Source of the DNA: Bacteroidales bacterium
GTDB taxonomy: Bacteria; Bacteroidota; Bacteroidia; Bacteroidales; UBA932
Assembly (NCBI GenBank): GCA_017960545.1
Contig: JAGCYZ010000045.1
Coordinates: forward strand, 1-45,793
Direction of reading: 5' to 3'
DNA: 45,793 nt
Part shown: piece after piece, positions 1 to 45,793 of the stretch
Layout of the letters: each line of letters starts with the position of its first letter
How positions within the stretch are numbered: the first letter of the stretch is position 1
Program-made: the position numbers and the translations under genes
Notes under the pieces: generated by a model
Told to the model about the DNA's origin: nothing
Seen by the model: only the letters and a program-made list of their open reading frames with translations
Databases searched by the model: none

Positions 1-999
1 GAAGAGTATCCTCACTTCATTTATGCGTTGATGGAGAGCTATGCTGCTCAGATTAAGCAATCCTACCGAAACGACCCGCGCTCTGGCATCCGGTTGATGT
101 TCGACTGGCTCTTGAAGACCAGAGAGATTATAGAGGAGCAACACCAAGCTATACCAACCCTTTACCTTGCATCCGACATTGCAGCCAAGAAAGATTTTCA
201 GAAATGTCAATCAAAGGATACATGGCCGGTAAAACTAAATGTGTATTCGCTTCTCTTCCGATACTTCCATAATAGGATAGAAAGCATTCTTCCTGAAATG
301 CCGGATTCCATGGCGAATCACATTCCGTATAATATGTGGATAGGGGAGTATGATGAACTGAAGGCAAAGTACACTGGTAAGTTCGGGCTCGAATTTCGAC
401 AACGCGCCATTGTCAATGTCGAGGACAACAAAAAGCTCTTCTTCGAAGTTCTCGTTGAGCAGTGTATGACTTTCTGCCGCCAGATGACCTCTGACAATCC
501 AGTACTGTCAAACGAAGATGTCTTCCGGCAATGTGATGAGCCAATGACGGCACTTATTCACTCATACTTCCAGGATTATATCACCCGTTTGCAAACGAAT
601 TCTATTGTTGCTACCGATATCGATGCGGCTATCATCAATTGGATTGTCTCACTGCTGACAGACATATTCGAGACTTACTTTGCCAATCAAGGTAAGGTTC
701 TCAACAAATGTGGCCGGACTCCCGCTGTCGATGTTGCCTCAATGCGATTCTATCTTGACATATGCGAGAGGAACATTCTAGAAATCGCTCATGTCTATTT
801 CCAAGATAGTGAAAGGATTCCTCTGATTAAGACAAAAGAGGAACCGAAGGAACCCCTAGAGTCGGCAGGGATAGCAAGCTCCGACAAAACGCATGTAGCG
901 GCAGTTGCCACAAGGCCGACTGGTTTTAGAACCACTAACCAAAATGGTGAAAAATCGGTGTATGTGGAAGAGAATAAAGGTACCATTATCATCAATTGA
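1..999 (+). CDS. Unknown protein, 5' end cut by window edge, with C-terminal sticker-like motif
   Basis: The reading frame is open from base 1, so the gene starts upstream; TTG at 28 and ATG at 31 are probably internal. About 330 residues are visible. They look helical and soluble, with no signal peptide, membrane segment or catalytic motif that I recognise. A low-complexity linker rich in A, T, K and E (about the last 60 residues) leads to the extreme C-terminus, which carries NQNGEKSVYVEENKGTIIIN (937-996). Nearly the same 20 residues occur inside the next protein, whose start lies 5 nt downstream of this stop. The tight spacing and shared motif suggest co-expression and a common complex, probably in a conflict system. 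I considered the RteC regulator family but saw no convincing match. Function unknown. Confidence 0.75.
   Translation, partial: EEYPHFIYALMESYAAQIKQSYRNDPRSGIRLMFDWLLKTREIIEEQHQAIPTLYLASDIAAKKDFQKCQSKDTWPVKLNVYSLLFRYFHNRIESILPEMPDSMANHIPYNMWIGEYDELKAKYTGKFGLEFRQRAIVNVEDNKKLFFEVLVEQCMTFCRQMTSDNPVLSNEDVFRQCDEPMTALIHSYFQDYITRLQTNSIVATDIDAAIINWIVSLLTDIFETYFANQGKVLNKCGRTPAVDVASMRFYLDICERNILEIAHVYFQDSERIPLIKTKEEPKEPLESAGIASSDKTHVAAVATRPTGFRTTNQNGEKSVYVEENKGTIIIN
937..996 (+). repeat. Shared protein motif, copy 1 (C-terminus of first gene)
   Basis: This encodes 20 residues of the pattern N-Q-N-G-x-K-S-V-Y-V-x-x-N-x-G-T-I-I-I-x, directly before the stop codon. Copy 2 is at 1682-1741. At least 15 of 20 residues are identical, while many codon third positions differ. 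That indicates conservation of the peptide and not a recent DNA duplication. Confidence 0.85.
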
Positions 1000-1003
1000 G
1001 ATT

Positions 1004-2464
1004 ATGGCTGAAGAACTACATAATGAGAAGGAGTTCTATCAAGACAATGGATGGCCAACCGAAGAGTATTCTTTGTGTGGATATGTGTTACCGGTATTAG
1101 AAGAAGATGCGAAAGAGTCGGATTATGACCAATTCGCTTTAATCACTAATGCTGTTTATCCGTACATTCGATTGACCAAAAAACGTGGGAATAGTCATAT
1201 CCCTTGTGGATGTGCATTGTCCCCTGCTACTGATGGATGGTTTGCCAGCAGGCCAGAGAAAGAACGAGATAAGTGGTGTCCGAAGATAGCTTGGGGGTTT
1301 GCTGCTGTCTTCCTTGCAAACCTCAATTATGATTTTGGCCAAAAGGATTACGTATCTCTTAAGGATAATGGAGAACTAATTCGTGGTTACTACAACAAGT
1401 ATTTGACTATGTACTTACAATGCCATAATGGGCTAAAGTACAAAAGTCTAACGCTGGAGCAGAAGGAGTTGAATTTCATAGAGGAACACGCGGTGCTGGT
1501 AAAGGCATTATGGGAGAAGTCGGAGGCACTAAAAGCCTATACTGTACTATATGAATATGCGTATGATGCTGAAGTTGATTATGAGGAGTTCTTACAAAAA
1601 AGGAGGGAAGCAATTGTGAACATGATGGAAGGGAACGCTGTTTTTCCCATAACCAAAGATATGAAGGAACAGCGAATTATCAACCAAAATGGTAACAAGT
1701 CCGTTTACGTGGGAAACAATACCGGGACTATAATAATAGGTTCAGATATGCCTGATAGATATGCTTTTAGCACAGAAATAAGAGAAACGTTTGGAAAACC
1801 ATACATCAAGGTTTTCTTCCTTGATGATACTATCGCAGAACAGGCAAAAACTGTGGTTGAAGCATTGAATTGCATTAAGAATGTGAATATTACGGTTAGC
1901 TCAAGCTGTGCACATCCCGGCAACTCTTTGACCGTTTATCCCAAGCAAATGGTGGGTGCCCGGTCCTGTGAGGAAGAGGTGAAGAAATCCTTACATAGTT
2001 TCTTCTCTGGAGTTACCAAAGGAGAGATGCATCCAAAGAATGAGGCCTTTTTTGAGGGGATAGAACAAAAGATTCTTGATGCTTTAAACAAGGCGGAAGC
2101 GACTATTGATGTGTGTGTTGCTTGGTTTACAAATCCACAGTTGAGAGATAAGCTGCTTGAAAAGAGTAAAGACGGTGTAGAGGTTCGCGTTATTATCTAC
2201 AAGGATGGCGTTAACCATTCAAAGGGAGTTGATCTGTCCAGCCTGAACCACAAAGAGTATAGAGGGGAAAGAGGCGGTGTCCTTCACGATAAGTTTTGTG
2301 TTATCGATAATGTACATACTATCTGTGGATCGTATAACTGGACACTAAATGCTGAGCATAAGAATGATGAAGATGCAGCGTTTCACTTTGAAGATTACAA
2401 GTTTGCTTCAAGTTATACCAAAAGGTTCAATCAGATGTGGAAAAGAGACGAAAGAAAAGTATGA
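1004..2464 (+). CDS. Phospholipase-D-family (HKD) nuclease-like protein with central shared motif
   Basis: 486 aa. The ATG at 1004 was chosen because it lies just after the upstream stop (997-999); the longer frame from 905 would overlap that gene. Four parts can be seen. Residues 1 to about 220 are unknown and rich in acidic and aromatic residues. Residues 226-245 hold the motif NQNGNKSVYVGNNTGTIIIG, shared with the preceding protein. Residues about 257-337 form a small alpha/beta module containing N-S-L-T-V-Y-P. Residues about 338-482 are a PLD-like domain with one HKD signature, H428-x-K430-x4-D435, followed by GSYNWT. Single-HKD proteins of the Nuc type act as dimers on nucleic acid or phosphodiesters, so this is the likely effector. 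The target and trigger are unknown. Codon use is A+T-rich like its neighbours. It is likely cytoplasmic. Confidence 0.85.
   Translation: MAEELHNEKEFYQDNGWPTEEYSLCGYVLPVLEEDAKESDYDQFALITNAVYPYIRLTKKRGNSHIPCGCALSPATDGWFASRPEKERDKWCPKIAWGFAAVFLANLNYDFGQKDYVSLKDNGELIRGYYNKYLTMYLQCHNGLKYKSLTLEQKELNFIEEHAVLVKALWEKSEALKAYTVLYEYAYDAEVDYEEFLQKRREAIVNMMEGNAVFPITKDMKEQRIINQNGNKSVYVGNNTGTIIIGSDMPDRYAFSTEIRETFGKPYIKVFFLDDTIAEQAKTVVEALNCIKNVNITVSSSCAHPGNSLTVYPKQMVGARSCEEEVKKSLHSFFSGVTKGEMHPKNEAFFEGIEQKILDALNKAEATIDVCVAWFTNPQLRDKLLEKSKDGVEVRVIIYKDGVNHSKGVDLSSLNHKEYRGERGGVLHDKFCVIDNVHTICGSYNWTLNAEHKNDEDAAFHFEDYKFASSYTKRFNQMWKRDERKV
1682..1741 (+). repeat. Shared protein motif, copy 2 (middle of PLD gene)
   Basis: This encodes residues 226-245 of the PLD-family protein, between its unknown N-terminal part and its small alpha/beta module. 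Alternating beta-prone residues (S-V-Y-V and T-I-I-I) flank an N/G turn, which is the look of a short beta-hairpin or beta-arch. It is the counterpart of the motif at 937-996. Confidence 0.85.
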
Positions 2465-2469
2465 TGTAC

Positions 2470-2530
2470 GATTGTGCGAGTTGTTCCGTGTCATACTCCC
2501 TGATGATATCCGCGCAACTTACGCACAATC
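2470..2530 (+). terminator. Inverted repeat downstream of PLD gene
   Basis: GATTGTGCG (2470-2478) pairs with CGCACAATC (2522-2530), and AGTTG (2479-2483) pairs with CAACT (2515-2519) across a 2-nt bulge. The loop is 31 nt. It begins 5 nt after the PLD stop codon. No T-run follows, so it may be a weak terminator, an mRNA-stabilising stem or an operator for the next gene. Confidence 0.35.
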
Positions 2531-2621
2531 AATTAGTTGCATTTAACATGATTCAAATGTAGATGATGTTTCGATAAAAACTCCATGTAGGATAGGAGAC
2601 GCAGTGTTTACATAATTGAGA

Positions 2622-4388
2622 ATGAAACAAACTGAACTTGAAGTTAGAAGAATTATTGAGTACAGTGATTTTTTTGTGGGTGATGCTCCTATTGATATCA
2701 GAGCCACATTAAAGCACTTCAACCGTAACACTCTTGTTCGAATGGCAGCTATCCTAAGTCTCCATTATGGAAACATGAGTTTCCCTAACAAACAAAACAC
2801 ATTGTTTTCAGATAGTAGCAAAAAGCACATACCGTACTTAAACAAACTATTTCAGTCGTATTATAATAGAATAGGCTTAAAACAAGGTCAACTTGTAGAA
2901 GTCACGACCTATAGAACAGGTCTTGAGTTATGGCGGCAGATATTCGCAATACCTGTCGAAGAATTCATCAACGATGTTGAGGAATCGGACGCGGAATTAC
3001 TTCTTTTCAAAGTAATTCTCTCCATAAACGAGAAGATGGTATTTTTCTCACATGAAAAAGACATGTACAAACTTGATGAACTCATTTTTCTCAATGGTTT
3101 CTTGACGAATGACAGCAATAACTATGAATTACAGACGGTTCTTCTGCCACAACTGTTTTATTTCTTCCAATTGATCAGCTTTATACCTTTGAATGAAGTG
3201 CTCAATAAGGCGACAGAAGTATTATTCAACAAATGGGGCATAGTTAGTTGGCATCAGTATTACACTACACTTTTTATCATTGCGAATCAAACAGATTCAT
3301 ATATAAAAAAGCAAAACAACGGTGTCCCTATTATTTCAAAAGAGTGGATAGAGCACAATAAACAGTTCCTTTCATTATCTCTTTTTGAACATCTGTATAT
3401 CGACGAGGATGAATATATACCCTACAACGATGATGTTGCTTCTAAGAGCGAATTGAACATAGATTATCGAAGATTTCGTTCTAACCCTCTCGTAAAATTA
3501 AAGGATGGCTCCGGTTATGTTGTAATCAACAATCAGCTGATCTGTGAACGATTATTCAATAGCCTTTACTTTGACTTAAGCCCTTTGATTAACGGGAAAA
3601 AGAGTAGTATTGGTTCCTTTGATTACAATAAAGGTTTTATCGAGAAGGTCCTTTTCCGCAACACTTTCTATAATTGCTTACCCTCAAAATGCTATACTTT
3701 TCCGGTAAAAGGTGATCGCGATACACAAGAAAAGCCCAAAGAGCCAGACTTTTATGCTCGCACGAAAAAAGGGGAGTTAATAATTGTGGAGTGTAAAGCC
3801 GTTAAAATGAATGGTGAATGTAGAGATGATGGAGATTACGGTCGTCTTCTTGATGAATTACATGAGAAGATTGTTCGAAAGACACGTAATCTTGACCCAA
3901 CCAGGAAAAAGCACAAAGGAGATCCGGAACCTATTGGCGTTGGGCAGTTGATCAGGCATATTGATGCTATAGAGGATGATTCTTTTGAGTGGGATAAGAA
4001 TATTCCTGACGATGTCATCTATTACCCTCTTCTGGTCTTTGAGGATATTAAATTAGTCCAAAAGGGAATTCTGTCTATGGTAAACCGCTGGTTTTATGAA
4101 GAGGTAAAAAAAGAGAAAGTGCTTTCTATAACTGATATAACCTGCATGCCTATTATGGTTACTTCAATCTATACACTGTTCCTGCAAGATAAACTCTTGA
4201 AAACGAGAGGACTTACGAATGTAATTGATTCATTTGTGGCTGAGAATGCAAAAAAGAATCATAAAACAGGACAATACTTATTTTCCGAATTGGCCGATTT
4301 TGATGATTATCTTCGGAGCAATCCATTCAACAAAAGAAGCGACATGATGAGATGGCATAAACAATTGATGAATGGATTCGAGGAATAA
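2622..4388 (+). CDS. PD-(D/E)XK-type nuclease protein of unknown family
   Basis: 588 aa from ATG at 2622; a TTG two codons upstream is less likely. Residues 1 to about 330 are mostly helical and unrecognised, with no membrane segment. The C-terminal half holds a restriction-endonuclease-like core: P375-D376, then a beta strand ending in V-E390-C-K392, the classic PD-x(n)-E-x-K arrangement. Basic helices follow (K-I-V-R-K-T-R-N). The protein probably cuts DNA or RNA. No methyltransferase, helicase or specificity gene is adjacent, so this is not an ordinary restriction-modification unit. It lies 157 nt after the PLD gene and 111 nt before the STAND gene, all on the same strand, and could be an independent defence gene or part of a larger cassette. 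Confidence 0.75.
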   Translation: MKQTELEVRRIIEYSDFFVGDAPIDIRATLKHFNRNTLVRMAAILSLHYGNMSFPNKQNTLFSDSSKKHIPYLNKLFQSYYNRIGLKQGQLVEVTTYRTGLELWRQIFAIPVEEFINDVEESDAELLLFKVILSINEKMVFFSHEKDMYKLDELIFLNGFLTNDSNNYELQTVLLPQLFYFFQLISFIPLNEVLNKATEVLFNKWGIVSWHQYYTTLFIIANQTDSYIKKQNNGVPIISKEWIEHNKQFLSLSLFEHLYIDEDEYIPYNDDVASKSELNIDYRRFRSNPLVKLKDGSGYVVINNQLICERLFNSLYFDLSPLINGKKSSIGSFDYNKGFIEKVLFRNTFYNCLPSKCYTFPVKGDRDTQEKPKEPDFYARTKKGELIIVECKAVKMNGECRDDGDYGRLLDELHEKIVRKTRNLDPTRKKHKGDPEPIGVGQLIRHIDAIEDDSFEWDKNIPDDVIYYPLLVFEDIKLVQKGILSMVNRWFYEEVKKEKVLSITDITCMPIMVTSIYTLFLQDKLLKTRGLTNVIDSFVAENAKKNHKTGQYLFSELADFDDYLRSNPFNKRSDMMRWHKQLMNGFEE

Positions 4389-4499
4389 TCCTTTTCAAGT
4401 AAACAATCGCCTAATTCGTCGAGAAGAATGGGCGGAAGAAGCGTTCCGAACGAGTGTTAATATACAAATAAACAATTATAGTTAGTCAGGCACAAGATT

Positions 4500-7400
4500 A
4501 TGGGCGAATTTGTTCCAAATAAAAACGCGACTGAATCAAGTAAACTTGATCAAAGGTCGATCCGCTTCATCAAGACTCTTCTTCCTGATGATGATGTTGA
4601 TTGCAGCCAGCTTCACGAGGGAGGTACGCTGCCGAATATCGACGGATATCTTGACTTTCTCTGTAAGGATGGTACCGCAAATGAACGCATCTTTGTTCAA
4701 GTAAAACATCTTACGTATGCACCAGTTAACGGCGAAGCGTATTATGATATCCCTAAATCAATTTATGCATATTCGGAGCGACATAAGGGCGAAGTCATTG
4801 TTTTTATTGCTTGTTATCCCGAAAGTGAAGTCTTCTATTGGAGATATATAGACGGCAAAGCAATAGAAGAGTTCAAGAGTCTTTCCGAAACTATACAAGA
4901 GACAGCACGGTACCACTTCAAGCCAGAAGAGTCTTGTACCAAAGATAATGTCGACACTACAGTTGCAACTTGGAAAAGGCTGTATAAAGAGCGCATGGAG
5001 GCTATAAAGGACGAGAAGCAATTGGCAGAAGCATTTGCGTCAACTCAAAGAGTAGCCTTCAACCGGATTCCTTTTGAACTGCACGGCTTGAGTAATTCCC
5101 ATATACGAAGGCCGGAGACCGGCCTATTGTACAATTGGGTTATAAAAGGTCTACCATCCGGGAAAAAGAATCTGTGTCTTCTAGTCGGCGACGCCGGGAT
5201 GGGCAAATCTGTTGTTATCAAAGACTTAATTGGCCATCTTGAAGATGATGGTGTACGGTGTCTCTGCCTGAAAGCTGACACCTTAGATGATGCCAGCAAT
5301 CCCGTTTCACTGGAGACTATTTACGATACCCTTGCTTATTATGCATCTAACCAGCAACCGACAGTCTTCATTATAGACCAAATTGACGCATTATCCCAGA
5401 GCCTTTCCACTGATAGGAACCGATTAAATACGTTAATAAGCGTATTGTCATCCATAGAAGATTGGCCAAATGTTCGGGCTGTTGTTTCGTGCAGGAAGTA
5501 TGATTTGGAGTATGATGCGGTCCTAAATGGCTTAAAGGACAAATCTGAAATCGTCGAATTAGGCCTGTTGTCTGAGAGTGAAGTGAAGGATGCTCTGGAG
5601 AAACTGGAGCAAGGGCTTGTGGGTAAAATAAGTCCCACTACGTTTTCCATCCTAAGAAATGTTCAATACCTCAACTCATTCTGTTATCTATTTCAGAGAA
5701 ACAAACGAAGATTGAATTTCAACAGTCCAATTGAACTGTATGATGCACTGTGGGATTCTGTTTTGGATGGTCTTCCTGCTCAAATTGTTTATAACGATGC
5801 AGAAAAGGTTTTATACGGCATTGCAGAATGTATCAAGAAGTCTGGGACTCTGAAACCGATCTGGCAGCCGATATCCAATCTGCGTGCTGCTTATACTTAT
5901 TTGGCAAGCAATGGTATTGTGCTACCTGACGGAAACGCCGTTTCCTTCTTTCACCAGACGTTCTTTGACTATGCGCTTGCCAAATCTTATCTTTCCCAGA
6001 ATAAGTCATACATATCCGATCTCGAGAATGAATTTCAGGGCCTTGAGATAAGGTCCACAGTAAAGGCTGTTTTAGAATATGTCCGGGGACATAACGATGT
6101 AGGATACGCCTCAGAGATTCAGCAACTACTTACTTCTAAGAAGATTCGTCTTCACATTAAACTGCTAGCCATCTCAATCTTTGCAACAGCAAACGATCCT
6201 AGACCCGTAGAAAAAAGGATTGTAAAGACGGTCTGTCAGAAAGATGAAAGACTCCTTAGTTATTATTTCCGGGGTGTACAAGGCGAAACTTGGTTTAGTA
6301 CTGCTTCGTTAATGCTTAAAGCTTATCTGCCCGATTCTGATAAGAACAGCATTCTTCTCATACCCATGCTGAGCGTGCTTTCCCGTTATTCATTCAGCCA
6401 TCCTGACGAGGTGTACTCGCTGATTGATTCGATCAAGGATGAAGAGACAAAATTATATGCACGCTCCTTCGTATTGCGAGGACATAATGACTATCGTAAC
6501 AATAAGGTGATTGACGCATTTCGTAGTGTCTGCAGTCCCGGAAATGTATTTGCTGTCAATTGGATTCAAGATGCGATGCTAAGCAACGAAGTGTTTGGAC
6601 TTGAAGAGACAGGTAAACTGCTCCAACAATTCCTGGAATCCGATAACCACTCTCACAATCACGATGGCTATGAGTTGGTCGATGTGCTTTCAAAGAATCT
6701 TTCCAATACCCACCCAGGTCAGTTCCTTCCCATTTTGCATTCTTGTTTTGTTCAGTTCATTAGGAAGAATGCTGTTGAGGGTTACAATGGCTTCACAATT
6801 ACCAAGCACTTTAATGGCTTTTCTTCTGATGAGTATTTGGATAAGCTTCTTGACATCTATGAGCAGCTACTTTTAAGATTCTCATCAAATCTGGCGGTAA
6901 TAACCCCTATGGTGGACGAATTATTATCGCTGAATAATGAGACTTCTTTGGCGATGGCGTTTTCAGCGATGGCTGAACACCCGGAATTGCATAGCCATAT
7001 ATTGGAATCGCTTGTGGCCAATTCATCAACGATTGAGAAGTATCTGCAGGGATCAGTTGAGTATTATTTCTTGAAGATGCTGAAATCCTGGTATCTGACG
7101 CTTGATAACATGAATGCAGAAGAATACCAGAGGAGAGTCCTTTCTTATGTCTCCTCATCAGATTTCTTGGCGAATAAGGAGAAAAAGTACAGCAAGATGC
7201 CATTTCCTCATCTATGGCATGAAAAATGGGAGTTGATATGCAACACATTGCCCGATAATGGATTGCTTCCTGAGATGAAGAAATGTGCTGGAGAACTGCA
7301 ACGGCGATTCGGAAGGAAGTTTATCGTTGAAAGAGACCGTCACGGAATAATGTCAGCGGTTTATTGTGGAGGGCTCACTGACGATGCTACATACGCAACT

Positions 7401-8771
7401 TTCTCTACGGCTGTTTGGCTCAGTTCGTTTGTGAAACTTAACGAGACAAAAGCCTGGCATTTCAACAGGAAGCCGATAGACTTACGAGCCCATGCCGACG
7501 CATTTAAGAAGTGTGTTGCAGCAGTTCCTGTCAAGTTCAAGGACTTCGTGTTTGAAATCTCACAGATGAAAGATATTAATTCGGATTACTTAATATCTGG
7601 AATTGAAGGGCTGCTTGATGGAGGGGTGGACATTGGCGAAATGTGGCCACTGGCAAGCAGATTTATCTGTACCGAATATGCTTCTGCAAATTCTTTCTCT
7701 TTCGGGCAAATAGCCGGTCATTACTTTAAAACGGATAACAAATACATCGACATGATTTTGCCGGTGGTTGTAGATGTTATGGCTTTACCGCCAGACGAAC
7801 GACTGACTGCCTATAGCGACAATAAAACTGAATCAAAACTCGAGGATATCGTTAATAATATGCTTACCCGTGCCATTAACTCAGAGCAGGGGAGAGCATT
7901 AGAGCTTTTGATCCAACTGGCGTCGATACCTAAAAGAAGAAAGCAAGCATATGAGATTATAACAAACGCAATCCCTTCTCTTAATCAATGCTTGAGAACA
8001 TTGCCCGTACACTACCTATATGTGAAAGATCATTTTGATGTGTCCATGTATTTCCCTCTCTTGAAAGAGTGCCTGTCATATCTTGGGCCAGAAGCACTTG
8101 TGCTACGATTGGATGCGGTCCAATGGTGCTTTTATCACAAGCCAGAAGTGGTATGCGATTATATCGAAAGGATTGAGAAGGATCCTAAGAGCCATGTTAT
8201 CCTATCGCAGATTTGTTTCTATGGGTTATGTGTGGACAATCAAAGAGACAAGTGCGGCGAGTTGCTGGAGCGGATTCTCTCGCATAATGACGAACATGTA
8301 ATTGCTACAATGGTCAAAGTGTCAATGAAAATGTTCGCTGATCCTGACTACATACCGTATTCGCGAGCATATCTCGAAAGGTTTGTAACAGACGGAAGAG
8401 AAGAAGTTGTAGATTCCTATTGTTTATATTGTGATGAACTCCCTATCGAAGCCTTCTCCTTCTATATAGAATTAGCCAAGTCCTGGAAGAGCCAAAAACA
8501 CCGTAATATTCATTCGCAACTTGAATATGTAACAAAATGCATAGCATCCTATCCCGTGGAGTGTTATAAGTTTGTGCAAGATCAGGATTATGCGAGCATT
8601 GAAGATCAATGGATTGCAGATGAGGAAGTAGTAAAAGTGCTATTAAAGATCTATGGCAAGCTGAAAGAGGATGAAGATGAGGAATCCCTCAATGAGATTA
8701 TGGCTTTGTTTGATGAGTATATTTATAGGGGAAATCGTGTAATATATTCTGCCATCGGTAAACTCACATAA
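4500..8771 (+). CDS. Avs-like STAND NTPase with N-terminal PD-(D/E)XK/DUF4365-like domain
   Basis: 1423 aa. Residues about 10-130 resemble the DUF4365/Mrr-like nuclease fold: I-D48-G-Y-L-D52 followed by F-V-Q67-V-K69, the D...QxK variant of PD-(D/E)XK. Residues about 185-500 form a STAND P-loop ATPase: Walker A GDAGMGKS (230-237), Walker B VFIIDQID (289-296), sensor-like VVSCRKYD, and SFFHQTFFDYALAKSYL (about 482-498), typical of the winged-helix end of NACHT/STAND modules. The remaining roughly 900 residues look like helical repeats, expected to sense a ligand. Nuclease, STAND and long helical repeats in that order is the layout of antiviral Avs proteins, which oligomerise on binding a phage protein and then activate the nuclease. 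Ligand unknown. The sensor repeats were not assigned to a named Avs subtype. Confidence 0.82.
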   Translation: MGEFVPNKNATESSKLDQRSIRFIKTLLPDDDVDCSQLHEGGTLPNIDGYLDFLCKDGTANERIFVQVKHLTYAPVNGEAYYDIPKSIYAYSERHKGEVIVFIACYPESEVFYWRYIDGKAIEEFKSLSETIQETARYHFKPEESCTKDNVDTTVATWKRLYKERMEAIKDEKQLAEAFASTQRVAFNRIPFELHGLSNSHIRRPETGLLYNWVIKGLPSGKKNLCLLVGDAGMGKSVVIKDLIGHLEDDGVRCLCLKADTLDDASNPVSLETIYDTLAYYASNQQPTVFIIDQIDALSQSLSTDRNRLNTLISVLSSIEDWPNVRAVVSCRKYDLEYDAVLNGLKDKSEIVELGLLSESEVKDALEKLEQGLVGKISPTTFSILRNVQYLNSFCYLFQRNKRRLNFNSPIELYDALWDSVLDGLPAQIVYNDAEKVLYGIAECIKKSGTLKPIWQPISNLRAAYTYLASNGIVLPDGNAVSFFHQTFFDYALAKSYLSQNKSYISDLENEFQGLEIRSTVKAVLEYVRGHNDVGYASEIQQLLTSKKIRLHIKLLAISIFATANDPRPVEKRIVKTVCQKDERLLSYYFRGVQGETWFSTASLMLKAYLPDSDKNSILLIPMLSVLSRYSFSHPDEVYSLIDSIKDEETKLYARSFVLRGHNDYRNNKVIDAFRSVCSPGNVFAVNWIQDAMLSNEVFGLEETGKLLQQFLESDNHSHNHDGYELVDVLSKNLSNTHPGQFLPILHSCFVQFIRKNAVEGYNGFTITKHFNGFSSDEYLDKLLDIYEQLLLRFSSNLAVITPMVDELLSLNNETSLAMAFSAMAEHPELHSHILESLVANSSTIEKYLQGSVEYYFLKMLKSWYLTLDNMNAEEYQRRVLSYVSSSDFLANKEKKYSKMPFPHLWHEKWELICNTLPDNGLLPEMKKCAGELQRRFGRKFIVERDRHGIMSAVYCGGLTDDATYATFSTAVWLSSFVKLNETKAWHFNRKPIDLRAHADAFKKCVAAVPVKFKDFVFEISQMKDINSDYLISGIEGLLDGGVDIGEMWPLASRFICTEYASANSFSFGQIAGHYFKTDNKYIDMILPVVVDVMALPPDERLTAYSDNKTESKLEDIVNNMLTRAINSEQGRALELLIQLASIPKRRKQAYEIITNAIPSLNQCLRTLPVHYLYVKDHFDVSMYFPLLKECLSYLGPEALVLRLDAVQWCFYHKPEVVCDYIERIEKDPKSHVILSQICFYGLCVDNQRDKCGELLERILSHNDEHVIATMVKVSMKMFADPDYIPYSRAYLERFVTDGREEVVDSYCLYCDELPIEAFSFYIELAKSWKSQKHRNIHSQLEYVTKCIASYPVECYKFVQDQDYASIEDQWIADEEVVKVLLKIYGKLKEDEDEESLNEIMALFDEYIYRGNRVIYSAIGKLT

Positions 8772-8825
8772 ATTACTTCCATTAATTGCAGGAATTGATG
8801 GAAGCGAGGAAACGATGCGGCGGGA

Positions 8826-8854
8826 GAGATGCCCGATCAGGTCGGGCATGACGG
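8826..8854 (+). repeat. Dispersed hairpin repeat, copy A
   Basis: ATGCCCGA (8829-8836) and TCGGGCAT (8842-8849) form a perfect 8-bp stem with a 5-nt loop, followed by GACGG. The reverse complement of 40405-40433 matches this 29-nt unit at most positions. It is G+C-rich, unlike the neighbouring STAND gene, and lies about 55 nt after that gene's stop. Confidence 0.6.
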
Positions 8855-9014
8855 GGCTGTCGGCCGGGAATGACGGAGGGGTCAGTATCTTTTCAGCACA
8901 TAATTCATATTATTTGGTTTAAATTCAACCAAATATGGAACGGAATGTTGGATATAACACTGTGTAACCGTGAATACGCTCTTTGAAAATGCCCTTTAGA
9001 ATCCCTTGAGTTAC

Positions 9015-9039
9015 TTCTTTTGCACATTCTGCAAAAGAA
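9015..9039. repeat. Perfect 10-bp inverted repeat in boundary region
   Basis: TTCTTTTGCA (9015-9024) and TGCAAAAGAA (9030-9039) flank a 5-nt loop. No T-tract follows on either strand, so it is not a classical terminator. It could be a recombinase or regulator site. Confidence 0.5.
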
Positions 9040-9292
9040 ATGCAACCACAAAACTTAGAAGTACGTCAAAACAATGTATATCAACGTGTTACAAGATTGT
9101 TAATATGACGTAAAAGTACCCCGTGGTAGAAATGTGGTAGAAAAACTTGCAAGAAATTGGACATTCTCGAAATATCTTCGAGAGATTTATTGTAATTCGC
9201 TAAATATTAATTGAAAATCAATACGGAAACCGGCACTTTTTCGAATTGTGCAGAACTTAGTAAATCATTGATAATCAATTGGTTATGAGCGA

Positions 9293-10714
9293 TTATTTCC
9301 CGATGCAGAAGTGCTGGAAGATGTTGGCGAGGACTTCGTCAGTGGTGAATTCGCCGGTGATGGCGCCGAGGTGGGAGAGGGCGGAGCGGAGATCCTGGGC
9401 TATGAGTTCTGTTGAGAGGGTAGTGTCAAGGGCCTTGCGGACCGCAGTGAGATCTTGGAGGGCGGCGGTGAGTTCGGAGTAGTGGCGGGCGTTGGAAACG
9501 AGGACGTAAGAGGAGGCGTCAACCCTGTCTGACTGGGTTTTTTCGAGCATTTTTTTGAGTCCAGGGACGCCTTTTCCAGTCAAAGCGTTGATTTCTATGA
9601 ATTGAGGGGTAACTTGTTGGTTTTCAAGGTGTGAAACAATTTTGCATATATCGTTAACATTTTTGTTAACCCCCATAATATCGGCTTTGTTACCCACAAA
9701 AATCAGTTTTTGGGAGGTCAAATCTACTGATGCTTTGATGGTGTCCGCATCGGCCTTGATGCGGTCGATTGGAAGGCTCAGGTCGAGTACTGCAAGGACT
9801 ATGTCGGCCTGGGAAATCTTCTTGAAAGTGCGCTCGATTCCCAGCTTCTCAATGGTCTCCGAAGCATCGCGGATTCCGGCGGTGTCTATGAAGCGGAAGA
9901 GGGTGGAGCCAATGGTCATTGTCTCTTCAACGGTGTCCCGGGTGGTGCCGGCAATGTCGGAGACTATGGCGCGGTCTTCTCCAAGAAGGGCGTTGAGCAA
10001 AGTGCTCTTGCCGGAATTGACGGCACCTGCAATGGCAACCGGCACTCCGTTCTTTATGGCGTTGCCAAGACGGAAGGTTCTTGCCAGGGAAGATATCAGA
10101 TTGCAGGCATCGTCAGTCAGACGCTTGAGTTCAGAACGGTCCGCAAACTGGACATCCTCTTCGGAAAAGTCTAATTCAAGTTCCATTAACGAAGTGATTT
10201 CCAATAACTTGGAACGCATCTTCTGAAGCTCTTCTGAATATCCGCCCCTAAGTTGGTTGACGGCTATCCTGTGAGCGGCCTTGCTGCCGGAGGCAATCAG
10301 GTCCGCTACGGCTTCGCTCTGTGCCAGATCCATCTTGCCGTTGACGAAAGCACGCTTGGTAAACTCTCCTGGTTCTGCCGCTCTTGCGCCAGCTTCAATC
10401 AGCAGAAACATAATGCGTTGCACTATGTAACTTGAAGCGTGACAAGAGATCTCTGCAGAGTCTTCTCCGGTATATGAAAGGGGAGAGCGGAATACGGTGA
10501 CAAGCACCTGGTCAAGCTCCTCTGAGCCATCATAGATGCACCCGTAGTGAACGGAGTAGCCGGGGGCGTCTATAACGGTTCCTTTCTTTAGGGTTATCAC
10601 CTTGTCGGCAATGGCAAGGGCGTCGGGGCCGGAGACCCTGACTATAGAAACTGCCCCGGTGCCTGAAGAGGTAGCCGGGGCGCATATCGTTTCATTGAAA
10701 CTGCTAATAATCAT
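9293..10714 (-). CDS. mnmE: tRNA uridine-5-carboxymethylaminomethyl(34) GTPase MnmE
   Basis: About 473 aa from ATG at 10714; an in-frame ATG at 10726 would overlap rho further. MnmE works with MnmG to modify the wobble U34 of certain tRNAs, using a folate-derived C1 unit. The N-terminal domain begins [20 protein letters not shown], typical of the folate-binding part. The G domain shows GAVNSGKST (G1), GTTRDT (G2), DTAGIRD (G3) and NKAD (G4). The protein ends in the family C-terminal motif C-I-G-K. It overlaps the end of rho by about 11 nt on the same strand, so the two are probably one transcript. Length is normal. Confidence 0.95.
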
Positions 10715-12428
10715 AAGACTTTGCATCCCTCGGAGAAACCTTGCTCATATTGTCAAGCAGGTCTTCGTTGGTCTTGTACTCGTCCATAAGGTTGAGCATG
10801 AAGTTCATTGCCTCGATAGGATTCATATCGGCAAGGATCTTTCGCAGGATCCAGATCCTGTTGGCGGTTCCCTTGGGGTAGAGCAGGTCGTCGCGGCGGG
10901 TGCCGGAAAGGAGGATGTTCACGGCAGGGAAGATGCGCCTGTTGCTCAGGGCCCTGTCCATCTGGACTTCGCTGTTGCCGGTGCCGCGGAATTCCTCAAG
11001 GATGACCTCTTCCATCTTGGAGCCGGTTTCGATAAGGGCGGTGGCGATGATGGTGAGGGAGCCGCCGCCTTCTATGTTGCGCGCAGCGCCAAAGAAGCGC
11101 TTGGGCTTCTGCAGGGCGTTGGCATCGACTCCTCCGGTGAGCACCTTGCCCGATGCGGGCTGAACAGTGTTGTACGCACGTGCGAGCCTTGTGATGGAAT
11201 CGAGGAATATAACTACGTCGTGACCGCACTCAACAAGCCTGCGGGCCTTTTCAAGCACCATGTTGGCAACTTTTACGTGCCTTTCGGCCGGCTCGTCGAA
11301 AGTGGAGGCGATGACCTCTGCTTTTACGCTGCGCTCCATATCGGTAACCTCTTCCGGACGTTCGTCAATAAGGAGGACTATTTCGTAAACCTCGGGGTGG
11401 TTGTCGGCGATGGCGTTGGCCAGCGACTTGAGGAGCATGGTTTTACCGCTCTTTGGAGGGGAGAGGAGCATCATTCGCTGACCCTTGCCTATAGGGGCGA
11501 AGAGGTCCACCACGCGGCAGGAAATGTCCGAATTGTGGCCGCGGCCAAGGAGGTTGAACTTCTCATCGGGGAAAAGCGGGGTGAGGAAGTCGAAGGGAAC
11601 CCTGTCGCGGATGTATTCCGGGGTGCGTCCGTTGATGTATTTGATGCGCACCAGGGGGAAGTATTTGTCTCCCTCGCGAGGGGGGCGGATCTCGCCGGTT
11701 ACAGTGTCGCCAGATTTGAGGGCATTGCTGCGTATCTGGTTCTGGGACACGTATATGTCGTCAGGGGAGTTGAGGTAATTATAGTCTGATGAGCGAAGGA
11801 ATCCGTAGCCGTCCGGCATGATTTCAAGGACGCCGGTAGCCTCAACTGTGCCTTCGAACTCGACGGGAGCAGGCCTTTGCGGCTGGGGCTGAGGCCTTGG
11901 CTGCTGATTCTGCTGCTGGGGAGGGTTCTGGGGCTTCTGCTCGGGCGCAGGCTGCTTTGCGGCCTCGGCGGGCTGCTGCTCCTGAGCCTGGGGCGCGGCT
12001 TGCTTGCCGGCCTTCTGGGCCGGCTTGCGTCCGCGCTTCTTGGGCTCCGCCGGAGCTGCCTCCTTTGGTGCCGGAGCTGGCGCCTCCTGAGGCTCGATGG
12101 ACTCTTGTGCCGGCTGCGCCTTTACGGCCGCCTTACGGCCGCGTTTCTTGGCTTCCTTGGGCTTCTCAGGCGTGGGGGCGGAAGCGGGGGCCGCATCGGC
12201 CTTTGCAGGAGCGTTGTCCTGCGCGGCCGCTTTGGCCGCAGTCTTCCTGCCCGCGCGCTTCTTTGGCTTGGGAAGCGGCGTGGCTGCCTCGGCCCTGGCC
12301 TCGACATCCAATATTTCAAATGCTAAATTTTCTGATGAAGTTCTTTTTGTGACCTTGATGTTGAGGTCCTTAGCGATGGATTCGAGCTGTTCACGGCTCA
12401 TTTTATCCAGTTCGAATAAAGTATGCAT
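10704..12428 (-). CDS. rho: Transcription termination factor Rho with long disordered insertion
   Basis: 574 aa from ATG at 12428 ([20 protein letters not shown]), which fits the Rho N-terminal domain; the longer frame to 12473 adds an unlikely leader. Rho is a hexameric RNA-dependent ATPase that releases transcripts. Residues 1-45 are the Rho-N helical domain. Residues about 46-188 are a low-complexity insertion of A, P, K, Q and E with three basic patches of the KKRxGRK/KKRGRK type (about 56-62, 94-99 and 130-135). Residues about 189-255 are the cold-shock-like RNA-binding domain. The ATPase follows, with Walker A SPPKSGKT (323-330). E. coli Rho (419 aa) lacks the insertion, which is known in Bacteroidota. 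A TATATTTG box lies about 60 nt upstream. Confidence 0.96.
11865..12293 (-). other. Segment encoding the Rho low-complexity region
   Basis: About 143 codons, G+C-rich and repetitive, encode the A/P/K/Q-rich insertion of Rho. The strong third-position bias opens long spurious frames on the opposite strand (for example 11877-12352). Confidence 0.85.
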
Positions 12429-12489
12429 AAAAAAGTTTGGGATTCTTGCACAAGGCCGAAAAAGGCCACGCAAGTGTTTTTGACGAGCG

Positions 12490-12497
12490 CAAATATA
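12490..12497 (-). promoter_or_regulatory. -7 box of rho-mnmE promoter
   Basis: TATATTTG on the minus strand matches the Bacteroidota -7 consensus TAnnTTTG. It lies about 60 nt before the rho ATG, implying a leader of roughly 55 nt. No clear -33 TTTG was located. Confidence 0.5.
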
Positions 12498-12508
12498 GGA
12501 ATAATCTT

Positions 12509-15217
12509 TTAATTATCCCAGAAACTGCTGCTCTTTTTATACCGCAGGATGTCTGCCAGGGCCGATGCGTTTGCGGATATCCTGAAACTGTAAGACTGCC
12601 ACTGACCGGTAGGAACCCAGGAAACCGCAATGTTGAAGCAGTGCAGGTCGTATGTGAAATTGATGCTTGAGGTAGTAATCCTCCGGGCAATGAAATCGAA
12701 TCCGGAGTTGGCCGTCATTGACATTCGCGGGGTAATCTTGATGTTTCCGCTCAGGGACACGGTACCGGTGAAATTGTGTTTGGTCACCAGCTGGTCGTTC
12801 TCCTTTGCATAACCCCTGTTATAGCCAAAGGAGAAACTTGCGTTCAAGTTCCAGGGAGAGTCCGGATTCATATAATAGAGCCATCCTCCCGGGATATATT
12901 CTCCCGTAACCGGATGATAGAACACCTGCTGGTAAGCCAGCGTACTGCCGCTTCCCATAGAGTTGCCCTCCGTTCCGTCATTGCCGCCCAGCGTGCCCTT
13001 GCCCTGGAACGCATAGGAGAACGACAGGTTGGCGCTGTTCACGCGTACCGGATGCAGCCATCCTTCCTTAACAATATTGAAAGTATTGCAGCGCCTTCCG
13101 TTCTCATCCACTGCATACGGGTCCATAGAGGCATTCAGGTTTAGCGTGAGCTTCTGGAAGATAGTGGTGGTCATGCTCGCGCTTATCATATTCATCTTGA
13201 GGGAATCCGCAAGCAGGTTGACTCCCGTGTTGAAAGTCAGCTGGTCAATTATCTTGACCTTCTTGGTACCGGTTCCGGTTGTATCGGCCGCGTCGCGGAC
13301 CTTTGCCTCAATGTTGTTGCCTATGCTTATGTTCATCGTGGCGCTCTTGCCCTTACCCGGCGCCGAATTCATCTGGCCTTCGTATATATTGTACGAATAG
13401 GATTTTTCAACTCCGTTCTTGTCAACATACTCCAGCGTCCTCCATCCGTTGGCGTATGTGCCCAGCTCCGGCGACACGCTCAGCGAGACGGAAGGGGAGA
13501 TCACGTGCCTTATGGCCTGCAGCTTCCCTCCGTTGCGCCCGAAATTGAACATTCCGTACAGGCGCGTATTTGCCGATATGCTTCCCGAGTACCTCTGCGT
13601 TATTCCAAAATGCCCGAACTGCGGCCCGTCAACCCTGACGGGCGCGTCCCTGTTGGGGTCGTAATCGTCCGATTCCGGATCATAGACATAGGAACGGGCC
13701 CTGAAGAACCAGTTCATTCCATAACTTACGGAAGGGTTGATATTGATGTAATTGAACAAGGTGAACGAAGGCAGGCCGATGGTGAAATTGTGGGTCATTC
13801 CGTTCTGGAAACGGTCATAGAAGCCGGGCTCCCCAAACTCGGACGCCTTGAAACTGATCTTGTTCTGGAGGGTGGTGTTGTATCCTATGGAAATCTTCTC
13901 GTAAATGCGCTCTCTTCCAACCCTGTTCTTCTGCTTGAAAGGGTATATGGTGCTCATCGAGAATGAAATGTTAGGCAGCGTGAACGTATATGAACTGTCC
14001 CTTGAGTTCTGGCTGTGCAGTGCATTGATGGACAGGTTGAAGCGTCCGTCCCAGTTCTTAGAGTAAGAGATGGATGAGGATATCTGGTTCTGCAGCGCCT
14101 CGTCCACAGAACGGGAGTTGTACTTGCTGTTGGAAGGGCTGGAGAAGTTCACGGACGCGCTGAAGTTGGTACCCGGGCGGGCCTTTGCGTCCTGGGCGTG
14201 CGTCCACCTTACGCTGAAGTTGCTTGTCTGGAAGAAATCCGGGCTGTCCTTCTCTCCGGTCTGGTCGTGGGAGTATGTGAAAGACACGCCTCCGTTGAAC
14301 TTGTAATTGACCTTGTAACGGGAATTTACGTCAACGGACCAGGATCCCAAGGTATAGATGCTGCCGGTAAGGGACAGGTCAAAGTACTGTCCCAGGACCA
14401 GATAAATGCCGGCATCCCTCATATAGAAGCCCCTGGACTTCTCTTCTCCGAACGTAGGGGTCAGCAAGCCGGTGCTACGCTCAGGATTGGGAGGAATGAA
14501 GCCGAAAGGAATCACCAACGGCAGAGGGACGCCTCCCAGCACCATCCACGCCGGACCGAACACGGTTTTCTGGCTTGGATCGGTGATCACCTTGGCCGAC
14601 GACATCTTCATATAATAGTGCGGCTCCTCCAGGTCGCAGACCGTATAGATGCCTCCCATCATATTGATCGAGCGGTCAGGATTCATCTGGATGCGGTCTC
14701 CGCGTATCTCTCCTTCGCTGTCATTTGTCACCATATTGGTGATATATGCCTTTTGGGTATTGAAATTGTAATGTACTTCTTCCATATCGTATACGGAAGA
14801 ACCCTGGGTCATCTGCGGCCGGCCTTTCCATTCTCCGGACAGGGTGTCCAGCGTTCCCCGGGCATATACGATGCCGGTATCCATATCATATTCCATATAA
14901 TCGGAAGTGATGGACACGTTTTCATACTCGACGGTGACTCCTCCGTAATAATATATCAGTCTCCGTCCTCCTGTGAAAACCTCCACTATGGAATCTCCGG
15001 CCGATGTGAAGGCAGGGGCCTTCAGCGAACTCTTTTCCAGCAGCGCGAGCGAATCCGCGCGGGCCGTGGAATCAAGCACGGCGAGCAGGGTGGAGTCCTG
15101 GGAGGGGAGGATATCTTCCTGTTCTTCTCTGACTATTTCCTGCGCAGAGGCGGAAAAGGATGCCGCAAAGAACACGGACAGGGAGATAAAAATATATTTT
15201 AGATACTTTAAAGTCAA
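12509..15217 (-). CDS. lptD: LPS-assembly outer-membrane protein LptD (Bacteroidota type)
   Basis: 902 aa. The only start codon in reach is TTG at 15217; no in-frame ATG lies between it and the signal peptide (residues 1 to about 25, ending F-S-A-S-A-Q). LptD is the beta-barrel that inserts lipopolysaccharide into the outer leaflet. Residues about 55-220 are an OstA/LptA-like beta-jellyroll (Y-Y-Y-G-G-V-T-V, then repeated strand-turn units such as D-Y-M-E-Y-D). The rest is a large beta-barrel domain rich in alternating aromatic strands. Cysteines are few, so the E. coli disulfide scheme does not apply. It is transcribed divergently from the amidase gene 41 nt away. Confidence 0.88.
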
Positions 15218-15226
15218 TTTTTTGCC

Positions 15227-15234
15227 TAAATTTG
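15227..15234 (+). promoter_or_regulatory. -7 box for amidase gene
   Basis: TAAATTTG matches TAnnTTTG exactly, 24 nt before the amidase ATG at 15259. It lies inside the lptD leader, only 6 nt from the opposing -7 box at 15241-15248. Confidence 0.55.
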
Positions 15235-15240
15235 CGAATA

Positions 15241-15248
15241 CAAAATTA
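15241..15248 (-). promoter_or_regulatory. -7 box for lptD
   Basis: The minus strand reads TAATTTTG, an exact TAnnTTTG match, 23 nt upstream of the TTG start of lptD at 15217. The two divergent promoters overlap face to face, so polymerase binding at one should occlude the other. Confidence 0.5.
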
Positions 15249-15258
15249 ATACATTTTT

Positions 15259-16449
15259 ATGAATTTGAGACGCGCCGTTTTACTTCTTGCAACATTGGCC
15301 ATCTTGGGAGCGGCACACGCCCAGAATGCAACAGACCTCAGGCTCAACACCATTGTCATAGATCCGGGCCACGGAGGCAAGGATCCGGGATGCGTAAGCC
15401 AGGATAAACGCACGCAGGAAAAGGACCTCACGCTTGCCATTTCCCAGAAACTGGCTCAGAAAATCAGGAAGAAGTATCCTGAGATGAAGGTCCTTCTCAC
15501 AAGGGAGAAAGACGTCTTCGTCGCCCTGAGGGACCGCGCCCAATTCGCCACCAAGAACAATGCCAATCTGTTCATATCAATACATATAAACGCTGCCACA
15601 AACCGCACTGCAAACGGATTTGCAGCGTATATCCTGGGACAGTCCACCAACAAGAATACAGACACCTACGCCTTCAATATGGATGTGGTCACCAGGGAGA
15701 ATTCCGTTATCTACCTTGAAGACGACACCACCGTCTATGGAGACCTCAACGACAACTCTCCCGAGGCCCAGATAATGTCCCAGTTCCTGTATAACGCCTT
15801 CAGGGAGCAGTCCCTCGGCTTTGCCGAAACCGTAAACAACCGAATGAAGGCTCCGTTCAAGCACAGCTACGGAGTGCAGCAGGCAAATTTCCAGGTCCTC
15901 CGCGAGGCCTCTATGCCCGCCGTCCTCCTGGAATTGGGCTTCATCTCCAATTCATCCGACCTTACCCTCCTGCGGTCCGACAAGAGCCTCGACCAGATGG
16001 CCGATAACGTTTACCAGGCATTCATCGATTACAAGACCGCCTATGACGCAAGCGTCACCATAACTCCGGCGCCAGCCCCAAAGGCAGAGCCAGCTCCACA
16101 GCCACAGGCCCAGCCTCAACCACAACCTCAACCTCAGCCACAGACCCAGCCACAGCAGGACGGTCCAACCTTCACACCTCCCGCAACTCCTCAGTCCGCT
16201 CCTCAGCAGCAGGTTTCACAGGAGCTTTACGGGGTCCAGGTGCTGGCCTCCTCCCGTCTTATGAAAGACAACGACCCATACTTCCTGGGATACGAGGTGA
16301 AAAGGATCCAGGCGGGAAATCTTTATAAGTATATAATTGGAGTTTCCGACGATCTTGGGGAGGCTAAAAAAATGTACAGTATAATCAGACAGAAATACAA
16401 GGACTCTTTTCTGGTAGTCATCAAGGATGGCTCCGCAAACAGACTCTAG
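15259..16449 (+). CDS. N-acetylmuramoyl-L-alanine amidase with SPOR-like C-terminus
   Basis: 396 aa with a signal peptide (residues 1-21, ending A-H-A-Q), so periplasmic. The Amidase_3 domain (about 30-260) cleaves the amide between MurNAc and L-Ala in peptidoglycan. Visible zinc ligands and catalytic residues are IDPGHGGKD (H38), E54, SIHINAA (H109), K-H202 and L-L-E225-L-G-F. Residues about 270-320 are a P/Q/A-rich linker with tandem Q-P dipeptides (DNA about 16095-16160). Residues about 322-396 (YGVQVLASSR, then YKYIIGVSDDLGEAKK) resemble a SPOR domain, which binds denuded septal glycan. This suggests a cell-separation amidase of the AmiA/B/C family. Divergent from lptD. Confidence 0.93.
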   Translation: MNLRRAVLLLATLAILGAAHAQNATDLRLNTIVIDPGHGGKDPGCVSQDKRTQEKDLTLAISQKLAQKIRKKYPEMKVLLTREKDVFVALRDRAQFATKNNANLFISIHINAATNRTANGFAAYILGQSTNKNTDTYAFNMDVVTRENSVIYLEDDTTVYGDLNDNSPEAQIMSQFLYNAFREQSLGFAETVNNRMKAPFKHSYGVQQANFQVLREASMPAVLLELGFISNSSDLTLLRSDKSLDQMADNVYQAFIDYKTAYDASVTITPAPAPKAEPAPQPQAQPQPQPQPQPQTQPQQDGPTFTPPATPQSAPQQQVSQELYGVQVLASSRLMKDNDPYFLGYEVKRIQAGNLYKYIIGVSDDLGEAKKMYSIIRQKYKDSFLVVIKDGSANRL

Positions 16450-16745
16450 AATACACTCAGACAAGCGGTTACGGAGGTTTGTCTAATTTAGAATCATTCC
16501 ATATTGCAAGCATTGTTCCAGTGCCATAAATCCTAATCCTCATTTTGTAACTGCTTGATTTTAAGATAGCTGGAAAACAAACGTTTTTGCCTTTCCGTAT
16601 CTTTTATTTACGAAGAAAAAAAATTCTATACAATAGAAAAAAGTATTTTTTATTAGATTTTTTTCATCCATTTTTGCACTTGGAAACGGGGACGATAAAA
16701 TCCCTGTTTTTATGTCAATATAAGAAAGCAGTTTAATATTCACTA
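16450..16745. other. A+T-rich leader upstream of dnaA
   Basis: About 300 nt without a gene. Apart from the small hairpin at its start, it is strongly A+T-rich with A and T runs between about 16610 and 16680. I found no TTATCCACA-type DnaA boxes and no exact TAnnTTTG box, so neither an origin nor a dnaA promoter can be assigned from sequence alone. Confidence 0.5.
16459..16484 (+). terminator. Weak hairpin after amidase gene
   Basis: AGACAA (16459-16464) and TTGTCT (16479-16484) lie 10 nt after the stop, with a 14-nt loop. It is short and lacks a T-run, so it is only a tentative terminator. Confidence 0.25.
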
Positions 16746-18182
16746 ATGCTAAACCAGGGCAACATATCCAGACACGCAGATGTATGGAACAACTGTCTGA
16801 GGGTTATCGAAAACATCATCGATCCTCAGAAGTTCGAGACCTGGTTCAAGCCCATCGTTCCAGTAGATTTCAAAGACAACACCCTCCTTGTGGAGGTGCC
16901 TTCTGATTTCTTCCGTGAATATATAGAGGAAGCGTTCCTTGACGTTCTCAAGTCAACCCTCAAGAGGGTTATCGGCGCTGACGCCCGGCTGTTGTACCAG
17001 GTCCGTCCCGTTGCATCCGGCCAGGCTATGGTCCTGCCGGCCTCTGAGGTGAACGCCCCAATGAACAAGGCTGTTTCCATTGACACCTACCATCCGTCCG
17101 AGAATCCCGGTCCCTTCGTGTTCCCGGGACTCAAGAAGCTGGTCATCAACCCGCGTCTCAATCCCGTCTTCAACTTCAGCAACCTCATAGAGGGGGAGTG
17201 CAACAAGATGGGCATCACCGCCGGTATCAGCATCTCGGACAGACCGGGGAAAACCCCTTTCAACCCTCTGTTCATATTCGGTGGTCCGGGTCTGGGCAAA
17301 ACCCATCTGGCCCAGGCAATAGGTATCGAAGTGACCCGCAAGTGTCCGGAACTGGTGGTTCTCTACCTTACCGGCAGCGAGTTCAAGACCCAGTATATGA
17401 ACGCCACCAGCGTCCATAACAAGCTTGCAGACTTCCTGGCCTTCTATATGCGCATAGACGTGCTCATAGTAGATGACATCCAGGACCTTTCAAGCACAGG
17501 CGCGCAGCACGCGTTCTTCAATATCTTCAACCACCTGCACCAGAACGGCAAACAGCTCATCTTCACGTCTGACCGTGCCCCGGTGGACCTCCAGAATTTT
17601 GAGCAGAGGCTTCTTTCCCGGTTCAAATGGGGACTTTCCGTACAGCTCACACAGCCGGACTACTCCACAAGGCTCTCAATGCTCAGGGCTAGATGCCTGC
17701 GCGAGGGCGTCAGCATCCCTGACAACGTGCTGGAGTTCCTGGCATCCAAGATCAAGTCCAATTTCAGGGAGCTGGAAGGCGTACTCATCTCGCTTATCGC
17801 CCACGCAACCCTTGCGCACAGGGAAATCTCCCTGGACCTTGCAGAGCAGGTTACGGGCAGTCTTGTGACCGAACAACAGAGCAACATCTCAATAGATACA
17901 GTGCAGGATACCGTCTGCGAATATTTCAATATCACCCACGAGCAAATGATCTCCCCCTGCCGCAAGCGCCAGATAGTTCAGGCCCGTCAGATTGCAATGT
18001 ACCTCAGCCGCACCCTCATCCCCAACTGCTCCCTTTCCACCATCGGAGCGGAGATAGGAGGCAAGGACCACGCTACGGTTCTTCACGCCTGCACCACGGT
18101 CACGGACCTTATGTCAACTGACAGGACTTTCAGGCAGTACGTCAGCGACATCCAGAAGATGCTGGTCCCTGTTGACAGATAG
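16746..18182 (+). CDS. dnaA: Chromosomal replication initiator DnaA
   Basis: 478 aa, the usual length. DnaA binds origin boxes and melts the origin in its ATP form. Domain I (about 1-90) includes the typical N-terminal W-x-x-C-L and F-x-x-W-F-K-P pattern. The AAA+ domain shows Walker A GGPGLGKT (179-186) and Walker B VLIVDDIQDL (239-248). Domain IV carries the DNA-binding signature GGKDHATVLHAC (438-449). dnaN does not follow, so the classical dnaA-dnaN pair is absent here. The next gene, pepD, starts 22 nt downstream and may be co-transcribed. Confidence 0.97.
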   Translation: MLNQGNISRHADVWNNCLRVIENIIDPQKFETWFKPIVPVDFKDNTLLVEVPSDFFREYIEEAFLDVLKSTLKRVIGADARLLYQVRPVASGQAMVLPASEVNAPMNKAVSIDTYHPSENPGPFVFPGLKKLVINPRLNPVFNFSNLIEGECNKMGITAGISISDRPGKTPFNPLFIFGGPGLGKTHLAQAIGIEVTRKCPELVVLYLTGSEFKTQYMNATSVHNKLADFLAFYMRIDVLIVDDIQDLSSTGAQHAFFNIFNHLHQNGKQLIFTSDRAPVDLQNFEQRLLSRFKWGLSVQLTQPDYSTRLSMLRARCLREGVSIPDNVLEFLASKIKSNFRELEGVLISLIAHATLAHREISLDLAEQVTGSLVTEQQSNISIDTVQDTVCEYFNITHEQMISPCRKRQIVQARQIAMYLSRTLIPNCSLSTIGAEIGGKDHATVLHACTTVTDLMSTDRTFRQYVSDIQKMLVPVDR

Positions 18183-18204
18183 ACTACACATAACTGATAT
18201 ATTA

Positions 18205-19626
18205 ATGACTTCAGAATCTGTTCTTGATATTTTCAAGACAATAACCACCATACCCCGTGAATCAGGACACGAGGGTCCAATTACCGCATACCTGGTAAAG
18301 TGGGCCGCTGACCACGGGCTCAAATGCAAGAAGGACTCCACGGGCAACGTGAACATCATCCGTAAGGCCTCAAGGGGCAAGGGGCATATACCCACCCTGG
18401 TCCTCCAGTGCCATCAGGATATGGTATGCGAGAAAAAGGCGGACTTTGAGTTCGACTTCTCCAAAGACCCCATACCCTATGTCATAGAGGACGGCTGGAT
18501 GGTTGCAAAGGACACCACCCTTGGCGCGGACGACGGAATAGGCATCGCCGCCTGTCTTGCCCTTCTTGAAAGCGACATCTCCTGCGGAAGGCTCGAGTGC
18601 GTCTTCACCATTTCGGAAGAAACCGGAATGGACGGCGCGGAAGCAATGAAACAGGGATTCTTCAGCGGAAAAACGCTCATAAACCTGGATTCGGAGGATG
18701 AAGGCCAGCTCTTCATAGGCTGCGCCGGCGGCGTGAACACCATTGCCACCTTCTCCTATGGCACGGAACCCGTGAAGCCCGGCTACGGCTGCGTCAAGCT
18801 TGTGATTGACGGAGCCCTGGGCGGCCACAGCGGGGATGACATCGACAAGGGGAGGGCAAACGCAGTGCAGCAGATGGCCCGCTTCCTCTATACGGAAAAG
18901 AAGCACGGCCTTCAACTCCTTGACCTCAAGGGAGGTAACAAGTCCAACGCCATAGCGCGAGACTGCAGCGCCCTTGTGGCCGTAAAGGACCCTGAGGCCA
19001 CCATCGACCGTTTCAAGGTGTTCGGCGCCTTCCTGAAGGCAGAATTCGCCGTCTCTGACCCGGGTGTATGCGTTTCCGCAAAGACCGTGGGCTCAAGCGC
19101 CCAGGCCGTCAAGGCACGCGCGGCGGGCCGGATCATATCCGCCCTGGCCGCCTGCCCTCACGGCGTGGAGGCTATGAGCCAGGACATCTCAGGCCTGGTT
19201 GAGACCTCAAGCAACCTTGCCGCCGTCCGCCTGGACAACGGCAAGGCAGTGGTCACAACCAGCCAGCGCAGCTCCGTGATGTCCGCGCGTGATATGATGG
19301 CCCAGAAGATAGAGGCCCTCTTCACCTGCGCGGGCGCCAAGGTGGTGCACAAATTCCCTTATCCGGGCTGGAAGCCGGATGTGAATTCCCACATCCTCCA
19401 GCTCTGCAAGGATTCCTACAAAAAGCTTTTCGGAACGGCTCCGCTTGTCAAGGCCATACACGCCGGCCTTGAATGCGGCCTGTTCCTGGAAAAGTTCCCG
19501 GGCCTGGACATGATTTCTTTCGGGCCCACCCTTCGCGGGGTACACGCTCCGGGGGAGAAGCTTGAGCTGGCCTCCCTTGACAAATTCGTTGCTTTACTGG
19601 AGGACGTAGTATGCCAATTCGAATAG
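18205..19626 (+). CDS. pepD: Aminoacyl-histidine dipeptidase (M20C, PepD)
   Basis: 473 aa from ATG at 18205; the frame to 18172 would overlap dnaA and add a non-homologous leader. It is a cytosolic dinuclear zinc dipeptidase that hydrolyses Xaa-His and other dipeptides. Visible family motifs are LQCHQDMVCE (metal His70), LGADDGIGIA (bridging Asp109), ISEETGMDG (catalytic Glu138 and metal Glu139) and HAGLECGLF near the C-terminus. The lid/dimerisation domain lies in the middle. Its stop overlaps the start of rpe by 16 nt. Confidence 0.94.
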   Translation: MTSESVLDIFKTITTIPRESGHEGPITAYLVKWAADHGLKCKKDSTGNVNIIRKASRGKGHIPTLVLQCHQDMVCEKKADFEFDFSKDPIPYVIEDGWMVAKDTTLGADDGIGIAACLALLESDISCGRLECVFTISEETGMDGAEAMKQGFFSGKTLINLDSEDEGQLFIGCAGGVNTIATFSYGTEPVKPGYGCVKLVIDGALGGHSGDDIDKGRANAVQQMARFLYTEKKHGLQLLDLKGGNKSNAIARDCSALVAVKDPEATIDRFKVFGAFLKAEFAVSDPGVCVSAKTVGSSAQAVKARAAGRIISALAACPHGVEAMSQDISGLVETSSNLAAVRLDNGKAVVTTSQRSSVMSARDMMAQKIEALFTCAGAKVVHKFPYPGWKPDVNSHILQLCKDSYKKLFGTAPLVKAIHAGLECGLFLEKFPGLDMISFGPTLRGVHAPGEKLELASLDKFVALLEDVVCQFE

Positions 19627-20306
19627 CCCCTTCAATTCTCGCAGCTGATTTCCTGCATCTTGACAAGGAGATCGAGATGCTAAATTCCTATGCGGACATC
19701 ATCCATCTGGACGTGATGGACGGTTCTTTCGTACCCAACATATCCTTTGGGTTCTCTATTCTGGAGCCTGTCAGCAAGATTGCCAAGATCCCTATGGACG
19801 CGCATCTTATGATAGTGCATCCGGAGAAATACATTGAAAGGATTGCAGGGCTTGGAATCCAGATGATCAGCGTACACCTGGAAGCCATCCGCGACCAGGG
19901 CGACGACCCTTCCCAGATGCTTGGCTATATCCGTTCCCTGGGATGCCAGGCGGGGCTTGCATTCAATCCCGACGTTCCGGTAGAAGAATGCTATCCTTAC
20001 CTCAAGGATTGCGACTACGTGCTTGCAATGTCCGTCAGGGCAGGATTCGGAGGCCAGAACATTGACCCCAACATCTACTCAAGGGTTAGGGCCCTCAAGG
20101 CGGAGATATCCCGCCAGGGCCTTGACACTCCCGTCCAGATTGACGGAGGAGTAACCATCCTCAACGCCCCTGAACTGGCTGACGCCGGAGTGGATATCTT
20201 CGTTGCAGGAAGCACGGTCTTCAAGGCAACAGATCCGGCAAGCGTGATTGCATTTCTGCGAGCAGCCGGGCGAGTTCCTCTTCAAGAGTATAACTCCGCC
20301 CTGTAA
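19611..20306 (+). CDS. rpe: Ribulose-phosphate 3-epimerase
   Basis: 231 aa. Interconverts ribulose-5-phosphate and xylulose-5-phosphate in the pentose-phosphate pathway as a TIM-barrel metalloenzyme. Motifs are APSILAADF, HLDVMDGSFVPN (metal and catalytic Asp), DAHLMI, MSVRAGFGGQ and QIDGGV (second catalytic Asp). The family usually ends near residue 216; here about 15 extra residues follow the F-K-A-T-D-P helix. That tail lies in an 86-nt convergent overlap with birA. The start overlaps pepD, implying translational coupling. Confidence 0.96.
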   Translation: MPIRIAPSILAADFLHLDKEIEMLNSYADIIHLDVMDGSFVPNISFGFSILEPVSKIAKIPMDAHLMIVHPEKYIERIAGLGIQMISVHLEAIRDQGDDPSQMLGYIRSLGCQAGLAFNPDVPVEECYPYLKDCDYVLAMSVRAGFGGQNIDPNIYSRVRALKAEISRQGLDTPVQIDGGVTILNAPELADAGVDIFVAGSTVFKATDPASVIAFLRAAGRVPLQEYNSAL

Positions 20307-20772
20307 GCTGGGACATAGAAACGGGATTAGGAAGATCTGCAGGGAAATCGGTCTGGTTTACATCCAGGCCGATTCCTATTATGCTCATACCTATATTGGC
20401 CCCGTCCAGTATGTTCTCTATGAGCATCCCACAAATTTTCTTGTCTCCCACATAGATGTCATTGGGCAGTTTGATGCGGGCCTGTATGCCGTGGGAAGCC
20501 AGATAAGCCAGCAGGGAAGAGGTCACAAAGTCATTGATGCGACCGGCATCCCTGGCGGGCAGTACACCTATCTGCGAGAACTTGAGGAGGAGGGTGAAAG
20601 TGAGGTTCTCTCCAGGCCTTGAATGCCACGTGTGGTCACCCTGGCCACGGCCTGCGGTCTGCTCCGTGGCAGATATTACTGACATATTGTCAAGGCTGTC
20701 CAGACGCCTCCGGACCTCTTTGTTGGTGGAATCCACCGTGTCCATCCATATAATGGCAGAACTATTTGTCAT
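20221..20772 (-). CDS. birA: Biotin--[acetyl-CoA-carboxylase] ligase, catalytic domain only
   Basis: 183 aa from ATG at 20772. Activates biotin to biotinyl-AMP and attaches it to carboxyl-carrier proteins. The catalytic core is present: DSTN, TAGRGQGDHTW (GRGQ 41-44, the biotinyl-AMP loop), KLPND (101-105; usually KWPND) and KKICGMLIE. There is no N-terminal DNA-binding domain, so it is not a repressor. The C-terminal SH3-like domain found in most BPLs (about 50 residues) is missing: the frame ends after a helix, inside the 86-nt overlap with the 3' end of rpe. It may be a genuine compact form or a truncated but active enzyme. Confidence 0.88.
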   Translation of the reverse strand: MTNSSAIIWMDTVDSTNKEVRRRLDSLDNMSVISATEQTAGRGQGDHTWHSRPGENLTFTLLLKFSQIGVLPARDAGRINDFVTSSLLAYLASHGIQARIKLPNDIYVGDKKICGMLIENILDGANIGMSIIGIGLDVNQTDFPADLPNPVSMSQLTGRSYTLEEELARLLAEMQSRLPDLLP

Positions 20773-20786
20773 AGGTGTATTTTTTG

Positions 20787-20794
20787 TATATTTG
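20787..20794 (+). promoter_or_regulatory. Promoter of rsfS-ftsH-cdsA-psd operon
   Basis: TATATTTG is the -7 box. TTTG at 20765-20768 lies 18 nt upstream, close to the expected -33 spacing. The rsfS ATG is 31 nt downstream. This is the best two-part promoter in the window. Its -33 element lies at the start of the birA coding region. Confidence 0.6.
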
Positions 20795-20800
20795 TGTATG

Positions 20801-20808
20801 CAAATTTA
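20801..20808 (-). promoter_or_regulatory. -7 box for birA
   Basis: The minus strand reads TAAATTTG, 28 nt before the birA ATG at 20772. It overlaps the transcription start expected for the opposing rsfS promoter. Confidence 0.5.
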
Positions 20809-20825
20809 ATAATTCCTGGCAATAT

Positions 20826-21212
20826 ATGATTACACACGACCTCCGCGTAATAGCGGATGCAATCCTCGACAAGAAGGGCCAGAACGTAGTTTCACTGGAC
20901 CTGCGGCCAATAGGAACGGCCATCACAGACTTCTTTGTAGTATGCAACGCCGATTCCACCACCAACGTAGCCGCCATTGCCGACAATATCCTCAAAGAAA
21001 CCAAAGAGAAACTGGGCCTCAAGCCCATCCGTATGCAGGGAATGGAAAACAGTTTCTGGATCATCCTTGACTACGGAAACATTGTGGTTCACATTTTCCA
21101 GACCCAGTACAGGGATTTCTACAATCTTGAAAACCTGTGGGCGGACGCCGCCAGAAAAGAATACAAGTATCGCAAGCCGCGCCCGGCCAAGACAGAAAAA
21201 GCTTCAGAATAA
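20826..21212 (+). CDS. rsfS: Ribosomal silencing factor RsfS
   Basis: 128 aa from ATG at 20826 (MITHDLRVIADAILDKKGQN); the longer frame from 20775 covers the promoter. RsfS (Iojap/DUF143) binds uL14 on the large subunit and blocks 30S joining, damping translation on starvation. Visible family segments are A-T/D-F-F-V-V-C-N-A-D-S, then I-R-M-Q-G-M-E-N-S-F-W-I-I-L-D-Y and I-V-V-H-I-F. Its stop overlaps the ftsH start as TAATG. RsfS next to FtsH and CdsA is a common Bacteroidota arrangement. Confidence 0.95.
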   Translation: MITHDLRVIADAILDKKGQNVVSLDLRPIGTAITDFFVVCNADSTTNVAAIADNILKETKEKLGLKPIRMQGMENSFWIILDYGNIVVHIFQTQYRDFYNLENLWADAARKEYKYRKPRPAKTEKASE

Positions 21213-23215
21213 TGGCAGACAACAATAATAACAGGAATCCACAGAATCCCCAGGATCCCAAGCGCAAGATAGTCAAGGTAAGGATAAACCTCTCCTGGCT
21301 GTATCTTCTGCTGCTCCTGGGCATAGGATGGATGCTCCTGGGACAGAGAGGCTCCAACCCCCAGAAAGTGGAATGGGCCGAGGTCCAGGAGATGTTCCTG
21401 GACGGAGACATCAAGGAGATCCATTTTGTAAGGAACGACTATAAGGGCAGCATTACCGTAAAGCCGGACCGCCTTTCAAAATATGCTGACCGTTTCTCCA
21501 ACGGCCAGGTACCAAGCAAATCCCCCCATTTCACCTTCCTGGTATCCGGGCATTTCGACGCCGAAAAGGAATTCGGAGAACTCAATGCCCAGATGGATCC
21601 GGGCGACCAGGTGAAGATCATTATGGAAAACGACGCCCGCGTGTGGAGCAGCGTACTTGAATGGCTGCTTCCGCTGGTGCTCCTCTTTGTGCTGTGGGGC
21701 TGGATGTTCCGCGGAATGAACCGCGGCCTGGGCGGCGGTGGCGGCGGACAGGCCAATCCGTTCAACGTAGGCAAATCCACCGGCAAGCTGGCGGACAAGA
21801 ACCAGGTCAACGTCTCCTTCAAGGACGTTGCAGGAATGTACGGCGCCAAGGAAGAGGTGATGGAGATAGTGGACTTCCTGCGCAATCCAAAGAAATATAC
21901 CGCACTGGGAGGAAAGATTCCCAAGGGTGCGCTCCTTGTGGGCCCTCCGGGACCCGGAAAGACCCTCCTGGCAAAGGCTGTGGCGGGGGAGGCCAACGTG
22001 CCTTTCTTCAGCATCAGCGGTTCTGACTTCGTGGAGATGTTCGTGGGCGTGGGAGCTTCCCGCGTCAGGGACCTCTTCAAGCAGGCCAAGGAAAAGGCCC
22101 CTTGCATTGTGTTCATAGATGAGATTGACGCAGTGGGAAGGGCCCGTGGAAAGAACGTAGGCTTCTCTTCAAATGACGAAAGGGAAAACACTCTAAACCA
22201 GCTCCTTACGGAGATGGACGGATTTGGCACAAACAGCGGAGTGATAGTGCTTGCCGCCACCAACAGGGCAGACATCCTTGACAAGGCCCTTATGCGCGCG
22301 GGACGCTTCGACCGCCAGATCCACGTCGAACTCCCTGAACTGAACGAGCGCAAGGAAATCTTCCAGGTGCATATGAAAGGCCTGAAGATTTCCGAGGACT
22401 TCGACCTTGACTTTATGGCAAAGCACACCTCCGGCTTCTCCGGAGCTGACATTGCCAATGTCTGCAACGAAGCCGCCCTCACCGCCGCCCGCAAAGGCAA
22501 GGCGGCCATTGACAAGCAGGACTTCCTTGACGCGGTTGACAGGATAATAGGAGGCCTGGAGCGGAAGAGCGCCATCATCACAAACAAGGAGCGCTTCTCC
22601 ATTGCCCATCACGAGGCCGGCCACGCCGTGACAAGCTGGCTGCTGCCTTATGCCAACCCTCTGTTCAAGGTAACCCTCATACCAAGGGGACAGGCCCTGG
22701 GTGCCGCCTGGTACCTTCCCGAGGACCGCAAGCTGTGGACCAAGAGCCAGATGATTGACGAGATGTGCTCCCTCATAGGAGGACGCGTCGCAGAGGAAAT
22801 AGTTAACGGAGAGCCCTCCACAGGTGCCCAGAACGACCTTGAACGCCTCACCCAGATGGCCTACAGCATGATCCAGTATTACGGAATGAGCGAGGAAGTG
22901 GGCAACCTTTCTTTCTACGACTCTACCGGTTCCCGCGGATACGAGCTTACCAAGCCGTACTCTGAGAAGACCGCGGAACTTATGGACCAGGAGGTCAAGA
23001 AACTGGTGAACGAGATCCACGCCCGTACATTAGGTATCCTCACCAGCCACAAGGAAGGATTCCTGCAGGTAGCCGAACTGCTCCTTGAGAAGGAAGTCAT
23101 CTTTGCGGAAGACGTGGAGAAGATCCTGGGACCCAAGGTATTGCCTCCAGAGGACGAAAGAAAGCCGGAAAAGAAAGAACAGACGGAGAACGATGGACAG
23201 CAGCCTGAAACTTAG
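21212..23215 (+). CDS. ftsH: ATP-dependent zinc metalloprotease FtsH
   Basis: 667 aa from the ATG overlapping the rsfS stop. Inner-membrane AAA+ protease that degrades misfolded membrane proteins and regulatory substrates. Two membrane segments (about 26-44 and 150-167) flank a periplasmic domain. A G-rich linker and the AAA domain follow: Walker A GPPGPGKT (244-251; most homologues have T where the second P stands), Walker B IVFIDEIDAVG, SRH N-R-A-D...R-A-G-R-F-D-R. The zinc site is HEAGH (467-471). The C-terminal tail is charged. Its last 23 nt overlap cdsA. Confidence 0.97.
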   Translation: MADNNNNRNPQNPQDPKRKIVKVRINLSWLYLLLLLGIGWMLLGQRGSNPQKVEWAEVQEMFLDGDIKEIHFVRNDYKGSITVKPDRLSKYADRFSNGQVPSKSPHFTFLVSGHFDAEKEFGELNAQMDPGDQVKIIMENDARVWSSVLEWLLPLVLLFVLWGWMFRGMNRGLGGGGGGQANPFNVGKSTGKLADKNQVNVSFKDVAGMYGAKEEVMEIVDFLRNPKKYTALGGKIPKGALLVGPPGPGKTLLAKAVAGEANVPFFSISGSDFVEMFVGVGASRVRDLFKQAKEKAPCIVFIDEIDAVGRARGKNVGFSSNDERENTLNQLLTEMDGFGTNSGVIVLAATNRADILDKALMRAGRFDRQIHVELPELNERKEIFQVHMKGLKISEDFDLDFMAKHTSGFSGADIANVCNEAALTAARKGKAAIDKQDFLDAVDRIIGGLERKSAIITNKERFSIAHHEAGHAVTSWLLPYANPLFKVTLIPRGQALGAAWYLPEDRKLWTKSQMIDEMCSLIGGRVAEEIVNGEPSTGAQNDLERLTQMAYSMIQYYGMSEEVGNLSFYDSTGSRGYELTKPYSEKTAELMDQEVKKLVNEIHARTLGILTSHKEGFLQVAELLLEKEVIFAEDVEKILGPKVLPPEDERKPEKKEQTENDGQQPET

Positions 23216-24029
23216 GACAGTTTCCGGCATAGTGTTCGTGCTGGTTATGCTGGGCTGCCTGTTGTTCAGCCCTTACCTGTATGCCATCCTCATCATCTAT
23301 ATGATGGTGGGGATGATGCACGAATTCTATACAATGACAATGGGCTCACTGTTCAAGGTGCCGCGCATCCTTGCCATCGCGTCCGGAATCATACTGTTCA
23401 CCCTTCTGTTCTGCTTCTTCAATTACAGCCTGCCCCCCAAGCTCATATCCCTGTCAATGATACCTGTTACGGCCACTATGGCAAGCTTGCTCTTTGACAA
23501 GGACAGAAAAGGCCATTTAAAGGACTTTTCGCACGTTTTTACGGGCATTGTGTACATAGCCGCACCTCTTTCCCTCTCCACCTTCATAGCCCTCAAGGAC
23601 GGCAGTTTCAGCTGTATGCTGCTCATCTGCTTCTTTGTGATAATCTGGTGCTCGGACATAGGTGCATATACGGTGGGGATGACGCTTGGACAGAAGGAGG
23701 ACCGCAGGAAACTCTGCCCGGACATATCCCCCAAGAAAACCTGGGTTGGATTCTGGGGAGGGATGGTTTTCAGCATCATAGCCGCCATAGTCCTCAAGCT
23801 TACGGGACTGCTGGACATCCACATCCTTCATTGCGTAGCCCTTGCCGTTGTAATGCACGTGGCCGGAGTGCTCGGAGACCTGTTCGAATCCGCCTGGAAA
23901 CGTGCCTGCGGAGTCAAGGATTCCGGCAGGGCCATTCCCGGGCACGGGGGATTGCTGGACCGCTTTGACAGTACGCTTATGGCCGTGCCCGTTGGCACCA
24001 TATACCTGGCTTTATTCAACCTGCTTTGA
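23193..24029 (+). CDS. cdsA: Phosphatidate cytidylyltransferase (CDP-diglyceride synthase)
   Basis: 278 aa from ATG at 23193, inside the ftsH 3' end. Integral membrane enzyme making CDP-diacylglycerol from phosphatidate and CTP, the precursor of phosphatidylserine, phosphatidylethanolamine and phosphatidylglycerol. Many hydrophobic segments are visible. The CDS family signature is complete near the C-terminus: S-A-W-K-R-A-C-G-V-K-D-S-G, then IPGHGGLLDRFD. The psd gene 9 nt downstream acts later in the same pathway; phosphatidylserine synthase is not in the window. Confidence 0.95.
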   Translation: MDSSLKLRTVSGIVFVLVMLGCLLFSPYLYAILIIYMMVGMMHEFYTMTMGSLFKVPRILAIASGIILFTLLFCFFNYSLPPKLISLSMIPVTATMASLLFDKDRKGHLKDFSHVFTGIVYIAAPLSLSTFIALKDGSFSCMLLICFFVIIWCSDIGAYTVGMTLGQKEDRRKLCPDISPKKTWVGFWGGMVFSIIAAIVLKLTGLLDIHILHCVALAVVMHVAGVLGDLFESAWKRACGVKDSGRAIPGHGGLLDRFDSTLMAVPVGTIYLALFNLL

Positions 24030-24038
24030 TTCCCGGAT

Positions 24039-24695
24039 ATGAAGATAGACAAGGATTCCATATTTGAAGTATCGGTTACGTTAGTATTTTCTATAATATT
24101 AATAACCATACTGTTAACCCATATCATTTATCCCTGGTTCAGTTGGACGGCATCCGCTGTTCTGCTTCTGCTCGCAGTGGCCAACCTTCTGTTCCACAGG
24201 GTGCCGGACAGGAAGTGTCCCGGGGGAGGCAAGACAGTCACCTCCGTGGCTGACGGCCAGATTGTGGAGGTGGACAGGCAGTTTGAAAAGGAGTGGATCA
24301 GGCAGGATTGCATAAAGGTATCCACCTATATGGATTTCTTTGACGTCCACGCCAATTTCTGGCCGGTGGACGGCACCGTGGAATACTTCAAGTATTATAA
24401 GGGACGCAAGCGCTTCGCATTCTCGCCCAAGGCATCGGAAGAGAACGAACACAGTTGCACGGGCATTGTGCTTCCGGACGGGCAGAAGGTCTTCTTCAAG
24501 CAGCTTGCGGGGTCTTTCGCCCGGAGGATTGTAAGCTATTCCCAGCCCGGTCTCCAAACCAAGGCGGGGGAGCAGTGCGGCATAATCAAGTTCGGCTCAA
24601 GGGTGGATATGTACCTTCCACTTGATGCCGGCATAGAAGTGAAGAAAGGAGACATAGTACGGGCCTGCGAAAGCGTCATCGCCCGGCTTCGATAA
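24039..24695 (+). CDS. psd: Phosphatidylserine decarboxylase, short (type II-like) proenzyme
   Basis: 218 aa. Converts phosphatidylserine to phosphatidylethanolamine using a pyruvoyl group made by self-cleavage. Two hydrophobic segments lie at the N-terminus (about 10-30 and 34-52). The short family's cleavage region reads IIKFGSRVDMYLP, so Ser187 is the expected pyruvoyl precursor. Conserved STYMDFFDVHANFWPVDG (about 95-112) carries the Asp/His pair. Length matches the short bacterial and archaeal form. Convergent with ispG; the coding ends overlap by 20 nt. Confidence 0.92.
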   Translation: MKIDKDSIFEVSVTLVFSIILITILLTHIIYPWFSWTASAVLLLLAVANLLFHRVPDRKCPGGGKTVTSVADGQIVEVDRQFEKEWIRQDCIKVSTYMDFFDVHANFWPVDGTVEYFKYYKGRKRFAFSPKASEENEHSCTGIVLPDGQKVFFKQLAGSFARRIVSYSQPGLQTKAGEQCGIIKFGSRVDMYLPLDAGIEVKKGDIVRACESVIARLR

Positions 24696-25923
24696 GCTCC
24701 AGAAGGCGGTCAACCGCCTCTGTGTCAGGGACGTGCCTCAGGACGGGCACGTTCTTTCTGTATATGGACACCATATTATTCCCTTCGCCAACGTAACCCC
24801 AGTCAGCGTCAGCCATCTCTCCGGGACCGTTCACTATGCACCCCATCACGGCTATCACCATTCCGCTGAGGTGCGATGTACGGGCCTTGACCTCCTCGAA
24901 GGCTTTCTGAAGGTCGTACATTGTGCGCCCGCAGCCCGGGCAAGCTATGTATTCGGGCTTGAAGAACTGCCTGCGGGCGCCCTGGAGTATCTCTTTCTTC
25001 AGTTCCTGGTCTTCCAGGGGGAAGTCGTCGATCTCGCGGCGCAGAAGGGCGGGGCCCCAGGTGCAGGCGGCGTCCAGGACGCGGAGCTCATCGGCCGGCA
25101 GGTCCGGCATTGGCGCACCGCTGTAGCGGGCGGCCAGATATGCCGCCACCGGCAGTTCGTTCTCCGGATCCTCAGTAAGCGAAACTCGTATGGTGTCGCC
25201 TATGCCTTCTTCCAGCAGGGTTGCTATGCCTATGCAGGATTTCACCCTTCCTGAAACGCCGTTTCCTGCCTCCGTAACTCCCAGATGCATAGGGAACATA
25301 CACCCTTCTTCCTCCATCATTTCTTTAAGAAGACGATAGGCCTGTACCATCATCACGGTATTGCTTGCCTTAAGGGATACGACCACCTGGAGGAAGTCCT
25401 TTTCAATGCACATCCTGACCCATTCCATAGCGGCAAGCGCCATAGCCCGGGGAGTGTTTCCGTAAAGGTCCGTGATGTACTTGCCAAGGGAGCCGTGATT
25501 GAGGCCTATCCTCACAGCCGTGCCGTGAGTCCGGCAAACATCCAGCAGGGCGGCGAACTGCTCGCGAGCCTTGGAATGGTCAGGGTGGAAGTTGCCAGGG
25601 TTGATCCTTACCTTCTCCACGAAGGGAGCTACGGCAATTGCGGTGGCGGAGGAGAAATGGATGTCAGCAACCAGGGGAGTGTCTATCCCTTCCGCCCTCA
25701 AAGTCTCCCTGATCCGGCGGATGCAGTCAACTTCCTTGGGCCCGGGAACGGTGATGCGAATGATCTGGGCTCCGGCTGCTGCAAGACGCCTGCATTGGTC
25801 CACAGTTTTGGCAACATCGTGGGTGTGAGTGTTGCACATTGTCTGGATAACAATTTTGTTAAGGCCTCCTACAACAATGTTTCCTACATTGACTTCCAAT
25901 GACTTAGTTCTATTACTCTTCAT
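24676..25923 (-). CDS. ispG: 4-hydroxy-3-methylbut-2-enyl diphosphate synthase IspG
   Basis: About 415 aa; ATGs at 25932, 25926 and 25923 are all possible and I chose the last. [4Fe-4S] enzyme of the MEP isoprenoid pathway converting MEcPP to HMBPP. The TIM-barrel part shows V-V-G-G, VRINPGNF and TEAGNGVSGRVKS. The cluster domain shows ACPGCGRT (C328 and C331) and MGCIVNGPGEM (C362 and E369). Bacteroidota IspG proteins are commonly about 600 residues because of an inserted domain; here the corresponding span is much shorter. It overlaps psd by 20 nt convergently and lies at the end of a possible operon with the outer-membrane gene upstream. Confidence 0.93.
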   Translation of the reverse strand: MKSNRTKSLEVNVGNIVVGGLNKIVIQTMCNTHTHDVAKTVDQCRRLAAAGAQIIRITVPGPKEVDCIRRIRETLRAEGIDTPLVADIHFSSATAIAVAPFVEKVRINPGNFHPDHSKAREQFAALLDVCRTHGTAVRIGLNHGSLGKYITDLYGNTPRAMALAAMEWVRMCIEKDFLQVVVSLKASNTVMMVQAYRLLKEMMEEEGCMFPMHLGVTEAGNGVSGRVKSCIGIATLLEEGIGDTIRVSLTEDPENELPVAAYLAARYSGAPMPDLPADELRVLDAACTWGPALLRREIDDFPLEDQELKKEILQGARRQFFKPEYIACPGCGRTMYDLQKAFEEVKARTSHLSGMVIAVMGCIVNGPGEMADADWGYVGEGNNMVSIYRKNVPVLRHVPDTEAVDRLLELIEAGR

Positions 25924-26734
25924 CATAGACAATTCTCTTGGCTTCGCGTCTCAAATCGGCCCTGCTGCGCCCGTTTCGCTTGGAAAGATGGAAATGAAGG
26001 CTTCCCGAGACTATGACATCGAACGGATAAGCGTACCAATAATCCCCGGTCTGGCGATATCCCGGCTCAAAGAGGCTTGACCAACCGTAGCGTACCTTGG
26101 CGGTCAGATGGAACTCGAAGGGGGAGAATACCAGTCCCAGTCCGGCTCCGCCCTGAAGGCCGTAATCGTAGCGGTAATCGAAGCTGCGGTATGAGTGCGC
26201 AATCTCTTCCGACACGTAGGGACCGGTCCTTTCGATGGTATTCCTGTATGCGCCGTAAATACCTATCATACCCATCAGCTTGAAATACTCCGTGTCATAA
26301 TGGACCTGAGTAAGGAACGGCACTTCGTAGATCTGCATCACCACCTGCTCGGCTCCCTCCAGATTGGGCGTATATCCGGTCTCCAGCGAGGGTTTGAACC
26401 TGTATCCCTCATATCCGTTGTAAAAGCCTATCTGGAAGCCGAAATACGGCATATAACCGAACATCTTGCTGTACTTTGTGAGCGTCACCCCGTAATAGCC
26501 CGGAACCATAAAGGTTTCCTGGCTGAACTTGGGGACGAACTGCTGGCGCACAAAGGAGACTCCGTACTCCACGCCAACCATCCAGTAGTCGTTCAACTTG
26601 AATATGTTGGAAACCTTGACGGTGTCCAGGTAGCTGTCCGTATATTCAAAATTGTCCGGCAGGGGATTGTCCTGGGCGCGTGAAAGGGCGCAGGACAAGG
26701 CGAGCAGCAGGATGGTATATATAAGTCTTTTCAT
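25913..26734 (-). CDS. Predicted outer-membrane beta-barrel protein (PorT-like)
   Basis: 273 aa with a signal peptide (residues 1-20, ending C-A-L-S-R-A-Q). The mature part has alternating hydrophobic and aromatic strands (Y-W-M-V-G-V-E-Y-G-V-S-F, G-Y-M-P-Y-F-G-F-Q-I-G-F-Y and similar) with charged loops, typical of an 8-12-strand barrel. The C-terminus is an unusual basic tail after the last strand (about 20 residues). No ligand can be inferred. It overlaps the ispG start region and lies 5 nt after the Ig-like lipoprotein gene. Confidence 0.75.
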   Translation of the reverse strand: MKRLIYTILLLALSCALSRAQDNPLPDNFEYTDSYLDTVKVSNIFKLNDYWMVGVEYGVSFVRQQFVPKFSQETFMVPGYYGVTLTKYSKMFGYMPYFGFQIGFYNGYEGYRFKPSLETGYTPNLEGAEQVVMQIYEVPFLTQVHYDTEYFKLMGMIGIYGAYRNTIERTGPYVSEEIAHSYRSFDYRYDYGLQGGAGLGLVFSPFEFHLTAKVRYGWSSLFEPGYRQTGDYWYAYPFDVIVSGSLHFHLSKRNGRSRADLRREAKRIVYDEE

Positions 26735-26739
26735 CTTTG

Positions 26740-28530
26740 TCAGAAGAGTTCTTGAAGGTCCACGGTCTGGTCTATGAAGGACATGGCCGGAATGTCCAGC
26801 AGCGGATTGTCATTGATTTTCAAATACTTCACCCTTTCAGGCATCTGATGTTCCAGCAGGTTTCCGCTGTCCACGTATGAGTTGCCGTTCAAATCCTCCG
26901 TAATGCGGATATAGTATTTTCCGGGCTGGATATAAGGGAAGGTAAGCGTGGCGTCTTCCGTGATTATATAGGAACGTTCCACGGATGTCCTCCTCTCGTC
27001 AAGAAGCTCTATGATGTACTTGTGGGCAACGTTCTTCGCTGCCAGCTGAAGGGTACTCAGGGAGACTTCCGCGGGGAGGGATACGGTAACTTCCGTACTG
27101 TCGTTCCAATGGTTGTTGATATCCCTGAAAACGCCCTGCGGAATCTTCATATGGTAACCATATCCAAGCTGGATAGTTCCCTCTGGCTTAATACTGTATT
27201 TACGGACATCTAAAGTATCCCTTGAATAGGTGAACGGAAGGTCTTCCTCCTGGTTCCTGGGGTTTATGGACACAAACTTTATGGAATCGAACCAGGCGTT
27301 TATGATAGGGTTCTCGAATTCCAGGACAAAGCCGTCCTGCTCAATCTTCTTGGGCTCGGCGACTAGCTTGAACACGCAGATGGTGTCAGTATGCTTGATA
27401 TCCTCCTTGACAAACCGCTCCACTTTCCTTGGATTCTGGTTGCCCAGTTTTATCTCTTCCGTGAATCCGCTCAGGACGCCTGTGGTATCGGTCTTGAGGT
27501 AGTTCACGAACAGGGTCACGGTATCCGGGATAGGCCGCTGGTCATTGATCCACATTTCCAGGGAATCCCTTTCCAGGTTGATCTGGGTTATGAGCCTGTC
27601 CGGACTTATGCCGGCAATCCACATAGTGTCTATATGCGCGTTGCGGGCGTTGAAGGATATGAAGGCGGACCTTTCATTCATACGCCCGGAATTCTTGATG
27701 AACTGCCTGGAAGGGGTTTCGCGGAACATGCTCAACTCGTATTCCGTCTTCCTGTCACGACAGGCCACGGTGTCCTTCATATCAAAGAAAGTCAGTTCAT
27801 AGACACTGTCCCTGATGACGTTGACAGGCCTTACCAGGGAATCTATGAAGGCAATCTGCTCAGTGTCCGGGTCATAGAGATTGTTGTTGTTCTGGTCCTG
27901 GACCGCATAGATCCTGAATGGCTTGTCAGGGATGTTGCGGAAGCAGAAATAGCCCCATTCGTCGGTCTTGGTGGCCGCAAAGGGAAGCTGCTTGAAAACG
28001 GCGGAGTCGTCCTGGGTCTCATACAGCAGGACAGTGGCCTCCTTGACGGGGTCAAGGGTGGAGCAATCCTGCACAGAACCAGTCATATACAGCGAGTCAA
28101 TTGAATCTCCGGTTGAGAATACGAAAGAGTATCCAGGATATGGATTGTTCTCGTTGTTGTCCTGAAGGGCGCCGTAGAAATTGAGGGTGTAGGTGGTGTT
28201 CTCCGCCAACGGTTCTTCAAAAGAGACTATAAGGTTCTTGCCCCTGATACGGTACTTGGGCAGAGTCTTCTGCGGTGGGGAAAGGAAGATGTTGCGCGGG
28301 TTGGACACCTTGAAATACTCGTTGAAGGTGAAGACGAACTTTGCCCCGGTGAGGGGAACGCCCAGCACGTACGGGCGCGGGTTCATCTTGACTATCACAG
28401 GCGGTATGGTGTCCTTCCTGCCTCCGGTGGGAGCCTGTGACGTGTTGGCGCAGGAATGGGAGAACATAGCCCCCCAGAGGACCAGCAGCACCGGCAGCAC
28501 CGGGAAATATCTTTTCCAGAATTCTTTCAT
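26740..28530 (-). CDS. Ig-like (Big_5) domain lipoprotein
   Basis: 596 aa with a lipoprotein signal: hydrophobic residues about 8-23 and lipobox S-H-S-C27. The segment after the cysteine (S-Q-A-P-T-G-G-R-K-D-T-I-P-P-V) is characteristic of a Bacteroidota family of Ig-like-domain envelope lipoproteins. Residues about 40-140 look like a bacterial Ig (Big_5) domain. Further beta-rich segments follow, including a carboxypeptidase-regulatory-like stretch (Y-F-C-F-R-N-I-P-D-K-P-F-R-I-Y-A-V-Q-D) and another near the C-terminus. Likely periplasmic or surface structural role; no enzyme motif. Its ATG is flush against the spoT stop, so the two are co-transcribed. Confidence 0.82.
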   Translation of the reverse strand: MKEFWKRYFPVLPVLLVLWGAMFSHSCANTSQAPTGGRKDTIPPVIVKMNPRPYVLGVPLTGAKFVFTFNEYFKVSNPRNIFLSPPQKTLPKYRIRGKNLIVSFEEPLAENTTYTLNFYGALQDNNENNPYPGYSFVFSTGDSIDSLYMTGSVQDCSTLDPVKEATVLLYETQDDSAVFKQLPFAATKTDEWGYFCFRNIPDKPFRIYAVQDQNNNNLYDPDTEQIAFIDSLVRPVNVIRDSVYELTFFDMKDTVACRDRKTEYELSMFRETPSRQFIKNSGRMNERSAFISFNARNAHIDTMWIAGISPDRLITQINLERDSLEMWINDQRPIPDTVTLFVNYLKTDTTGVLSGFTEEIKLGNQNPRKVERFVKEDIKHTDTICVFKLVAEPKKIEQDGFVLEFENPIINAWFDSIKFVSINPRNQEEDLPFTYSRDTLDVRKYSIKPEGTIQLGYGYHMKIPQGVFRDINNHWNDSTEVTVSLPAEVSLSTLQLAAKNVAHKYIIELLDERRTSVERSYIITEDATLTFPYIQPGKYYIRITEDLNGNSYVDSGNLLEHQMPERVKYLKINDNPLLDIPAMSFIDQTVDLQELF

Positions 28531-32798
<4,268 letters not shown>

Positions 32799-32810
32799 CA
32801 GAATTATTAT

Positions 32811-32818
32811 TAAATTTG
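32811..32818 (+). promoter_or_regulatory. -7 box for pfp
   Basis: TAAATTTG lies 45 nt before the pfp ATG at 32864, suggesting a leader of about 40 nt. It is divergent from the ligA box 12 nt away. Confidence 0.5.
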
Positions 32819-32863
32819 CGTCACTCCGGTTGGTAGTAGATTCAATAAAATACATATCAGACA

Positions 32864-34096
32864 ATGAAAGATGCAGTAATTATCCTTTGTGGCGGCGGCC
32901 CGGCTCCGGGTATGAACACCGTCGTATGTTCAGTAGCAAAGACTTTTCTCAACCACGGTTTCCGCGTAATAGGCCTTCACGAGGGCTACAGCGGCCTTTT
33001 CAGCAAGAATCCCCGCTATGAGGACTTCGATTTCCACAAGGCGGACAGATTCTTTGACAAGGGAGGTTCCTATCTCCAGATGAGCCGCTTCAAACCCACT
33101 GACGCAGACTTCGAGAACAATTTCAACCTGAGCCTGTTCCAGGACAACAACATCAAGCTCCTGGTGACCGTAGGAGGAGACGATACCGCTTCAACCGCAA
33201 ACCGTATCGCAAAGTTCCTTACTGCCAAGAATTTCCCTATCAAGAACATCCACGTTCCCAAGACAATTGACAACGACCTGCCTCTTCCCGGCAACAGCCC
33301 CACTTTCGGATTCAACTCCGCAAAGGACGAAGGCGCCCACCTTGCCCGCACCATCTACGAGGATGCGCGCACATCCGGCAACTGGCTTCTCATTTCAGCA
33401 ATGGGACGCAGCGCAGGCCACCTTGCCCTGCACATCGGAGAGGCTACACACTGTCCTATGACCATCCTTCCTGAGATGTTCAACAAGACTGACATCACCG
33501 TGGACAAGATCATAAAGCTCACCCTTTCCGCAATCATCAAGCGCAAGATCCTTGGAATAGGTTATGGAACCGTAGTGGTAGCAGAAGGCGTATTCCACGA
33601 CCTGGATTCAGAGGACCTCAAGGCCACGGGCGTACATATGAGCTATGACGAGCACGGCCACCCTGAGCTTGGCAAGATCAGCAAGGCCGTCCTGTTCAAC
33701 GACATCCTCGAAAAAGAGTACAAGAAACTGGGAATCAAGGTAAAGACCCGTCCGGTGGAGATCGGCTACGACGTTCGCTGCCAGGATCCTATCGCATTCG
33801 ACCTCACATATTGCACCCAGATGGCTATGGGAGTTTACGACCTCTTTGAGAAAGGCGAGACCGGATGTATGGTATATGTCGATGCCTACGGCGAGCCCCA
33901 CCCGCTCTACCTCAAGGACCTCCAGGACGCAAGCGGCAAGATCCCTCCGCGCAGGGTTGACATCAACGGCGGAATAGCCCAGAACTATTACAAGAACATC
34001 TGCCACTACATCACCCCTGAAGATTACGAGGCCGCAAAGGCATACGTACCTGATCCTGAGAACTATGACTTCAAAAAAATCCTGAATTGGGATTAA
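32864..34096 (+). CDS. pfp: Pyrophosphate-type 6-phosphofructokinase
   Basis: 410 aa. Phosphorylates fructose-6-phosphate at C1. The N-terminal loop GGGPAPGMN (10-18) and GGDDT (104-108), with Asp where ATP enzymes have Gly, are the accepted marks of PPi as phosphoryl donor; the reaction is then reversible. PKTIDNDLP (132-140) carries the catalytic Asp, and M-G-R-S-A-G-H binds substrate. Cytosolic glycolysis. The donor call rests on residues only. A separate -7 box suggests a promoter of its own. Confidence 0.93.
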   Translation: MKDAVIILCGGGPAPGMNTVVCSVAKTFLNHGFRVIGLHEGYSGLFSKNPRYEDFDFHKADRFFDKGGSYLQMSRFKPTDADFENNFNLSLFQDNNIKLLVTVGGDDTASTANRIAKFLTAKNFPIKNIHVPKTIDNDLPLPGNSPTFGFNSAKDEGAHLARTIYEDARTSGNWLLISAMGRSAGHLALHIGEATHCPMTILPEMFNKTDITVDKIIKLTLSAIIKRKILGIGYGTVVVAEGVFHDLDSEDLKATGVHMSYDEHGHPELGKISKAVLFNDILEKEYKKLGIKVKTRPVEIGYDVRCQDPIAFDLTYCTQMAMGVYDLFEKGETGCMVYVDAYGEPHPLYLKDLQDASGKIPPRRVDINGGIAQNYYKNICHYITPEDYEAAKAYVPDPENYDFKKILNWD

Positions 34097-34156
34097 ATGA
34101 AATATTTTTCTTATCTTTAAGGCACGATTAACATTATTAACAATCAAATAACAACC

Positions 34157-34501
34157 ATGGGAAAATTTGAAATCAAAATCAGGAAGGACGGAGAATTCCA
34201 GTTCAACCTCAAGGCCGGCAACGGAGAAATCATCCTCACCAGCGAGGGCTACACAACAAAGGCCGCCTGCCTTAACGGAATCGAGTCAGTAAGGAAGAAT
34301 TCTGTTGACGACGCAAAATTTGAAGTTCTGGAGGCAAAGAACGGAAAGATGTATTTCCGTCTCAAAGCCGGCAACGGACAGGTTATCGGCGCAAGCCAGA
34401 TGTATGCTTCAAAGGAAACCGCTAAGAAGGGTATCGCTTCTGTAAAGAGGAACGCTCCTGAGGCACCTATCGTAGAACTCGAGCCGGCTCCGGAGGCTTA
34501 A
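34157..34501 (+). CDS. YegP family (DUF1508) small protein, two tandem repeats
   Basis: 114 aa. Two DUF1508 repeats are plain: residues about 3-50 (F-E-I-K-I-R-K-D-G-E-F-Q-F-N-L-K-A-G-N-G-E, I-L-T-S-E-G-Y) and 51-100 (F-E-V-L-E-A-K-N-G-K-M-Y-F-R-L-K-A-G-N-G-Q, V-I-G-A-S-Q-M-Y). The family folds as a small alpha/beta protein of unknown biochemical role, sometimes linked to stress. The tail is acidic and P/A-rich. Its stop overlaps the amylase stop convergently by 4 nt. A near-consensus TATCTTTA lies about 45 nt upstream. Confidence 0.9.
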   Translation: MGKFEIKIRKDGEFQFNLKAGNGEIILTSEGYTTKAACLNGIESVRKNSVDDAKFEVLEAKNGKMYFRLKAGNGQVIGASQMYASKETAKKGIASVKRNAPEAPIVELEPAPEA

Positions 34502-35733
34502 AGCTTGAGGATGTTTCCTCCCATAGGGGGGATACTGATATTTATTCGGCTGGTATATCCCGGTATGAAAACGGATATATCAGCCTTTTCTTTTGTGAAG
34601 TTGGCACCCAGAAGGAAGGTTCCGCGCTCTGATATGCGCATCCAGATATAGTGGCTGTCAACCTTGAAGCCGGGGGTGTCCAGATTACAATAGACCAGGT
34701 CATAGGTCTCGCCCCAGTCAGGGGCCTCCGCCATAAGACGGCGGAAAAAGTTCAGGGTCTCAAGCTCTTTCTGCTCCAGGCCCTGGCGGGTGTGGATATA
34801 ACTGTAGAGGCGCTGCAGGGACGGCACGGTAATCTTGTTGAAGATGGAAGTCCTGTGGTCCTTGGTATCGGCCGCCGCTTCTCCAATCTCTTCCCCGAAA
34901 TACAGCATGAAAGGAGCCCGGTTCAGCAGGAGCGAGACGAACAGGGCGGGGTAGGCCTCCGGCATACGCGGTTCGTCGTGATTCTCCAGGAAGTTGAGCA
35001 TCCGGGGCTGCAGGTCCTGGAGGAACTGCCAGTTCCAGGATATCTTCCGGGCGTTGCCGCGCCCTTCCATAAGGTCCTTCAGGATGTCGTAAAGTCCGGA
35101 CTTGTCGTAAAGGAGGTCGAAACCAACGTCGTGTACGTAGCGGCGGTATCTCTCACGGGTATAGACCTCTGCTATGAAGATAAGCTTGGGATATTGGCGC
35201 TTGACCTCGGCGATAAGCCATTTCATATACTCCGGAGGCACCATTTCCACCATATCGCAGCGGAAGCCGTCAACGCCTTTGGAGGCCCAGAATAGCAGGA
35301 TGTCCCGCATCTTGTCCCAGTTGGAGCGGCGGCTGTAGTCCACCTTGAGGGTGTCGGACCAGTCATAGTCGTAATATCCGCAGGTCTCGATGGAGCCGTG
35401 GGCGTCGGAGTAGTCCGGGGAGACGTGATTGGGGACATAGTCTATGATAACGCCCAGCCCGTGGCGGTGGGAGCGCTGGACAAGGGCCTCGAAGTCCTGC
35501 ATCCTGGCATCGGGATTGGAACTGAGATAGGGGTTGATGTCGTAATAGTCGCAGATGGAGTAGGGGGAGCCGGGATCGCCCTTGACATATGGCCTGCCGG
35601 TGGAATGACGTATGACACCGGTGTACCAAACGTGGGTCACCCCAAGTGTCTTGAAGTACTCAAGGCTCTGATCGTCAATCTGTTGCAGTGTGCCGTTTCC
35701 CCAAAGGCGGGGGAGCATCTGGTATATTATCAT
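34498..35733 (-). CDS. Cytoplasmic GH13 alpha-amylase-family glycosidase
   Basis: 411 aa with no signal peptide, so probably cytosolic, unlike the secreted Sus-type amylases. All GH13 signature regions are present: I-I-D98-Y-V-P-N-H103 (region I), G-F-R-C-D160 (nucleophile), I-A-E189-V (acid/base) and N-H-D253 (transition-state Asp). The TIM-barrel starts at residue 1, so no N-terminal module exists, and the C-terminal beta domain is short. Likely an alpha-1,4-glucan hydrolase for stored or imported oligosaccharide; exact specificity cannot be read. The start overlaps the upstream methyltransferase stop as ATGA. Confidence 0.9.
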   Translation of the reverse strand: MIIYQMLPRLWGNGTLQQIDDQSLEYFKTLGVTHVWYTGVIRHSTGRPYVKGDPGSPYSICDYYDINPYLSSNPDARMQDFEALVQRSHRHGLGVIIDYVPNHVSPDYSDAHGSIETCGYYDYDWSDTLKVDYSRRSNWDKMRDILLFWASKGVDGFRCDMVEMVPPEYMKWLIAEVKRQYPKLIFIAEVYTRERYRRYVHDVGFDLLYDKSGLYDILKDLMEGRGNARKISWNWQFLQDLQPRMLNFLENHDEPRMPEAYPALFVSLLLNRAPFMLYFGEEIGEAAADTKDHRTSIFNKITVPSLQRLYSYIHTRQGLEQKELETLNFFRRLMAEAPDWGETYDLVYCNLDTPGFKVDSHYIWMRISERGTFLLGANFTKEKADISVFIPGYTSRINISIPPMGGNILKL

Positions 35734-36443
35734 CTGCGCCTGAATTCTGATAGTGTGACTGCCGTCGCAACGGCGACGTTGAGCGATTCCGCAGTGGGGG
35801 CGCCTCCGCTGAAGGACGGTATCAACAGTTTGCCGTCAACCTCTTTGGCAACCTCCGGACTTATGCCCCGGGACTCGCTGCCCATAACAATAAGGCCTTC
35901 CTTTGAAAGCGGCTGCGCGTAGATGTCCTCTCCGTCAAGGAAAGTCCCGTACACCTTGAGGCCGGCTTTACGGAACTGACGGCAGAGGGCGGGGATGTCG
36001 CAGTAGATCACCTTCTTGCGGAAGATGGCTCCCATCGTGGCCTGGACGGTCTTGGGGTTGTACAGTTCCACGCAGTCAGGGGAGGCGTAAATGACATCCA
36101 CCCCAAACCAGTCCGCAAGGCGGATTATGGTCCCGAAGTTCCCCGGGTCCCGGATTCCGTCCAGGGCAAGGCACAGGCCGCCGGTTTCCGCCGGGGCGGA
36201 AAGGGGCTTTGCCTTGACAACGGCCATCACGGGAGAGGGGCTGCTGAGCTGGGATATGCGCGCCATAACATCGTACCCTATCTCATCCCTCTTCCAAACC
36301 TCCACCACCTGGAAGTCAGAGGCCAGGGCCTCAGCCACCATTTTCTCTCCCTCGACCACAAAAAGGCCCAGGCTGTCCCGGAACTTCTTTGAAGAGAGGG
36401 ACCTTATAGTCTTGATATGGTTGTTGGAAAGGGTTGTGTCCAT
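35730..36443 (-). CDS. SpoU/TrmH-family RNA 2'-O-methyltransferase
   Basis: 237 aa. SPOUT methyltransferase using SAM to methylate a ribose 2'-OH in rRNA or tRNA. The N-terminal part (I-R-S-L-S-S-K-K-F-R-D, F-V-V-E-G-E-K) is the substrate-binding domain found in RlmB/TrmH-type proteins. The SPOU motifs follow: G-I-R-D-P-G-N-F-G-T-I-I-R (motif 1), M-G-S-E-S-R-G (motif 2) and AESLNVAVATAV (motif 3). The modified nucleotide is not predictable. A TAAATTTG box lies 21 nt upstream. Translationally coupled to the amylase gene. Confidence 0.93.
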   Translation of the reverse strand: MDTTLSNNHIKTIRSLSSKKFRDSLGLFVVEGEKMVAEALASDFQVVEVWKRDEIGYDVMARISQLSSPSPVMAVVKAKPLSAPAETGGLCLALDGIRDPGNFGTIIRLADWFGVDVIYASPDCVELYNPKTVQATMGAIFRKKVIYCDIPALCRQFRKAGLKVYGTFLDGEDIYAQPLSKEGLIVMGSESRGISPEVAKEVDGKLLIPSFSGGAPTAESLNVAVATAVTLSEFRRR

Positions 36444-36464
36444 CGGTGTTTAGTCGTGCGGACA

Positions 36465-36472
36465 CAAATTTA
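36465..36472 (-). promoter_or_regulatory. -7 box for methyltransferase-amylase pair
   Basis: The minus strand reads TAAATTTG, 21 nt before the ATG at 36443. Confidence 0.5.
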
Positions 36473-36517
36473 GCCACAATTCTTTATTTAAATGCCCCTT
36501 CGTACAGTTTTTTCTCT

Positions 36518-36525
36518 TAAATTTG
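36518..36525 (+). promoter_or_regulatory. -7 box for tamL
   Basis: TAAATTTG lies 14 nt before the ATG chosen at 36540. This position also argues against starting translation at 36492, which would be upstream of the promoter. Confidence 0.5.
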
Positions 36526-36539
36526 TATTTATACGCATT

Positions 36540-38654
36540 ATGGCAAGACACCTCTTCAAATATGTCCCGGCACTCTGTGCCGCAGCTTTGCTCGCTGCAT
36601 CCTGCGGTGCCGCCAGGCATCTTGAAAACGAAGACGCGACCTACCTTTCCAAGAACGAAGTAAAGTTCACCGAGCGCACACCCCTCAAGGTTTCCCAGAT
36701 AACCCCTTACCTCAAGCAGCAGCCATCCGGTCTCAAGATATTCCAGAAGAACAGGGTGGAGTTCAGCCAGGAACTGGTTGACGCATCGGTACAGAGCATA
36801 AAGGACCACCTGGAGTACCTGGGTTACTACAACTCCACCGTAGAGCCATTCATCTCTGAGAAGAACAAATGGAAGAAGGTGGTGTACTACATCACACCGG
36901 GCACCCGCTACCAGATCAAGGAGATACGCTTCAAGCTCCCTCAGGGGACATCCCTGGAGGCTGATTTCCTGGACGATGTGGACAACATAAGCGTCAAGGT
37001 GGGGGATTACCTTTCCGAGGCCGACCTTGAAGTGGAAAGCGCCCGCAGCGCCTCCTATCTGCGTACCAAGGGCTATTACAGCATTAATACAAACTACTAC
37101 TCCTTTGAGGCTGACACCCTCTCCGGGCCGGACAGCACCATCCTGGAAATGAGGGTGAACGAATACACCAGGAACCAGAGCCCTTCCGCAGCCAAGCCGC
37201 ACGAGATCTACACGATAGGGGAGGTGACCTTCTCTTACCCTGAAGGACTTAACTTTGACAACAGGATCCTCAAGAGCCTGAACACCATCAAGCCCGGGGA
37301 CATATATGACGAGACAGAAGTCAACAAGACCTATTCCAGGCTCTCCGCCCTCAAGGTATTCAGCGGCGTGGGAATAGAACTGTCTGATGCGGATTCCAGC
37401 AGGGTGAACTGCGCAATAAACCTCACTCCATCCAAGCTCCAGGGCTTCAAGGTAAACTGGGAAACGTCTTTCAACTCCTCCGGACTCCTGGGCATCTCTC
37501 CGCAACTGAGTTACTATAACAGGAACATATTCAAGGGGGGAGAGTGGCTGAACCTTTCCTTTATGGGCAATTTCCAGCGCAAGTTCAAGAGCAAGATAAA
37601 GTCTGACGAGTTCGGAGTCTCCGCCAGTCTCAGCCTACCGCGTTTCCTGGGTCTCCCATACGAGCGTTTCAAGGGTTCCAACATCCCGCGCACGGAAATC
37701 AACGCTTCCTTCAACTATCAGTCAAGGCCTGAATACACAAGGTACATCTTTTCTTCTTCCTACGGTTACACAGGCTCCTTCGGAAGGTACTTCTCCTACC
37801 AGTTCTACCCTATGCAGCTCAACCTGGTACGCCTCAGGAATATGGACGAGGATTTCATTTACAACCTGATCCAGAATCCTTTTATGTGGTATTCATACCA
37901 GGATCACTTTGACGCAGGTCTGGGTGGTGTCCTGTACTATACATCGGACAATGCCCTGGTTCCAAAGACAAGCTACCATTATGTGAGGCTGTCCCTGGAT
38001 TCCTCAGGTAACCTTCTGAGCCTGTTCAAGGGCGCTATGAAATCTGATGAGTATGGAGAGAAGCTGATCTTCGGCCTTCCGTTCTCACAATACGTAAGGT
38101 CCGAACTTTCCGTTGGAAAGACTTGGCGCTTCGGGCACGAGAAGAACCAGGCCCTTGCCGCCAGGCTCCTGGTGGGCGCCGGCCTGGCCTATGGAAACTC
38201 CTCTTCACTTCCGTTCGAGAAGCAGTTCTACAGCGGTGGCGCCAACTCCCTGAGGGGCTGGAGGTCCCGTTCGGTAGGTCCCGGAGTGGCCGAACCCATC
38301 AGTTATTTCAGCATCCCAAGCCAGACTGGAGATTTCAAGCTTGAAGCCAACCTGGAATACCGTTTCCCAATGTTCTGGAAACTGGAAGGCGCCCTGTTCG
38401 CGGAAACGGGTAACGTTTGGGCCTGGAAGTCGGACGATGAAAAGGAAATATTCAATTCGGATTTCTACAGGACCCTAGCCGCAGACTGGGGAACCGGCGT
38501 TAGAGTGGACCTCAGTTTCATAGTACTGCGTCTTGACGTGGGCTTCAAGCTCCACGATCCTGCACGCGCCGAGGGCCACAGGTGGGTTGGTCCTGATGGC
38601 TGGTTCAGCAGGGGCGGATCGGCACTGCACTTTGGCGTAGGATATCCATTCTAA
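36540..38654 (+). CDS. tamL: TamL-like Omp85 (BamA/TamA family) lipoprotein
   Basis: 704 aa from ATG at 36540. The signal peptide ends in the lipobox L-A-A-S-C22, so this is a lipidated Omp85 protein. That is the feature of the Bacteroidota TamA counterpart, TamL. Residues about 40-330 hold POTRA-like repeats (for example Y-T-I-G-E-V-T-F-S-Y-P-E-G-L-N-F-D). The rest is an outer-membrane beta-barrel with the Omp85 L6-type motif region G-A-N-S-L-R-G-W-R and a C-terminal strand ending G-V-G-Y-P-F. It likely assists outer-membrane protein or lipid assembly together with TamB, which is not in the window. Two barrel-protein genes follow closely. Confidence 0.9.
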   Translation: MARHLFKYVPALCAAALLAASCGAARHLENEDATYLSKNEVKFTERTPLKVSQITPYLKQQPSGLKIFQKNRVEFSQELVDASVQSIKDHLEYLGYYNSTVEPFISEKNKWKKVVYYITPGTRYQIKEIRFKLPQGTSLEADFLDDVDNISVKVGDYLSEADLEVESARSASYLRTKGYYSINTNYYSFEADTLSGPDSTILEMRVNEYTRNQSPSAAKPHEIYTIGEVTFSYPEGLNFDNRILKSLNTIKPGDIYDETEVNKTYSRLSALKVFSGVGIELSDADSSRVNCAINLTPSKLQGFKVNWETSFNSSGLLGISPQLSYYNRNIFKGGEWLNLSFMGNFQRKFKSKIKSDEFGVSASLSLPRFLGLPYERFKGSNIPRTEINASFNYQSRPEYTRYIFSSSYGYTGSFGRYFSYQFYPMQLNLVRLRNMDEDFIYNLIQNPFMWYSYQDHFDAGLGGVLYYTSDNALVPKTSYHYVRLSLDSSGNLLSLFKGAMKSDEYGEKLIFGLPFSQYVRSELSVGKTWRFGHEKNQALAARLLVGAGLAYGNSSSLPFEKQFYSGGANSLRGWRSRSVGPGVAEPISYFSIPSQTGDFKLEANLEYRFPMFWKLEGALFAETGNVWAWKSDDEKEIFNSDFYRTLAADWGTGVRVDLSFIVLRLDVGFKLHDPARAEGHRWVGPDGWFSRGGSALHFGVGYPF

Positions 38655-38665
38655 CACTTAGACAA

Positions 38666-39415
38666 ATGAGGAAGTTCTTTATAGCATTATTTACGGTTTG
38701 TGCGCTGGTCCCTGCGTTTTCACAGGAGATTGGGAATCGAGGGGACCTTGGGGATCTGGGAGACATCCAAGGGCTGTTCGAGGAAGAAGAGGAAGATCCT
38801 TCTATCCTGTTCCAGTCCAAGGACGGAGACATTGTCCTTCGCGCTTCCGCACACGTGGGATACGGATTCCACAGTATGAAATCCTCACTGTTCCAGACGG
38901 CCGGTTCTTCGGAAGTCTTCCTGAATGTCCTCAGGCTTGGCGTCTATCCCAATGAATTCCTTTCCGTTGAACTGAACACGGATATAGAATATAACTCGTT
39001 CAAGTCCTCAGACATAGTCTTTTACCTTCAGGACGGGATACTGCACCTTCCAATGGATGATGCATCTTCCGTAAGCGGAAAGGTATCAAAATCCACCTCT
39101 TCCTTCAACTATTTCTGCGTCAATTTCCCTGTCCTGGCCAAATTCAGGGCCGGCAAGATGGCGTTCGGCGGGGGAGCGGAGGCATCCTTCAACTTTGGAG
39201 GAAGAACCTGGTACAAATATACTGAAGGCAGCCGCACTACTACCGTCAAGGAGACGGGCGCCAAGCTGAACCTGTTTACTTACGGATTCATCGGCGTTAT
39301 CTCCTATGACAGCCTGGCACTTTTTGTGAAGTGGTATCCAAAGTCCTCCAGGATAGTCCCTAAGGGAGACATTGACTTTAACCATATTACTTTTGGCATT
39401 GCCTTTGGGCTGTAG
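38666..39415 (+). CDS. Predicted outer-membrane barrel protein, paralogue 1
   Basis: 249 aa with a signal peptide (residues 1-20, ending P-A-F-S-Q). An acidic stretch after the signal (G-L-F-E-E-E-E-E-D) precedes about eight amphipathic strands. The C-terminus reads L-F-T-Y-G-F-I-G-V-I-S-Y...H-I-T-F-G-I-A-F-G-L. The same ending occurs in the next gene, showing a tandem duplication. It starts 11 nt after tamL, suggesting an operon and possibly that TamL assists its assembly. Function unknown. Confidence 0.8.
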   Translation: MRKFFIALFTVCALVPAFSQEIGNRGDLGDLGDIQGLFEEEEEDPSILFQSKDGDIVLRASAHVGYGFHSMKSSLFQTAGSSEVFLNVLRLGVYPNEFLSVELNTDIEYNSFKSSDIVFYLQDGILHLPMDDASSVSGKVSKSTSSFNYFCVNFPVLAKFRAGKMAFGGGAEASFNFGGRTWYKYTEGSRTTTVKETGAKLNLFTYGFIGVISYDSLALFVKWYPKSSRIVPKGDIDFNHITFGIAFGL

Positions 39416-39426
39416 CCTTTTATTAA

Positions 39427-40194
39427 ATGAACCCAACCATGAGAAGAATATTTTTGTCAATCCTTGCACTTGCCGCCATTATCCCGGCGTTTTCCCAGAA
39501 CGATGTTGACCTGTCCGCCATTTCCCAGGAATTCAAGGACCAGATCAAAGAAGCCATGAAGGAAGATAAGGAGTACTCTCCTGTCATCGCGCAGACAGAT
39601 GACGGCCAGTTCAAACTGTTCTCCAGTTCCTATGTGGGGTACAGCCTTTACTTTGTAAGGTCCAACGATTATGCTTCGTCCCTTTCCGGGGAGTTCTTCG
39701 TCAATATCCTGGGCGGCGGTTTCTATCCTACGGACAACCTGGGGTTCGAGGTGAAGCTTGACTTCGGCCACAATGCCATCAGGTCCAGGGAATCCGTCCT
39801 GTACCTTGACGACAACAGGGAAGTGAACGCCATCGACCGCAAACTGTTCTATGTCTCAGATGTCACCAGGCCCCGCAGTTCGCTCACATTCCTGAGCATC
39901 AACCTGCCTCTCCAGGTCAAGTACACCACCGGAGACTTCCGCTTTGGACTTGGAACGGAGTTGGGTATCAATTTCCGCGGGCGCGCCAACCACAAATACA
40001 ACGATGGTCACGACACCATTAACGTGGCCCAGAAGAACGCTAAGATCAATCTGTTCACGTATGCCCTGCTGGCCACCGTCAACTATGAGAAAGTCACCCT
40101 CTTCCTCAAGTTCTACCCGCGTCCCGCCGGCATCCTTGCAGGCCACAACATAGATATGGGCTACGCCTCCCTCGGCCTCGCCTTCGGAATGTGA
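39427..40194 (+). CDS. Predicted outer-membrane barrel protein, paralogue 2
   Basis: 255 aa; ATG at 39439 (M-R-R-I-F) is an equally good start, since the signal peptide begins there and ends P-A-F-S-Q. It aligns with the preceding protein along its length: acidic post-signal segment, F-F-V-N-I-L near the middle, L-F-T-Y-A-L-L-A-T-V-N-Y, F-L-K-F-Y-P, and terminal S-L-G-L-A-F-G-M. It is a tandem paralogue that has diverged considerably. The predicted barrel has about eight strands. It is the last gene before the repeat-rich gap. Confidence 0.8.
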   Translation: MNPTMRRIFLSILALAAIIPAFSQNDVDLSAISQEFKDQIKEAMKEDKEYSPVIAQTDDGQFKLFSSSYVGYSLYFVRSNDYASSLSGEFFVNILGGGFYPTDNLGFEVKLDFGHNAIRSRESVLYLDDNREVNAIDRKLFYVSDVTRPRSSLTFLSINLPLQVKYTTGDFRFGLGTELGINFRGRANHKYNDGHDTINVAQKNAKINLFTYALLATVNYEKVTLFLKFYPRPAGILAGHNIDMGYASLGLAFGM

Positions 40195-40225
40195 TCCCAT
40201 CTATTTATCTTCAAGTGCTGTAGCA

Positions 40226-40337
40226 GGAAGGTGGTACCTGGAAAACCTTCCGCTTCGCTCCATCCCGTCTGGCGCAAGCGCCATCCACCCGTTCACGAGG
40301 CCACGGGCGGCCACGGGTTTTCCAGATACCACCTTCC
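40226..40337. repeat. Palindromic element with 22-bp arms
   Basis: The arms at 40226-40247 and 40316-40337 are 22 nt and complementary except at one position. The 68-nt centre contains its own hairpin, TGGCGC/GCGCCA (40270-40283), and two tandem copies of GGCCACGGG. It looks like a REP/BIME or small MITE-type element; no target-site duplication was recognised. Confidence 0.75.
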
Positions 40338-40404
40338 CGCTCCTCCAGCGCTCCTTCCTCCTGAGCAACCCTCATTGTCATCCAGAGCGCAGCGAAGGAT
40401 CTAG

Positions 40405-40433
40405 CCGTCATCCCTGGCTTGACCGGGCATCTC
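40405..40433 (-). repeat. Dispersed hairpin repeat, copy B
   Basis: Read on the minus strand, this matches most positions of the 29-nt unit at 8826-8854: GAGATGCCCG, then TCA, then ATGACGG. The stem is slightly decayed compared with copy A. Confidence 0.6.
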
Positions 40434-40612
40434 CTCCAGGCCCGGTGGCGCGTAAGGTTCTGATAATTAGCTGAATCATTAAGCTGATACCCTTCATTTT
40501 TTAGGGTATGATATCATTCTTATGATTGATTATCAAATAGTTATCCGACACGCCGTCCTTTCCCATTATCAAACATTAGCCTCCCAGCTCCTCCTACATA
40601 CTATGACCCAAA

Positions 40613-40703
40613 GTGCGCCTGACGTCCGAGAAAGGGGGACGAGGGGAGCGAAAAAGGGGGTAAAACGCTCCTGACGTCCCACTTTTAGGGACGTGGGGCG
40701 CAC
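40613..40703. repeat. Inverted repeat with G-rich centre
   Basis: GTGCGCC (40613-40619) plus ACGTCC (40622-40627) pair with GGACGT (40689-40694) plus GGCGCAC (40697-40703). A second CTGACGTCC occurs inside. The loop is purine-rich, with several G runs. Confidence 0.65.
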
Positions 40704-40716
40704 CCATATTTTCCAT

Positions 40717-40760
40717 CCACCGCGCCAGGGCCGGAACTTCGCTGACGGCGGCGAATAGCG
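40717..40760 (+). repeat. 45-nt dispersed element, copy 1
   Basis: It contains CGCCAGGGCCGGAAC and CGCTGACGGCGGCGAAT. The reverse complement of 44163-44205 matches it at nearly all positions, and the first third also matches 44071-44100. Confidence 0.75.
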
Positions 40761-40885
40761 GTTGCGGGAACAGTTTTAGCAAATAACTGATACTCAGCGT
40801 GTTATAAAAATAATGACCGCAGTGCTATTTTATTATTTGCACGGCAGGGTGTTTGAAGCGATCATCCGGGTGTTTTATTATTAGG

Positions 40886-41395
40886 ATGAAGATTCTTCAA
40901 GGATATGACGAACGGACGTTCGAGAGGATGTTCAAGGATAACTACCGGTTGATGTACCGCCTGGCATTTTCCATATTGGAAGATCCTGACCTAGCCAAGG
41001 ATGCCGTCCAGCAGGTATTTGCCCGTGTATGGCAAAACAAGCCAGACCTTTCGCTTGAAAACATCAAGGGATATCTTTTGGCAGCGACAAAGAACCGTTG
41101 CGTGAATATGATACGGGACAAGGCAAGGAGAAAGAATCACGACAAACACATTCGCGAAAGCCTGTATGACAATCTGGATAAATCCCACAAAGATGAACTG
41201 ATGGTTGAACTGTACAGAGCAATCTCAAGTGAACTGACAGAACAGGACCAGCGGGTCATCTTCCTGCACTACGATATGGACTTGACTTACAAGGAGACAG
41301 CAAATGCCTTGGGTATCAGTCCATCTGCCGTTAATAAACATATTACCAACTCACTGGAGAAACTGCGGAAAACCTTAAAAGACAAAGAACGATGA
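40886..41395 (+). CDS. ECF-type RNA polymerase sigma factor
   Basis: 169 aa from ATG at 40886. Region 2 (about 10-85) shows F-E-R-M-F-K-D-N-Y, then LAKDAVQQVFARVWQN and GYLLAATKNRCVNMIRD. Region 4 (about 110-165) shows LTEQDQRVIFLHYDMDLTYK and LGISPSAVNKHI, the -35-recognition helix-turn-helix. No region 1 or 3, so it belongs to the extracytoplasmic-function group. Its stop overlaps the start of the next gene as ATGA. That gene encodes a single-pass membrane protein expected to hold the sigma factor inactive. The repeat cluster lies directly upstream. Confidence 0.93.
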   Translation: MKILQGYDERTFERMFKDNYRLMYRLAFSILEDPDLAKDAVQQVFARVWQNKPDLSLENIKGYLLAATKNRCVNMIRDKARRKNHDKHIRESLYDNLDKSHKDELMVELYRAISSELTEQDQRVIFLHYDMDLTYKETANALGISPSAVNKHITNSLEKLRKTLKDKER

Positions 41396-41952
41396 CATCT
41401 GAAGAAATGGATAGGGTAATATCAATGCCTGACGTAGATACTGAATGGAAGGCATTCAAGAACTCTGTGCTCCAAAAAAGCCGGACAAAGAGACAGATAT
41501 ACAGATCCGTCAGGGACTTTGCATTCGTGCTGGGCATTGTGGTTATGGTCAGTGCCGTAGGTTACGCATCGGCCAAAGCAAACGGTAAGGTAGAGAGCTT
41601 CTCCGAGTTTTTTAAGGTTCCTTATATGCAGGAGGAAAGGATAGTTAAAAACCCAGAAGAGTATCCGACATTCCCTGAAGGAAACGAAAAGATCCTGTCA
41701 TTTGTCGCAGAGAATCTGCATTATCCTCCGGAAGCCTTGGAAAGCGGCCTGCAAGGCAGGTGTATAATCAGTTTTATAATAGAGACAGATGGCAGCATTA
41801 GTGGAGCAAAGGTCATCAAGAGCCTTGGTCCCAGCCTGGATTCAGAGGCCTTGAGGATAGTTAACCTAATGCCCAAATGGATACCTGCAAAGGATAAAGG
41901 GAAGGCTGTCCGGAGCAAATGCACTATTCCTATAGTGTTCAGGATAAACTAA
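41392..41952 (+). CDS. Anti-sigma-like membrane protein with TonB C-terminal domain
   Basis: 186 aa. The cytoplasmic part (1 to about 40) includes PDVDTEWKAFKNSVL, which resembles the short N-terminal segment of FecR-type anti-sigma factors. One membrane segment covers about 43-60. The periplasmic part ends in a TonB C-terminal domain (about 91-186): Y-P-T-F-P-E-G, N-L-H-Y-P-P-E-A, G-R-C-I-I-S-F-I-I-E-T-D-G-S-I, MPKWIPAKDKGKAV and I-P-I-V-F. It overlaps the sigma gene and so is probably its co-translated partner. The proline-rich spacer of true TonB is absent, so it is unlikely to span the periplasm as an energy transducer. Confidence 0.85.
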   Translation: MTSEEMDRVISMPDVDTEWKAFKNSVLQKSRTKRQIYRSVRDFAFVLGIVVMVSAVGYASAKANGKVESFSEFFKVPYMQEERIVKNPEEYPTFPEGNEKILSFVAENLHYPPEALESGLQGRCIISFIIETDGSISGAKVIKSLGPSLDSEALRIVNLMPKWIPAKDKGKAVRSKCTIPIVFRIN

Positions 41953-41965
41953 CTACAACATACAT

Positions 41966-44110
41966 ATGAAGAAATCAATATTTCTTTTCACGCTCTTGTT
42001 TCTATGTCTACAAGCAGGAGCCCAGGAAATCCTTTGGCCAGTCTCCGGACATAAAGCCGGAGAGAACATCATCGGCCAGCCTCAGGGCTACGTAGGGGAT
42101 GAATTCAATTTTTCACATCTGTTCATAGGATGTAAGGATACTGATATAATCATCTGTCCTGTGGACGGTACTGTGGGAACTTATCTGGGTAGTTATTATC
42201 ATTCCCTCAATTACGGCTTGAGCATAGGCTTGGATAGCAGCAAAACCTTTGATCAGTGGCTTCAGGATGAGGACCTGGGGAGTGGCGTCAACAAAAAATA
42301 TGTCAGCAAACAGATAGGCATAAAGATGGCTGACGGCCGCCACCTTTTAATAATTGGATTAAAGGGAGACTGGCAGTTCAAAACAGGGCAGAGAGTTTCG
42401 GCTGGAGACACACTTGGCTATGCCGGATATGCGTACAAGGCATTCAGCCAGCCCAATATTACGATTGAACTGACAAGGGGAGGGAAGCCTGTTGACCCAA
42501 TGGCTCCCTTCGGTTTGGAAACTACCTTCAAGGAGCCGGAGCAGATAAAGAGAGAAGATCCCATCTCTGTAGAAAAAGCCAGGGAAGACCTTGCTGTCCT
42601 TCAGGAAGCTATTATTGACGCATATCCTTCCCTAGACGAATTGATGAGCAGGGAGGAATTCGTCAGGAGGATGGACTCGCTCAAGAACACCATAACACGT
42701 CCCCTGCAGCTCAGGGGCGAATTCCGCGGAAAACTTATGCAGGTATGCCAGATAGTACACGACAGCCATATTGCACTGTTGCCAGACGGGCTTCCCGCCA
42801 AAGAATACGACTGGAGGACTCCCGCCTTGTACTATATTAGTTTTGGTGATACCATCAAGGTCCTTACTTCAACTGAGCCTTTTAAAGAACATATCGGCAA
42901 AACGGTCAAATCCATTGACGGGGTAAGTGCAAAAGATCACCTGAAAGAAGCATCAAAATATATTTACGGATACGATGTGAACGTACGCAGTTCCATAGAT
43001 GAATCCCTCGTGATGCTTTATGGCGCAGAAGAGATAATGTATATAGACAAAGGCCCTCTTAAAAGTTCACACGTCGAGTTCACGGACGGGTCTTGGGCAG
43101 AAATCCCTTATGTGACTTCTTCAAGGAATAACGGTGTATTACCAGGAGATAATATCAGGCGGATGAATATGTGGTACAGGATTATCCGCGCATCTAAAGA
43201 CGACTGGTTCACAGAGGAGCTGAATGATTCTACGGCATATCTGGGCCTTAAAACATTCTTTCTAGACGAGGTCAATGTAGAAGGGATAAGGGATTATCTT
43301 GGGGATTGTACTAAGGAAAACCTTATCATAGACCTGAGGAACAACAACGGAGGACACGTGGAGGTGATGAATCAGTTGCTTTCTTATCTGGCAGACAAGC
43401 CTTTGGACAAGCAGAAGGGAGGGTTCTCAAAGGTAAACAGCAATACCGTGTATGATTCTTTCAAATATTGTATAAACTATACAAACCAGATGGAACTGTT
43501 CCCGGACTTTCACTCTAAAGAAGGAAAAGATGGTTTCTATTCTGTAGAAAAACCATTTGTAATATACCCTGATTCCTTGGCTCATTACTCCGGTAAGATA
43601 TACCTGCTTACAAACGGTGCGTCATATTCCGCAGCAACTATCTTCCCTTCGGTGCTGGTCCGGAACAGGAGGGGAGTGACGGTAGGAAGGGAAACCGGAA
43701 CCGCATATCATTTCCTTACCGCTGAAAAGTTCGCCGACATCCAGCTGCCCAACTCTATACAGACCTTGAGGATTCCGCTTATCAAGGCGGTATTCGACAC
43801 CACCGTTTGTGAAAGGACACCGGCCGGCAGGGGATTGCTTCCCGATTATCCCGTTCCTGTCACCGAAAACGAGATAATGATGGGAGAAGACGGGCAGACG
43901 GACGTAATCTTGGAGTATACCCTCGGCCTGATAGCCCAGAACAAGTACCTCAGTGATTCAGACCCCTTTGCCGAAGCAGATTCCCAACTTCAACGCCAAT
44001 CAGACAAACTCTGGATATACTTGTTTGCTTCTATCCTGCTCATCATTCTTATTACAGTTCTCGCCATCCGCCACGCCAGGGCCGGAACGGAGCGAATAGG
44101 CGGTGAATGA
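41966..44110 (+). CDS. Membrane-anchored protein: degenerate M23-like domain plus S41 protease
   Basis: 714 aa with a signal peptide (1-19). Residues about 20-185 resemble an M23/LytM domain (V-D-G-T-V...G-Q-R-V-S-A-G-D-T-L-G-Y-A-G-Y...I-T-I-E-L), but the HxH metal motif is replaced by N-I-T and the first His-x3-Asp is unclear, so it probably binds rather than cuts. Residues about 200-640 form an S41 (C-terminal-processing-like) protease: L-I-I-D-L-R-N-N-N-G-G (about 453-463) and T-N-G-A-S-Y-S-A-A with candidate nucleophile S555. A membrane helix (682-700) precedes a short tail. Residues 703-714 are encoded by a dispersed repeat. It lies 13 nt after the TonB-domain gene. Confidence 0.85.
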   Translation: MKKSIFLFTLLFLCLQAGAQEILWPVSGHKAGENIIGQPQGYVGDEFNFSHLFIGCKDTDIIICPVDGTVGTYLGSYYHSLNYGLSIGLDSSKTFDQWLQDEDLGSGVNKKYVSKQIGIKMADGRHLLIIGLKGDWQFKTGQRVSAGDTLGYAGYAYKAFSQPNITIELTRGGKPVDPMAPFGLETTFKEPEQIKREDPISVEKAREDLAVLQEAIIDAYPSLDELMSREEFVRRMDSLKNTITRPLQLRGEFRGKLMQVCQIVHDSHIALLPDGLPAKEYDWRTPALYYISFGDTIKVLTSTEPFKEHIGKTVKSIDGVSAKDHLKEASKYIYGYDVNVRSSIDESLVMLYGAEEIMYIDKGPLKSSHVEFTDGSWAEIPYVTSSRNNGVLPGDNIRRMNMWYRIIRASKDDWFTEELNDSTAYLGLKTFFLDEVNVEGIRDYLGDCTKENLIIDLRNNNGGHVEVMNQLLSYLADKPLDKQKGGFSKVNSNTVYDSFKYCINYTNQMELFPDFHSKEGKDGFYSVEKPFVIYPDSLAHYSGKIYLLTNGASYSAATIFPSVLVRNRRGVTVGRETGTAYHFLTAEKFADIQLPNSIQTLRIPLIKAVFDTTVCERTPAGRGLLPDYPVPVTENEIMMGEDGQTDVILEYTLGLIAQNKYLSDSDPFAEADSQLQRQSDKLWIYLFASILLIILITVLAIRHARAGTERIGGE

Positions 44111-44202
44111 AGGAGCAAGTCCCTCCAGAGAGCGTGCGTTGCTCCGCACGACGGCTGGACTTGCCATTCGCCGCCGTCAGCGGAGTCACGGCCCTGGCGT
44201 GG
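44071..44202. repeat. Inverted pair of the dispersed element, overlapping the S41 gene end
   Basis: CCACGCCAGGGCCG at 44071-44084 is exactly complementary to 44189-44202. The right half (44163-44205) is a near-complete reverse copy of the element at 40717-40760; the left half is shorter. Together they form an imperfect palindrome of about 130 nt. The left arm supplies the last codons and stop of the S41 gene. Confidence 0.75.
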
Positions 44203-44216
44203 TGGAGGGAAGGGGA

Positions 44217-45620
44217 TTAGAGGCGGGAGAGGGCGCAGACGTTCTCGACGTGGTGGGTGTGGGGGAACATGTCCACGGGCTGGACGGCGGTGATGCGGTA
44301 GTGGGCGGACAGGAGGCTGAGATCCCGGGCCTGGGAGGCCGGGTTGCAGCTGACGTAGACAATGCGCTCCGGGGCGGCGTCCAGGATCACGCGGGCGACA
44401 TCCGGATGGATGCCCGCACGCGGCGGATCCAGGATAATGACGTCCGGACGCCCGTGCTCGGCAATGAACTGGGCGTTAAGGACATCCTTCATATCGCCGG
44501 CAAAGAACTCACAGTTGGAAATACCGTTGTTTTTGGCGTTTTCCCGGGCGTCAGCGATGGCTTCGGGCACATACTCTATACCTATCACCTTGGAGGCCTT
44601 GGAGCTCACGAATTGGGCTATTGTGCCCGTTCCGGTGTAGAGGTCGTAAACCACCTCGGAGCCGGTAAGGGCGGCGAACTCCCTGGCGGTTGAATAGAGC
44701 TTATAAGCCTGGGCGGTATTGGTCTGGTAGAAGGACTTGGGACCAATCTTGAATGTGAGGTTCTCCATCTTCTCCCAGATGGCATCGTCCCCCTTGAAGA
44801 GCAGGGGAGTCTGGTCCGCTATGGAATCGTTCAGCTTGGTGTTGATGACGTAATACAGCGAAGTAATCTGCGGAAACTTGTCTGACACCGCCAGAAGAAG
44901 GGGAGTGCGAGTGGCGGGATCGTCATAGGCAAAAACCACGATCAGCATCACATCACCGGCCTCGTTGTTGCGGATGACAATGTTGCGCATATAGCCCTTG
45001 TTCTGGCGGATGTCATAGAACTCCAGACCGTGCTCAATTGCATATTCCTTAAGGAAAAGGCGGATTTCATTGGAAGGGGAGTCCTGCAGCCAGCAGTGCT
45101 CTATGTCAAGCACGCGGTCAAAGTACCGGCCAACGTGAAAACCAAGGCCAATACGCTCATTTTCAGGCAGTTGCTCAAAATCTACGGGAGTTTCGAACCA
45201 GCGGCGGCTAGAGAAGGTGAATTCCAGCTTGTTACGGTAGTAACGGTTCTTGTCGGAGCCCAGGACAGGCCTTATCTCCGGCACTTCAAGATGCCCTAAG
45301 CGTACCAACTGGTCGTAAACCTGCTGACGTTTGGCCTCCAGCTGCATTTCGTACGGCAGGTGCTGCCAGCGGCAGCCTCCGCAGATACCGAAATGCTTGC
45401 AGAAAGGCTCCAGACGCTGAGGCGAAGGCTGGACCATCTTTGTCACGTAACCTTCCATATAGTTACGTTTCTTCTTTGTGACGCGGATATCCACTATGTC
45501 TCCGGGCACGGCGTATTCTACGAATACAACCATACCGTCAACGTGAGCAAGGGCCTTGCCCTCGGCGGCAACGGCCTCGATGGTCACGGCAGGGAACAGC
45601 AGGTCAACTTTCTTTCTCAT
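44217..45620 (-). CDS. rlmD: 23S rRNA (uracil-1939-C5)-methyltransferase RlmD/RumA type
   Basis: 467 aa from ATG at 45620 (M-R-K-K-V-D-L-L-F-P); the longer frame adds a non-homologous leader. Makes m5U in large-subunit rRNA with SAM. The N-terminal TRAM domain (I-E-A-V-A-A-E-G-K-A-L-A-H-V-D) binds RNA. The [4Fe-4S] ligands C74, C80 and C83 lie in F-C-K-H-F-G-I-C-G-G-C. The methyltransferase part shows Y-D-L-Y-T-G-T-G, ILDPPRAGIHPDV and the catalytic-Cys motif Y-V-S-C-N-P. Bacteroidota often carry this gene in more than one copy, so the exact target base (1939, 747 or tRNA 54) is inferred by family only. Confidence 0.92.
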   Translation of the reverse strand: MRKKVDLLFPAVTIEAVAAEGKALAHVDGMVVFVEYAVPGDIVDIRVTKKKRNYMEGYVTKMVQPSPQRLEPFCKHFGICGGCRWQHLPYEMQLEAKRQQVYDQLVRLGHLEVPEIRPVLGSDKNRYYRNKLEFTFSSRRWFETPVDFEQLPENERIGLGFHVGRYFDRVLDIEHCWLQDSPSNEIRLFLKEYAIEHGLEFYDIRQNKGYMRNIVIRNNEAGDVMLIVVFAYDDPATRTPLLLAVSDKFPQITSLYYVINTKLNDSIADQTPLLFKGDDAIWEKMENLTFKIGPKSFYQTNTAQAYKLYSTAREFAALTGSEVVYDLYTGTGTIAQFVSSKASKVIGIEYVPEAIADARENAKNNGISNCEFFAGDMKDVLNAQFIAEHGRPDVIILDPPRAGIHPDVARVILDAAPERIVYVSCNPASQARDLSLLSAHYRITAVQPVDMFPHTHHVENVCALSRL

Positions 45621-45676
45621 CGTCCGTACAGGTAAGTTAACATAATATAAATTGTGTAACAATAGGGCTCATACTT

Positions 45677-45793
45677 CTAAAAAGCCAGCGCACAGCCAAA
45701 CACCAGGCCTACTCCGTACCTTGAACTGTATCTCAGAGACTGGTGCGGCACCGGCTGATGCGTGAACTTGTCATAAATATTCACGGGATGGTC
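45677..45793 (-). CDS. C-terminal end of an outer-membrane protein gene (cut by window edge)
   Basis: The last 38 codons and stop of a - strand gene that continues beyond the window. The translation ends in strand-like R-Y-S-S-R-Y-G-V-G-L-V-F-G-C-A-L-A-F followed by TAG. Alternating hydrophobic residues and a terminal Phe are the usual end of an outer-membrane beta-barrel. It is on the same strand as rlmD, 57 nt upstream of it. Confidence 0.6.
   Translation of the reverse strand, partial: DHPVNIYDKFTHQPVPHQSLRYSSRYGVGLVFGCALAF

What the first reader, a model, noticed from the sequence alone, without database searches (positions are those of the whole stretch)
937..1741. Two adjacent proteins share a 20-residue sticker motif
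The C-terminus of the first protein and the middle of the PLD-family protein both carry N-Q-N-G-x-K-S-V-Y-V-x-x-N-x-G-T-I-I-I. The DNA differs at many third positions, so the peptide is under selection. Paired motifs between neighbouring genes are how some bacterial NLR/effector pairs communicate (bacterial amyloid signalling motifs; the V-Y-V-G-N-N core of copy 2 is loosely reminiscent of RHIM cores). Inference: the first protein senses or scaffolds and recruits the PLD effector through homotypic beta assembly. This is the best candidate for an undescribed system in the window.
Basis: partly seen in the sequence, partly recalled or inferred. Interest (0 to 1): 0.78.

Follow-up and report, generated by a model that had tools for sequence, protein, structure and literature searches.

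The report
Shared tag links immune sensor, effectors
Two neighbouring bacterial genes carry the same 22-letter protein tag, and in related bacteria that tag joins an immune-receptor-like sensor to its killer enzymes, which suggests a simple way for gut and mouth bacteria to switch on self-destruction during infection.

Summary
In detail: gene 1 (extreme C-terminus) and gene 2 (middle) share a 22-residue motif (15 identical; 9 of those 15 use different codons). It is not chance. A degenerate pattern hit 12 stretches among 84,980 species genomes, all 12 titled as Bacteroidota. In 8 of the 10 genomes behind them the motif sits at the N-terminus of a NACHT protein and at the C-terminus of the TIR protein next to it (two TIR genes are split). 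Segatella copri, found independently, shows the same pair. In L096 the operon reads NACHT-TIR-gene 2 homologue; window DNA matches it from gene 1's tail through gene 2's front, not in gene 1's body. So gene 1 probably sits in the TIR slot with a swapped body, gene 2 is a second effector with a Nuc-type PLD domain, and the sensor probably lies beyond the contig edge. Topology matches published bacterial amyloid signalling sequences (BASS) and fungal HET-S systems. Amyloid assembly is untested and BASS1-10 profiles were unavailable. New variant of a known kind.

The parts
1..999 (+). Gene 1: C-terminal 332 residues of a protein cut by the contig start; body without any family match; ends with the motif
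   Evidence: ORF; best library match is DNApol3-delta_C at E 0.13, below its cut-off, none in PADLOC, NCBIfam, PHROGs or PDB sequences; no relative in 393 order genomes, viral contigs, plasmids or phages; gene 1 was not searched in genome contigs
874..996 (+). Gene 1 tail: linker plus motif (residues 292-332), homologous to the tails of TIR effectors
   Evidence: 41 residues 63% identical to L096 TIR tail, E 7e-11; 56% to L103 and 51% to L099 TIR tails; DNA similarity to L096 begins in the last 120 bases of gene 1
931..996 (+). Motif copy 1, effector type, at the extreme C-terminus
   Evidence: profile E 7.0e-12 (this copy is one of the profile's rows)
1004..2464 (+). Gene 2: N-domain, motif, insert, Nuc-type PLD domain (486 residues)
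1004..1675 (+). Gene 2 N-terminal domain (about 224 residues), no named family; also found as a separate 245-residue protein that ends at the motif
   Evidence: 71% identity to L096 9583-10770 over residues 1-248 and 47% to L098 9201-9938 over residues 3-245, motif included in both; alignment A3
1676..1741 (+). Motif copy 2, effector type, internal
   Evidence: profile E 5.8e-10 (this copy is one of the profile's rows)
1742..2035 (+). Stretch between motif and PLD, some 85 residues longer than in the L039/L096 homologue; residues 255-319 resemble an ORF in L037 (36%)
2072..2440 (+). PLD-like domain with one intact HKD signature (H428-x-K-x4-D-x6-G-S)
   Evidence: PLDc_2 E 4.2e-21; top PDB sequence match of the A3 profile is 1byr endonuclease, E 6.4e-16; H428-x-K located, rest of the signature read from the sequence

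Best explanation
The motif is a homotypic signalling tag of a STAND/NLR defence operon. In the full system (seen in relatives) a NACHT sensor carries the tag near its N-terminus, and one or two effectors carry it at or near their C-terminus: a TIR protein, a protein with gene 2's N-domain with or without a PLD nuclease, or a small membrane protein. When the sensor is triggered and oligomerises, its tags would be brought together, form a beta-strand/turn/strand stack and recruit the effectors' tags onto it, as HET-S/NWD2 in fungi and BASS in bacteria are thought to do; the crowded TIR or single-HKD PLD domains would then become active and kill or halt the infected cell. In the window both genes are effector-side members: gene 1 occupies the TIR slot with a different body joined to the old tail, gene 2 is the PLD effector, and the sensor lies beyond the contig start. 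Shown: the tag, its conservation, its placement, the operon in relatives and the abrupt change of similarity at gene 1's tail. Inferred: the body swap as its cause, the sensor in this genome, beta assembly, activation by crowding, and the defence role.
For: Tag at NACHT N-terminus plus TIR C-terminus in 8 of 10 pattern-found genomes, the TIR gene being split into two frames in two of the eight (L036, L102); the other two genomes are a NACHT cut by its contig end (G402) and a Cytophagales pair of small tagged proteins without a NACHT relative in the 10.5 kb read (G399). Ten tag instances not used to build the profile were then found, each within about 6 kb of another tagged gene: 8 and both members of the Segatella copri pair. 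In the 13 effector-side proteins or fragments without PLD found in these loci the tag is at the very C-terminus in 13 of 13. L096 has NACHT-TIR-gene 2 homologue in a row; DNA similarity of the window to it starts in gene 1's tail and runs through gene 2's front, with none in the part of gene 1 before that. Control: a NACHT relative without the tag (L114, 28% identity) lies beside a TIR remnant without the tag. The conserved pattern reads as strand (K8-S9-[IVL]-Y-[IV]), turn (N15-x-G17), strand (I19-x-I/V21). The PLD is nearest to the Nuc endonuclease, which acts as a dimer (recalled), so clustering could activate it.
Against: No structure or fibril evidence: structure prediction was off. The receptor itself was not found in this assembly. 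Matching of NACHT and TIR tags within a locus is only slightly above shuffled pairs (mean BLOSUM 54.9 against 51.5, p 0.08 over all 40,320 permutations of 8 loci; L100 left out because its receptor copy is degenerate). That receptor copy has lost its second half, N15 and G17 included (profile E 0.0092). Gene 2's tag is internal, not terminal. A second tagless NACHT relative (L115) showed no TIR relative beside it in the stretch read. No defence assay exists, and PADLOC gave only partial or weak matches (for the NACHT proteins PDC-M54A over about 300 of 1,657 positions, E down to 7.9e-19).
Confidence: 0.66

Rival explanations
1. The tag is a docking peptide, not an amyloid: a beta-hairpin that binds a groove, another tag copy one-to-one, or a shared third partner (adaptor, chaperone, protease), so that sensor and effectors form a finite complex.
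For: Receptor and TIR copies are not alike: position 14 is K/R in 8 of 8 NACHT copies and E, H or N in 8 of 8 TIR copies, and position 20 is Y/F in 7 of 8 NACHT and 0 of 8 TIR copies, as expected of a heterotypic contact. Amyloid behaviour was not tested.
Against: The same core positions are kept on both sides and in several kinds of effector, which favours like-with-like assembly; partly diverged receptor and effector copies are also reported for PUASM in fungi (PMC9815663, passages read).
Confidence: 0.22
2. Gene 1 and gene 2 work on their own, for example as a scaffold and a PLD effector or as a toxin and its holder, with no NACHT partner.
For: No tagged NACHT was found in this genome's assembly. 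A Cytophagales locus has two small tagged proteins and no NACHT relative in the 10.5 kb read.
Against: The assembly is 78% complete and the contig ends inside gene 1; in the closest relative found (L096) the same gene 2 lies behind a tagged NACHT and TIR.
Confidence: 0.09
3. The motif is a chance likeness or a recent local duplication without function.
For: Two short copies 745 bases apart in one window would allow it.
Against: 25 aligned instances keep Q4, G6, N15 and G17 in all, one further degenerate copy (L100 NACHT) being left out; 9 of the 15 shared residues use different codons; the pattern occurs only in Bacteroidota clusters of tagged genes.
Confidence: 0.01

Closest known systems
BASS1-10, bacterial amyloid signalling sequences (Dyrka et al. 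2020, not held; known to me here through passages of PMC7889193, PMC9815663, PMC8086366, PMC12261475)
   Same: Short motif at the N-terminus of an NLR and the C-terminus of the neighbouring effector; 20-40 residues; the review says some BASS go with TIR domains
   Different: [quoted passage not shown] here no Bell annotation was seen, hosts are Bacteroidota, effectors are TIR, a PLD domain, an unnamed domain and small membrane proteins, up to two tagged effectors behind one sensor. Sequence match to BASS1-10 could not be tested
Fungal HET-S/NWD2 and PP (RHIM-like) amyloid signalosomes
   Same: Receptor-side copy at the NLR N-terminus, effector-side copy at the C-terminus, clustered genes
   Different: Different effectors; no HET-s, sigma or PP model of Pfam is among the matches at E <= 1 of the 14 proteins scanned, though short models are hard to match
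RHIM
   Same: About 20 residues, beta-prone, N/G-rich turn
   Different: Q of the core replaced by Y in 22 of 25 and G present in 3 of 25 instances (core recalled)
STAND/NLR proteins with a fused effector (SEFIR-NACHT of Nostoc; DUF4365-NACHT of this window)
   Same: Related NACHT module, 27-32% identity over that module
   Different: Another domain fused at the N-terminus where the tag stands here; the DUF4365 match is E 0.0066, below its cut-off
Nuc-type PLD endonuclease (1byr) and DrmC
   Same: Single-HKD PLD domain
   Different: Here attached to an unnamed N-domain and the tag; DrmC equivalog cut-off missed by far (gene 2: 17.9 against 133 bits)

Membership tests
BASS-type NLR/effector pair | Motif at the NLR N-terminus and at the C-terminus of an adjacent effector | tested here: met
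   Met in relatives: 8 of 10 pattern-found genomes and Segatella copri. In the window itself only effector-side copies are present; the contig ends upstream
BASS-type NLR/effector pair | Effector is a Bell domain protein | tested here: not met
   Effectors are TIR, PLD, an unnamed domain and small membrane proteins. No Bell model was known to me in the libraries; the review PMC7889193 allows TIR partners, less often
BASS1-10 | Match to one of the ten published motif profiles | not testable with these tools
Amyloid signalling motif | Forms amyloid or prion-like assemblies and templates the partner | not testable with these tools
   Needs bench work; structure prediction off
Amyloid signalling motif | Beta-arch fold | tested here: inconclusive
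   Sequence pattern strand-turn-strand with N15 and G17 kept in 25 of 25 aligned copies fits; no structure available
RHIM | Core [IV]-Q-[IVL]-G (recalled) | tested here: not met
   Y in place of Q in 22 of 25, G in 3 of 25; no RHIM model among Pfam matches at E <= 1 in the 14 proteins scanned
STAND/NLR defence system (sensor of the relatives) | NACHT-type P-loop NTPase with long C-terminal region | tested here: met
   NACHT E 5.8e-9 in L097, residues 78-229 of 1309; eight tagged homologues at 51-64% identity (one of them cut) and one at 30%
Effector-associated domains (EAD) | Folded helical adaptor domain shared by sensor and effector | tested here: not met
   Shared part is 22 residues; only a 96-residue Cytophagales protein gives EAD11, at E 0.13, below its cut-off

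The most novel reading that the evidence does not exclude
A new family of prion-like immune signalling tags, outside BASS1-10, in ordinary non-filamentous gut and mouth Bacteroidota, where one NACHT sensor drives several exchangeable killers (NAD-cutting TIR, Nuc-type nuclease, membrane protein) that swap bodies by recombination just in front of the tag, so that the tag acts as a plug for new effectors.
Probability: 0.45. Interest if true: 0.78.

Novelty: new variant of a known kind. Interest (0 to 1): 0.62.

Why it matters
Published bacterial amyloid signalling motifs are described mainly from multicellular bacteria and Bell effectors (passages). A distinct tag in common Bacteroidota, with a cultured named host that has an intact tagged pair (Segatella copri DSM 18205) and two more whose TIR gene is split (Porphyromonas pasteri JCM 30531, Prevotella pallens ATCC 700821), makes the question whether bacterial NLRs signal to separate effectors by templated beta assembly directly testable in ordinary laboratory bacteria, and suggests how one sensor can drive several effectors and acquire new ones.

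Tried and rejected
Rejected: gene 1 as sensor (tail and position are those of the TIR effector). Gene 4 (DUF4365-NACHT) as the partner: no motif in it at E <= 0.05, and its full-length relatives L117 (48%) and L116 (38%) stand without tagged genes in the stretches read. RHIM membership. Chance or duplication.

Led nowhere: relatives of gene 1 in viral contigs, plasmids and phages and of gene 2's front in plasmids and phages; gene 2 in genome contigs by peptide patterns; gene 2 in 393 order genomes, where 68 genomes matched but, among the matches listed, only through the PLD part except the G371 insert match and its own genome; motif patterns in viral contigs; the TIR in viral contigs and the NACHT in phages; gene 3 in viral contigs; the gene 2 insert in plasmids; motif profile against PDB sequences; PHROGs, which matched only the PLD part of gene 2 and weakly the NACHT. 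Within-locus matching of tags: p 0.08, not counted as support. Literature searches for a prior description: (listings); passages were seen of PMC12261475, PMC8086366, PMC7159879, PMC12881547, PMC9815663, PMC7889193, PMC10907252, PMC13174449, PMC8195603 and the outline of PMC7885112. None of what I saw describes this motif or the NACHT-TIR-PLD operon in Bacteroidota; most subscription papers, the original BASS paper and the bacterial NACHT paper are not held.
Full report
What is there. The window starts at the first base of a contig of a 2.0 Mb, 78%-complete genome. From about 9.3 kb on it holds ordinary chromosomal genes (mnmE, rho, dnaA, ftsH and others, judged by eye). Its order includes Porphyromonas (G087, see below), so it is Bacteroidales. 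Gene 1 (1-999 +) is cut by the contig start and ends in the motif. Gene 2 (1004-2464 +) has an unnamed N-domain, the motif at residues 225-246, an insert and a PLD-like domain at 357-479. The two proteins share only the motif above noise.

More than chance. A profile of 16 motif rows (A2) in 393 genomes of the order gave strong matches only in this genome and in G087 (two each, all four rows of the profile); the next best was E 0.006. An exact degenerate pattern in genome contigs (84,980 species) hit 12 stretches, 12 of 12 titled as Bacteroidota, with about 0.5 expected by a hand estimate. Four of them fall in two clusters, so they come from 10 genomes. G087 and G398 match at the same places and appear to be the same genome, Porphyromonas pasteri.

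Where the motif sits. In 8 of the 10 genomes a NACHT protein of about 1,300-1,430 residues carries it at its N-terminus (in L098, and in the cut NACHT of L104, after three hydrophobic segments) and the TIR protein encoded next to it carries it at its very C-terminus. In two of the eight the TIR gene is split: in L036 an N-part frame lies between NACHT and the tagged TIR frame, in L102 the tag is on a separate 80-residue frame. TIR_2 was found by Pfam in four TIR proteins scanned (L099, L100, L097 above cut-off; L111 E 2.2e-4, below cut-off); the others are TIR by homology to L099 (31-66% identity over the set). G402 shows only a NACHT, cut by its contig end; G399 (Cytophagales) shows two small tagged proteins, one with two hydrophobic segments, and no NACHT relative in the 10.5 kb read. 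All 22 matches of E <= 0.01 in the 10 whole genomes lie in one cluster per genome, at most about 6 kb wide; six weaker matches (E 0.065-0.92) lie elsewhere and are taken as noise. Eight of the 22 were not rows of the profile. A further independent test came from a plasmid search with the NACHT of L097: 12 records matched, one over its full length, Segatella copri DSM 18205 (51%), and both its NACHT (E 3.6e-7) and its next gene (E 4.8e-10), annotated as hypothetical, carry the motif at the expected ends; a search with the TIR found the same record alone.

The window in this light. L096 (Bacteroidales bacterium RGIG7951, water buffalo rumen) has NACHT, TIR and a gene 2 homologue in a row, all three tagged. 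Its TIR ends 4 bases before the gene 2 homologue, as gene 1 ends 4 bases before gene 2. DNA similarity between window and L096 is at background before gene 1's last 120 bases, rises there and continues through the front of gene 2 (806 aligned positions at 75%, window 927-1731). Gene 1's last 41 residues are 63% identical to that TIR's tail while the rest shows no match to it. I read this as an effector-body swap just ahead of the tag, with gene 1 in the TIR slot. L098 carries gene 2's N-domain as a 245-residue protein that stops at the motif, behind a tagged NACHT and TIR; gene 2 and the L096 homologue carry on into PLD. The PLD part is nearest to Nuc endonuclease 1byr among PDB sequences with one intact HKD signature. 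So both window genes are effector-side members; the sensor is expected upstream, beyond the contig, and was not found elsewhere in the assembly (motif profile to E 0.05; NACHT of L097 to E 1e-20). Gene 4, a DUF4365-NACHT, is a separate relative of the sensor (32% over the NACHT part) with another domain where the tag would be.

Anatomy of the tag. Over 25 aligned instances Q4, G6, N15 and G17 never vary; S9 is S in 22, Y11 is Y in 22; positions 10, 12, 19 and 21 are always aliphatic or M. One more copy, at the L100 NACHT, has lost its second half and was left out. The rest reads as strand, N-x-G turn, strand. In the 8 loci with both copies intact the receptor copy has K/R at 14 (8 of 8) and Y/F at 20 (7 of 8), the TIR copy E/H/N at 14 (8 of 8): receptor and effector copies are related but not the same. 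A test for matched pairs within loci gave p 0.08, no support.

Control. NACHT relatives without the tag exist. L114 (28%) has another N-terminal region and, next to it, a broken TIR remnant that also lacks the tag. L115 (25-35%, in two frames) has no tag and no TIR relative in the stretch read. In Nostoc a related NACHT has an annotated SEFIR domain fused in the tag's place. Tag on both sides or on neither is what a pairing device predicts, but only L114 tests it.

How it most likely works. Proposed for known systems: NLR oligomerisation templates effector amyloid motifs (HET-S/NWD2, BASS; passages of PMC7889193 and PMC9815663). Applied here: the sensor assembles, its tags stack, effector tags join, and TIR and PLD domains, both of which act as oligomers or dimers (recalled), switch on. 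The beta assembly, the trigger and the antiphage role are inference.

Known or new. The review PMC7889193 (passages) says BASS motifs lie at NLR N-termini and effector C-termini, mostly with Bell, less often with CHAT or TIR, and that ten families is a conservative estimate. [quoted passage not shown] I could not compare sequences with BASS1-10 because the original paper is not held and supplements cannot be read. The literature searches listed no paper that I saw to describe this motif. I therefore file it as a new variant of a known kind: same logic, probably a new motif family, a Nuc-type PLD effector with internal tag, a new host group, and operons with two tagged effectors and an apparent body swap.

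Limits. Eight of the 10 pattern-found genomes are titled as metagenome assemblies; the exact pattern would miss variant tags; the genome budget (1,976 of 2,000) went to same-order searches and to the pattern's own genomes, so breadth outside Bacteroidales rests on the pattern alone. Gene 1 was not searched in genome contigs.

Noticed in passing
window 4500-8771 +: DUF4365-NACHT protein of 1423 residues, apparently a self-contained STAND protein; full-length relatives L117 (48%) and L116 (38%).
   Followed up: partly
window 2622-4388 +: 588-residue protein without any family match; the string PDFYARTKKGELIIVECK looks like a PD-(D/E)xK nuclease core (recalled motif).
   Followed up: partly
window 9293-10726 - and L036 10301-11500 -: Both the window cluster and the Porphyromonas pasteri cluster lie next to mnmE (judged by eye), a possible shared insertion site for defence genes.
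   Followed up: no
L036 4335-5547 and L102 3931-5138: The TIR effector gene is split into two overlapping or consecutive frames (N-part and TIR part), in L036 with its own start, in L102 with the tag on a separate short frame.
   Followed up: partly
L097 3036-4430 - and L111 12624-14024 +: Proteins that look alike (PRTILS..FGDGKS P-loop) lie next to the tagged pair in both loci; judged by eye only.
   Followed up: no
L100 4578-10017 +: The NACHT tag has lost its second half while a tagged 68-residue membrane protein with receptor-type K14 lies two genes on; it may have taken over the receptor-side role (speculation).
   Followed up: no
L103 2336-3433 -: Reverse-transcriptase-like ORF near the tagged cluster (judged by eye).
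   Followed up: no
window 1766-1960 + and L037 5030-5686 +: Part of the gene 2 insert (residues 255-319) is 36% identical to part of a stand-alone 218-residue ORF of G371; function unknown.
   Followed up: partly
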